This document shows positions 1 to 64,000 of a DNA stretch of 64,000 nt, in pieces (the first letter of the stretch is position 1; every line of letters starts with the position of its first letter). A model generated the notes under the pieces. It worked only from the letters and a program-made list of their open reading frames with translations, was not told the DNA's origin and searched no databases. Location: NCBI RefSeq assembly GCF_024713975.1, contig NC_091108.1, forward strand, positions 5,881,001 through 5,945,000, given 5' to 3'. A program made the position numbers and the translations under genes. The DNA is from Paralichthys olivaceus (taxonomy: Eukaryota; Chordata; Actinopteri; Pleuronectiformes; Paralichthyidae).

Positions 1-784
1 TTTCAATAAAACATCAGTGAGAGCACTTGTGAAAGATTTACAAAAGTGTATGTAATTCTAATTCAGTCCTTTGAATACGTTCAGACTTGTTTGTATTTTA
101 CTCTGTTCGTAACATCAATTGCTTGATTACAAACACACTACTAAGACACACTAATTGTTATATTGGAATTGGCAAGCAAATATAGATTGGCATTAGTTGA
201 CACTGGGCAGCAGTGATGGGCCATTGCCAGTGAAAGTCCAGCAGGTGGCAGTGTGGCCCTAAATGCAAGTAATAAAGTTCAAAGAAAACTAATTTCACAG
301 AAACACAACACATTTTTTTCAACAAAAGCAAACAACACCTACAACGCTCTTTGCCTTTTTCTGTAAATACATTGGGAAACTGATGCATGAAAAAAGGAAT
401 AAGGTGTTTGCACCCATTGCTTCAGACAGGGATGGAGAATATGACAGTACAAAAGCGCCATCTTGTGACACAAAGCTAAACTACTCACTCTGCGCATATT
501 GACAAGTGCAGCAGGTTCAGGTCTCACAGAGGACAAAAGCCCCCCATAGCTCTGTTCGGTTGGATAGAGAAGATATCATACAAAGAAAAAGCATAAAAAC
601 AGGTTTGCAGAGCAAAGGATAAAGGGCCAGAGCACAAATATCTGAATTTGAAATGCAGCAGTTGCAGAGAAACATAGACTCCTTCGGTACAGAATCAGAT
701 GACAGTGAAAATATTTGCTTTGAAAAATAGACAGAATTTAAATAAATAGGGACGACGCAGGATTGAGCTGAAGTCAGGACTCAC
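1..784 (-). other. eps15l1: eps15l1 intron, left edge of window
   Basis: This stretch follows the donor of the last eps15l1 exon seen here. I find no further exon in it, so it reads as intron continuing beyond the window. The only notable content is a CTCF-like core at 238-252, listed separately. Confidence 0.6.
238..252 (+). promoter_or_regulatory. CTCF-like core motif
   Basis: CCAGCAGGTGGCAGT fits every position of the vertebrate CTCF core as I know it (CCASYAGRKGGCRSY). It lies in an eps15l1 intron. A single motif match is weak evidence of binding. Confidence 0.35.
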
Positions 785-3700
785 GGAACCCGTTGCTGCT
801 GTTCCAGTCCTTTCTGAGGGGGGAATCATGTCCGGGGTGAGACTGGAGGGAGGGTCTACACCTTTAGTGACCTTCTGCTGAATCAGATACATGGCCAGAG
901 AGAACTGCTCTTGGGTCAGCTTTCCCGTCTGTTTAGTGTCGGCCAATCCCCTGCAGACAAAAGCATAAACATTACTCAAAAAACTCATATACCGGACACT
1001 TTGTGAGATTTGAATATTGGAGCATGTTCAACCATTTCCACTGACGCACTTGAGAGGCGCTTCAAGTTTTCATCTTTTGTTGCAAACTTATGCATAAGAA
1101 TAGGTAATGATTTAAACTGTCCAAAAGATGGTGCTATGGAACCAAACCTGCTCTAACTGGCAGTACATGTAAATATGAATGTGTCTCCTGTGAGCACTTG
1201 TAATTGGATCTCACCTCCACACTCAATGTGCAAATAATCACACAAGTCATTTGTGTTCACAAGGACCAAATTAGGTTGTTACTATTCAGTCTGTGTTGGT
1301 GTGTGTGTAAGCTAGAGAAAAAGAGAGAGAGAGAGAGAGAGATTTATAATGTGTACTGAAATGTGTTCTCACCAAATCTGCGCCAACATCGTCTGGGAAA
1401 GACTGGACTGCATAAAGATCTCTATGACTTCAGTGCCAGTGACCAGGCCGTCACCGTCTGAGTCTGTTTGTTTGAAAATGTCTTTATATCTCTCCCTGTC
1501 GGCCACCGGTACCACCCAGTTCACCGCTGGCTAGAAAGAGCAAACAGCAACATTGATGTGATTTCAGATTTCAAAACATCTGCAACAAAATCATTGGACT
1601 TTTTATATACTGGACTCAATCTGAATGGGGCTGTTGTGGCATTTAAGTACGATATTGTTTTAGGACGGAAATGAAGGGTATACAATTAAAAAATATTTAC
1701 TATGAGCACCAACATTTCACAAGAATCCTCCCTTTTATGAAAATGCACCGCTTTGCTCATCACCGGTCACATTCACTCACACACTTACTGGAAATGGTGA
1801 CACGTAAAATCTAAAAATGGAATATAATTAATGTCACTAAATAAACTAATCAGATTGACAGTGAGTAAACAAGAACATTTCAAAACATAAATATACCAAA
1901 TGACACAAGGATCCCTACAAAATGAGGTATCTGTTTTTGGTATTAGAGAGAATACTTTATATAAAATTACATTCTTTGAGAGAAATTGTCATGAGAGCCA
2001 CGTCAGGGATTTGTGGTAAGACTGTGAGAAGAGAACCTCATTTCCCTTTCCTCTCTTGGAAACCTGTTCCTCCAAGTCACGGGTGAAAGATCAGTTCACA
2101 AGGCTTAGAGCAATGTGGCAAAACAAGTCCAGCCATTAGCAAAGGAAAGGCATCAATACATAATATGTTGGTTTCTTTGAGATGCCAGGTCCTGCCCTTC
2201 TGACAATTATTTGATGAGACGCAGGATGTGTTTATTTAACAGTTTTACATTTTATTTCTACTTAGAAAACTCTCTATTATACAGGCATGAGATTTCCCTG
2301 GATTACAGGTCACTGCACTTGGAGACATATATGAAGGATGTATTCTTTTTCTAAAACAATCAATCCAATCAGTAAGGCATCTGTACCAATGACACCAGGC
2401 AGCTAATAAAAGAAGTAAAACCAATTATTTTACTGGATGTATGTATAGCTTTTAATAGAGGGAGAGAGAGATTCAGAGGGGCTGGAAAATAACTCACTTT
2501 TAACAATTATGAACTTGTAATAAATGTTATAAAATGTATAAAATAAAAGTTATAAAATAGTTTTGACTAAATTAGTTCATTGCGTTGATGCAGGAAAAAG
2601 TACATTGGAGTTATGGAGTATATCATTTCAATGAACATTAGTCTCATTATTTTATGTGATAATTCACACTGTTTCTATATTGTGGTGTATCTTCATTTAG
2701 TCTTAACAGCACCTCCAGACAGACACAAGTGAGGAGGTGAGGTGACATACCTGTGTGCTGGATTTGAAAGAGTGTTTTGGAGAGAGGTTGACAGCACTGA
2801 TGCTGAGGGGAGTAGAGCTGCTCAGAGGAGGAGTACTTCGCAAGGTGTCCTTGAGAGGAGCTGGGCCAGATGTAAGGCCAGACAGAATGGGCAGCACAGC
2901 CACAGCACCGGGCAGTGCACCAGCAGACTTCTTCCTTTTAGAAGGGGGGATGAGGGAAGCGGGTAGGCTTGCTGGGACAGGCTCCTTCTCCATGGCTCTA
3001 TACACCAGATGCATGGCCTAGACGACATCAAATCAGTTAATTCATGTGATTTAATCTCTTTTTAGTTATATCAAGTATTGGCTCAAACATGTTTTTTGTG
3101 TTAGCTTACCACTGTGAACTCATCTTTGTCCAAAAGCCCATCTTTACCTACATCACTTAGGTCCCAAATCTATAGAAACAGTGATTAAATGCGATAATAA
3201 ACGTGATTTAGCTGCTTTGAATTGTTAAAATTGTGTTATGTGTGGGTATGATCACTCTAAAGTGTCATGTCACCTTTCCTAACACATCCAGAGGTAGCTT
3301 GGAGTTTATCAAAACTGGCTTGACTTTATCCCCAGAGAGGAGACCCTTCACAGGAGACAGACTCTCAAAAATGCCTTCAAACTTCCCTTTTTCCTCAGGC
3401 TGGGAAAGAAAAGAAAAAACTCAAGATTAGACAAGGCTGACTTTCTAATATCTTCAATAATGATTTTTTAATACCATCAACTTACCCTTATTGCCCACTG
3501 TGAGTCAGGCGCTGTCGTTGGAGCACTCAATAATGGGCTGTTGCTGTCTTTCTGTAAAAGATAAAGTCAAGAAGAGAAGGAATAGTCAGTGAGGGATGCC
3601 ATTTTCCTCTGACACACTCCATTTCAACACTTACAAATTTAGGAGCAGCTAAGAATTGGTTGAGGTTGTTAAGGCTGATGTCATTTCCACCCTGTGCTGA

Positions 3701-4641
3701 GGCCACCAGTCTTAAAGCTATGAAGAAACCCTACAAAAGAGGAAGAGGGTCACTGGTTGTGTGGCTGTTAAATGCACACGTCAACATTATCAATCACTGC
3801 AAATGTACAGAGAAATTCAGTGTTACCCGCTTATCCAGATATCCTTTTCTTTCTGAATCGGCCAAATCCCAAATCTAAGGGGAAGAAATATCAACAATCC
3901 AGAAGCCATAGATTAAATATACATACAGCATGTGTCTCATGTGATTGAAACCCACCTTCCCTAATGTACTGCCGGACAGCCCTGACGTCTTGAGGAACTG
4001 AGCTGAGTCTACGGCTGATATCCTGCCTGTGTTCCCAGGATCCAGCTGCAAAGAGTCAAGACACAAACAACAAGGTGATATAACTGAATGAGCACTAGAA
4101 GAGGAGGACATCCCAGCAGCTGAGCACCAACTCACCTGTCTGTAATAGTTGTCATAGGCTGGGTTTCCACCCGATAGCTGCAGAGGCAGATGAGAAAGAA
4201 ACACAACAGCAGCAGCTGAGTCACAACGAGAGAGTAGACAAACTGGAGCTGTTAGTTAGCAAGAGGTGACTCTGACGTGAGGACACCGGAGAAGATGAAC
4301 AGAGCTAACGTTAGCTAGCCGAGGATTTGCTTTTGTTCAACCACTGTAAACAGGAGGAGCCGTTCTCGGGATCAGCTCGCAGCTGTAGCTTCCCTCTCCC
4401 ATGAAAACAAACAGTAACTTTGTTATCTTCACTTCAACTAGCCAACCAACTCTTTCCCCCACAACGAAACGTCCCTGATACGGCTCCACAGCCGAGTCTT
4501 CACCGCGGTGTACGCGGCAGCGGTGAGGTGAGGGCACACGGACACTGTCACCAGCCCTGGACGGCGAGTAACTTCTGATTTAAGAGGCTTTTCTGGACAC
4601 AGTTCGCTTCTTACCTGACTGAGCGTCATGAGCGCCGCCAT
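785..4641 (-). CDS. eps15l1: EPS15-like 1, endocytic adaptor with EH domains (5' part of gene)
   Basis: Eleven coding exons on the minus strand join in frame with GT-AG junctions: 4615-4641, 4136-4177, 3956-4045, 3827-3874, 3635-3730, 3486-3551, 3274-3399, 3110-3169, 2751-3017, 1373-1530, 785-950. They give 382 residues beginning MAALMTLSQ. Three EH domains are visible, each with an IWDLAD-type motif ([52 protein letters not shown]). EH domains bind NPF peptides, and the family works in clathrin-mediated endocytosis of receptors such as EGFR. The linker with [20 protein letters not shown] and LSPKHS matches EPS15L1 better than EPS15. The coiled coil, DPF repeats and UIMs lie left of the window. 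The start lies in a YY1-type ATGGCGG context. The next gene upstream, calreticulin, is on the same strand, as EPS15L1 and CALR3 are in human. Confidence 0.93.
1321..1342. repeat. (GA)n microsatellite
   Basis: Short GA run in eps15l1 intron 10, beside the exon that ends at 1373. Confidence 0.9.
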
Positions 4642-4760
4642 ATTTCCTGGTGTCTCGGGAGCGCGCACACGCCCCTTAAGGGAGGAGACGCGGGGCCGAG
4701 CGGAGGGAGAGGGCGGGGAGGGGGGGCACTGACCGGAAGTAACCGGGACAGGAGCTTCTG
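4632..4760 (-). promoter_or_regulatory. eps15l1: eps15l1 promoter (YY1 site, GC box, ETS motif)
   Basis: The initiator ATG is embedded in AAATATGGCGGC on the minus strand (4634-4645), a YY1 site of the kind found at translation starts of TATA-less genes. Upstream are a GC box GGGCGG at 4711-4716 and an ETS-type CCGGAAGT at 4733-4740. The surrounding DNA is GC-rich in an otherwise AT-rich region, as expected for a CpG-type housekeeping promoter. Confidence 0.6.
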
Positions 4761-5368
4761 ACTAACAATGAAGATGTGGAACCTGAATGTTCTTAAAACT
4801 CACCTGATGTTAGTTATGAGCAGTGTTTCCCAATAAATCATATTTATAGCTGTGGCCAAACAAGTGATGAAAGATAAATATGGATGGATCCACATGTGAA
4901 GTATGAAGCAAATACTACTGATTATTTCCATCATCAGTTCATTCGTTCTTTACATTCTAGAGACTGTTTCATCCATCAAATGTCGCTATTCATCTCCAAA
5001 AAGCTCAACCTGAGGAATTGCAATTGTGTATTTTGACCAGCAGCTCATAACTCACTCATATTCATCTAATTAAACAATATCAGCTTTACAGATTCCACTG
5101 TTCACATCTATGAGTAACTCTACCCAGTCCCTCGGTAAAATAATAATAGAATAATGTCCACTGTATATGTTATACTTCTAATAAATTGTGTTATTATAAA
5201 CAATACAATTTGCAGCAGTATGTATGTTCTCGAAAATATCACATCCCTTAATAACCTGATCATTGCATCTTTAAATCTTATTCATTATAACAACCAGTCT
5301 CAGTATCAATAAAACTGATCTGAATTAAAAAGACTCACTACACCCTGTAGTAGACACCAGGCTGCAGA

Positions 5369-5408
5369 CAAGATGGCGGACCTTCATCCTCTGCAGGCGC
5401 ATGCGCAG
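5369..5408 (+). promoter_or_regulatory. Orphan YY1 + NRF1 promoter-like block
   Basis: AAGATGGCGG (5370-5379) is followed 17 bases later by the palindromic NRF1-type GCGCATGCGCA (5397-5407). YY1 sites in this orientation usually sit just downstream of the start site of housekeeping genes and overlap the ATG. The ATG at 5373 opens only 17 codons before a stop, though a possible donor (CTC|GTGAAG) lies just before that stop. I see no coding exon downstream on the plus strand before calreticulin. Confidence 0.45.
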
Positions 5409-6168
5409 TCGTTTTCATGCTCGTGAAGTGGCACAAATACTCTTGTATAGATTACTAACACACACATTTATTAAAATATACGAATGTTGTTCATGAGACG
5501 TGTATTTTAAAAGCCACCTGACACTCTGTACTCTCTTATTTATTCTGTGACTTTAAAGGGACCATAATAAAGTTGATTCAACATTTATTTTTATTGTCAT
5601 ATTACTACTTAAATGTGTCTATGTTTCCCTGTGACACAGCTCTGTATTTATAAATTTCATTTGAACACCTTGTTTCCGACCTAAACGTGGTTGTCTGGCC
5701 TCCTTGTCACATTGCATCCTGCTGATTTTTATTTCTCTTAGATTTACATTTCTTGCTTTTTTTTTTTTTTTTAAAGTGCTATATAAATAAAGTTTATTGT
5801 TATTCTTAAACACATTACGGGGCATTCCCACATATTAACAACATTGTAACACGTCCACAGACAGTTATTGGACGGTACTATGTGTAAGACAAATTTAATA
5901 ACAGTAAAAATGACATGGTTTGTATATTGACACAGAAGAGCCAGGGTGCTGTGCATAACCCACACTGCAGCCAGTCACCAGGAGGCATTCGAGAAGCTTT
6001 TCACTCTAGTGGAACAGTCATACAGTCCATCCTGACCTACCCAGCAGTGTGGGCACCAGGCCCTCAGATTCAGTTTGTAGTAATTTGACTAATGTTTTGG
6101 TCAATATTTTGTTTTTATGACACATAGTTTATTTAGGTTGCGTCTAGTCAAGAAACAACCTGACTAAG

Positions 6169-6202
6169 GTAGTATTCCAGCAGCGGTAGTATTCCAGCAG
6201 CG
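6169..6202. repeat. Exact 17-bp tandem duplication
   Basis: GTAGTATTCCAGCAGCG occurs twice in direct succession, followed by a third partial copy (GTAGTGATCG). It lies in the presumed calreticulin 3' flank. Confidence 0.85.
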
Positions 6203-7079
6203 GTAGTGATCGTTTTCTGTGCTCTGCTGTTTCTGGACGTGGATGTAGAATTTAAAAAGTATGACAATAAGGCAATATGGTTATAATCTTTTAATAAAAA
6301 CTTTGGTATCAATAACATTCTGTCCAATAAAAATAAGTGTGACCCTTAGTGATGTCATGAGTCATACCAGGGGCTCGCTCACCATCTGTTTCTCCAGACT
6401 TTCAGGAAACAATGCATGTCCAATCACATTACCATGAATACATGTTGAATTCATGTCATTTCAATGTCAGAAAACATTTAAACTTGGGATTTCATTCAAT
6501 TGTGCCTTAAAGAGTAGAAAGCAAAATAAAAACTCAGTGCCAAAGACATAACCAAAATAAGTTACACTACAGTCTGGAATTCTGTAGGTCATGATTATTT
6601 TTGCTGTAAGCCTTATAGTTTATGCTATTATGTTCAGTTATGTGCATTCTGTGTTGCCCAGGCTGAAAGAGAATTTTTAAGTCAACATATGATTGTCTCT
6701 ATTCTCTGTAGATCATTATTTGCCATTTTTACCAAACCTTTAATCACAGAGGAGTGATTGTACAAAGGGAATCTGTAAATAACATGAACGTGTAAATCCA
6801 GAAAGAAAATCAAGAAAACAGAAGATGTCAGTGCCTCCTTATTTTCTGTTATGACAAAATGAGGGATGGACTTTGTAGACCTTATAATCAACAGGGGAAC
6901 GTCAAGACCAAAATGAAAGAGAAACTACGTCCATTAACACCCACCTGCCCCACTTCACTACATTTACCCCCCAAGTTGGGTCGTGTCCAGATCTCAGGGA
7001 AAGGATGCACAGCAGCCACAATACCCCTGGGAAACACAGGACAGAGTTTCTAAAGGAGGGACAGAAAATATCTGCCTCC

Positions 7080-10024
7080 TTAAAGCTCATCTTTAAGTTT
7101 TGCTTCCTCCTCCTCCATTTCTGAAAGTGCCTCTTCCATTTCATCCTTTGTATCTTCCTCCTCGTCCTCTTCTTCGTCGTCCTCTTCCTCATCTGCTGCA
7201 GCTTCTTCGTCTTCTTCTTCATCAGCTTCAGTATCTTGTTCTTTGTTCTTCTCCTCCTCTTCTTTTCGTTTCAGGTCATCTTGCTCCTGCTTCATTTTCC
7301 TCTCTGGTTCCTATGAGGAGAGTTTAGATATTTACAAACCATGTGTCTGGTTAATGTATTCAGTTTCTCCCCGACAATGGTTTCATGGGTTGTATATGTA
7401 ACAAAATATAGCTTGAAGACAATATCAGCATCAGTTTACCTTTGTTGCACCCCATGTCTCATTTCCTATGTCTTCTGCTTCCTTCACGTCATCTGAGATG
7501 AGGAAGTTGTCAAAAATGGTCCCGGATTTCACCTGAGATGAACAGTAAAACATGTTAAACTGGTAATAAATATCACTGCAATAATAACAGGACTATTTAA
7601 AGATGATCTCTTTCTCACCTGCCACAGATCAAGACCTAAAACTCCAATGCTATCAAACTTGTAGATGCTGGAATCTGCGCTGTATTCAGGATTGTCAATC
7701 TCGGGATGCACCCATGATCCTTTGTAGTTGGGGTTGTCAATCTGTTTGGGTTTCCATTCTCCCTGTAACGGAAAAAATGTTTATGAGACATTTACAGACT
7801 GAATTTTAAGCATTTCTCAGACAGAAAGATCATAAACTATTTTTATCTACCTTGTACTCTGGGTTGGGGATCATGGGTGGCTCCCACTCTCCATCCATAT
7901 CCTCGTCCCAGTCTTCAGGCTTTTTAGCATCAGGGTCTGGAATGTTTTCAGGTTTGTCCCACTCCTAAAGAGGAAAACAGACACAACTGTGAATAAAAGC
8001 TCCTTTAAGCCCAGAACTGAAGTGGAAATCTAGGAGAGAAATAAATCAAAAGCACTCTCCCCTGCCAGCAGTTTGAGATTGATAAACATGATGACGTAGT
8101 TATAACAGTAAGCTCATCTACCTCAGGCTTGGTGTCATCAGCATCGTCAATCTTGGCACGATCATCCCAGTCCTCTGGCTTCTTGGCCTCAGGGTCCTTT
8201 ACTTTCTTGGGAGGCAGGAAGTCCCAGTCTTCCTCCAGACTGCCAGATTCCACCTTCTCATTGTCAATTTTCACCTCATAGGTCTGATCTGGATTCAGGA
8301 TCAGTGTGTACAGGTGGCTCAGCTCATCATCCTGTAAGAAAAAGATGTGATTGGGTTTAACTGCTGGAGCAGAGGCCATGCATGTTTGCATTTTATTAAG
8401 GAAAAACAAAACAAAAATTTAAAAGTTAGAATTACCTTGCACTTAATCTCTTTCTTGATTAGATGATTCTTGCCTTTGTAATTGAAGATAACGTGGACTT
8501 TCTTTGTGCTGTAGCCACAGATATCAGGACCTGGGTGAAATAAATAAAATTAGAACATTTTGCAAATCTTGCTATTGTAATTATTCAGTATTTTTATTAC
8601 TGTAACCGTCATCACTTACCAAACATGATGTGGTATGAGGATTCTCCATGCATCGCAGCCTGATCCAAATCAGCAGGGAAGACCTTCACGTAGCCACCCC
8701 CGCAGTCAATCTTCTGCTCGTGCTTTACAGTAAACTGAATGACCAAAGACTTGCCCTCGTTGCTGAAAGGCTCAAAACGGGCTGAGGAGGCATAGAAACG
8801 AGCATCCTGGCTGGTCTGGAGACCTGAAATACAAAGTATAAAAATAAATCTTTAGAAAACAAGTTCTCTTTACATAATGTAAAAACACCAAGTAGAGATG
8901 TTTTGATAACAGCGTCGGAAATGCCTCTAATCCTGCCAAAAAATGTAGGGTTGGGCATTGAGGTTACACCAGGCTACGGCAGTTAAGTGTCTTGTTCTGT
9001 AAATATTAAGGCTGTAGAATCAGGTTGTGTATCTGACCAACAAATTTAGTTATGCTGCTTTCAGCCATAACACTCAAAGTCACCGGTGGAGCCTGGCAGA
9101 GACCTGAGAGGAGATGTTATACCATTTTGTTTTACCATAGACCATATGTTGATTATACTTACTTTCACTTTCTATTCTTGATTGCTTTGTTATGCATTTA
9201 ACCCCAAATCTAAATCTTTTTAACCGATCTATGTTTTGTCAATCACTTTGAATTGCATTTGATTCGTTGCCTCATCGATACAGTTCGATATACTCAGCTC
9301 TTGGTTGTTATACTTTATTGATCTCTCAGAATTTACACCAACATGTTTCACAGTGCCTTGGTATATTTTAGGCCTTAATGAAAAGACAATGATGAATACA
9401 GGGGATTCCCGTGTGGAGTTCAAAAACTATTTACCTTTGTCTTTCTCTGCATCTCCGTAGAAGCTCCCAGCCGTCAGTTTCCACTCTCCATAGTCAGACT
9501 TGTGTTTGGAGTTCACCCAGCGACTTCTCCATTCATCTGCACAGACCAGGTGAGATTTAACCCCAGAGGAAGCATCCAGACACACACAACTACTCCCCGA
9601 GGACAGTCGCCCAACAAATACAATTATCACTGCAGGTTACATCCATATTTAAAAACCAGTCGACTCCAGAACTTGGGCTAGAACTTGTTACTTCAGCGGG
9701 GGTGGGACGTTACGTTTGCTAGCTTCGGGGCCTTGCTAAAGTTAGCTAGCTTAACAAGCTAGTTTAACGCATGAAACAGGGAACGCTGCTGTTTACACTT
9801 ACTTCCGTGATCACGGTGGAGGCCTCGATATAAAACCCCGGACAACTTATTTAAATTTAAGGTGCAAGGAATTTAACACAAAGATGCATTTAACTCCAAC
9901 CAGCCAGTGTCGAACACATCCAAGCCGAAAACTCACCACCGTCCAGGAACTCCTCCCGAAAGTAAACCTTAGCATGTGCGCAGTAAACTGCCAGAATCAC
10001 CGCTGCTACGCCGAGGACCTTCAT
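7080..10024 (-). CDS. calr3: Calreticulin, ER calcium-binding lectin chaperone (CALR3-position paralogue)
   Basis: Nine exons join in frame: 9937-10024, 9435-9536, 8620-8823, 8436-8530, 8122-8331, 7851-7964, 7619-7762, 7440-7532, 7080-7310. The product has 426 residues (human CALR has 417). A signal peptide ([18 protein letters not shown]) precedes [10 protein letters not shown]. Family signatures [14 protein letters not shown] and IMFGPDICG are present, with the two lectin-domain cysteines. The P-domain arm carries three PEDWD-type and three GEWxPxxI-type repeats. The tail is a long Glu/Asp run ending in the ER-retrieval signal KDEL. The protein should fold glycoproteins and store Ca2+ in the ER lumen. 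It lies upstream of eps15l1 on the same strand, the arrangement of human CALR3-EPS15L1, so the symbol rests on synteny; by sequence it is a full CALR-type protein. Confidence 0.92.
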
Positions 10025-10098
10025 CTTTCTTCAGCCCCACAGGTCTGCTGCTGCTGCCGAAGTCTGCTGAATGAAAACCGAGAGGAGGAAGAGAAGGA

Positions 10099-10108
10099 AT
10101 ATTTTAGA
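10099..10108 (-). promoter_or_regulatory. calr3: TATA-like element of calreticulin
   Basis: CTAAAATA on the minus strand (10100-10107) lies about 75 bases upstream of the initiator ATG. It is also about 60 bases from the ER-stress element, a plausible core promoter spacing. Confidence 0.4.
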
Positions 10109-10165
10109 GTCGCTCCAGCGAACAGATGTCTCCCTGTCATTGGCCGGGGACGTGCTGTGTCTGGA

Positions 10166-10184
10166 CCAATCACAGTAGACCACG
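10166..10184 (+). promoter_or_regulatory. calr3: ER stress response element (ERSE)
   Basis: CCAAT at 10166-10170 and CCACG at 10180-10184 are separated by exactly nine bases. This matches the established ERSE consensus CCAAT-N9-CCACG bound by NF-Y and ATF6 (and XBP1) in ER chaperone promoters. It lies about 140 bases upstream of the calreticulin ATG, in reverse orientation to the gene, an orientation ERSEs tolerate. Confidence 0.8.
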
Positions 10185-12480
10185 AAACATATGTCTTCCG
10201 CGGTTTACTGATCCAGAATCGGTTATTTGATGTCCACGTGTTGTTGAAGGATCCATCCGGTAGATAGCGCCAAACACCAAGGCCCCTGATGCGACGGTGC
10301 TCTACTGCGGCCCTAATGTTAGCTTAACCCGTGTGTTCTGGCGGTAATGTTTGTTATTACACAGTCAATGCTAACATCCAAGGTAAGCTAGCAACCAGAA
10401 ATAATTAACTGTACTAATTATTAACCGCTTTGACCTTTAGCCTTTACTTTTAATGAGCCACACTGGAGTTTGTTTGCTGTCACAGCGTTTGGCTCAGTGT
10501 TAGTTAGTTTAAGGTAACTGTCATTAGGGTCCCTGTCTGAAGTTGAATATATCTACAGTTCACATTACATATTGAGTATTGAGTTTAACTGTCTCTAGAC
10601 TCTAATAGATATTAAGCATAAGGGGAACATTACTGTTTTATGGTGAGTTGTGACTTTATGAGCATCGAGTAATATGAGGACTTATTAAAGTGTGAGATTC
10701 TGTGCCTCCCCTTAGTCATAGCTTGGACCTGAACTTCAGTATCTCTGAACAGTGAACCAGTACTCCACAATCTCCTGTTAATAACTTATGTGCAAACTCT
10801 TTTTTTCACTTACATTAACTGAGTCTCACCTAAAACTGTCTCGAGCCCTCTCCCACTTTATAAAAACTGTGGCCTACACTCATGGATATATTATAAGACC
10901 TTATTTATTGTATCATATAAGGCCTTATCTTAAAATACATTCATGTTGTACTTGTTTCTTGCTGAATGAATTCCCTCTTCTGCCAATGAGATTCTGGCAT
11001 GCTCCATCTGGACTTATCCTGCCATTCTAACTTAATTCTACTACTGGGGAAACAGCAATATAGTCTGTCATTTGTGAAAATATATTTTTGAAAATAAGGA
11101 ATTGCTAATATGTTTCTAAATGAGGGACAGCAATAAGCTAATACGTATCGGGGTTAGATGAACATTTATGAGTCATCAAGAGTAACTGGGTGAGTGGTTC
11201 AGTCAACATTAAAGTTTCAGTGAACCTGTGGTAGCCTTCAGTTGTTATACAAACTCAAAAGGTGTTTTGTTTAGTTTGTCCAGTTTGGACTTGTGTAAAT
11301 TGTAGAATAAACAAAAAAAAACAATTTGTACAATTTAGATTAAAACCTACATACATACAAAATCTTACATACTGAACCTTTAAGTCATTGACAAGGGCAC
11401 TGGTGCATGTCAGGCACATGTTTGTAAGGCAAGTAACTGTTTGAGTAAAGAGTGGGATGAAGACGAGCAACTGACTCCCCTCCCACCCCCTCCACACTCA
11501 CATGTGCACGCACATAAACAGGCACTAAGCAATTATGTCAGGAAGGGAAAATGGTGTCCCTTTGAAAAGTGTTCTTAATCAAACCCAATTATTTCCGCTC
11601 TTTTTCCTTATTATTTCCACCATGGACCATGTCCCTCCAGTCAGCCTGTTAACTAGAGCCTGGGCCCCAGCGAAGGTCATGCTTGACCAAGCAAAGTAAC
11701 ATAATAATAATTACTAGTTCTGAGTGCGTCTCTAGTCATTCCTGGATGTTGCTACATTAAGTCTTTTTGACAAAGGTGTGGTGAGAGAAAGTTATCACTA
11801 AATATAGCATGGTCAAACACTTTTCATCTACATGCCTCTAATGATTTATTATGCCAAACTGGTCAGGCATATAAATGGTGAGAAAATATAGCAAATTCTC
11901 TCTCGGCCAAAATAAGAGTATGCCAAAAAATCAGAGGGCAGAGAGAGCAAGAAATAAACTTTATTTGGTTCATTATGTCCCATTTGCTGTTTGCTAACTT
12001 TTATATACTTCATGTTCCCTAAGTCACCTAAGCAGCATCCTCTGCTCTTGTGTCTATCTAAAACAGCTCATACAGTATAGACAATTTATAAATGTGCACT
12101 CTAAAAGATCACAGGTCCGGGTTTTAACTCTGCAAACATTCTTGCTTCTAAAGAAGCATACTGCTCTGGTGCAATATTAGCAAATCAAATATATTTATTA
12201 TAACAATATTAGTAGTAAACATGCACATATTTGGTTTTTGCTGCCACCTCTTCCCTTCAGACAATCTGTACACAACATTGTTACTTTTAATATAGTGAAT
12301 ACATGTCTTCATAAAATTCCAAATTTATTTTAATGTAGAAAGAAGTAGTGAAGTGTCTGATAGATGCAGCTAATTGATGTCAACTTAAAATCTTGAATAT
12401 TTTAGATTAGGTTGTTACTAATATGTTGTTCCAAAGTACTGCAAAAAGACCAGTGCTCAAACCTCTTTCCCAAAATAAAT

Positions 12481-12730
12481 TGGGGCAGTTAATCCACAAG
12501 AGCTACTGGAGGGCAATTAGAGCTTTAGCCCTTGTGGCCTCTGCAGCCTAGCAGGCGGGGCCTCCTGACACCCCTGGTTGGGCCTGATGGAGTGGAGCCT
12601 CATCTGCCTAACGGCCTGGCAAAGCTCCACAGGCCTGGACGAACACAACAGGCCTCCATCAGGCCAGCTTGCTCTGTCACAGCTTACATGGCCTATTGTA
12701 TGTCGGCGCTCATTAATGGCACTAAGTCAT
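12481..12730. promoter_or_regulatory. Candidate conserved noncoding element downstream of rx
   Basis: A GC-richer island in AT-rich DNA. It contains an OTX/K50-type TAATCC (12490-12495), a CAATTAG homeodomain core (12514-12520), and a second core ATTAATGG at about 12712. No exon is supported here. The call is inferred from composition, motif density and nearness to a developmental gene. Confidence 0.35.
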
Positions 12731-13559
12731 GTTGGTGGCTCACTAATGGATGTGTGCAAAGAAAAACAAGGTCTACGATCAAAGTGCTTCTACAGTAGTG
12801 CGACTGTAACTTTATTCTATGTTTTGCACATGGAAAAACAATATCACAATTTAAAAACTTGGAAGAACTAGAAATTAGTATATAATGATACTGAAAACTG
12901 ATGAAAAAATAACCAACATCCACAAATATTTATAAATGTTTCTTCTAGTAAAAACAAAAGTTCCTTCTTATTTCTTTGGCCTTTTCGTCCACTGTTATAA
13001 ACAGGGATTAGAACAAAACAAACAGCAAAACCTATACAACTGATGTTGCCATTTCTACAGTCTGTGAAATTGATGACAGAGTGTTCTTAAAGTAATCTAT
13101 AATATCATATTGATTCAGATAAATTTAACTTCATGACACGTTTTGACAAAGAGATGAAAGCCTGGCTAAGACACTTATCAAGGTCTTTTCCCTTGAGTCC
13201 ATGAAATAAAATATCAGGAGAGATGCCACAGAAGAAATGATGAAAAGATTGTTTTGTTAACGCAGCAGCCTTCGACATCAGTTTAATGCATATACATAAA
13301 AGACAGAGTTTGTCTTCTTCTTCTAGTTGTGGTCCAACAGTTTCAACAGTTTCCAACAGTAAGATGGGGCTGCCAGCATCCATTATCTTTCTCAACCTAA
13401 ATCCATTTGACTCAAGTGACTATTATTGTCAACAATGTAATAAGAAGTACCCTTTACCAATAAGGATGAAGATCAAGATCATGGAGGAAACACTGGTATG
13501 TAGTGTTGTATCTATAAATTAGAAATAATATAAATGAGCAAGTTTGAGGGGGAGTTAAT

Positions 13560-13690
13560 CAGGTCTTTTAAAGGGGTTTTAAGGGGCATCTGAGGGCATT
13601 CTGTCTATGGCTGAAAATCCGGGGTTAATCGCTTTAAAAGCAGTAATTAGGTGTTAAGAGCTATGCTTGTCTGTTTAAATTAGCCCTCCA
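13560..13690. promoter_or_regulatory. Candidate regulatory element about 0.9 kb downstream of rx stop
   Basis: GGGGTTAATC (13621-13630) and TAATTA (13644-13649) lie close together in a low-repeat block, fitting K50 and Q50 homeodomain sites. Function is inferred only. Confidence 0.3.
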
Positions 13691-14515
13691 ACCAGATTAT
13701 GCTCTCTGACTTCCGATAACCTCCCCCATTCAGACTCCATGCTCTCCAAAAGGGAATTTTAATGATTTTAAAAAAGCAATCATATTGGACGAAGTAGAAA
13801 AGCCAACCAAACAGATATACTGTAAAACAAGTTTATACCAACACAAAATATTTCTTGAGGATTAGATACCAACAAACACTCTGAAAGTGCAGTGCAGTGG
13901 CCATTTATGAAAACTTCATGTTATCACTTCAAGGGAACAGGAACTCAGGTACCTGTAGTGAGGGTTAGGTTCAGAAATTATAAAGTATATTTCAACCAAA
14001 AGGTCAGAACACCACTGGATTAAGACAGCACACTTATATAAATGTTTTGAAATCTGTAAGTAATAACTCTAAATGGAAAGATGTTTCTAATACTGACCAC
14101 ATGGCTCTACTAAGTCTCTTATATGCTAAACTGTATTTAATTTTGTCAGAAATATACAAAATTCAGACACTCATTTAAAGTGTCAAAACATTCATGTTGA
14201 AGATTTTCTCTCACTCAAAAAAAACCTGCCCAACCAAAAGACTGACCACCAGAGATTTGATCATTGTTCCTTGCGACCAAAAACATTGTTTGTCCAAAAT
14301 TAATTATATTTTAAAGTGAATTTTTAAAACAAAAAATCACAAGAAGTCCAATTTGAGAGTTGCTTATCAGCATTATTGGAAAAAAAAATAGCAGACTCTC
14401 AAACACCTTTGGTGTCATGTATCCTCTTCATCGGTACATGAAACTAACAGCTGAAAAGCAGTTTGTAAACATTCACGGGAGCAGATCAAAAATCCGTCCA
14501 TAGTGCCGCACCACA

Positions 14516-17500
14516 TCACATGTGCTGCCAAGTTTTATCCATTGACTGAATGTGCTCTTTGGCCTTCATCCTGAGTGCTGCAATGCTGGAACTCCTGTCA
14601 TCCTCCATTGGGTATTTATCATTGAAGCTGGGAGGGCACTGGTAAGGAGGTGGGCCCATGGGCTGCATACCTTGGACCATGCCAGGCGGGGTGTTGAGAA
14701 AGCCATGGCTCGGATAGGTAGGCTGCAAGCCCTGCGGTGAGCCCATGAACCCTGGGATGGTATGCATAGGCGTGGCACTGGAGATGGGTGAGGTCAGCCA
14801 GGGATCTAGGGGCATCGCATTAGCCACAGGACCAGCGTTGGGAGGCATGGAAGGGCGACTGAAGGATAGCATGGGGGAATCGTGAAGCTTCATGGTGCTA
14901 GTATCCATCTTTTCTTGACGTCGCCACTTGGCCCTTCGGTTCTGAAACCACACCTGGCCCGAGAGAAATGAAATGAGATGAGATGAAGTGGCACTGAGAC
15001 CAAGAGCAAGAGTAAGAATGAAATCATCAGAAAAATACAAAAAAGAGGGGATTTTATTGTGTGCCGTTGACATTTTCAGAGATTTTCCAGGGAATAATGA
15101 ATGAAAAAGGCAGGCATATTTAGGGGACTGACATATGAGTGCAATTTGGGGTGGCTTGATTGAATTTAAGGGGACAGATGGACCTTGGCAGAGGTATACG
15201 CATTCTAGTTTTGTTGCATGTTCCATTAAGAGCCTGTTGTAAAATGGATTCGGAAGCATGAGCACTGGTTATAGAATTCAAATAAAACAAATAATCTAAT
15301 GATTAAATGTGTCACTTTGGCGTTATATAGTCTTTACCTGAACTCGGACCTCAGGCAAGTTGACCTTCATCGCCAATTCCTCGCGGCTGTAGACGTCTGG
15401 GTAGTGGGACTTCTCAAAGGCTCGCTCCAGCTCATGGAGCTGATAGGTGGTGAAGGTGGTACGATTTCTTCTGTGTTTCTTTTTAGTGTGCTCTTCCTCT
15501 TTTATGGTCTCTGGAGACCCTTCTACATCGTCCACGTTCTTCTGCAGGTCACTCATTTCTCCATCACACTTGTCACCTGAGAAGAGGTCAGATTCTGAAA
15601 TGAAGAATAGAAAGCATTAATAAGTATGCCATTTTTCTCAATTCAGAAGGGATACTTAAAGTGTCTTAAATAACGAAAGCAGACACCCATTTCTAATGTT
15701 TCCATTTTGGGGATTTATATCCATCCACATCTTTCAGAATTGATGAAACAACAACCAAGTGGCGTGCAACTGGTATCAAGCCACTAAGCAGCCCTTTAAT
15801 TTGGCAACACTACCATGTTCACAAATCTTATTTGGCAGAGTAAAGCCAAAGACGTGAGGGCAGAGCAAGGTTGAGCTAAAAGAGCAATTAAGGATCTAGG
15901 TAAGTATACGTAGGCTATGATCTAAACCGTAAAGCCAAATCCATCAGTTTAGGGGCCTCCTTGTGCATTACCTCACCAATAACATGACATAGTAATTCAT
16001 CTTTGAGATTTGACAACCTTAAAGACAATTTTTGGCTTTCCACAGACTTGGCTGGCATTTATTCAGATCGAATAATTCAAACGTTTTGAAAGCATTGGGT
16101 AAAACACTTGTCAAAATAGTGATTCACAAAGTAAAATTATAGTTTTTTTATGGACCAACCTTCAAACAGACATTAACTCCCCATGTTACTTGATACCTTG
16201 TCTCCTGATTTGAACCAGAAGTTGCGACTGTTGGTGGTATCAGACTATAAATTGTGTCCACAATAACAGTTCCAAAAAATTGGTCTTATTATTTGGTTCA
16301 GTCTGGAAACAGTTATGTAAGTAAAAACTAGACTTTAACAGTATTATGATCGCTAGACCTCAATCACTCTTATTACATATTCTTTATTCCTTTCTTTGGA
16401 AAAAAGAATGAATAATACTTGATCTACAATATATTGTATTTCATCTTGTTCAAGGACAAAAACATGTTACCAGAAAGAAACGTCTTTACTTGCGTAGTTG
16501 TGTAGTTATTTCAAAATAAATAGAATATTTTGGATATTCAGTCTGATCAAAAAGTGAAACGTTAACTCCTCTCCTCATGATAAAACAGCTTAATGACTGA
16601 TGAGCCTTTATACGGTTGATGGTTTGTGAACCCCAGGGGTTCAGTGAGTCCAAATGACAACATCTTTCACTGAATTCTTCCCTTGCAGTAATCCCATGGT
16701 AACAGATGCCACCAGTTAAAGCTGCGAGTGCCCGCCTCCTCTAATCTAACAAGGGACTTAAGTTGGCTTCTGCACAGGTCGAGTAAACAGTCATAGTCCA
16801 TATTGTGTTTTCCAAGAAATTGATGTAGAGCATGTGTGTCTGTGTGTGTGTGTGATGCACCAATGCTTTTTAATCGTATCAAATCACTTTCGGCTGCATG
16901 GTCAACAGATCACTGGTTTGCAATAAGAAGGATATCTGGCAGCAAAAACTTTGTGTTCAGAGTTTGTTGTGATATTCAAAGCGTACACCATATATATAAT
17001 GAATATAGAATGAATGGGATGACTTTTGTGAATGAAAACACAAATTTTCCATATCAGCAGCTTTCTGAACTGTAAACCTGTAAAATCAGTTGAAGTGTAG
17101 ATTGAACATTCTGAGAATCTACATGTTGTGTCAGTGAAAGATTGGTCAGAGAGCAGAGTCACACTATGGTGATGGCATATGGTTACATCTGTGGTATGAC
17201 AAGGCAATATACACCCCATAGTGGTTTGACACCTGCAATATCAGGAGCAATGTCACAGAGCAAATGTTAATCAGCAAATTTTCCCAGTGAAATACGAGTG
17301 TCCAAGGAGAAACATATCACTCCTGTCTCTTTTTTCTGTCCTCTGTCCATGCAATTCTTCTCCTCCATTGACCAGAAATGCTCAAGCCGTGCTCACCCAC
17401 CAATATCTGTCAGTTGTTGTTACTGTAGTCTGATGGTTATTGTACTGTTCGCATACCATATGTTGCTGCTATGATAATCAGCTGTGTATATTTGCCACCT

Positions 17501-19098
17501 ACATGCATAACATGCCATATTCACACTGTGGCAGGTAAGAAGATGCCGTTTTTAGGGGTCCATAGAATGCATATGACATTATTTGGGCTGAATAAGTTAC
17601 AGCAAGCCACATTCAGGCTAAATTAGTAATAAATCACTTATGGATTTGATAGTATCCATGATTCTAAGGTACTTTAACTGCTCTTATTGTAGGTTTTGCT
17701 ATAGCTTAGCAATTTATAAATGACAAAAACAACATAATTTCCATTAATTATTTCAAATGACATAGTAAAAGTGTATTAGATAGCAAACAGCAGGTGATTG
17801 TGTCAACCACATAGTATTTGTTTTCCAAAAGTGACTGAAAATTGAATGTCTCTATTAACATCCCTGATTTACAGTAGGTAGCAATGGTATAATCAAACAC
17901 TGGCCTCCAAAGCTCTTACTTTCAGCCAGAGCCACTTGTGTGAACCAACATAAGTCAAATCCAAAGAATATAAATTCTTAGCTTCCCAAAGTGACCCGTG
18001 CAACAGATATAATAATCAGAATGGACTTTTGTCATGATGAACATGCAAACAACAAGAGCACAAGTGAAGCTAATGACAATAACCTCAGCTCTCTGCCAGT
18101 CAGGTGTGTTGCTAAGAGACGATACTTGGGCCCTGGTACGAAAACAAGTGAATGGAACGTAACAGTGGGTATCATCAGCTGCCACATGTTTACAACATAA
18201 CAATGAAATGATTATAAAAAACGATGTACAAAGCATTCTTCAGTGGTAGCTTCTTATAGATAGATATAGAGCAGGTCAACACAGAATCTACGTGATGTGA
18301 TTAAGTCATGCATGTTTTCTCTAATTGGGACATGGGAGAAAACAGTCAGGAATCAAGAGTGTAGCTTGAACATTAAGCAAAGCTATATCATAATGTTGAG
18401 CTTGTTTTGCTCGAGAGCCATTAGTTGATAATTCATCATTCTACCACCGACTGGCCTTTATATTTGTTATTCTATAGTAGCCACTACAAATAAAAGTTGG
18501 ATAAAATTATATTATTCAAACAAATATTTGATCCATGCACACAAAGGATAACTTCACTAAATGTTGTCACTGTAATTTCAAAGAAGGAATAATGACCAAT
18601 AAAGAGAGTGGTTGCAAAAATTTTATGGAAGAGCGCTAATCCAAAACAGTGGGAAAACTTTTTGGGAGTATTGTATACTATACTCTGACAAACTTAGTTC
18701 CGCTCCAATTCCACTTGTTGCATGGTTCACGACAATATGTCCTGAACTTATTACAATTCAATTTACTAGAGTTTCTGTGGTCGACAGTAGCTTTTTTAAA
18801 TCTCAAAATACTCACCGTGGTAGGAAGAATGTTCGGAGCTGTCGCCCAGTTCTGGAAGGTGCCCGTATGGGTCTAGATGGACCTGCTTTTCAGGGTGATG
18901 TGGGTTTTCTCCGTTGGCTTTTTGGCTGTCACCATCTCCTACCGAATGGAGTAAAGGGTCCTGGTCTTTAGTGAATCCCAGTATGACATCAATACTGTGG
19001 ACCCTGCCTCCACTGCTCGACCCGGCACTTTTTGCAATGTCATAGTTGTCCAGGCAACTATCGTCCACTATTCCAAGGGCATCCATTGACAAATGCAT
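14516..19098 (-). CDS. rx2: Retinal homeobox transcription factor Rx (rx1/rx2 type)
   Basis: Three exons (18816-19098, 15338-15594, 14516-14953) join in frame to 325 residues. The Rx octapeptide-type motif HSIDVILGF is at residues 34-42. A paired-like homeodomain follows at about 136-195 ([20 protein letters not shown], then [15 protein letters not shown]), with glutamine at homeodomain position 50. The OAR domain [16 protein letters not shown] is near the C-terminus, just before the end DKTWQHM. The homeodomain is split by an intron before VWFQ, as in other Rx genes. Rx proteins specify the eye field and maintain retinal progenitors and photoreceptor genes. I chose the MHLS start as the family N-terminus; an in-frame ATG six codons upstream (19116) is possible. 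Whether this is rx1 or rx2 cannot be settled without a tree. Confidence 0.93.
15070..15214 (+). repeat. Dispersed non-LTR-type repeat, 3' end fragment, in rx intron 2
   Basis: It contains GGCATATTTAGGGGACTGA, GTGCAATTTGGGG and CTTGGCAGAGGTAT, and ends CATTCTAGTT. The same terminal blocks recur at 34266-34548, and in reverse orientation at 47326-47455 and 58085-58340. I know this sequence as a widespread teleost interspersed repeat, probably RTE/LINE-derived. Confidence 0.7.
15595..18815 (-). other. rx2: rx intron 1 (3.2 kb)
   Basis: No exon recognised. It holds a short TG run (16833-16854) and otherwise unremarkable AT-rich DNA. Confidence 0.7.
16833..16854. repeat. Short (TG)n run
   Basis: Imperfect TG repeat in rx intron 1. 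Confidence 0.85.
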
Positions 19099-22000
19099 CC
19101 GATCCTTCGTAAACACTTTTTCTCCTCCTCGAAAAAATTGGAATGTGACAAAGCAGGACTAAGCAAAGCAGCTGTTGTACAGAGCTCTTTAGGTTTTGCT
19201 TGACGTGCAATGGAGCAGATTTATGCGAAGCATGGGGGCCGTATCCTTTAAGGATAACTTCTGTGACGTTCAATATATTTTTTCCACAGAAGCAGAGCAA
19301 ACTTGCATCTTCAGCTGCAAGTGAAAAGACAAATAGAGTGAAGATGTGAATTTAGATTTAAAAAGTAACAAGTGCTCTCAACAAACTGTCATGTTATAGA
19401 TTAGACATGATACCCATATTACTAAGCAGATTTACATGTTAAACTACTTTAATAATTTATGTGAATATCTTCCAAAAATGTCGTGATACTTCACAGAGGA
19501 ATTTTGTGCTGGCATCATTTCCATTACTATTGATAATTATAGCCATAAACTTATGTTGTTGAACTAAAGTAAGAACATTTTATATGAAGAATTCAGCTTT
19601 GGATCTGAGTATATTTAGTATATAGCAATCAAATGATCTTTCAAAAGTGTTTCCCATTATTATTTACTTTAAAGAGTTAGCTACGAGTAGTTGGTTTATA
19701 CACCCCAAGACATTTGAGCCTTTTGACAGGCAGCAAAAAGCAAGCTGCAATCTTTTCAATATTTCACCTTTTAGTGAAATAATGAGCCTTGAAACTCTTT
19801 TCACCAAAAAATGTCATGGTTAAGAGAATTCACACAGATGAACATAAAGTAACCTTACCTTTCTTCAGGTTCCTGCAACGCACATGGTGTCCATAAGTAG
19901 ACTAATGACACTAACTACATGTAGTGTAGGCACTTGTTACTCCCAGTTAAGTCCTTGAAATCCCCTGCACACAAGTGAGCAAAGGAGCAACTGTTGGGAG
20001 TCCTCAGCAACAAGCACAGATAATGTTGTTCTCCGCTTTAAAAAACTCTCCTTAACCACACAAGACACCAAAGCTTGCGGGGGAATGGTAGTAAAACCAA
20101 AGGGTTTAAGAGGTTTATTAATTGGAATCCTTCCCCTTTAAGAATGACTGACAGTTGTTTTCTGGTCAAGTAATTGCTCCAAATGTGTCCTGCATTCAGA
20201 CCACAGAGGGAGGCCATTGCTAATGAAGCCTCGACAAAACTTTCTTTCAAAAAATCTATTGTCTGAAAGATAATGGCTCGTACTGAGAGTTTTCACTAAT
20301 CCTTTCATTATAGACAATGTAAGGGAGGAAAGACACAGAGATGGACTTTTAATTTGAATGACTACACACTGTTCATAAAATAGTTTAATTCAAATAGGCA
20401 CCTTATTCTTTATGAGCAGCACTGTGTTTGGAGCAGCAGACTTTAATAATGAAATGAAACAAAGAAGTGAATCACATGCAGTTTAAAGCAAATTTTTATA
20501 CATTAGATTGTTTTGTAGAGGAAGAGGAACAGGCTTATTTTTTGTTATATGGTTCTCTAATTAATTTTGTATCTATTTTTTTAAATTATTGTTACTATAA
20601 ATAGTACAGAACTAATGAGATGCCCTGAACTATATATATAATAATAGAGTAGATGACTGATGCTGCACTTTTCATGGTTGTATCAGGAGGACCAGCAACA
20701 AGGCAATTGAGTGATGAGTTAAAATGCAGGTCTAGATGGGCAAAGTAATAAATGGACAATCCTCTAACCTACTTTAACCTAATTAGCCTAGTTTAACCTA
20801 ATTAATTCAAACACGACCAATTAGTGGACAAAACCAATGTTGAACCTAGTTCCAATCATCCCTTTAAAATGTCGAATCATATTGTTGTCATGTGTAGAAT
20901 AAATAAACAAATAGCATGGCCTGTCAGACTATAAACTTGTTGCACTGCCTCCGATGGTCCACTGGAATAAAGTTGGGGGTGTTGCATCCTGCAGCCTACA
21001 CAGTTATACTTGGCAGAACCAAAGCTTTGGCAGCTCCAGTAGGTGTTGCAGAGATCAATCCCATCCTTAATGAGCCCAAAGACTTCACAAGAGATTTCCT
21101 CTGACCTCACTCCTCCTGTATGTGTAGATATATTTAGGAGCTCTTTGCACGTCAGACTCCATCATAAAAAAAGTGGAGTGCCATTTTTGTGCATATCTAC
21201 ATAAGAAAACAAATGTTCCAAAAAATGCTACTTGTCTTGGAGTCATTTTTTTTTCTGATATTATTTTAGATTTTTTGTATTAAGAAAAATATTTTTGGGA
21301 GGAACTTTGCAGATCATTGAAAGTATAAAAATGTTAACTACCTGCATACTTTATGTTATTAGCCCTCATTACACAGAATAGTGGAAAGTATAAGGCTCAA
21401 AACTTAATTTAAAAGGCCATGTTTCAAGGAACGGTCTTCCATCAATAGATACACCATTTTCTATGAGTCAGAGTGACACAAACGTCTTCACACTTGTTTC
21501 TAGGAAGAGCATATGTCTAAGCAGCTAAAGAATTTTAAACGCCAACAAGTTTAAAGCCATCTGGCAACACTAGGCTGTGTTGCCAATGCTTTCGCTGGGC
21601 AGATTGCCTATGGGTTAAGTGGCATTGGCCCTACACCTTTTTATGGTTGTCAAGGTTCTTTTCCAAGAAAGCAGAAACTGCAAAGCCCATTACTTTTGCC
21701 TGAGACCGACAAGCTTTCCTAACAGACACACGGAGTAAAGAATTTAAAGGTGCCTCTGTGGCAGGATTATCTGTGAAGTAGGTTGCTCCCATATGATGAC
21801 GGTAAGCCAGGTAAGACAGTCAGCCATGTGAGGTGTTTTTTGCAGAGCTAGCTTTTTCCAACTTTACTTTATGCACAAATACAAACAAAAAAACAGGCAT
21901 AAACAGCCAATTTTCATATTGATGTATTCATCATTAAATAAGATAATAATGCTGCTTTTAATATCTGGTAGTTTTGACTCTCGTCAAATATTTTGCAACA

Positions 22001-22190
22001 TGATTTCAAATATGCTTTGAGAAAGCAAAACATTGAAAGGAGCATTAATTGCCTTAGTAAGCTGATATCATAAGAGAGTCAATGGACTTAAGGAATGATA
22101 ATTAGTCTCATTAATTAGTGTAGGAGGTGAGAATATTCACTGTGACTGGGATTCAGTACATTCATTTGTAAAACAAACATTTATATACGT

Positions 22191-22220
22191 GTGTATGTGT
22201 GTGTGTGTGTATATATATAC
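22191..22220. repeat. (TG)n(TA)n microsatellite
   Basis: Alternating TG then TA run in the rx upstream region. Confidence 0.9.
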
Positions 22221-22679
22221 AGCATGCACCTTATAAAAGAAAAGTTTGAAGTGTCACAAATAATTTTACTCAGTGTCACTAAAATCTGTGTTATCAGTGC
22301 AGACAAATAATTGGTATAAAAAGAATAGTTGGTGTTCTCTGTTCACTAAAGCATGTTTGTGTTGCATTAAACCACTGGTGTGTATCAGTGGTTCAGCTTT
22401 ATTAATGGCTCAGTTCCATTAGCGTGCTAGCTTGTGCAATGCATGTTGTGGCCTTGAAGTGACACACGTACATGGGATTCATCTTATAATGACCCGTGGC
22501 TATTTAAACTTGTTAAATAAGTCAAAATGTCAGATCTTGTATCCGTATTTGAAAATTCTACGACACTATTAACGGACAATAATTTCTCAGATCCAATTCT
22601 GATGTCCATTTCATCAATAAAAAATATTAATATAAGACCTGGCCCTAATACCAGCCAAGTCATAGATAAGGGGACTTGA

Positions 22680-22830
22680 TAATCATTTTATCACATTGAT
22701 ATATTAAAGCTGTCCCTCTTTGCTTGTTTCCCCATTATCCTAATTGAGTACAAATTGGTTAAGAGGGTGCAGCATAGCCATCAAGCTCCTTAGTTTTATC
22801 AGATGACAATTTAAGCTCCTGGGATCCTAT
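22680..22830. promoter_or_regulatory. Candidate upstream rx element
   Basis: A block carrying CTTTGCTTGTTT, ATTATCCTAATTGAG and ACAAATTGG. This mixes SOX-like and homeodomain-like cores without simple repeats. OTX2 and SOX2 are known to act together on vertebrate Rax enhancers. Assignment is inference only. Confidence 0.3.
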
Positions 22831-24897
22831 TAGGAAGAAAGCGGCTAATGTTTAAAGGCGCTGTGTCAGCTTACAAGGGGGAAAGGGGGATGGTGAGCGC
22901 CAGGGGTATGACAGGGAGACAATGGAAAGGGAGGGTAAAACGCTGGTCATGTGATCAGTTTGAACGTGAAGGAAAAGCTTACAGTGTCACAGTGTACAGT
23001 CGTAGATGTGCTGGTTCAATATCAATATCTTTTTTTATTTTTTACTTGAAAAGGAATCTTTATTCAATCCCGATGGTTCCAATTTGAAAAAGTAAAAAAT
23101 ATGTCTAATGTCTGTAAAAACAAAAAGATGAACTAAAACAATTCATATATGTGAGTCAACAGAGGAGGACAAGCAGGTATCAGTGTAGAAATTCTAATCC
23201 TAGATTATGCAGTATGTCCTATAATGTGGTCTATAGGTACAAGCAATTCAAAATGGCTGCCCAAGCAAGGTGCACACACATCCAGGGGAGAAAATGGATT
23301 GATAGTACTATACTTCTTTTGTGTGCTTATTTTAACCCAGTGTTTGTCCTACAATGACGTATAAGTCGGGGAAAAAATATATCATTGGAGCAATCATGTA
23401 TATATATCTTTTAATCTTTCAGCTTGTCAATTCTGTTAACCACCTCCACTCATCCAGATTACAGGACCTGTATTGCCCTATGGTCTTCTTCTTCGTTAAT
23501 TGGCAGGTGGCAACCAACATCAAGGCATCAACGCCATCCACTTGGTGTTTCAATATCCGACTTCTTCTTCTTCCCCATTTGGTAGTATATCTCTTATAAC
23601 CCTTAATAGCAAGGGGGCCACCTGCCGCTGGGCAAAGGAAAGAAGAACACAGACACACAGTAGATGGAAGTAATGCACCTTGATGTTAGTTGCCAACCGC
23701 CACTAAACTGAACAAAAAAGAACACTGTAAATTAAGCAAATGAGTTCTGACTCATGAAGTTGGCAAATTAATTTCAAGAAAGATTTGTGAGGTTGGATTG
23801 AAACATTGAACTTGTTTGGTCAAACACTGAAATTCATGTCACCGGATCTTTGAAGGTTTGAGCAGGTCCAGTTTATTTCTGATGAACAGTTAGAGTCCAC
23901 TTCTCCTCTGCAGTCTGCTTTATCTCTGTCACCGTGGCCTGGGCTTTGGTTTTCAGTGTATCTGCATCCATGTTTTGAAGCTGATGGAGGAATGGATCAT
24001 TGGTCTCTTCTTCCTCATCTTCACACACCATTTTTGCAAGGTCCTCTTGGAGGTCAATGTCATCTCTGGCCATCTGAAGTGTGGCAGTGTCTTGAGTATT
24101 TTTATATTTACAGTCTGTTTGATGCATAACTGTTTGCACATTGTAGCATGTTTGAATGTGTCCCAAATCTCTTTATCCTCACTCCACCTTGTCCAAGAAG
24201 CCTAAGCTCAAACAAGTGTGTCCACGCATAAGCACAGTATATTAAAAGGTTAGAGGGTAGACAAAGAAGCAGGTGGCTTTGAGTAAAGCTTTCCTTAAAG
24301 ATCAGTGTCTTGTCATCAGCAGCATTACCAAAAGGCATTACCACATTACAGTAATGTTGTTAGCAAGGGAAAACAATTGACACCAGCAACACCAGAGCAG
24401 AGTCAATGAGCTCACTCTATGAAACATTATCTTATTAATCAATTACTCACACGTTACTGTTTGGGTGTGGTTAGACAAGCTATTTACTCGTCCTCATCCT
24501 TCTATGTCTGTGTGGATCTGTGAGAATAGGAGAAGACTACTATCTTGTTTTTTTTTTTATCCTCGCCACAGTTGCAGTTTATTCTCATTTTTACTCTCAA
24601 AGTTATGAGGGAAGAAATAGTTCTTACATCTTTATACCTTAGAACAGGTTCACTAAGATTTGCAGTTACTTGGTGTCTGTAAGTTCTTTGACAGCGCTGC
24701 ACTTCCACTTCTGTGCTCAAGACTCTGTGAGAGTTTTGTGCTACAGTCATCACTGTCTGGATACTGCAGATGACCTGAAACTGTGAATGAGTCACAGACC
24801 TAGATACTGACTCTTAGACAAAACAAAATGTGGACTCTCGCACCTTATTCCTAATATTGTAATCGACGTATCTATTATCACCCAGACCCTAGTTTTG

Positions 24898-24932
24898 ACA
24901 TGTCTGTTTAATCAACTGTTAAACAGACATGT
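24898..24932. repeat. Perfect 14-bp inverted repeat with 7-base loop
   Basis: ACATGTCTGTTTAA (24898-24911) is followed by TCAACTG and then its exact reverse complement (24919-24932). It could form a stem-loop. It lies inside the broken complexin locus. Confidence 0.85.
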
Positions 24933-25179
24933 TTAAAAAATATAATTTTAAAAAGTCGACAAACTTCTGAAATATTAGGAGAGAAGATACTGTCTAATAT
25001 GTTTAACTTTAAATTCTATCCAGATGTGGAATAGAGCTTGAATAATGGTCAAATAAAATTCTAAATGATAAACAAAACTTAGTGAAATCCTTTGTCAAAG
25101 TGATTTTTACTAAAATGACCGACATGTCATTCAGTTCACAGTTTCAGTTGGACAGTGAGACCCTAATGTCATTAAAATC

Positions 25180-25480
25180 TGCCTTTTTACTTGATAATTG
25201 AAGATAACTAGCACATCTGCATTACCTGAGAGTTTAAGGTGATTAAATAATAATTGTTTTAAAGCGCACTGCCTAAGAGATGTGTTTAATGGCACTTCTT
25301 GAAACTGAGCCCTGATGAGTTATTGCACACGGAGCCTAATCTGCTTCTCTGGCTAATTTGAGCGCAGAGGAAATAAACCCCCACCTAAAGCTACCTTTTA
25401 AGCCTGGCTCGCATCCGTTGATGTCACACATGCATCACATAACGCCATAGAGGGAAGCTAGTTCAAACTGCCTAATGCAC
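25180..25480. promoter_or_regulatory. Candidate noncoding element within the complexin remnant
   Basis: A repeat-free block with several TAAT cores (GTGATTAAATAATAATTG, CCTAATCTGC, GGCTAATTTGAG). It could be an rx enhancer preserved in the intron of its decayed neighbour. This is inference from composition and position. Confidence 0.25.
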
Positions 25481-26383
25481 GCCTGCACACTTATCTAAAG
25501 AACTGTCAATCAATCCATTTCAGTTGTTGTGGGTTCGCTACAAGCAGTATTGCTATTAAATCAATAACACTCATCGTATTGTAATACATTGTGCACAACT
25601 CAAATTGTTGAATTTTGTGGCAGATAAACCACATCTGGAGGAGTTTGCTAAAAAATGATCCAGAAGAGTTGTAGCAATACATATGATTTAAAAAAAAAAA
25701 AAAAAAAACTGAGATGGATGGATGATCATAATGTCTCTTAACTTCTTTGAGTTTGAATTAGAAGGAAATCCTGAGCCATGTAGTCTGTCTTTCAGTTTCT
25801 TATTACACCTGCTGGTATCTGAAGAAGTTAGAATTTTTAGTTTGTGTGTTTTTATGTAGGTGGTTCTGAGACAAACATGAAGCAGGAGCCTACTTTAAGT
25901 AATACTCATCACACCTGCTAATCCCTGCTTATGGATATTTAGGTCATATTTTCTATGCTATGCAATTCACAAAGCCCATTCTCACATTAATTATACGCAC
26001 TTTTGTCCATGGAATATCAGATCTCAGTATTATCTTTTAGGCAAAGTCCATCTTCTGACAGACACAAAAACATTGAGACATTTTTTAACATTATTTAAGA
26101 TTCATGCTGTGCATAAGGAAAGTCAATTTACAAAGCAGCTTTCATACACAGAGATAGATTCATGGTGCACAATAGATTTTAAGCAGGACTTCAGTTTACT
26201 TGTTGTTCAGTCATAAACATGATTTTCTTTAGCAGTGTAGCCAGTCGTCATATTAGCATCTTTGCTTACTCACTTTTCTTCCACCAGCTGCCTCTGGTAC
26301 TCTTCAAACTCCTCCCTGGATAAGCCTTTGGATTCTGGTGTTTCCTTCCCATGTGTTTCTGCTTCCTCATCTTCATCTTCCTC

Positions 26384-27783
26384 CTGTGGTGAAACTTTTC
26401 AACTTTACCCCCCCAATGCCATAGCTGTCTTCAAATAGACATGATTTAATCCTACAGGGATGACGGGAATCGATGGCTGCAGGATAAGTATAACGTAAAA
26501 ATCTAATCTTGATGTCTAAATCAAGAAATTAACAACAAGAGACACTAACTATTCAGACTTCTCGAAGAGAAACCTTTGCTATTGTGTGCCGAGATGATCA
26601 GACTGTATCAATAACTTGTGGCAGGCGTAAAACCTCTCAAGAGCTTAGCTCATAATTGGCAGCCAACAGACAATGAAGAGTCTTTGTACAAGATGCAGGA
26701 GGAAGACCCTCAGGATGAAGGCCGCTGTCTGCATCCCCATTAATTACCTCTGCCAAGGTTATGTTTGAGCCTCTGTCCATTGGTTTGTGTGTTTGTTTTA
26801 TTTATTGGTTTCCACTGACTCCAAAACACATATCTCAAACAACACCTGGGTAGATGCCTGAAAGTCAAATATGATTTGATAGTGACATTTGATGGTGTCA
26901 ATCTCACGCTCAGCTTCAGCAGTTCAACAGCACAGTTTACACCAGTTAAAGTTCCTGATGGGATTCCGGTCACTTGTAGATTTGTAACTGTAACTTAAGC
27001 TGACTCAAGTTGCACTAAGATGCTTAAAATCTCACTGATTAGCTTCATCGTCCTCCACCTTCGTCATATTGTCCTCATGAGACTCAGTATTTTAAGAACA
27101 CAGTTGACTTAACACCTCAGTGACCTAAAACCTTTGTACCAACACAGAACTAATAAGGCTGTGCACATTAAGCTTTTCGGATTTACATACAATCACATAT
27201 AGGATCTGTTTAAATTATTCTCCACTCAGACAGACTGAAGTCACATTATTCAACTCTAAGAGGATATTGTAACATTGACATTTATAATAATATAAAAACA
27301 TTCATTTTAGATAGCAACTTACACGGACATAAAATCCATTGACCCTTCACAAAAAATATACAGTTAAAAAAAAGAGAATAAAATAAATAAAACAAACCAT
27401 TGGACAAAGACACAAAGCTGATGTTTACTGTAGAAAAGTGACTGTTGGAAAACTTGTTCAGCTGCCAAGAGAAAAACAACTGGACTTTCCGACCTATTGG
27501 ATATGCTGACTACTGGTGGCTGAGTTCATGCACTATGACAAGGGCTAACATTTCATAAGGTGATTTTTATAACATTTATTAATTCATTTATGTGTTTATT
27601 TAATTTATTCAAGTACCAATCAAATGTGAGAATGTCCCTTTTAATAGTTCTCTTGAATTACTACTGTCATGTTATTGATTTGATCCTGCTGCTGTGCTTG
27701 AAAAACTTGAGTAGGATTCATTTCAGATCAGTCCTGTCGTCCCATAAAGACAGCAAACACTTCTCTCCTGTCTTTTTTCACAG
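26384..27783. other. Region between complexin remnant and SLC1 gene
   Basis: No coding exon recognised. A repeat-like stretch begins at 26746. The end of the region should contain an upstream noncoding exon of the SLC1 gene, because an acceptor (TTTTTTCACAG) lies just before its start codon. Confidence 0.45.
26746..26960. repeat. Probable interspersed-repeat fragment
   Basis: It starts CCTCTGCCAAGGTTATGTTT and continues with CTGTCCATTGGTTTG. This resembles the start of the non-LTR-type repeat block seen at 34266, where AGGAGGTCATGTTTTCA is followed by CTGTCC. Boundaries are uncertain. Confidence 0.4.
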
Positions 27784-27799
27784 TCTGTCAGGACCAACA

Positions 27800-30700
27800 A
27801 TGAAAGAGATGGAGACAGGCTCTCATCAGTCTGAGTTGGACTCAGAACCTCAGGAAATTCAAACATACCACAGATGTAATATTGTGGCTTTCCTGAAGAG
27901 AAACACTTTTGTTGTTCTCACAGTTACAGCTGTTGCATCAGGTAAGTGGTCGTCAAACATGCTGCACATGTGGACATTCTGCTTTTATCCACCACTGATC
28001 TGTTTTGACACAATAATTCACTAACCTTTGCTTATGCTTCTTTGAGGAATTGGCCTGGGCTTTGCTCTACGACCCATTAACATGTCAGACAGCGATATAA
28101 GATACCTAATGTTTCCTGGAGAGCTGCTGATGAGAATCCTGCAGATGCTGATGCTTCCTCTCATCGTTTCAAGTCTGATATCAGGTAAGATGCACACTTC
28201 AGCCTGGTGAAATTGGATTTTCAGGCTCTCGACAAAAACACGGTTTGACCCACATTTCATGTCGTAATAGCTCCTGTTAATAATCAACATAGTGGATAAA
28301 CACAATCATGGCTGGAGTGTCGTCTGTGTGTAGAATGAGGCTCTTAAAGATGGTAGCTGTTACCACTATAGAGAATAAACCCATTTAACATCCTGTATGC
28401 AAATTTCCCAATGTGGATGAAGAAATATCTGTTCATAGTTCCATTTTTCCATTGTATGATTAGGTATTTTGATTTTATCTCGTTTATTTTTTAATACTCT
28501 GTTATAAATGTCAAAATAATGTTTAAAGACTGTATAGATTTATATTTACATTTTACTTTTTGAATGAATGAATCAGGTTTTCAACCCAATAAAGAACTGA
28601 TCGCATAATTCAACAGATTTACATTTATACAGTATATGAATGTAAACTTGTTGCACCTTCTCTTTTCATCAGGCCTGTCGTCTGTGGACAGGAAAGCTTA
28701 TGGGAGAATTGGTCTGAGGGCATTTTGCTACTACATGCTCACCACACTTATTGCTGCATTCACTGGTATAGTTTTAGCCGTCATCATCCAGCCAGGGAAC
28801 TGGTCCAGGAACACCTCAGCCTCCTCTGGTGGTAGAGCGGAGGCTGTGCAGAGCGTGGACGCTTTTCTAGATCTAATCAGGTTTGTGTGGTGATAATCAC
28901 AAACTAAGAGGGATTTCTAAGGGTACAGTTTGATATCAGCCTCCAAAAACACCTCATATATGTTTTTATTTACAGAAACATGATCCCCTCAAATCTGGTT
29001 GAAGCTTGTTTCAGGAAGGTGAGATCTGCTGTGGCTATGATTTGTCTTCATACTGATACTCTCACACATTATTACTGACTTTCAACATCTGCTTGTTCTC
29101 CAGTTTAAAACAGTTTATTCCAGAAGTGTTTCTACAGGAATTAGTATCACTGAGGCCAGTGTTAACAGTGAGATTGCTCTTTTTTTTAAACTGCTGTATA
29201 TAATTTTCATTATTTTTATTAATATTGAAACAATATAATTTCATCACTTACTTTGCTGTCATCATTTGGACCCTGTAGATTACACTGTACCAGTGCCGGG
29301 CTCGTCAGATGGTATTAATATGTTGGGGCTGTTGGTCTTCTCTGTTGCCTTCGGCCTCATTCTGGGCAGCATGGGGTCACAGGGGAAACCTCTGAGGGAT
29401 TTCTTTGACTGCCTTAATAAAGCTGTTATGCATCTGGTCAACATATTCATCTGGTAAGCACGAAAATCTCACATATAGATGAACAGCTATGTTTGATTAT
29501 TTGTAAATTATCAGGATTATTAAACTTGGTGGAAGGATGCAGTATGGGCCAGGAAAGGACCCAGTGCTGTGCTATATAAATGCTCGTTTTTCTTTATCTT
29601 TATCTTTGTTACAAGGTTTAGTATATGTAATATGTGCCATGATTCTGCCCTGAACCCAACCTCTGAAAGTATATTATGGTTCTGTTTTATAGACTCCTTA
29701 GTTATGGACATTTTCTTTCTTTATAGATTTGTATTAATTCTGTGTTTCCTGTTTTATTTTGAATTTCTGATCTCCCTCATGAGTTTTTGTCCCTTTTACT
29801 TCCTGCCTTTGTGTGCGTTTCCGTCCAGTTTTGAGATCTGGATCTGTTTCACCTGGTTGTCCTGTGTCCTATCAGTTCAGTTTGTATTTGTTGAGTTGTC
29901 TATCTAGTCTTTGCCTGTATTGTCTCTGTCAGCTTCAAGTTCTGTATCCTGCCTTGTTTTTCCTGAATGTTCGAGTTTTTACTTTCCTGCCAGGCCTTCC
30001 CTATGTTTTATGTTTTCATTAAATTCTGTGTTTTGTGAAGTGGACTTAGATATCCAGCATCCTCATGCCATGAACAACAAATATCTCTATGTATAGAGCC
30101 TCCTTCATTTTCTCTGGACGGATGTGTCTCACTTCTGTGTATCACAGGTATTCCCCTGTAGGAATCCTCTTCCTGCTGGCAGGGCAGGTTGTGAAGATGA
30201 CAGATACAGTAGAGATAGGCCGGGAAGTTGCGATGTATGCTCTAACTGTGATAGCTGGCCTGCTAATTCACAGTTTCCTCACTCTGCCCCTCATCTATTT
30301 TGTTGTCACATGGAAGAATCCCTTCAGATTTATGAGCGGTGTCCTGCAGGCTCTCGCCACTGCCTTTGGGACTTCATCAAGGTGAGCCAGTGTGTTCAAA
30401 TCAAACATAACGGTTTGACGTTGTTAAAACGTCTTTGCTCCTCTGTGTTTTCACAGCTCCGCAACCTTACCTGTAACTCTCCACTGCATGGAGGTAAATC
30501 ATAGCATGGACAAACGGGTGACCCGCTTCATGCTACCTACTGGCGCCACAATGAACATGGATGGTGCTGCACTCTATGAAGCAGTGGCAGCTTTATTCAT
30601 AGCCCAGATCCATCACATGAATTTTGGCCTGGGTCAAATCATCGTCCTCAGGTGCACGTGGCTTCACACACATACACGGCCAATTCTAAGATGACTGCAA

Positions 30701-31257
30701 ATGGTGTTCTGCTTGTTTTGGATATACCCTGATAAATGGATCCCTTGTTCAGTTTGATTGTTACAGCTGCAAGCACCGGCGCAGCAGGCATCCCACAGGC
30801 TGGTATGGTATCCATGGTGATTGTGTTGTCATCAGCTGGACTGCCCAAGGAAGACATATCACTGCTCATGATGGTTGATTGGATTCTGTGAGTGAACGTT
30901 TCTTCATAGGGTTGTTTAAGGCTCAGACTTTAAGGTTGGAGATAAGAACAATTCAGTAATAGAGAGTAGAAACCTTTTTTTTTGTCCTGTTTGGAATGGA
31001 AAGACATCAGAAACAATTTGAGGAAATTAAACACTCTTATTGTTTTCACCTGTGAAATTTTGACTTCAAATTAGTTTTTCAAGTTCCTGCTATGACCTCA
31101 GATATTCATGTTTGTTTTTAGGGATCGTTTGAGGACAACCACCAATGTCCTGGGTGACTGTATTGGTGTATGTGTAGTTCAACATCTGTCCAAACATGAG
31201 CTACAGAGCTCCAGGCCTGCTGGAGAAGGTTTGGTGGAAGAAATCCTCCATCTATGA
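27800..31257 (+). CDS. SLC1 family glutamate/aspartate-type transporter (EAAT-like)
   Basis: Ten exons join in frame: 27800-27941, 28047-28184, 28673-28880, 28976-29018, 29104-29167, 29279-29453, 30148-30381, 30457-30651, 30753-30887, 31122-31257. They encode 489 residues. Family landmarks are [30 protein letters not shown] (HP1), GAAGIPQAG (HP2) and [12 protein letters not shown], which supplies the arginine that holds the acidic side chain. Sequons (NWS, NTS, NYT) lie in the large extracellular loop. The usual NMDGT motif reads NMDGA, as in ASCT neutral transporters. Overall it resembles SLC1A3/SLC1A6 with a short C-terminus. A fish-retained SLC1A8/A9 (EAAT6/7) is possible, so no symbol is given. 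An acceptor at 27783 implies a 5' noncoding exon. AATAAA at 31528-31533 is a likely poly(A) signal. Confidence 0.9.
29525..29564 (+). repeat. Fragment of the non-LTR-type dispersed repeat in an SLC1 intron
   Basis: CTTGGTGGAAGGATGCAGTA and the following bases match the block TTTATTGGAAGGATGCAATT inside the copy at 34266-34548. Confidence 0.6.
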
Positions 31258-31664
31258 GTTTCATGATGCTTGACAGCATTAACTTCTATAAACAAAGATT
31301 CATGAGATGTGATGATGATAATAATAATAACACTTACATTTTGCTACCTGGTATACACAAGTTACTGATACTTTATTTAAACTAGAATACAGACAGTAAT
31401 TCACAGGAATAGTTCAGAAAGAACAACAAAATAGATTGAAGTGATAGACGACAGATCTCCAGTTCCTGGATACGAATCTGGTCATGTTGTGTGTTTGGAG
31501 CCAAAGTTTGTACAGTAGTGATCAGGGAATAAATCCTGCCAATATTTGGTGCTCGACCAATTGTGAGTCAGTCTCATCTGTCAGTGTCACAACATTTTAC
31601 CCCATTTTCACAGCATCAAATTACTACTCAAACCAAACCTATCAGAAAAACTAACTCTTGAAGA

Positions 31665-31682
31665 GGGTTAGGGTTAGGGTAA
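31665..31682 (+). repeat. Short interstitial telomere-like repeat
   Basis: GGGTTA, GGGTTA and GGGT(A)A stand in tandem. Only about three units, so it may be chance or part of a neighbouring repeat. Confidence 0.7.
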
Positions 31683-31689
31683 CACATGA

Positions 31690-31760
31690 CCTATATTGCA
31701 GCCAGACAGATGCTTTGGCTTCACTTTTGGGCATCCATGATATTCTACAGTCTGTGATGT
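31690..31760 (+). repeat. Dispersed repeat copy (GCAGCCA...CTTCACT family)
   Basis: ATTGCAGCCAGACAGATGCT followed by TTGGCTTCACTTTTGGGC and TCTACAGTCTGTGATG aligns with the copy at 42990-43075. The consensus (attgcagcca ... ttcact ... tacagtct) is familiar from many fish genomes. Confidence 0.6.
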
Positions 31761-32400
31761 ATCTTAGCACATAACTCACTGCAGGTTTTTCATAGGGATC
31801 ACTCTGCCACCACCTGGTGGTAGGAAGGTCAGTGACCCAGTTAAACATGCTTTACATATAAGCCTTTATTGAACTGTTCAATATTTATGGTACAACATTT
31901 CATGGAATCAAACACAGCACACTGAATGCCTGGAACTGGAACTATTGTGGTATGAGTTAACTCTGCAAAAAGCAAACATCAGAAGCTCATTTCACCTACT
32001 GACGATTAAAAACATCTTCTGACAGTGAAGCACTCAAAACAAGACAATAGTTCAGAGAGCCTTTCATTGAAGCAAGATGTAAAAACCTGATGCTGTCCTG
32101 GACCTGCAGGAAAACAAATGCTTTCAGTCACATGTGGACATATTGTAGTATTTTACTGCTGTTGTGGCGTTAAGAAAATGTTTATGTCATGCACCTGGGA
32201 GAAGAATATGAAAACTGGCTGCTCCCATCAACGGGGTGACAAGTGCAACACCAGAGAGAGCCAGTCTGTGTTTACTGACATTGGCCTGAGCTCAGTGCAG
32301 TTGAGGAAGGAGAGGGAGGGAGGGATGGGGGAGGAAGGGGTGAGCGTCACGGCTCGTGAGATGAGGAGGGGTTTCATCAAGGGGGAGAGAGCTTAGAATA

Positions 32401-33131
32401 AATGGTGAGAAAAAGCGAGAGAGAGAGAGAGAGGAGCTGTGTGCGTGTGTGAGGTTGAGAGGGAGAGTAGGGGGAAGATGCTGTTGCCTGGAAACAGCGG
32501 TGAAGTAGAAAACTCTGTTTTCCAGCTCGTATGAAGATTTTCTCACAGGAAACGATGGATGCAACATGGACCGACTGTGAGGAAAAAGAAAACAGCTGAT
32601 TGTGACTCCGGACGGCCTCCAGGGAATCAAAGAGAAGGTAGGCATGTGTGATTACGTAACGGCCATAACACAGCTCCAACACGGGTGACATCATCACAGC
32701 AGGATTAGAGCCCTGGGGTAGGGGCATTATGAGTCTGTGGAGGGAGGAGGAGAGGAGCAGGAGTATAAATGAGAGGGAGTGATCATCATGAGACAAGCTA
32801 AAAGCTCTGAGTGAGGATTATCTTTTGTCAAAAAACAAAACAGCACAGAATCTGTCCGGAAGAGGAAACACTGAAAAGATGAGAGCAGGATGGTGTCTGA
32901 CGTGTGATGACCCTGCCTCTCCTCTCCTCTCTGCAGGAGGACAGCACGCTTCGTCCCTCAGTCTCCATTAGCAGCATCAGGATACAGTCTCGTCCCACCT
33001 GCAGATGTAAACAGTGATGACGCTCACCTGGAAGCAGCAGCTCTAAAAAAAAATTTTAAAAAAGAGAAGATCTGAAAGCAAAAGAAAGGAAGGTCTCAAA
33101 CACAGAAGAGCGTCCTCCCTCGCTACAGCAT
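32401..33131 (+). other. atcay: Probable atcay 5' untranslated exons and promoter region
   Basis: A GA-rich block (32417-32433 and neighbours) is followed by a possible noncoding exon ending AGAGAAG|GTAGGC at 32637. A second exon, 32937-33131, is bounded by CTCTGCAG and by GCAT|GTGAGT. An acceptor (TGTCAACCTCAG) at about 35231 precedes the coding exon. The splice pattern is consistent with two 5' noncoding exons joined to the first coding exon. Confidence 0.5.
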
Positions 33132-35230
33132 GTGAGTACTCTGTCTTCTCCATGGTAACAGCTGGATTAGATGTTTTTCTTCAGGGTGGCCTGCGCTGGT
33201 GCGAGGCACAGAGGACACATTGTGTTCAGATGATGGTTCATTCTGCTTCAATAGGTGAATCCATTTGTAAAGGAATGTCTGGCAGTGAAATGGACTTTCT
33301 CATTCAGCCTCTTAGTTCGAATAAACATTCATGTTGTCAAGAGGTGAAGTGAATGAGCTCCTCCTTGGATCCTTCACCCCCACCAAAAAATTCCAGTAGT
33401 TATTGCATAATCCAGCTAACGTGTGGAGGTAACTAATATACCTATAGCAAACATATGAGCAAGTGTAGTTTCTGTTTGTTGGGCATCTACGGCAGCTTTC
33501 TTTCCTTCTCTGAGGCAGATTTTCTGCTTTCAGGTTGGATTGGCAGAGCAGCAGTGAAACTCTGTGCTCACAAGTTAGTGTTGGGTAAATGAAGGCAGCT
33601 CTGCCATCTGGAACACAAATCCCCAACAAACACGTGCTGCTGCAACATAAATCATCATTGTGCAGTTCAGTGTATGAGCAGCTGAGCCTCGGCGAGAGAG
33701 ACATCTGCACTGACAACAAACCTCACGCTCTGATCGGTCCTTTCCGTGTGAATTTTCTGCCTGGTTCTCAGTCGCAGTCACACTCCTTCATTCTTAATTT
33801 AGAAGTGGGGGGAAAGATCAATCTCCTCCCATGATGCTTTTTAAAAGATTATGTGTGTGAGAACAGACGAAGTTGATTTAACCAGAAGGCTCTTATAAAA
33901 GTAGCAGTTAATGAATTCCCTGTTAAGCCCAACAACACTCGAGATAACTCACTGTAAACACCAGTGCTCCAGTCACATGCAGCCTGAGGCCCTGAGCCTT
34001 TTAGTCCACATTTGCTGTATTTCCATATGTGCTCTGATGTGTGCCGCTACAGCACATCAGTGCCGTCCCAGTGGACAAATGGACTGTGGTAACGTCTGCT
34101 GCAGCCTGAACTCTGACTGGGACAGCGATGCAGGAAGGACACTCCTCCCCCAAACGCACATTTCTGACACAAAGCTGCCATTCGATGGATATGAAGCTTC
34201 ACGTGACGTGTCAGGAAACGACATGAAACTTAAGTTGGAGCCTTCTGGCATCTCTGATTAAATACGGCAAGGAGGTCATGTTTTCAACCCTGTCCTTTTG
34301 TTTGTTGCTTTGTTTGGACGGAATAGTAATTTTATTGGAAGGATGCAATTTGGGTCAAAGAAGAACCCATTAGAGTCTTGTGCACATCCAGGAATGTTTT
34401 ATCACTTTCTTTAACCTTGTGAGATCGGACATTTTCACTTATTTCCCAGGGAATGGTTAATAATTAACAATTTAGAATTTTATATATTTGACTGTTATAT
34501 TTTGCCTGGCAGAGGATTGGGATCAACTGAGTGCCATTCTAGTTTGGTTATGTAAAATATGGAGGTTCAGATCACTATCTGCTTTATGCAATCACTTGTG
34601 ATTTGCTTGTTTCACCCTGAGGGGCTGTATGAGCAATGTGGAGTTTTATTTTTATCTCCTGCCTCAGGGATGTGGAGGAAACAAACCCAGTGGGGTTTAG
34701 TTTTGCCTAATTTTCACTGCACATTTACCCACAATAGAAATACACTTGGATTAATAAGATGAATAGATTTTGTACTTGTTTCTACATTTGTTATTTGGTA
34801 TAGTGACAAAAAGATTGTTGGTTTGATTCCTCATAACACCAGTGCTGTGCTGCTGCTTCCAAGACGCATTAATTACAGTAGAAAGCTTTTACTTTATTGA
34901 AGGAACAAATCAAGGGGATAACTCAAGGTGAGAAATGAAGCAGAGGCTGATGAGAGAAGTGTGATACTGTATCCTACATTTCCCATAATACAACTGCATG
35001 ATTTCTTTCTTTACACCCTCCCTGGCTGGTAAACACCCACGTCTTTTCAGCCTCCACACCTTCAGTTTGAGACTCTCAAGCCAAAAGTCAGTTAATCCTG
35101 ATGAAATCACCAGAGTTGCACCCGATGTCTGAGATGGGTGGGGTGCTGCTCCAAGACAGCGTCATGTACTGTGTGTTCTCCTCCCTGGTTTTCTACTGAA
35201 TGGCATTATTTCATATGTGTGTCAACCTCA
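33132..35230 (+). other. atcay: Probable atcay 5' intron
   Basis: No coding exon seen, and one dispersed repeat copy at 34266-34548. Long reading frames in this stretch have no recognisable protein content. Confidence 0.5.
34266..34548 (+). repeat. Dispersed non-LTR-type repeat, longest copy here
   Basis: It runs from GGCAAGGAGGTCATGTTTTC, through GGAAGGATGCAATTTGGGTC and AAGAAGAACCCATTAG, to GGCAGAGGATTGGGATC and GAGTGCCATTCTAGTT. The internal order matches a common teleost repeat. Other fragments here lie at 15070, 29525, 47326 (reverse) and 58085 (reverse). Confidence 0.75.
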
Positions 35231-35261
35231 GAGAGCTGAAGCCTGTCCTCCCCAGCAGAGG

Positions 35262-36025
35262 ATGGGAACAGCAGAAGCCACTTTACGCATGGACAGCATG
35301 GAGGTCAAGGACGAGTGGCAGGACGAGGACTTCCCCAGGTAATCCTGCGTTTGTATAAGTGACAGAGAGGAAGAGAGTCTGCGTCTGTGTGCCCAGTTTG
35401 TCCGATTTGTGCTCAGCTTTAACAAACAGGCCACAGCAATGATCACCCGTGTGTGTTTAATGCCGAGGGACGGCAGGTGTGTTCTGTCCTCGATGTCGCT
35501 GTGTGTTACGTGAGCAGAACAGCAGACAGCACACAGGAGAAGTCAAACACATCAGTCTCCATTGTTGAAATAGTCCTCCGCCTACACTCTGACTGTCATC
35601 ACTTCTACCGCAGAGGGAATGCGTGTTTGTAAAATGAACAGAGGAAATGGATTATTCACAACATATTTATTTCACCTTCATTTACATAAGCTATCATAAC
35701 AGAACAACTTTATATTTCAAAAAAGAATTGGAACTTTAGGAACGAGAACTTCAGGAAACGAGATAAAACTTCATGGTAAATCTCATTTTTTGCAACTTTT
35801 ATGTAATCTGAAATATATATTTCTGTTTGTGTGTGCTTTAATGAATTATATCTATGTTATATAAGTGAGTGCCACAGTGAAACACAAAAGAACAGTCTAT
35901 CTCGTCTCCATTGTTTAATCCACTCCTTAATGTCTGTTGGTGCCGCCTTAAACTTACCTCAACAAAGCTACTGTCAACATAATAACAGCAATTAGTCAAT
36001 CAACTAGTCCATACTTGTGGTGTTT

Positions 36026-36083
<58 letters not shown>

Positions 36084-39000
36084 AATATAGTCCTCTCTTC
36101 CCCCAGCATTGTGTGTTCAGTTGTCTTGATACTGTAACATTAGAGAGGTGATGGTAATTACTGGTGCTGTTCCCAAGGAAGACACAAAGAGCAAAATGTC
36201 AAGAAATACTGTTTAATTTAGCATCTTTTATTACACCATGTTTTTAAAATGCTAGCAATCAAAAAGACCGAAGCAACCTTTGACTAAGCAGCAGAAAAAA
36301 AAGAGAGGGTGCTGTATTTATGTCAGTTCATTTCTAATTTCTAATGTTTCTGTTGTTCTTGTCCATGTTTAATGTTCATGTTGTTCCGTGCAGGCCTCTA
36401 CCAGAAGATGGAGATGTTGATTCTTCATGTGGCCTCACTGACAACAGAAAATGTAACTAAAATAAATAAAAAGCATTGAATATGATTGTTTTTATTACTA
36501 CTTCATGTTATATATAGACTTTCCTGCTCTGTTGATTTCAGATCCCCCCGTCACTCTGAACGTGGGAGAGACCGTGGCCCAGCACAAGCGTCGCACCCTG
36601 GTGGCCCCCGACATGAACCTGTCCCTGGATCAGAGCGAGGGGTCGGTGCTCTCTGATGATTTTCTGGAAACGCCCGACGACCTGGACATCAACGTAGACG
36701 ACATCGAGACCCCCGATGAGACAGACTCGCTGGAGTTCATTAACAACGGCAACGAGCTGGAGTGGGAAGGTCAGACAGAGGTTGAATTATGCTGAGATGT
36801 TTCAGCATAATCACAAAGCACGAGGAGAAGAACAATAAGAGTAGAAGTTTCACAACATAAAAACCTTCCTCAATGTTTAATTGGTTACATGAGTACATAC
36901 GTTTTTAGCAGACAGGACGCCAAACAAACTGACCAACGACTTTCTTGCATCACCCTGAATCCAGATGACACTCCGGTGGCCACCGCCAAACGTCTTCCAG
37001 GCGACAGCGAGGAGGAGAGAGACTCGTCGGGGCGTCTGTGGCGAACGGTGATCATCGGCGATCAGGAGCAGCGGATCGACATGCAGGTCATCAGGCCGTA
37101 CCTGAGGGTGGTCACACATGGAGGTTAGTTAGAGTGTGTGTGTGTGTGTGTGTGTATGGGAGACAATACGGACATTTCTCTTTTTCTAACTTGTCTTTGT
37201 AAATACAACAATGGTTGATGTTATTGGAAAGCCACCATTGCTTTCCCTGGTGGCGGAGAAAACATACATATACCTTTAATATTTAGAGGAGGAGATTTTC
37301 TGTGAGGCAACTCTGAAGTCATCTTTCTTACCGGAGGCAGTAATTCACCTCAGATGAATGAAAGATGGTTTTAGATGTAAAAGATAAAATTAATCTAGAT
37401 CATTGCTGCACAATGAAAAACCATCGCAGAAATGTGCATGCATGTCTCCCTCCTGTGCTGAACGTAAAAACATGTGTGTAAACCATGTTGGTGTCTGTTT
37501 ATGGACTTGTACCAGTTATTGAGTGTCAGTATTCACCAGTTCTGATTTCAAAAACTCTGTCAAGCTGGAGAAGCCCCAGAAACTGCATTCAGACTATCAA
37601 GTGACAACAAGCAAATCAAACTTAATTTACATTTTCATTATTTATTGCAGAGAAAGCCTTGTACCCCACATTAAAGTGATTTCACCCTAACAACCTTTTC
37701 AGTTTCTAAAAGACAACACAGGAAATAAATACATTTTAAGTGAGCAATGAATGTGTCAAAACTATTTTTTTATTCTTTACACTCACACTTTTGTATTGTA
37801 TTTTTTTTTCAGCTGATTGTGTGATTGATTGATACCAGCGGGCGTCTCCCTCCTCTTTCAGGTTATTATGGCGAGGGTCTGAACGCCATTATCGTGTTTG
37901 CAGCCTGTTATCTCCCTGACAGCAGCTGTGAGGACTACACGTACATCATGGAGAACCTCTTCCTGTGAGATTCATTCTACTCTACTCTGACAACAACACA
38001 TTTTCATGAAGTTGTTGTTCATCGTTTTCCCACGACTGGAGAAAATGCTTCAATGAAACGTGCATGTCAGATCGTGTTTGAATAGATTATTAACTTTAAA
38101 TAAAAGAATTTAAAGATGAATCAGTTTAACAACTTCTAGAATCCTTATTTTTCTGCCCAGCCCGAGCCCGATGTGAGTTTGTCTGTTCTGTTGTCAGATA
38201 TGTGGTGAGCAGCCTGGAGCTCCTGGTGGCAGAAGATTACATGATCGTTTACCTGAACGGAGCAACTCCTCGCAGGAAGATGCCCGGCATCAGCTGGCTG
38301 AAGAGATGCTACCAGATGATTGACAGGAAGTAAGACAGATACACCCAGAGCAGTTTGGGAAACTGTGAGGGGAAAAGAAATGTTGGTGGAAGGGAATTAA
38401 TGATGTTTAGATTGAAAACATCACAAAACACTTGAATGTCTCCTGCAGACTGAGGAAGAATCTAAAGTGTCTCATCATCGCTCACCCCACGTGGTTCATC
38501 CGGACCGTCCTCGCCATCTCAAGACCCTTCATCAGGTGAGCACGTGATAATGAGTTCATTCTCAAAAGGACAGGTCTGAAAGAACAGAGAGAGGACAGTA
38601 GATAAATGGACGTACCCTAACGCCATCACAAAACATAAGTGTTGCATCTGTGGAACTAGTTACATGTTGTTCTATGTTTTCTTCAGTGTGAAGTTCATGG
38701 ATAAAATCCGTTACGTTCACTCACTGACGGAACTCAGTCAGATCATCCCCATGGAGCATGTGCAGATCCCTGAGTGTGTGCTGCAGTAAGTACTCTGAGC
38801 CAGCAAGGGTCAATGTTGAGTTGTCATGTTGCATGTACAGTTAATAAAAATGCTTAGTATAGAAAGAAATCAACATTTATTTTTAAGACTTGTGGCAGTC
38901 AGCAGGCATCTAAATCTACAGTGGAGTAAAGTCTCACAGAGAGAACAGCGGACCTGCATTTCTGTTTGATTTCATTTTGATTTTGAAGCAAACTGTCAGT

Positions 39001-39793
39001 GGCTATACTTCAAAAGTCAGTAGCTTCAGCTGAGAGAGGCTTTGAATGAATAAACACAGTAAACAAGGACACGATAGAAAAGCAGAAGTGATCTTTCATT
39101 CATCTTCCGATGTGGCTTCTGTCTACCACCTGTGAGAAGTGTATGTTGTGACACATCATTTACAGATTTCTATCCTCCACGTTTAAAGGTATGATGACGA
39201 GAAGATAAGAGCACAGACGGAAAGGTGAGCATTGACGTTTTATGTGGCATTGATGCAAGTTGCGAAACATCTTCCTGCATGTGATTGTTATTAAAATGTC
39301 TTTCTTACAGACTTGAGCAAGATCAGCGGCAGAACATCTCAACAGCAGCTAAAGAAAGGTGACTCCATTTTGCAGTACATACACTAATATACATACAGTG
39401 CCATTCAGTGTGATTCAATAAAACATTATTCTGTAACAGCTGATGTGGAAAAACTATGTTTATAAGTGGTGATAAGACTTAAACCATTGAACTTTTACTT
39501 TACAGTGCAACTTCAGTTCTTTCTCTTATTTTATGTCATCCGTTCAGATTCTGAAATTAGGCCGCTATCTTTATTAGACGTCAAATGGGACGTTAAAGGC
39601 TGCATGGAAAATCTATTAGTCCGTGACTGTTCTCTTTAGGTTCAATAACATCGGCAGCTACGTAGATACATTTTGACAGCTCAGCCTAATAGGCTAGATT
39701 ACTGAGCAGAGTATAAATGTACTAATGGCTTGACTCTAATATGTCACTTCCAGGCCAAAGTCAGTGATAGCAGATGTTGGCTGTGACATCTGA
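35262..39793 (+). CDS. atcay: Caytaxin (BNIP-H), neuronal BCH-domain adaptor
   Basis: Eleven exons join in frame: 35262-35338, 36394-36452, 36542-36769, 36965-37123, 37862-37964, 38198-38329, 38449-38535, 38687-38785, 39189-39224, 39311-39358, 39754-39793. They give 355 residues (human 371). The N-terminus [10 protein letters not shown] matches human ATCAY closely. The middle holds [19 protein letters not shown] and the kinesin-light-chain-binding ELEWED motif. The BCH (CRAL-TRIO-like) domain runs from about [20 protein letters not shown] to [11 protein letters not shown]. Caytaxin is brain-specific, binds kinesin-1 cargo machinery and glutaminase, and is mutated in Cayman ataxia. The C-terminus ([14 protein letters not shown]) is shorter than and unlike the mammalian tail. 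nmrk2 follows on the same strand, as in human 19p13.3. Confidence 0.94.
36030..36081. repeat. (GT)26 microsatellite
   Basis: Uninterrupted TG run of 52 bases in the atcay intron between coding exons 1 and 2. Confidence 0.97.
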
Positions 39794-41619
39794 CATTAAG
39801 GTAAGGGATCTTCTTCACTTAAGTACGTCTGCATCAGCTTCATACAGTCTGGTTTGTAATGTCAACCACTGTAACTAATCTTGAAGCATAACCATGCTTA
39901 TGTGCACAGAAAGTAAACAATGCTGTAAATCACCTAAATGCTGGACGATGGTCTGTCTGCAATGTTGCGTCACTGAAAGGTCCAAAGGGTCGGTTCTCAG
40001 TGCAGGGACACCAAGATCCAATTTACAGTTTGGCAGAGTCAGCCAGAGCGAACGAGGGGATGAGTCGGACCTTAAAACTCGATGTTTTTATTTTGATACG
40101 TGAAATTATTTGAGTTTTAGAGTTTAAGTCCAATTTCAACTAAATCTCTTTTAATGATTCTGATTCTGATTCCTGTGTTTAATCTCTCTCTCCTGCTTTG
40201 AATCTTAATCTGTCCCGACAATCAAGGCAATGAAATGCCAAAGAAAGATCACTTTTAAAAGGTTCTTACAGACAGAAGCATTTATTTCCTCGTGGTCTTT
40301 GTAACTAAGTTCTCTGGATGAAATCCTGAAGCACAAACAACACGTCTGTGCGATACCTGTTAAATCCCGGAGTCCAGCTCATTTTCACCTCTGCCAAGTC
40401 ATGTTTCACTTCTTTACATTCAGATTGCAAGAAGTGTCAGCTGATCCCTGGACATCATATTCCCTCCGTACTCTCTGTTACATAAGGCACAGCTGCTCAT
40501 CTCTTTAAGCTGCTCCAACAACCGATCGACTCTATTTTTAATGGGATGCACAAGGGGTCTGGCAAATTGATCTGCACCTCTAGACCAACCCACCGCAGCA
40601 GGTCGGGGTGGGTTATTTTAGAAACACCCCCCCCCCACACTTTGCACCACCCTGAGCTGCTGACTGTTCCTATCAACCTCCATATATCAAAAGAGCTATC
40701 AGCCGAAAGACTGGCCGACATCCCGGGAATGTTCACAGGCACCGTCTCTAACCAGGGGCCAGCGCAGGAAGCAGGAGAAAGATGAATAGTGGAACCTGTT
40801 GTGTGTCATGTTGGATCTAATTTAGTGCCGACCGACCCGCTGCCAACCTGAATCATTGCATTTGAATCTTTTTAATTGTGGAGTTAAACCTTCTGTATTT
40901 GCATTGCAGGTTCTTAAATGGAAGAACAAGTGGGGGAACATTCATTCATTACTATAGGAGCCAACGCAAATCTCCTGACTGGATTCATTGGCTGCAAGAC
41001 AATCGTTTTCAAAATGTCCTGCCAGCGCCTATAACTGAAAGTTCATTTACACCAAAGGCATCAAAAAACAAGTCAAACTAAATCCAAAAAAAAGTTTCTG
41101 CTCCCTGCATGACAAGGTGAGCTTTATCTCCAGCATGATTTCCATCATAAAAACAAATTTATGGACTTTCAAACAAGAGCTGGGAACGTTGTGTAAATAC
41201 TTGTTTATATATTTTTGAGAGAGGTGTTTGCACAGATATTTTTTTTTTTATATATGGATGATATGGAATAAGTATTGTGAAGTTTCATGAGTGTTTACTG
41301 AAAAATAATGTACAATGATATCGTTCTTGAATCTACAGTAGATGTTACTGATGCAAACGTGTTCCAGTTTAATATGCAGGTGGCATGCTCGTTCATATCC
41401 TCTCTGTCACATCTTAACGTCCACTTTTAAGTTTCTGCCATCATGTTTAAAAGATACTTTTACAAGACAGAAAGCATTACAGATAAACAAAATGAAATAT
41501 ATTTAAAGAGAGACTTTAATTCATTTCTATAAGTGTTATTTATGAAAATGTGCCATTTACTGTTTGTAAAAAAAATTAAATGAGTGAACTTTAAAGATGC
41601 TTTGTCGTGGCTCTTGTAT

Positions 41620-42100
41620 CCAGCCTTCACCTCTGATTCAAACCACAGCCACAGTCCATATACATTTAAGAATAAACAGCCTAGTCCTTTCCATATACAC
41701 TTAGGTATTAATATCCTTACACTGAGGTATGTTACTTATTACTTACTGATGCCTATTTTGACTCTGTAAGATATTTCCAAATTGTGGGAGTAATAAAGTA
41801 TTATCTTATCTTATCTTATACATATACAGCCTTGCCCTTATATATTACAAATAGACAGCATTGCCCATATACATGACAAATGTATAATGTACAGCCAGTA
41901 CACATTAAAAATATACAGCTTATTCCAATACATATACATTACATATACCCAGCCTTCTCGTATACATGAATAATTTACAGCTGTGCCAATGTACAATAAA
42001 AATATAGAGCATTAGCCTTACCCATGTACATTAAAAATGACAGCTTTATATATCATAAATAAATAGACTTGCCCATATACATTACAGCTTATATCTAATC
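41620..42100. repeat. Degenerate tandem array of a CATATACATTA...TACAGC unit
   Basis: Variants of ATATACATTAAAAATATACA and CAGCCTTGCCC/CAGCTTATTCC recur roughly every 30-45 bases about ten times. A short TATCT run (41799-41819) interrupts the array. Units have drifted, so the period is approximate. Confidence 0.65.
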
Positions 42101-42989
42101 CTTTTACTGCCTCTCGCTCCAGTCTGGTCGTGCATGTTCTTGACTCTTCCTGGTGAGTTATTAGAGGACATAATTCTGATTTATGAGCTTCGAGTCAGCT
42201 GATGTTCTTTGTATCATTTGGACTTCTCAAAGCGACCCTTTATTCTTATTGCAAGGTCACTGTGATCACATTATCCCCATATGTAACCCACAGTGACGTC
42301 ACTGCCTTCTGTCGGCCCCCAAAGGGTCTTTTAGAATTTGTTCTGTGAGTTATTTTTAAAGTCTGTTATGTAAAATCAGTCAGTTTGACAAACGATTGAT
42401 TGGTTGATTTAGCCATGAAAAATAAAGTGAGTCTTACTATCAGATAGGTGATAATATAATTATTCCAACAATAATCTTAAACTAGACAGAGGTGTGTTTT
42501 CTGATCTTTAGGTTATAAAAGAAAAAACAATAACATGTCAAGTATGTTTTAATGTTGAAGAAATAAGAAAAACACGTTTTTACTCTCTGAAGAGTTCAGT
42601 AATTCTCATACATCTCAGCACTGAGCTAGAAGTGTGAGGTGAATATCCTATTTTAGAATAAAGGCAGGAAACAGAGTGGGAACTTCTTTCCTGGCTCTGT
42701 CTAAAGTTTGTAAAAACACATACCAACACCTCTGTGGTTGACTGACTAACACCTGTTTCATATGTCCGCTAACTGAAATGTGAAAACCAACAACTTTGAC
42801 GTAATAATTGTTTTTTAGACAAAACAACAAACTTAGATCATGTTAAATAGTCAGCTCTAAGCATGGTTAGATGTTTCAGTCCACTTTTATGCTAAGCTAA
42901 ACTAAGCTAAGTCCCCCCATTATCCAGGAATGAAGCCAACATATTGTTGGGTCCATGTTCCATCAACTAACACGGAGGAGATGGGGTTT

Positions 42990-43075
42990 ATGACCTTTAT
43001 TGCAGCCATTAGGGGGCGATGGAGACACTTTGACTTCACTGTGATGTCGTCCATCTTTATATACAGACTAACTTC
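42990..43075 (+). repeat. Dispersed repeat copy with CTCF-like core
   Basis: ATTGCAGCCATTAGGGGGCG then GACACTTTGACTTCACT and TCCATCTTTATATACAGAC. It shares its framework with 31690-31760. CCATTAGGGGGCGAT is close to, but not a full match to, the CTCF core. Confidence 0.65.
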
Positions 43076-44272
43076 CTTCTACTGCAGAAACATGAGAGTG
43101 ATACCGACCTCGTCTAACTCTGTGGAAATGTAGTCCTCAAAAAATGTCCAGTTATTCCTTTCAGATAATTTGACAGCTTCCCTGTGAGTTAGTATCTAAT
43201 CTTCAATCAGTCATCAGGTAGTTTAACTGTCACATTCTAAATGTACACGTCAACAAACTGCTCAAGTGAAGGTTTGACTTTCTTGTTGGTCTAAGAAAAG
43301 AATGTGCCCCACATGCTGTACATATGATCCCATGCTCTGAGGTCCTATAGTGTGTCTGAGCGTATGTAGGACAGTTTCATAATCCTGAGAATTCTTTACC
43401 AACACGTAACTTTTTCTGTTTACCAACAACTAATAACCACATAACTCACAATGGCTTCTATCTTAGAGGGAAACATGTTTAATCGAATTACTTTTCCTCG
43501 TGGAAAGTGTCTTTGGCTGTGAAACGTGTGCTCAGAGTTCAGCTTCTCCTTCACACCTACGCTTACTGAGATAAGAGGCGGTAAAATAATGTGGTAAATT
43601 ACTGTAAAACAACTCGAGGTGAGGCTGCTCACATCCGGAAGTGTGTGTGAGGGGGGGGCAAGGGACAGATAAGCAGTGGGCTTCTGCGAGTTGAAAGAAA
43701 AGCTGCTATCAGACCTGCGGCCGCGACTCGTGGTCACACAGCTGGCAGCCATGCACTCCGAAATGTGTGACACAGCAGGCGGACTCACATCAGCCGTCTA
43801 AATGTAACCAGTTGGTTCTGGTTTACACTCGGCTGGAGCTGTCGAAGCACGGGAAGTTTCCGTGTGAAAAACCAAATACTGAGGTTTTTCCTTGAGATAC
43901 AGATGTGTCAGGGACAAGGAGTGATTCAAACACCCTGGCCTGTATCACAGTAAATCCTGAACACGGTGCAGTTAACAGACCTTTGCCTCCTTCCAACAAT
44001 ATTTAAATCTCCCTTTGTCTTAAAATCTTGCAGTTTTTCAAATTGATCTCAAATGAATAATGATTGTAGAAGCTCTGAACTGTCAGCATCACCAGTCTAC
44101 CACTGCTGAAGCACCACGTGTCTCGCTTCTCATAAAATTTTATTCTAAGTTTCACGGCTGGGCCAAATCACTGTTTCTCTCTTATCTACTAAGAAGTCTG
44201 TTGGGTGTGGAATTTGTCAAGCGTTCCCACTGACCCCCTGGACAGCAGGTGGAAAATCAGGGATCCGCTTTC

Positions 44273-44407
44273 ATGCAAATGAGCTGTCCTACATCATCCT
44301 CCTCTCATTGGTGCTCCAGGCTGTGAGGCGTCAGCTGACTGGCTGTGGGGTGTAGAGGTCTGATTGGTTTGGGGAGGGCGTGACGCTGCAGCAAAACCCT
44401 TTATATA
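44273..44407 (+). promoter_or_regulatory. nmrk2: nmrk2 promoter (TATA box, CCAAT box, octamer)
   Basis: TATATA at 44402-44407 lies 170 bases upstream of the ATG. An inverted CCAAT (ATTGG at about 44363), an E-box CAGCTG at about 44332 and an octamer ATGCAAAT (44273-44280) lie further up. E-boxes would fit the muscle expression known for vertebrate NMRK2, but that is inference. Confidence 0.55.
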
Positions 44408-44575
44408 CCCGGCGAGGAGATTGTCTATCAATGAAGTAGTAAAAGGGGGGAACGTCTGCGGCAAAGAGAGAGGGATAGGTTTTCAGAAGAAGCCTTTGTT
44501 AGAGTTTGCTTTGGGTGGGTTCCCTTCTTTTATTTACTGAATTCAACAGGTGACCAACACACAAAACAGCTGAAA

Positions 44576-46643
44576 ATGAAGTTCATCATCGGCATTGGAG
44601 GGTAAGAGTCGTTTCACTGATTCACGTGCTCGTCTGTTATAAAAAACCAAACGTGTGACTCGTGTTTATGGCATCAAATCTATTCTGATTTCAGAGTGAC
44701 CAACGGTGGGAAGACCACTTTGACAAGCAGACTTCTGAAGACATTACCTAACTGCTGTGTTGTCCATCAGGATGACTTCTTCAAGGTAAGATCAATTCAA
44801 GTAACCGTTTCATTTGAGCTTTAAAATTCACTTTGACTATTTAAAATGTATTAACTTGAGTTTACAAGAGAATTCTTCTGATATATTTGATTTGCTAAAT
44901 AAAATGTAGCCTTGAGGACATTTTGTGCTCAGTGATAATCTGCCAGTCTGACCTGCAGATGTGCTGTCATCGCAGTAGCCTAGTAATACATCTGGCTGAT
45001 TGTTTCCTGGACAGCCAATGAAAGGGCCAAACGTCCCCACTTAAAGTGAGACTTTGTCCAATCACGTTGCAAATTGTGCAACCAACGTTTTGCACGAACA
45101 TGAACGTAATTTGGCTTCAACAAAATACCAAATAAAAAAGAGGGACGATTTTATTTCTACCACAAACCATCTCTTCGTGCTGCATTCAGGGACGGTCGAC
45201 ATCTCATCGACATCACTGACTTTTTTCACATTATACAAAATGGAGAGCAAGAGAATAAGGGTGGTGGCTGGGGCCGCACAATTCAGGGGGGGGTAAATTT
45301 AAGCGCAATCTAAAAAAAAAAATCGCAATTTTCCTTAGAAGAGGATTTTGAGAGAGTTTTTGAAAAAGATAGTTCTATAGAAAAATAAAGCCCTATAATG
45401 AGCCTCACCACCCTTCTGTAGAGTTTTAGAATTTTTTAAAGACATTTTTTAGGGTCCAAAGTGTTTCCAAAACCAAAATTTCGGAAGCGGAACATTGGAA
45501 AAAAAACCAACGTTTTTACTGCATCCAAAAACCACGGTTCGTTACTTTTGGTGGAGACGAGTCCTTGACCTGTCCTGTCCAGGTGTGATCAGCTCCGACT
45601 GGTTACTAGGTTGCAGCAATGTTTTATTGGTGACTGTTTCAGAAACCCGATCAAATAGAAGTCGGGGAGGACGGCTTTAGACAGTGGGATGGTAAGAATG
45701 GATTTCCCGTAGGAAAACCATGCAGTAATGTACTTTTCCTTTCCTGCACATTTATTAAAAAAACTTTGGACTGTCATCTATTGTGTGAATGTTTCCGACA
45801 TTCACCAATGGTGACTAGTGTAAAGCAAATTGTTGAGCAGCGTTGGTTGCGTGTGTGGTGAAGCTCCTCTCTTTTCTCTCCCAAATCAGTGATCAGCGCC
45901 ATGGACATGGAGGCAATGGTTAACACTGTGAAGGGCTGGCAGGAGAACCCAGTCAAGTTCGCCCGCTCCCACGGGGTCAGCCTATCACCTGAAGTTGAGG
46001 AATCCGACTCGGGGGACAAGGGGATCCATATTCTCATCATTGAGGGGTTCCTGATCTATAACTACAAGTGTGTCCTGCTCGTTGTCACTGAAAGATTTGA
46101 CCCACAGGCCTCTTGACCTCTAAAGCTTGTCACTAACCTGAGCTCCTCCCTGCAGGCCTCTTACCGACGTCTATGACAAATGCTACTACATTGCCATTCC
46201 TCGTGAGGAGTGCAAAAGGAGGAGAAGGTAACGAGCTCTTCATTAACAATTACCAGTCAGGTGTTCGACACATGGTTCAGGTTACAATATGACTTGATTG
46301 ATTATGTTTCCGCAGTACAAGGACATACACAGTCCCCGACCCCCCCGGTCTGTTCGAGGGCCACGTCTGGCCCATGTACTTGAAACACAGGAAAGAGATG
46401 GAGAGCAACTGCGACAGAATAGGTTTGTTAAACCAGTTCTTCACCTTGACAACTAAATGTCAGTTTCCTCCATTAATCCATCTTCCTGTCCACAACCTTG
46501 ACGTCAGAATAAAAGCACAATGACTCAACGCATCATTTCTGATTTGTCTCTGCACAGAGTATCTTGACGGGATGACATCTAAGGAAATGATTTACAACAG
46601 AGTCTATGAAAGCATTCAGAACTCCCTGCTGAACCAATCATAG
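44576..46643 (+). CDS. nmrk2: Nicotinamide riboside kinase 2
   Basis: Seven exons join in frame: 44576-44601, 44695-44785, 45643-45691, 45890-46067, 46156-46227, 46316-46422, 46558-46643. They encode 202 residues. A P-loop GGVTNGGKTT lies at the N-terminus, followed by the catalytic HQDDFFK motif. RRRSTRTYTVPDPPGLF and GHVWPMYLKHRKEME are typical NRK segments. The enzyme phosphorylates nicotinamide riboside to NMN in NAD+ salvage. FARSHGVSLSPE is specific to NMRK2 rather than NMRK1. It ends IQNSLLNQS, so the extra C-terminal tail of human NRK2 (about 230 residues) is absent. The stop codon is the last codon of its exon: TAG is immediately followed by donor GTACGAG. Confidence 0.94.
45250..45335. 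repeat. Probable fragment of a dispersed repeat in nmrk2 intron 2
   Basis: GGGGCCGCACAATTCAGG, a G-run and AATCGCAATTTTCC recall a common fish repeat with a GCACAATT...ATCGCAATTTT signature. Only a fragment is present, so the call is tentative. Confidence 0.35.
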
Positions 46644-46738
46644 GTACGAGGAATCCTGAGATGAATGGGCTGTGACAGATGAATAATAAGTGTTTTATTC
46701 GGTGTGTGTAACCCCTGTCCTCTCTTCTCTCTCTGCAG

Positions 46739-47165
46739 CAGGACGGGGGACGACAGTGGACTTGTGTATAGACTTGTAAATATAATGTTGAGTAACACCA
46801 GCTCGGTACTTCTAGTCTGATCTGTAAATAGGCATTCGTGTAACTTATTAAGAACTAATGGCAGAAGTTGTTTTGTTTTGTATAATCCTGTTACTTTTTT
46901 TAAAAAGACGAGCCACCTCTTGACTGCCCAGTGTTCAACATCAGGGGCCGATATCAAATCTGATTTTGTCGTACTGATTGTCAAAGTCAAAATCTCGATT
47001 TGTGTTTTGCAACTTAAAGAAATGACTGAATCCACTGCGTGTCTCCTGTTTTTCTTCACAAATCATTTGGTTCACATGTCTTCACGTTTTATAACACAAC
47101 ACTGATAACATCCTGCAGCTCTTGAACCAGTCTCCTTATCACAAACAATAAAACACTACAATAAA
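46739..47165 (+). other. nmrk2: nmrk2 3' untranslated exon
   Basis: Acceptor CTCTCTGCAG (ending 46738) follows the intron that starts directly after the stop codon. AATAAA at 47147-47152 is the likely poly(A) signal. No coding content. Confidence 0.6.
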
Positions 47166-47325
47166 AGATTCTGACTCACAGAGATCAGACAGAAATATTT
47201 ATCCTAAAAGACAATAAGGGTAGAAAAACCATAAATTAAACTGTTGAATAAACATTATGAAACATCTCTGACTAGAACATCACTAGGTATAGAACAAACC
47301 TGTCTCTTTATGAAAACACATTCAG

Positions 47326-47455
47326 ATTAAAAGATTTTTATTTGGATCTGCACCAAATTGCAAAAGATCATAAAAATCAAGTCCTATAAACGTGCCTGAT
47401 TTATTTCATTAAGATCCTTTAATTATTCTCTCAGGAATCGATTCATAAGTTAAGC
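47326..47455 (-). repeat. Dispersed non-LTR-type repeat, reverse copy
   Basis: TTTTTATTTGGATCTGCACC, GCCTGATTTATTTCATTAAG and AATTATTCTCTCAGGAAT are reverse complements of blocks in the same family (compare 34266-34548 and 15070-15214). Confidence 0.6.
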
Positions 47456-47869
47456 AAAATGTTTTTTCGCACAATAATAAATGAAAGAACCCCTCCTCCA
47501 TGTATAGTACTTTTATTTGCAGTTGTCGAGGTGGAGCTAGTTTCAACTACTTTATAAAGTAGTTTCATCCAGTAGTTCCTAACTGAGGTTGATCAATGAG
47601 GAATGTAGACATTTTTATAAAACTAAATATTGTTTAATATTGAATAACTTTTCCTAGTGTCAAAATGATCCAAGACGTTTGGAGGTGAAATGTATTTATA
47701 GTGGAAATGCAAATGTCTCACATGTTTCCAAAATGTTGCTTGGAGCAGATTTCTTTGTAAATATTGTTGACCTATAAACGCTGGGAACGGCTGACCCTAT
47801 GTTTAATAACAGTATTTTATAAGCTTATCTTGTGTTTCTTTTTAATATAAGATGTTAATGTGAAAATGA

Positions 47870-47970
47870 ACTACAGTGGAGTAAGAAGTATATTTCTTTC
47901 TTAAATGTGTAAAAAGTATAAAGTACTGTAAGATGGAAATAATCAAGTAAAATAATTAGTTACTTTCAAA
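47870..47970. repeat. Dispersed repeat, 'stepwise TACT/AAGTA' family, copy 1
   Basis: GTGGAGTAAGAAGTATATTT, then AAAGTATAAAGTACTGTAAG, ATGGAAATAATCAAGTAAAA and TTAGTTACTTTC. A common fish repeat with alternating AAGTA/TACTT steps. Confidence 0.6.
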
Positions 47971-49162
47971 CTCCGAGCTTAAAGTTAGCACCTCTTCAAA
48001 CGTTCAGAAGTCCTTTTATAAAGTCTGTTTTACAGTCAGGAGATGAAACCTTCATATAATTCACTGAGTTTTTGATCTCAAAAATCAATACCAACATGTG
48101 GTTCTATAACTTGTCTCCGAGTGTTGATTAACTCATCAAAGGTTTTTTATAATCCAAGCTCAAGGTCAAGGATACTCGGCTTGTTTATTAATCTTTATTG
48201 TCATTGTCTGAGTCTCTGCTTCTTCCGATCACATAAAACCTCTCACTGTACTTTACTCCGGCCCGGGACATGGCAGAGCCACAGAGGGTGTGTTCAGGGG
48301 GGAGTCGGGGTCTTGTGACGCGTGTCTGAGAGTTTTTACATGCCAGCACTCGGCCTGGAGCAGCTCTGTCAGTTTATATTTAGGATAAGTGTCGGGGGTG
48401 TCAAGGGAATATATTTAACGCACCCACTTGACGCTGCACAGCCGGGTCTGACTCAGGGGCCAGTCCCCTCACGCCACCTCAAGGCGGGTGAGAAGAACCT
48501 TGTGGGGTGGCATGTGGTCCCACGTCACCAGCCGCCATGGAAACCCCCAAAGTTAAATCTATGGTATCCATATTAGGATTAGGGTGGCGAGGCAGTGACC
48601 CTGGAGATGAGTGGCTATCACATAACCCCCCCTCCTCTCATATGCGTGAGTGAGGACCCCTGAGGCATGTGAACAGTTGTGAATGTGCCACAGAAGTATT
48701 TATGGCTGCACTGAGACAAACAGGAACAAGTGACTTGGCTTTCAAACCCCCCCATCGTTAATATCATTCATATCCAGTGTTTAGAACACACTATACTTAC
48801 TTTTGAAATGCCTATTTAGAGATTTGAACACATTTAATTTGTGTTAGATATAATAAGTACACCCATAGAGGATCATCTTAAATCACACACCGACAGTTTA
48901 ACTGTTTATTCAACAGAAAACAAAGTTAAATATCAACATACATTCAGATTATTTGATGCTGATGATTTTGGTCCAGCACAGAAAACTACTTCAAAACTGC
49001 TGAATCACGTAATAGGCAAGAAAACTTTTAATCTAAACTAATAAACCCAATTCAGCTGGACTGATCTGGTTTGTGGTGGTGTGGTATATATATTCTGTAG
49101 CCTCCCTGATTATGTAAAGTTTAGATTTTTATCATTATTCTCCAAATGTTTGGTCCCCAAAC

Positions 49163-49187
49163 ATTATTCTATTCTATTCTATTCTAT
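49163..49187. repeat. (TATTC)n microsatellite
   Basis: About five units of ATTCT/TATTC, followed by a long TA-rich tract. Confidence 0.85.
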
Positions 49188-49284
49188 TACATTCTTTTAT
49201 ATAATTTTTATATTATATTTAATAATATCATACCATGTTATATCATATTATATTATACATTAATGTACAATATTACATCTTAAT

Positions 49285-49352
49285 TACTTTTTATAATGTC
49301 ATTTCATGTACCTCAGTTAAGTAAATGTAGTTAGTTGCTTACACCACTGCTG
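49285..49352. repeat. Dispersed repeat, 'stepwise TACT/AAGTA' family, copy 2
   Basis: TTACTTTTTATAATGTC, GTACCTCAGTTAAGTAAATG and GTTAGTTGCTTACACCACTG match the terminal part of the family. Confidence 0.5.
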
Positions 49353-52284
49353 CCACGTCACAGAGCTTAAGGCCGAGACTTATCAGATTTGACATTTGAC
49401 TAAATTTGTGCAAGGTTTGAGTCAGTGGGTCACATGTCAAGAGGTCTCAACACTAATTTGTCACGTATAGATCACTGAAAGTGCGAAGACGGACACAGCG
49501 ACATGTTGCTCAGAGCTGAAACGTGAGGAGAACTGACCACGCTGACTCTGGCAAAGCTTAATCAAAGATAAGCAGAACATGTGTCGCAAGAAACCTGATG
49601 ATCTGCAGAGCTGCAGCTGCCACACAGCATGAAATTCACCATTCATCACACATTTCTATTTTCATTCAGGTTAAACCGCAAAAATCAGCGTAGCTTTATT
49701 CAAACTTACTATAATCGTGTATCAGGAGGAACTTAAGTATCCACATGAGTTGAGATTTGCCCAAGGTTAATGATTTTAACTTGTCAAACATTTTGTCAGC
49801 GTCTCACCTGTCTTGTCTCCCCATGATCTGTGGTAAACCCTCAGGATCTATCATTTTACTCCTCAGACTGGCAGTGTGAGGCCTCGGGGGGGAGGACAAC
49901 AGGTATAATCCTTGTAGGGGAAGCTTTCTTGTGGTAAAACCATTTTAAGACCATCATCTTCGTTAAATCTCACAAGAAGCAAAGCCTGGATACCTAGATT
50001 CATGGGATAAGATATATTCAAAGCGTACAAGAATTAGTCTTTCACTCAGGGAGAGATCTGCTGCTGCTGTGTACCATGAAAACAACCAGAAACTTTATTT
50101 TATTTCCAAGCAACATTACTTTACAGAAAACATTAAGGTTTTTTTGTGGCAACATTTATTGTGATTTGTTTACTTTCACGTCAGACACACAAGAAAGACT
50201 CAATTCAACGTTAATACTCACTCGCTAAATTTTGTGGGTTACATGTCCTGCTCGGGAAGTCTTGTGCCAAACCAGTGCTGAGGATCTGCGGCTCTTATAA
50301 ATCTGGTCTGGAGCAGGGCGGAGCTGAACTCTGCAGCAGGGGAAGGTTTCTTTTTTTTGCTAAGAATAGAAAAGCACGCAGGCTCACCATCATGTTGCCC
50401 TATTTGGCAGAGGAAACACACACCGTGATACTTCAGCTGAGAGGCGACAAACACTGGAGTCCATCTGTAGATTCTTCTAAATGTGTGAGACCCACACCAT
50501 GCAGCCTCACATGTCCCTGTACCTGAGTCATGCCAATAATCTTTAATCTTTAGTTAAAGTTTATGTTTGTACCTGAGCTGCACAGTAAAATAGGCAACAT
50601 GCTGCACAATCTGAACTCTCTGAAGTCACCACACTGAAGTACCCTCCTGTTGTTGTACTTACATGTCTGTTCTTAACTTTTCATTTCTTTTTAAACGTGT
50701 GTTCTTCTTTTAATTGACTGACTATAAAACATGATGCATTGTCTTATTCTAAAAACAACTTCTCAACTGGTCATTCTAACATGTGATTAAAACTTAAATG
50801 GTGTTTTGTTTGAAGTGAAAACATCAGTGCAGTTAGAATGGTTTAAATGTGTCAACTAAAAAAATATGAATAATGTGAGTCCAGCAACTTCTTTTCCTTT
50901 TTCCTTTCTGAAGGAAAGTTTGATGACAATCTCCACGTGGAGTCACCCGTTCTCTATTTGTTTTATTCTGTGTTATCACTGTATCGACGTTGCTTTTGGC
51001 ACATAGAGAATTCACCTTTGAACCTGAACAGCCACATCTGTATAACTTTAGGAGGGCGCCTGTTAATGGTCAGTCAGTGATGCGCAAGGTGAATGAATAA
51101 AAAGTGAATGAAAGTCACAAGACAACAACAGTTCACTGGGTTTTAAGGTTTGATTTGTCAGAGACTGAAATTTGTATAAAAGGATGTTACAGTAAACATA
51201 TTGAGTCAGAAAACAACACAGGAAATAAAGATGCCAGTGAAAAGAAGGCAGAGCCAAAAAAGGGGAAATATAATTTAAGGAATGAGAAATATTCATATCT
51301 ATATTGATGCCAAAAAATCTCAGTTAAAAATTAAAATGACTACATATAAGAAGTATTGAAGGGCCAACCAACTTTTATTTCAAGCATTTGTGTTTTAAAT
51401 AGAAATTGGAGTTGCTTGCATATGTTGCTCAGTTTGGGTTTGAAACATGGAAACTGGGCTTAAACGTAGACACAAGTATTAAATACGTTGTTGGACTGTT
51501 TGGTTTTTAAAACAAGATTCGTTCACAACAAAGTCAGTGAAGCCATGACTGAGACTAGAGGACCTCTTTGAATGGACTCATGGGATCTGTAGGACTGATG
51601 ATGAACTCTCCACAGTGGGAAGGCACCATGTAGACGCAGCCTGCCACCGTGTGGTGGATATATAGTCCTGCATGAGACCTCGGCTCCGAGGAGAGTTGTT
51701 AACACGCATCATCAGATACTTCATGTGTTTGCTTGATAAACTGAACATTTCAGACACTTTGATGATATGAAATAATGATAATCATCATTTTTTTCTAAAG
51801 TCAATCTTATACATCAGAGACTTATTAATATGTGTTTCTCTGCAGCTCATAATTTAGACAACGACCGATGTGAAAGTTAAAAACATTATTCAACAGAAAG
51901 CTTTGTCTTTATTCCTGCAGTGTTCTGCTCCTTGAAAACGACCAGGTTGACTGGTAACATTCAGATGACTGCAGCTCACACCCGTGCGTAAAGTTTACTC
52001 AGCAAACTCCCTTGTGTAAGTCTTGTGTAACTGGACCAAACCACGGGCAGGGATGGGTTAAACTTTCTTGACAGAAACTTTGACTTTGCATCAGTAACTG
52101 GGCTGAATTAGATAAATGAGTTTTGGGGGAAAGACTCGAGCCCTCCTCTCCTCTCCTCTCTGTCAGTCCTCCTCAGATCTGATATGTTGTTGTGCGTAAA
52201 AGGAACTGAGTGCGCACTACATGTCATCAATTGATTTCTCATTAACTTATTGAAGGGATTTCACTTTCAATTATTTTTACTGCC

Positions 52285-54706
52285 ATGGCGAGATGGTCAC
52301 TTTTACTTTTATACTTTTTCCAAGGACTACTTCCCCTCATCTTTGGACAGCAGCGCACCTCTGGGCCCTGGCGGCACCGGATTCAGTGGCAGAACAACGG
52401 ACAGGTTTACAGTTTAATGAGCACTGGATCGGAGTACCAGGCTCCGGTTCGCTCCAGAAGCCAGTCGAGGGTTTATGTGAGCGGCAGGAGGGACGGCACC
52501 AGGAGCCAGATGTCGGGAGCGCACAGAGGAACGATGCTTGTAAGAACAGGGCAAGGTGAGTCCAGAGTGACCAGGACTGACCCAGGTGTACAACCAGGGT
52601 CATATACACCAGGGCGCGATGGTAGACCGTTCGTGCCCGTTAATGCTCATGCATGGACCAGACAGCAGCCCGAGCGCACTCAAGGAACCGGAGCTGCAGG
52701 TTATCCAAACGCACGACGTCTTGGACCTGAACACACCAACAGCATCAACGCTTCTGCATCGGTGACTTCAAATGATTTCGCTGGCAGAAGAGGAGGTGTG
52801 AGTGTGGACTCCTCTGCGCCGCGCACCGCTGGAGGAGAACCGGGGCCCGGTGCCCAATACCAACAGTTACGCACGGTGCCACAGGCAGTTCCTGTCTTCA
52901 GGCAGACAGGTCACTCCAGCTCAGCCTATTCCACAACTCTGGAGAGAGAATCTGAAGGTACCTCTTCGTTAACTGCAGCTTCAGAGGATGCTTCAAACGA
53001 GGCGACCACTAACAGAGAGGACATGGTTAACGACGATCCTCGAAACCCGTTTAAAAACCACAGGAATTCAGTTTTCTATAACATGTATCCCACCAGAGGG
53101 AGGTCAGGGGCGAACCGTCCACCTGACACAGGATATGGAACAAGATACTTTCAAAATGGTAAGAGTCCTAATCACATTTATGAGATCATCCTTGTTAATT
53201 AGCATTAAAATGCGCAAAGCTGGTCTGCAGCTACAGCAGCATTCACTGGTAATGAGGTAGTAGAATGTTGCATTAGGGGATAGACTACACTTGGAAAGTA
53301 TACATTTAAAAACAAGTACTTACTGAGTATAAAAGTTAATGTGGTACTTTTACTCAGGTAAGTAAATTGTGTGTATTTATGTGTACTTTAACTTGAGTAA
53401 AATATTTCAGTACTTCCTCCGCCATTGTCAGGATGATACCTATTCACCCTAAATCTGTATCTCACTCACTAAGAGAAAAAGGATAAATGTCAAGAAGGGA
53501 ACAATCCTGTTGGTGCAGTTGATTCCAGAATGACGCATCAGGAATGTAAGATGAAGAATTATTTCAACAAGACACAACAGCTGCTTTAATTTACTGGTTT
53601 ATTCTAAGCATGAACAGAGAGTGGTTCAACATCAAAATCTCAAATTTGGATTGTCCCTTTAATTTCCTCCAGGACTGCCAGACCTTGTGCCAGACCCATA
53701 TGCCATCCAAGCAGGTGCTTACATCCAGCGCATGCAGATGTATTCACTCCGCTGTGCAGCTGAGGAGAACTGTCTGGCCAGGTAACCTGCGGTGCCAGAA
53801 GTGATTCACCACTTCAGTACGCTCATAACAGCACGTAGACACTGAAGCAGACACACACACAGACATGTATTTCCTTTGTTTTTACTGCTTGGCGAAGATT
53901 CATTTGAGGATTGAGGAGAATTTTGGGGTGGTTTAGAATATCTTTGAATTATCTCAGTTTCCTTGAGGATAACTGTTTCGTTGATGGAGTTACAAAACCT
54001 GTTTGACCTTATTATGGAGCAGTGATTCTCCGACATCATGTCCTGCCAAGACATAAATGTTCTGGATTGGTTTTCCCAAAAGCATTAAGTGAAATGGAAC
54101 AAACTCTTTGCGCTCTGTTACTTTTAAGAAAGCTAGTCTGCAGGAGCTCAGCCAGTAGCACTTTCCAACTCGCTTATGTCCATTTCCTCCTGTGATCCAT
54201 CCAAGGTCAGCTTATGGACCCACCGTACGGGACATCGACTTCAGAGTCCTCCTGAGGTTCCCCCAGAAAGTGAAGAATCAAGGCACCTCCGACTTCCTGC
54301 CCGTCAAGCCGAGATATCAGTGGGACTGGCACAGCTGTCACCAGTGAGTCTACACAGCCTGACACGAAAGGAAATGACCTTAAAACATTCGAAATGTTGT
54401 GATTAGCACGGCTCCACTTTCATCGGAAAAACACCACACCCTCAAAATTCAGTCAAAGTTTTGGCCTCAAAGACATTCCTGATCTCTGCTGCGAGGAAAA
54501 AAAAGTTATCACTCTGTTCTGTCCACCCTCAACCTCAGGCACTACCACAGCATGGACGCCTTCAGTAACTACGACCTGTTGGACGCCATCACTGGACGTA
54601 AAGTAGCCGAGGGACACAAGGCCAGTTTCTGCCTCGAGGACACAGGCTGTGAACCTGGATTCAGGCGGCGCTACGCCTGCACATCCCACACACAGGTAAA
54701 GGTAGC

Positions 54707-54774
<68 letters not shown>

Positions 54775-55803
54775 GGGACAATGGACCAAAGTATAGTGTC
54801 TTATCTAATGTTATTGTATCACATTAAAACAGTGATGACATTTAGGCTCCAGAGTAAGTATTTTGGTTTTTTTATCTTCCAGCTCCACGTCTGAGACAAG
54901 TTTTTCTAACTAAAACTGATTTATGCCAAAAACATCCTGAAGACGTTGGAATATTTATTATATCTTGTCTGGGTCAGAGCTCTGTGATTCTGGATTTCCA
55001 CTCTTTAGTCCTGGTGTCTCGTAACATCTTGACTTCCAGGAGCCGTTTGTATAAGTTACTCTCAAATCTGCCTCATCTGCAGCACTTGTTGGAAAATTGT
55101 CGTCAAACTACACTCAGGGTTTTGGATGTTGGGTTGTGTTTTTCAGGGTCTGAGCCCAGGATGTCACGACGTCTACGCCGCCAACATCGACTGTCAGTGG
55201 ATCGACATCACTGATGTACCTCCAGGAAACTATATCCTGAAGGTGACTGTCAGGTTGACTTTATATCAACCAGTCGACTGCAGAATATCTTTCTGATTCT
55301 TATTTCTCATCATGGAGATTGATTTTACGAACCTGCCTGCAGAGCAAACTCTTATTTGAGATTTCTTTTTCCCAGGTAACTGTCAATCCCAATCTCCACG
55401 TCCTGGAGTCGGACTTCACCAACAACATAGTGAGATGTGATATCACGTACACAGGAATTTATGTTCAGACGCGCAACTGTCGAGTAGCAAGGTACTGAGA
55501 GAATATGACAAACGCTGCATGAGTTTAGTTTAAACGCTTATTAGGAATATCTCATCATTAACCATTATCCAATGAATATCTTGTATTTAATAATTATCAT
55601 AATTATGAGGCCAAATAAACTGTTAAATCCCGTTAAATTAGCAGATACATTCAATGTTAAACAGCAGAAAATATGGTTCTTTATTTTAGTTTGGATAAAA
55701 ACATGAATGTATAGAGGTTGTCTGATTGCATGTGTAAGATTCTGTATCACTGTTCTGTGTACAAACTTTCTCATTTCTTTCTCTCTCTGTTTCCAGGGGT
55801 TGA
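52285..55803 (+). CDS. Lysyl oxidase (LOX/LOXL1 clade), collagen and elastin cross-linking enzyme
   Basis: Seven exons join in frame: 52285-53158, 53673-53781, 54206-54343, 54539-54695, 55147-55242, 55376-55491, 55797-55803. They encode 498 residues. After a signal peptide ([21 protein letters not shown]) comes a long basic propeptide, then [11 protein letters not shown] at the expected BMP1 processing site. The catalytic domain carries the copper motif [12 protein letters not shown]. The LTQ lysine lies in [12 protein letters not shown] and the LTQ tyrosine in [13 protein letters not shown]. Both LOX (MVxDDP, GYGTRYF) and LOXL1 traits ([40 protein letters not shown], YTGxYVxxxNC) are present, so I give no symbol. 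The last exon adds only two codons and the stop. AATAAA at 56541-56546 is a likely poly(A) signal. A GATA array begins 11 bases past the intron 4 donor. Confidence 0.92.
53280..53430. repeat. Dispersed repeat, 'stepwise TACT/AAGTA' family, copy 3, in lysyl oxidase intron 1
   Basis: GTGGTACTTTTACTCAGGTA, TGTACTTTAACTTGAGTAAA and CAGTACTTCCTCCGCCATTG are the signature blocks of this fish repeat. Confidence 0.7.
54707..54774. repeat. (AGAT)17 microsatellite next to a splice donor
   Basis: A perfect tetranucleotide array of 68 bases that begins 11 bases after the donor GT of lysyl oxidase exon 4 (54696). Confidence 0.97.
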
Positions 55804-57839
55804 AATCTTCATCAGCTTCAACACTCTGATTAACATGGAGTAAAAAAAGCCAAAGAGTTAAACACAACTGTAACTGTGTGCAATGTTGCTGCCATAGAGT
55901 CCTACATGTTGCATTTATTTATATAAAATGCAAAAGTTTCCAACAATTTTCTACATGAAACTAGTGAGATCACCAGAAATAAGGATTTCTTACATGGCAT
56001 GATTCATGACGTATTTTTTATGGTCTTCACAAAGATGAGTACTGTGTTTGTATAGGTTCGGTACTTGAATGCATGTTTTATTGCTTATTTGTGGGTCTTT
56101 GTCTTGTTGTCTTGCTTCATATTTTTTGTTAGACGCGCATCATTTGTTCTCACAGGTTTCTATAAAGGATTAATATTCTATATTTTTGTTAAAAGCAACA
56201 AATCTCATGAAAAGACCAAAGCCAACAATACATGATTCCATCACTCAGTACTTTCTGACCTCGCTGTGCTGTTTGTGGCTCTTAAACCTGAACCCAGTGA
56301 GTCACAAATATAAGTTGAAATGATTTTTGTCTTTATAAGAAAATAAATAGAATATCATCCTTATCCACCTGATAATCACGAATATCTCTCATAGTAACTG
56401 TAGTATGTTGGTGCTGTTTGTTTATGTAAATGTTTGCTTGTGTATATCTACGTGAATGGAACATTTTCTAGACTGTTTTAAACTGTTGATAATGCTTGAA
56501 CGTTGTTGAAAATTGAATCTTATTCTGTTAAATTTAAAGCAATAAAGATGTTTAGGAGTGAGAAAGAATGTCTTCCCTGTTCTTTTCTAAATAATAACCA
56601 CATGCATCAGTTTAATGTTGTAAAGTACTATAATTTAAAAACCAACAGTGGAGAAGTTTGTCCAGGTTTTATCATAAAGATGCCAGGGACTATTAAAGAA
56701 GATATATTTCATAAAGCTTTTAAATGTGTCTTGTTCCTATAAAAGTATCTAAGCGGGATGAATCTGTTTGGTCTTTGTAAACGGAGCTTTCCTCCGAGCG
56801 ATGCGTGCAGATTGTGGCCTCAGAGACAAACAGGCCTGCAGACAGACACTGGCGGTATGTTTGCTGACAGACCTCTGTGAAGACACAACTGGCAGGATCT
56901 TATACAGCCGTGCCACATCCACTAAAACAGCCTGAGCACGATGAATGGAGGCCTTTTCCCACTCTTTCCTCCTCTGCACATGTAAAAAAGAGCATCTCTC
57001 GACTCCCGTCCCAGAATTCACCACATCGTCTCAATTCGCCTTTGTGGGGGTTTGTCCGAGACGACAGCTGACAGCAGAGATATTGTATGTTGCCACAGTT
57101 TGAGGATTGACACAGCCAACAGAGAATATCTCCAGCAAGACATTCAAAGATCTTTTTTTTACCAAAGACAAATGTGTTTGTGCAGGAAGCATCAGACTGG
57201 CAGGAAGAAACACAAAACAAGAGCAGCTACACATTTAAAGATGTTTTCACCTTAAACGAATCACTCAATCCCACAAAGGTTTATATATTGTGAAGCTATT
57301 TCAAATCACGTACTGGAAAACATGCAGCCTCCAGACAATGTATGCGCTGTTAAATGCACAGATGTTAGGTCTTTACAACAAAGCAGAGCCTCAGCTTAAG
57401 AAAGCTAGAGAACCAGGGATATTAAGCCCAAATGAAATGGTTTACGTTGGAAGTTGCCAAGGTGCTTCCCTGCCAGAGGAGATTGTCTGTGTTATTGAGA
57501 GTCTGGAAAATCCCCCAACTCCTATTGAGTCGACTCCTTTCCTGTGTGTCGAGGAGTTTTCAGGACAATATTTACAGAGAATGGCTGTTACAGCAAAGTA
57601 TCTCTGAGGGTAGAACTTCTCTAAGTCTAGGAAGAAGAAAACTCTACAGTTTACCATGTTTTGGTCAAACCGTGGACCAGATGTATTATACATATTCTAT
57701 TTTTACCTTGTTATGGCACTAGATGAAAAGAAAGCTGATAAAGAGGAAGATGAACAAACTTATCATTGCAATCTATTTAATATCTTCCATCATATTTTAC
57801 CAAAGAACTAAAATGTGAACCTCCTAAAGGCATGAGTGG
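55804..57839. other. Lysyl oxidase 3' untranslated region and flank
   Basis: The transcript probably ends near 56560 (AATAAA at 56541). Downstream frames show no recognisable protein. Confidence 0.5.
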
Positions 57840-57960
57840 AAAAATAATCACTGATGTCATTAGGGTTCGTTCTCTGTGGATAATGAATGTCTGTATGAAA
57901 TTTCATGGTAATCCATCAAACAGGATTTTTCAGTCTGGACCCAACTGACAAAAAGTTGTG
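57840..57960. repeat. Probable dispersed fish repeat fragment
   Basis: GTCTGTATGAAATTTCATGG, TAATCCATCAAACAGG and TTTTTCAGTCTGGACCC match, from memory, a common fish repeat. It sits directly before the reverse copy at 58085. Confidence 0.45.
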
Positions 57961-58084
57961 CCTGGAGCCGTAATGCCAGGATTACAAGTAATTTTTAAAA
58001 ACTAGGTTGATGAACGTCACTTTCGTTGAAGTTAATACCGAGACACTCAAGGCCCAACAGTCCACTCATGAAACCACATTTAAA

Positions 58085-58340
58085 TTCACGAAATCCAGAT
58101 TTTTATTTGGATCAGCACTAAACTCAGCAAACATGATGCTGATTTTTTTCATCAGGTTTTATGAATTATTCTCTGAGAAATCAACAACATTTTTGAACAT
58201 AATATTAAAGAAAGTAAATATATATGTTTATATATTGTATATTGGTGTGGATCTGGACAAAAAGTTGATGGGTTCAGGTTCCTTCTTGGGTCACGCCCCA
58301 CAATTCCACAAAATGACTCAGATGAAATAATAACCAACTT
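58085..58340 (-). repeat. Dispersed non-LTR-type repeat, reverse copy
   Basis: TTTTTATTTGGATCAGCAC, TGATTTTTTTCATCAGG and GAATTATTCTCTGAGAAATC are reverse complements of the family's interior blocks, and TTCCTTCTTGGGTCACGCC lies at its far end. It is the counterpart of 47326-47455. Confidence 0.65.
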
Positions 58341-61300
58341 GGCAGAAGTAACACTGAATTGGTCCCAGAATGTTTTACTGACTTTGCAGCCTCATCTTCT
58401 AAGATCTGTTTAAAAATCCAAAGGCTGTTGAACTCTAACCTGTTCTATAACTGATCATGTGATGAGGGTTGGGCTCAGTACTCAGCTGGTCACCTCCTTT
58501 TTGGACCAGCATGTCATTTTAAACATGTCATGCTGTAGAGAAGACAGTGACTGTTTGCTCAGCTGTGCAGCTCCACACCAACATCTGGACGGAGTCTCGC
58601 GTTAGCTTTACACAAGCATCGGCTAAGATGGAAAAAAGAAGGCCAGCTGGCACCTTTCCTTTGGCCTCAACAAATACAGTCCAGCGTACAGGTAGGTAAG
58701 GTGAGGAGAGGACAGGTTGTGCAAGGAGAGACATTTTCCGGATGCATCTGCACGTCGGTGGGCTGCGTTGGGAGAGGTTACCGAGGGCAGGGTTTGGAAT
58801 TTGCAGGTCATATTTCAACAAAGCCGGGACCATGTGGGAGTCGGCAGGGACGTAACAAAGGAACACGCTCAGCCCAAAGGCAGCATCTTGACAGGTTGGT
58901 TTAGGCACAGAGCAGAGAAATTCCTCAGCAGTTCTGTCATCCCGTCGAGATCGAGAACAGCGCCGAGGTCAGCCGACGACCAGCGAGGGCGTGGAGGGCA
59001 GACACACTGGGCTACTTCCTCTCCCCGGGGTCACTCACACAACCACCAGACACAGAGCTGCAACTGTGGAGAGCAAGAACGAGCTCTGAGACAAAAAACA
59101 CAGAGGACTTATCTTCCAGTGGGACTGATGATGAACTGTGTTTCTCTTTCACGCTGGGTGGTATTATGACGTGGGTGGTATTTGAAGGGACGGCTCAAAG
59201 GATTTGCTCGTCTTTGATTGCTGATATGCTGTAGCATGTGTTTGTGCGCATGTTTCATCTCTTACTTCAAACACTTGTATTGATTTCCCTCGAATTTGAT
59301 TTGTTCACTTTAAAAGTCCTTAAGGAAGACTCCGGTCACATTCGGAGCCTTGAGACACAGAGGAATTTTAGAAAATGAATTCAATGTGTGATCGTCTTTG
59401 TGAAAAAAACGCTTTGTTGACGAGTGAGAGAAAACAGACGAGCCGACATATTTGACTCATTTTCGTTTTGTCAGTTGGGTTTGCCTGTTTAGATTGAAAG
59501 TTATATTGTTTCAAGGTTAAAACTAATTTTTTTCAGTTTTGATGCATGTTTGATGTTCATTAATGAGAGAGTTGCTGTGATCATCTTCTTTTATCTCTGA
59601 TGGTCGGAGTAAGAAAAGAGCATCAGGGAGGGGCTGAATGTGTATTTTGTGATATATTGTACTTAAAAATATTAAAAACTAACATTTGTCCGAGCTCTCT
59701 GTTGAATAAATATATCTGTAATTCTGTTTCTAAACTGTCTCAAACTCAGCTGATATTCTGGTCGATTTAGAATTTGGTCTCCGATAAACATGGAATAATA
59801 GAGCACTATGTCAATAAGAAAATATATTAATATAAGACCAACATCTGGCCACTGTATTTTTCTTGTCATTAAAACAACCCACAGTCTTTGTTCTAATCAG
59901 TTTTACATGTTATTATCTGAAAGCGGTTTCTCTCCCTGCCTGGCTCTGTGTCAGGAGGCCGGTGGGATCTGTTCGCACCTACACGTTGTTCAGGATCAGG
60001 CCGTGGCCTCAGACACAAAGACCCTGGTTGTTCAGAGAGCTGCAGTTTTCCGTCCAGAACCACAAACAGATCAGGAAACAAATACTCCACCGGACAAGCA
60101 TCCAACACCTGCGGTACGAACAGCATCCTTCTCGTGTATTATTTTTGGGTGGATGAGACAAACGGGAAGTGGCAGTACTCAGAGTCAGTGTTGTTCTTGG
60201 TCTGAATCTCTGTCTGACATTCCAGAATCACTCCAGTATTTGAAGAGGCAGAACGACCAGCAGCTCAGCCCGTGTTCTTTCTGTCTGACAGGCTCCGTAG
60301 ACAGGGCGTGCAGAAAGGCCCAGACATGGACGGCAAGGCCAAGACACGGCCTTTCTCAAAGCCCACCAGGTTTTACGTGCTGCACACATAAGATCCAGGC
60401 CAACAGATTCTCAAATGACTCACAGGATTGATGCTTGGTGGTCATACAGCGTTTTGAACTTCTCTTATCCTCAGACGTTTCTTTTAAAAGTTTGACTTTT
60501 CAAATAAATAGACCGATGAGTGATATTTAAGGAAGTGTTTTTATCTCACTGCCAAAACAGACCGTTCCTACGAATAACAGGCAGAGTGATGTTGAATTTG
60601 CTGAACGGAAAATATTCAGACTCAGTTCTTGATGAAGCTATAAAAATATTTCTTCTTTGCTCCTGCAAGAAGAAACAGATTTAGGGGGTGAGATACTGAA
60701 GTTACGATTCGTTGGTGTAGCACAGAAGCAATTAGGCAATGTATGGAATTGATTTGATTGTATGTTTATCTATTATTAAGTCATTTGAAATTATCTAGCA
60801 TTACTTACAAGTTAGTTGCTTCAAGTTATTCATCAAACAAAAATGCTAAACATGGTCTCAAATGTTCCAGCTCCTCACATGTGCTGCTTTTCTTGGTTTT
60901 CTAGCTTTTGAAAATTGTTGATTTCAGGCAGGGTCATGATCGTTTTTGAAAACACCAAGGTCAGACAGGCATCGTTCCCTATTATCTGCACTTTTATCGA
61001 ATCATTATAGAACAGGACAGTCCAGGGACCATTTTTTTGTTTTGAATGTTGCTCTTGACTTGAAGGAATAAGTCGATGATAAATAACCTTCAGCGGCTTA
61101 TCGACTCTTTTCATTCGCCCTCGTAACACAATTACTCTCACAGCTCATCCAGGCTGCAGACACAGACAGTAAGAGGCAAAGGGGCCTTGGACAGTTAAGT
61201 GAGGCAGACATGGAGAAAGACAGAGTTTCCAAATGGGGAAATGGTAAAGTATTGTACCAGAAGCTTTAAACTATCGTATTTTAAGGGAAAATGATCATGC

Positions 61301-62922
61301 GAGACCAGAGTAGGGATGAGACGCTACGGAAAAAAACTGAGCTAAGTATCGTTGGCTGGAAAGACGTCACGTAAGAAAAGATGCGTAAACACAGACGTCC
61401 ATCCATATCTTACTATCAAGCTGATGCAAAATTATCACAGTGGCAAACATCATGGAAATATTGTCATTATTGATCGTACATAGTTGGAAATTATCGTACG
61501 AACACGATAATTATCGTACATCTGGCAACACTGGTCGGAACACTTTTTCTTTCTTTAATGATGGATGAATTGTAGGCGATGCACTGTGATGGCAGCAGCG
61601 GCCTTTGAGAGCAGAGTGGTGAAAGTCTCAGACAAGATTTAAACAAACACTGACACAGACGCTGGCTCGAACGGCCGGGGTTACGAGCAGCGAGCGGCCC
61701 TGACAGAATAAGGCCACGAGAGATCACACACTGCCATCTCCAGACCAGCCCAAGAAGTATTCCAGCTTCCACTTGAGATGCACTTTAACTTCTGTTCCAC
61801 ACAAAGGACGCATGAATCATTTGTCAGAGTCAGAGGTGATAAAATGCTTTTTTATTTCTCATTAAAATGTGGGACATTCAACAGTCAATACAACATCTCT
61901 GGAGTTAGATAATTGAGATGTCAGATTGATTTGTATGAGAAAAGTGCAGAGGAATCTATTATATTGCATTTCAGGCTCTGCTCTGCTTTTCCAGCTTTCT
62001 TGTCTTGTCGCTGTTTTTCCTCTGACGTACTGTGACAACCACAGAGCAGAGAGAAGAACAACTGTAAAATATCTGTATAACAGTTTAGATGGTATAAATC
62101 TTAACACAGCATACATTAGTATCACTAGCATCCAGACTGGTGTAAGCTGCCTGACAACAGATGTTTCTTGCAATTTAAAAAAATTTGTAAAAAATAAATT
62201 AATACTGGCATGAAAAGATACCTTTACGTTTCTATGGGCGGTTGCAGCATTTCACAGTTTATCTTTATTACTCTCCGCTACGTCTCCAGTTAAAAGTAAA
62301 AGCATGAATCGTCAGAGAGGTTCGACCCCCACTCGTCCGTGCTGCTGCGCTCACACACTCACAGGTCGACTCTTGGGAGAGTTTTCCCTTTGGAAATATC
62401 TCCACCTTCAGGCCGTGCTCTGTTTCCGTCGGCTGACAGCTCGTCTCAGTGGTATCAGCTCCTGCCGAAAACATTATAACAAAAAAACAGAGAGGGGGGG
62501 GTGAAAAAAAAAAGAATTTAAATTCAGAACTCAGCACCTCCACAAGCTCAGAGTCAAGGCTGCTCCCCGATCAAATACTTCTGCTGTTTCCCTTTTTCAA
62601 CTTTACAAGTGTAAAGGTTTTTATCATAGTTGAGGCAAAGGTTTAGTGTTGTATGTTTGCTTATAATTCAATCTACACCTTGAGAGTGAGGACGTGAGGA
62701 CAAGGGGAGAAACTTAGCTGAGAGTGGAAAAGCAGGATAAAGCACATAAACACAACACAAAGAAGATGCACCCCTTACACCCGGGCTCTCGGGCCCCTGC
62801 AGGTCGAAGAATTCAGAGCACAGGCTCCAGCATCGTTGCTAATGTAAATATCTGTCCTGGTCTCTGTCGTGACTTGTGTTTGTTTGTCTCCCTCCCCCGT
62901 GTCACCTGTCTTCCAGCTGTCC

Positions 62923-63017
<95 letters not shown>

Positions 63018-64000
63018 TGTAGGTGTGCTGCTCCTCACTCTTCCTACACCTGCCACCCATCACCTGTCCATCAGCTCATCAACACAGCAGTGTTTGAACT
63101 CTGGTACGTCATCACCCCTTTATACTGTATATTTGAAATGACAGAGAAATAAGTAGAATCATCTTTGTTTTGTGCAATCACGTGACACGATAAATAAATT
63201 CAGCATTATTTTCAGTGCACTGTGTAGCTGTGTGCCTGCCTCTCAATCTGCATTGCTCACTGCTCATCTCAACACGTCCCTCAAACTCCTTCTTCTGCAC
63301 CTTTCACCTGCTGTCACCTCCTGGTTCATTGCCTGCAAGCGTTTTGTAATAAGACATCATTATTTAACCGTCTTTATTCTGATGTTCTGCATTTGGTCTC
63401 ATTTATTAAACATAACCAACTTTATAATCATCTTTGGAGTCCTGTCTCATGTGTTTTCTTTTGAGGTTATACATCATACCAACTCTACTAACTCTTCTTT
63501 TAATGTAACGTAAGTCTTACCATGTTTATTTTGCCTTTATTCACTTCTTCTGCCAGTTTACTATAGTGTGTGTGTGTGTGTGTGTGTCTTGTACTCTTAG
63601 TTTGGGTAATATTTGACCTTCCTCTTGTGAAACTAATGAATAATAAACTAAACACAACATTTACTTGACTCCCAACAAAAACAAAAAAACAAGGGAGTGT
63701 TTGTGTGTCAGTGTTGCTTAGCACAAAATCTGTTGTGCTACCCGTTTTAACACTGAACCTGCTCTGGGTGACTAATTCAGATGATTCAGGCCTGTTTGGC
63801 AGCATCTAAAAGACTCTGAAAATGAAAAGGAAGGATGTTGTCTCAGAAACAAGCTTCATTGCACTCGCAGCCAATCAAACTCTTATCTCACTAAATGAAC
63901 GAAAGCTCGAGAACACGCACTTTTCTCCGGGCTGCCAGCCTCGAGCTGGAGCTGCCAGTGCATCTCTGCTGCAGCACAACGTGGCGGAGAGCTGCTTTGC
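58341..64000. other. Gene-poor right end of window
   Basis: No coding gene recognised. It includes a 207-codon frame without recognisable content (59808-60431), a (GT)n array at 62926-63016 and a short GT run at about 63567-63588. The last 140 bases become GC-richer and carry a CCAAT motif (about 63871), possibly the edge of the next gene's promoter. Confidence 0.45.
62926..63016. repeat. (GT)45 microsatellite
   Basis: Uninterrupted TG run of 91 bases, the longest simple repeat in the window. Confidence 0.97.

Follow-up and report, generated by a model that had tools for sequence, protein, structure and literature searches.

A probable unitary pseudogene of a cplx4c-type complexin beside an rx homeobox gene in Paralichthys olivaceus

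Complexins 3 and 4 and their intact genes in this fish

In the CPLX3/4 genes that Zanazzi and Matthews examined there are three exons, the second being exactly 88 nt long and coding for a part of the SNARE-binding helix, and the products end in a CaaX box (PMC2941751). In the same study CSK is placed beside CPLX3, and LMAN1 and RAX beside CPLX4, and zebrafish 4c, for which counterparts in medaka and Xenopus are suggested, is 57–59% identical over the whole protein to the other zebrafish CPLX4s, compared with 76% between 4a and 4b (PMC2941751). A review covers what complexins 3 and 4, and their CaaX box, do at ribbon synapses (PMC11536687). In mouse rods complexin 4 is described as the predominant complexin in the light-dependent regulation of release; at rod synapses it lowers or clamps the sustained release of transmitter, and without it light signalling is desensitised (PMC10932955).

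We analysed a genome of 588 Mb in 25 contigs and, within it, a window of 64 kb (C16:5881001-5945000; positions given without a contig are those of the window, the whole stretch of DNA under analysis), which contains no N. Genome-wide we found two intact CPLX3/4 genes, against the five of zebrafish (PMC2941751): cplx4a (C18:9104868-9109847) has three exons and ends in CSVM, and cplx3 (C1:8031856-8035557) ends in CSLM. Both obey the family rule, each with a second exon of 88 nt. A genome-wide search with the Pfam Synaphin model (E ≤ 0.001) gave 12 exon matches in five places (C8, C9 twice, C18 and C1), and the window locus described below was not among them.

Exon relics in the window and the missing exon 2

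The first-pass annotation of the window had described two CPLX3/4-like exons on the minus strand, and both of the peptides that it quoted are indeed present, in exon 3 (23873-24100) and in the tail of exon 1 (26274-26398). When the cplx4a protein encoded in this genome was searched against all 588 Mb, exon 3 was recovered (E=7.4e-12) and so was exon 1 (E=0.035), and against the window alone exon 1 gave E=2.9e-8; with the Synaphin model exons 3 and 1 gave E=0.0031 and E=1.1, respectively, both below the curated cut-off. In exon 3, 39 of 71 aligned codons specify the same amino acid as in cplx4a (55%), compared with 31 of 70 for cplx3, and the mismatches to cplx4a fall 25, 18 and 45 at the three codon positions (71 codons), which is a coding pattern. 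Judged by these homology E-values and by this codon-position pattern, the window exons are the relics of a CPLX3/4 gene that coded for protein. A search of solved structures with the exon 3 peptide returned no complexin and one match, to a Dicer-related helicase (E=0.021), and a search for fish DNA in a collection of viral contigs gave four pattern matches, none of them a relative.

What is left of exon 1 is an open frame that encodes KVSPQEEDEDEEAETHGKETPESKGLSREEFEEYQRQLVEEK, with its last codon split, and that ends in SREEFEEYQRQLVEEK at the conserved phase-2 donor. The donor itself, at 26274, reads AA before the junction and GTGAGTAAG after it and is intact, in the phase found in the intact paralogues. 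The frame holds no in-frame ATG, so that the family's three-exon open frame from a start codon is absent here; immediately upstream stand two in-frame stops, TAA and TGA (26399-26407, minus strand), and the 5' side of the exon carries CACCACAG. Uncertain remains of the coding start may lie at 26408-26442 (minus strand), in a stretch (26388-26442) that weakly resembles the CPLX3 N-terminus in a shifted frame (p=0.08 at the protein level, 60 shuffles; p=0.035 at the nucleotide level); the equivalent search with cplx4a gave p=0.23 at the protein level (60 shuffles) and a best nucleotide match (p=0.044) at another place.

Exon 3, in contrast to cplx4a and cplx3, has lost its acceptor. From its homologous start to its stop it is open, including all of the conserved part (60 codons tested), in a frame that reaches up to 24172; it starts with Asn, as does the cplx3 paralogue, and contains an in-frame ATG from which 66 codons are open. 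At its ancestral acceptor site (24101-24102, minus strand) AA stands in place of the AG of both intact paralogues, and when exon 1 is joined directly to each of the 11 AGs between 24215 and 24066 the exon 3 frame is kept at only one of them, after purine-rich sequence. At the other end, the loss of the CaaX box that the first-pass annotation had reported is evident in the translation: the cysteine position is occupied by Trp, the frame continues for seven more codons to end at 23873, and the tail WTLTVHQK (23876-23899, minus strand) stands in place of the CSVM and CSLM of the paralogues. The broken exon 1 and the lost acceptor add to the damage that the annotation had listed. Of the columns of exon 3 that are identical in cplx4a and cplx3, the relic keeps 24 of 41 in that alignment, and among the changed ones are the G of AGDD and a P that follows six residues later, both of which cplx4a and cplx3 share. 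Not every changed column is a sign of decay, because 4c-type divergence is partly ancestral.

The open state of exon 3 bears on the age of the loss. In a simple neutral model, in which 4% of substitutions make stops and indels are assumed to amount to 8–14% of substitutions, the chance that exon 3 stays open is 26–40% after 0.05 substitutions per site and 7–16% after 0.1. Because the latter chance is low, under this model either the death of the gene must be recent or exon 3 must still be constrained or kept for some reason. Since exon 3 is still open and has a coding-type substitution pattern, an ancient loss is not likely. Beyond the exon 3 stop, at a distance of about 165 bases, there is an inverted repeat (23495-23708) with arms of 31 nt that are 84% complementary and 152 nt apart, which resembles a small MITE.

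The interval expected to hold the 88-nt exon 2 (24101-26273, minus strand) contains none that we could find. In the interval the cplx4a exon reached a protein score of at most 34 (p=0.06; mean of the shuffles 28) and the cplx3 exon one of at most 22 (p=0.99), compared with a score of 98 for the paralogue's exon 2 peptide in each of the two intact loci, which served as a positive control; among five stretches of the form AG-88 nt-GT the best scored 24 and contains a stop. The claim that no intact SNARE-binding helix lies between the two exons thus stands, and an intact helix exon elsewhere in the interval was looked for and not found. The suggestion that a remnant of exon 2 survives at 24650-24760 did not hold up, since 24640-24770 scored at shuffle level in four tests (p = 0.29, 0.93, 0.996 and 0.72). 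Another candidate remnant, at 24808-24849, was rejected: its match to cplx4a exon 2 was not significant under two of three scorings (p=0.07-0.15), the best match under the third lay elsewhere (p=0.27), and the best matches to cplx3 exon 2 lay away from it in all three. Removal of exon 2 by a transposon was likewise rejected, as a repeat search against the genome, in which very common words were skipped, found no long dispersed repeat in the interval. The seven other genome places that the interval does match, over 40-54 bases each at 85–90% identity, all correspond to 26115-26171, a small dispersed repeat.

Significant exon homology in gene order together with disabling lesions makes it highly probable that the locus is a pseudogene, whichever copy it derives from. 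Decay would have removed or erased exon 2, and with it the SNARE-binding helix, disrupted exon 1 in its start and its frame, destroyed the exon 3 acceptor and replaced the CaaX box, and we infer that no functional protein is made from the locus. We think it improbable that the gene was instead rebuilt, such that exon 3, perhaps with exon 1 and a new upstream exon, encodes a short, cytosolic peptide that resembles complexin but lacks the helix and the lipid anchor. The in-frame ATG of exon 3 with its 66 open codons, the coding-type codon-position pattern, and the intact exon 1 donor with CACCACAG at the 5' side of that exon would all suit such a gene; against it stand the missing ATG in exon 1, the break of frame at 10 of the 11 candidate AGs, the absence of both the SNARE-binding part and the anchor, and the altered G and P residues. 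Still harder to credit is an assembly artefact in which exon 2 was dropped or collapsed from a gene that is actually intact. Although the locus is known from a single assembly, the window is free of N, the damage to exon 1, to the acceptor and to the CaaX box does not depend on exon 2, and the genome search with cplx4a shows no orphan exon 2 elsewhere, yet finds exon 2 of the C18 gene (E=2e-11) and of the C1 gene (E=0.001).

The rx neighbourhood and the identity of the copy

The annotation had also placed an rx gene beside the complexin locus, and rx homeobox frames were found in the window, downstream of the relic and on the same strand (14519-19158, minus; open frames 18799-19158, 15326-15616 and 14519-15268, these being the ends of frames and not of exons). 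We take this gene to be of the rx1/rx2 type. Its closest paralogue is a third rx gene, on C3, whose last exon is 71–72% identical to it, compared with 47% for the rx gene on C18. On C18 the gene order, on one strand, is a gene that we take to be lman1-like (Pfam legume-like lectin, E=0.0004, below the curated cut-off), then cplx4a, then what is presumably rx3. The published zebrafish order lman1-cplx4a-rx3 is the basis for this last name (PMC2941751).

The intact C18 locus and the relic share gene order and strand with respect to rx, a spacing of some 4 to 5 kb, and the phase of the exon 1 donor. On C18 about 4.4 kb separate the end of the last complexin exon (9109847) from the start of the rx3 exon 1 frame (near 9114200); in the window, in the same order, about 4.7 kb lie between the end of the relic (23873) and the start of the rx exon 1 frame (19158). 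The two differ in that cplx4a is intact and adjoins the lman1-like gene and rx3. Because order, strand and spacing with rx match those of the cplx4a-rx3 locus, the lost copy is most likely the cplx4c-type ohnologue, as distinct from the cplx4a beside rx3, which survives intact on a different contig. cplx3 on C1 belongs to the same family and has the same exon phases as the relic but is intact; among the listed ORFs of at least 65 aa within 10 kb on each side of it no rx neighbour was recognised, and a GDNF/GAS1-domain gene lies in its neighbourhood.

MATK flanks RAX2 in mammals, and a cplx4c gene is expected in this MATK/RAX2 block. The window has the rx1/rx2-type neighbour; MATK was not seen in the window and sits beside the C3 rx gene, where in 30 kb (G000:C3:13308501-13338500) we found upstream of rx a gene with a kinase domain and an SH2 domain closest to MATK/CHK (E=2e-32). 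No complexin was recognised in these 30 kb, the best candidate (E=0.045) being on the other strand and containing a stop. That C3 keeps MATK without a complexin whereas the window keeps the relic suggests that the fish genome duplication was followed by complementary losses. From the comparison of the three rx neighbourhoods (lman1-like/cplx4a/rx3 on C18, MATK/rx on C3, relic/rx in the window), we infer that the window copy would fit a third ohnologue of the block, and its level of divergence matches that of zebrafish cplx4c. Both are divergent CPLX4-type sequences with similar identity to cplx4a (55% for the relic, in exon 3 only). The relic, unlike zebrafish cplx4c, is without exon 2, start, exon 3 acceptor and CaaX box, and the zebrafish gene is expressed and enriched in rods (PMC5806438).

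Neither search for a further copy of the relic's type, with the cplx4a protein or with relic exon 3, found one in this assembly among the scored candidates, scores having been limited to candidates from a loose first look; relic exon 3 rose above noise only at C18 (4.6e-12) and C1 (2.0e-8), and the cplx4a protein only at C18, C1 and the window locus. Exon relics in conserved gene order, with intact paralogues elsewhere, are what unitary pseudogenes left by ohnologue loss after whole-genome duplication look like, and the relic shares all of these features and shows no difference in kind. We put at roughly three in four the probability that the locus is a unitary pseudogene of a cplx4c-type complexin, the CPLX3/4 ohnologue beside the rx1/rx2 (RAX2-type) gene. 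That a pseudogene was instead left by a teleost-duplicate (cplx4b-type) or cplx3-type copy is unlikely, if less so than a rebuilt gene. The Asn at the start of exon 3, as in the cplx3 paralogue, would agree with such an origin; however, the neighbour is an rx1/rx2-type gene and not rx3, identity is higher to cplx4a (39/71) than to cplx3 (31/70), and identity between the relic and cplx4a is far below the 76% given for zebrafish 4a and 4b (PMC2941751).

The proposal that a CPLX3/4 copy was lost beside rx is thus upheld by several separate lesions, with the intact paralogues of the same genome as controls, and such a gene loss would be of an ordinary but informative kind. Among the matches listed in the open-licence literature, searched by title and start of abstract, there was no description of a fish complexin pseudogene. 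Divergently oriented with respect to the relic, and about 1.4 kb from its exon 1, is an SLC1A/EAAT-type glutamate transporter gene (about 27800-30700, plus strand). A lysyl-oxidase-type gene lies at 52246-55495 (plus strand), of which 55259-55495 matches Pfam Lysyl_oxidase (E=6e-9), the remainder being placed by eye.

Rods and the meaning of the loss

In sorted zebrafish rods cplx4c is reported as enriched (logFC 2.86, FDR 8e-13) and cplx4a as depleted (-2.13), in rows that we assigned to the top-50 transcript tables of that paper by their sign and place in the text (PMC5806438). In P. olivaceus we found, at C6:19606543-19607574, an intact rhodopsin frame of 359 codons without introns, which over 345 residues is 77% identical to the bovine query; because of this frame, rods are presumably present in this fish. 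The remaining cplx4a and/or cplx3 may then cover the role of the lost copy, possibly in rods. That the fish has discarded the complexin that is rod-enriched in zebrafish while keeping its rods is a tentative proposal, to which we give well under even odds. If true, the ribbon synapses of its rods would rely on cplx4a or cplx3, or operate with little CPLX3/4, and the fish would be a counterpart in nature to the Cplx4 knockout mouse, with clamping and light adaptation of release from rods both altered. A rhodopsin-keeping fish without a cplx4c-type gene would offer a natural test of whether rods need a complexin of their own, and the loss would help to show how often CPLX3/4 ohnologues are dispensable in fishes; if it is common to many fishes, it would be ordinary ohnologue attrition. 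Elsewhere in the genome there is a cluster of opsin first exons (G000:C2:12581212-12602967), within which one match (C2:12587419-12587823) has three stops and represents either read-through into an intron or a broken copy.
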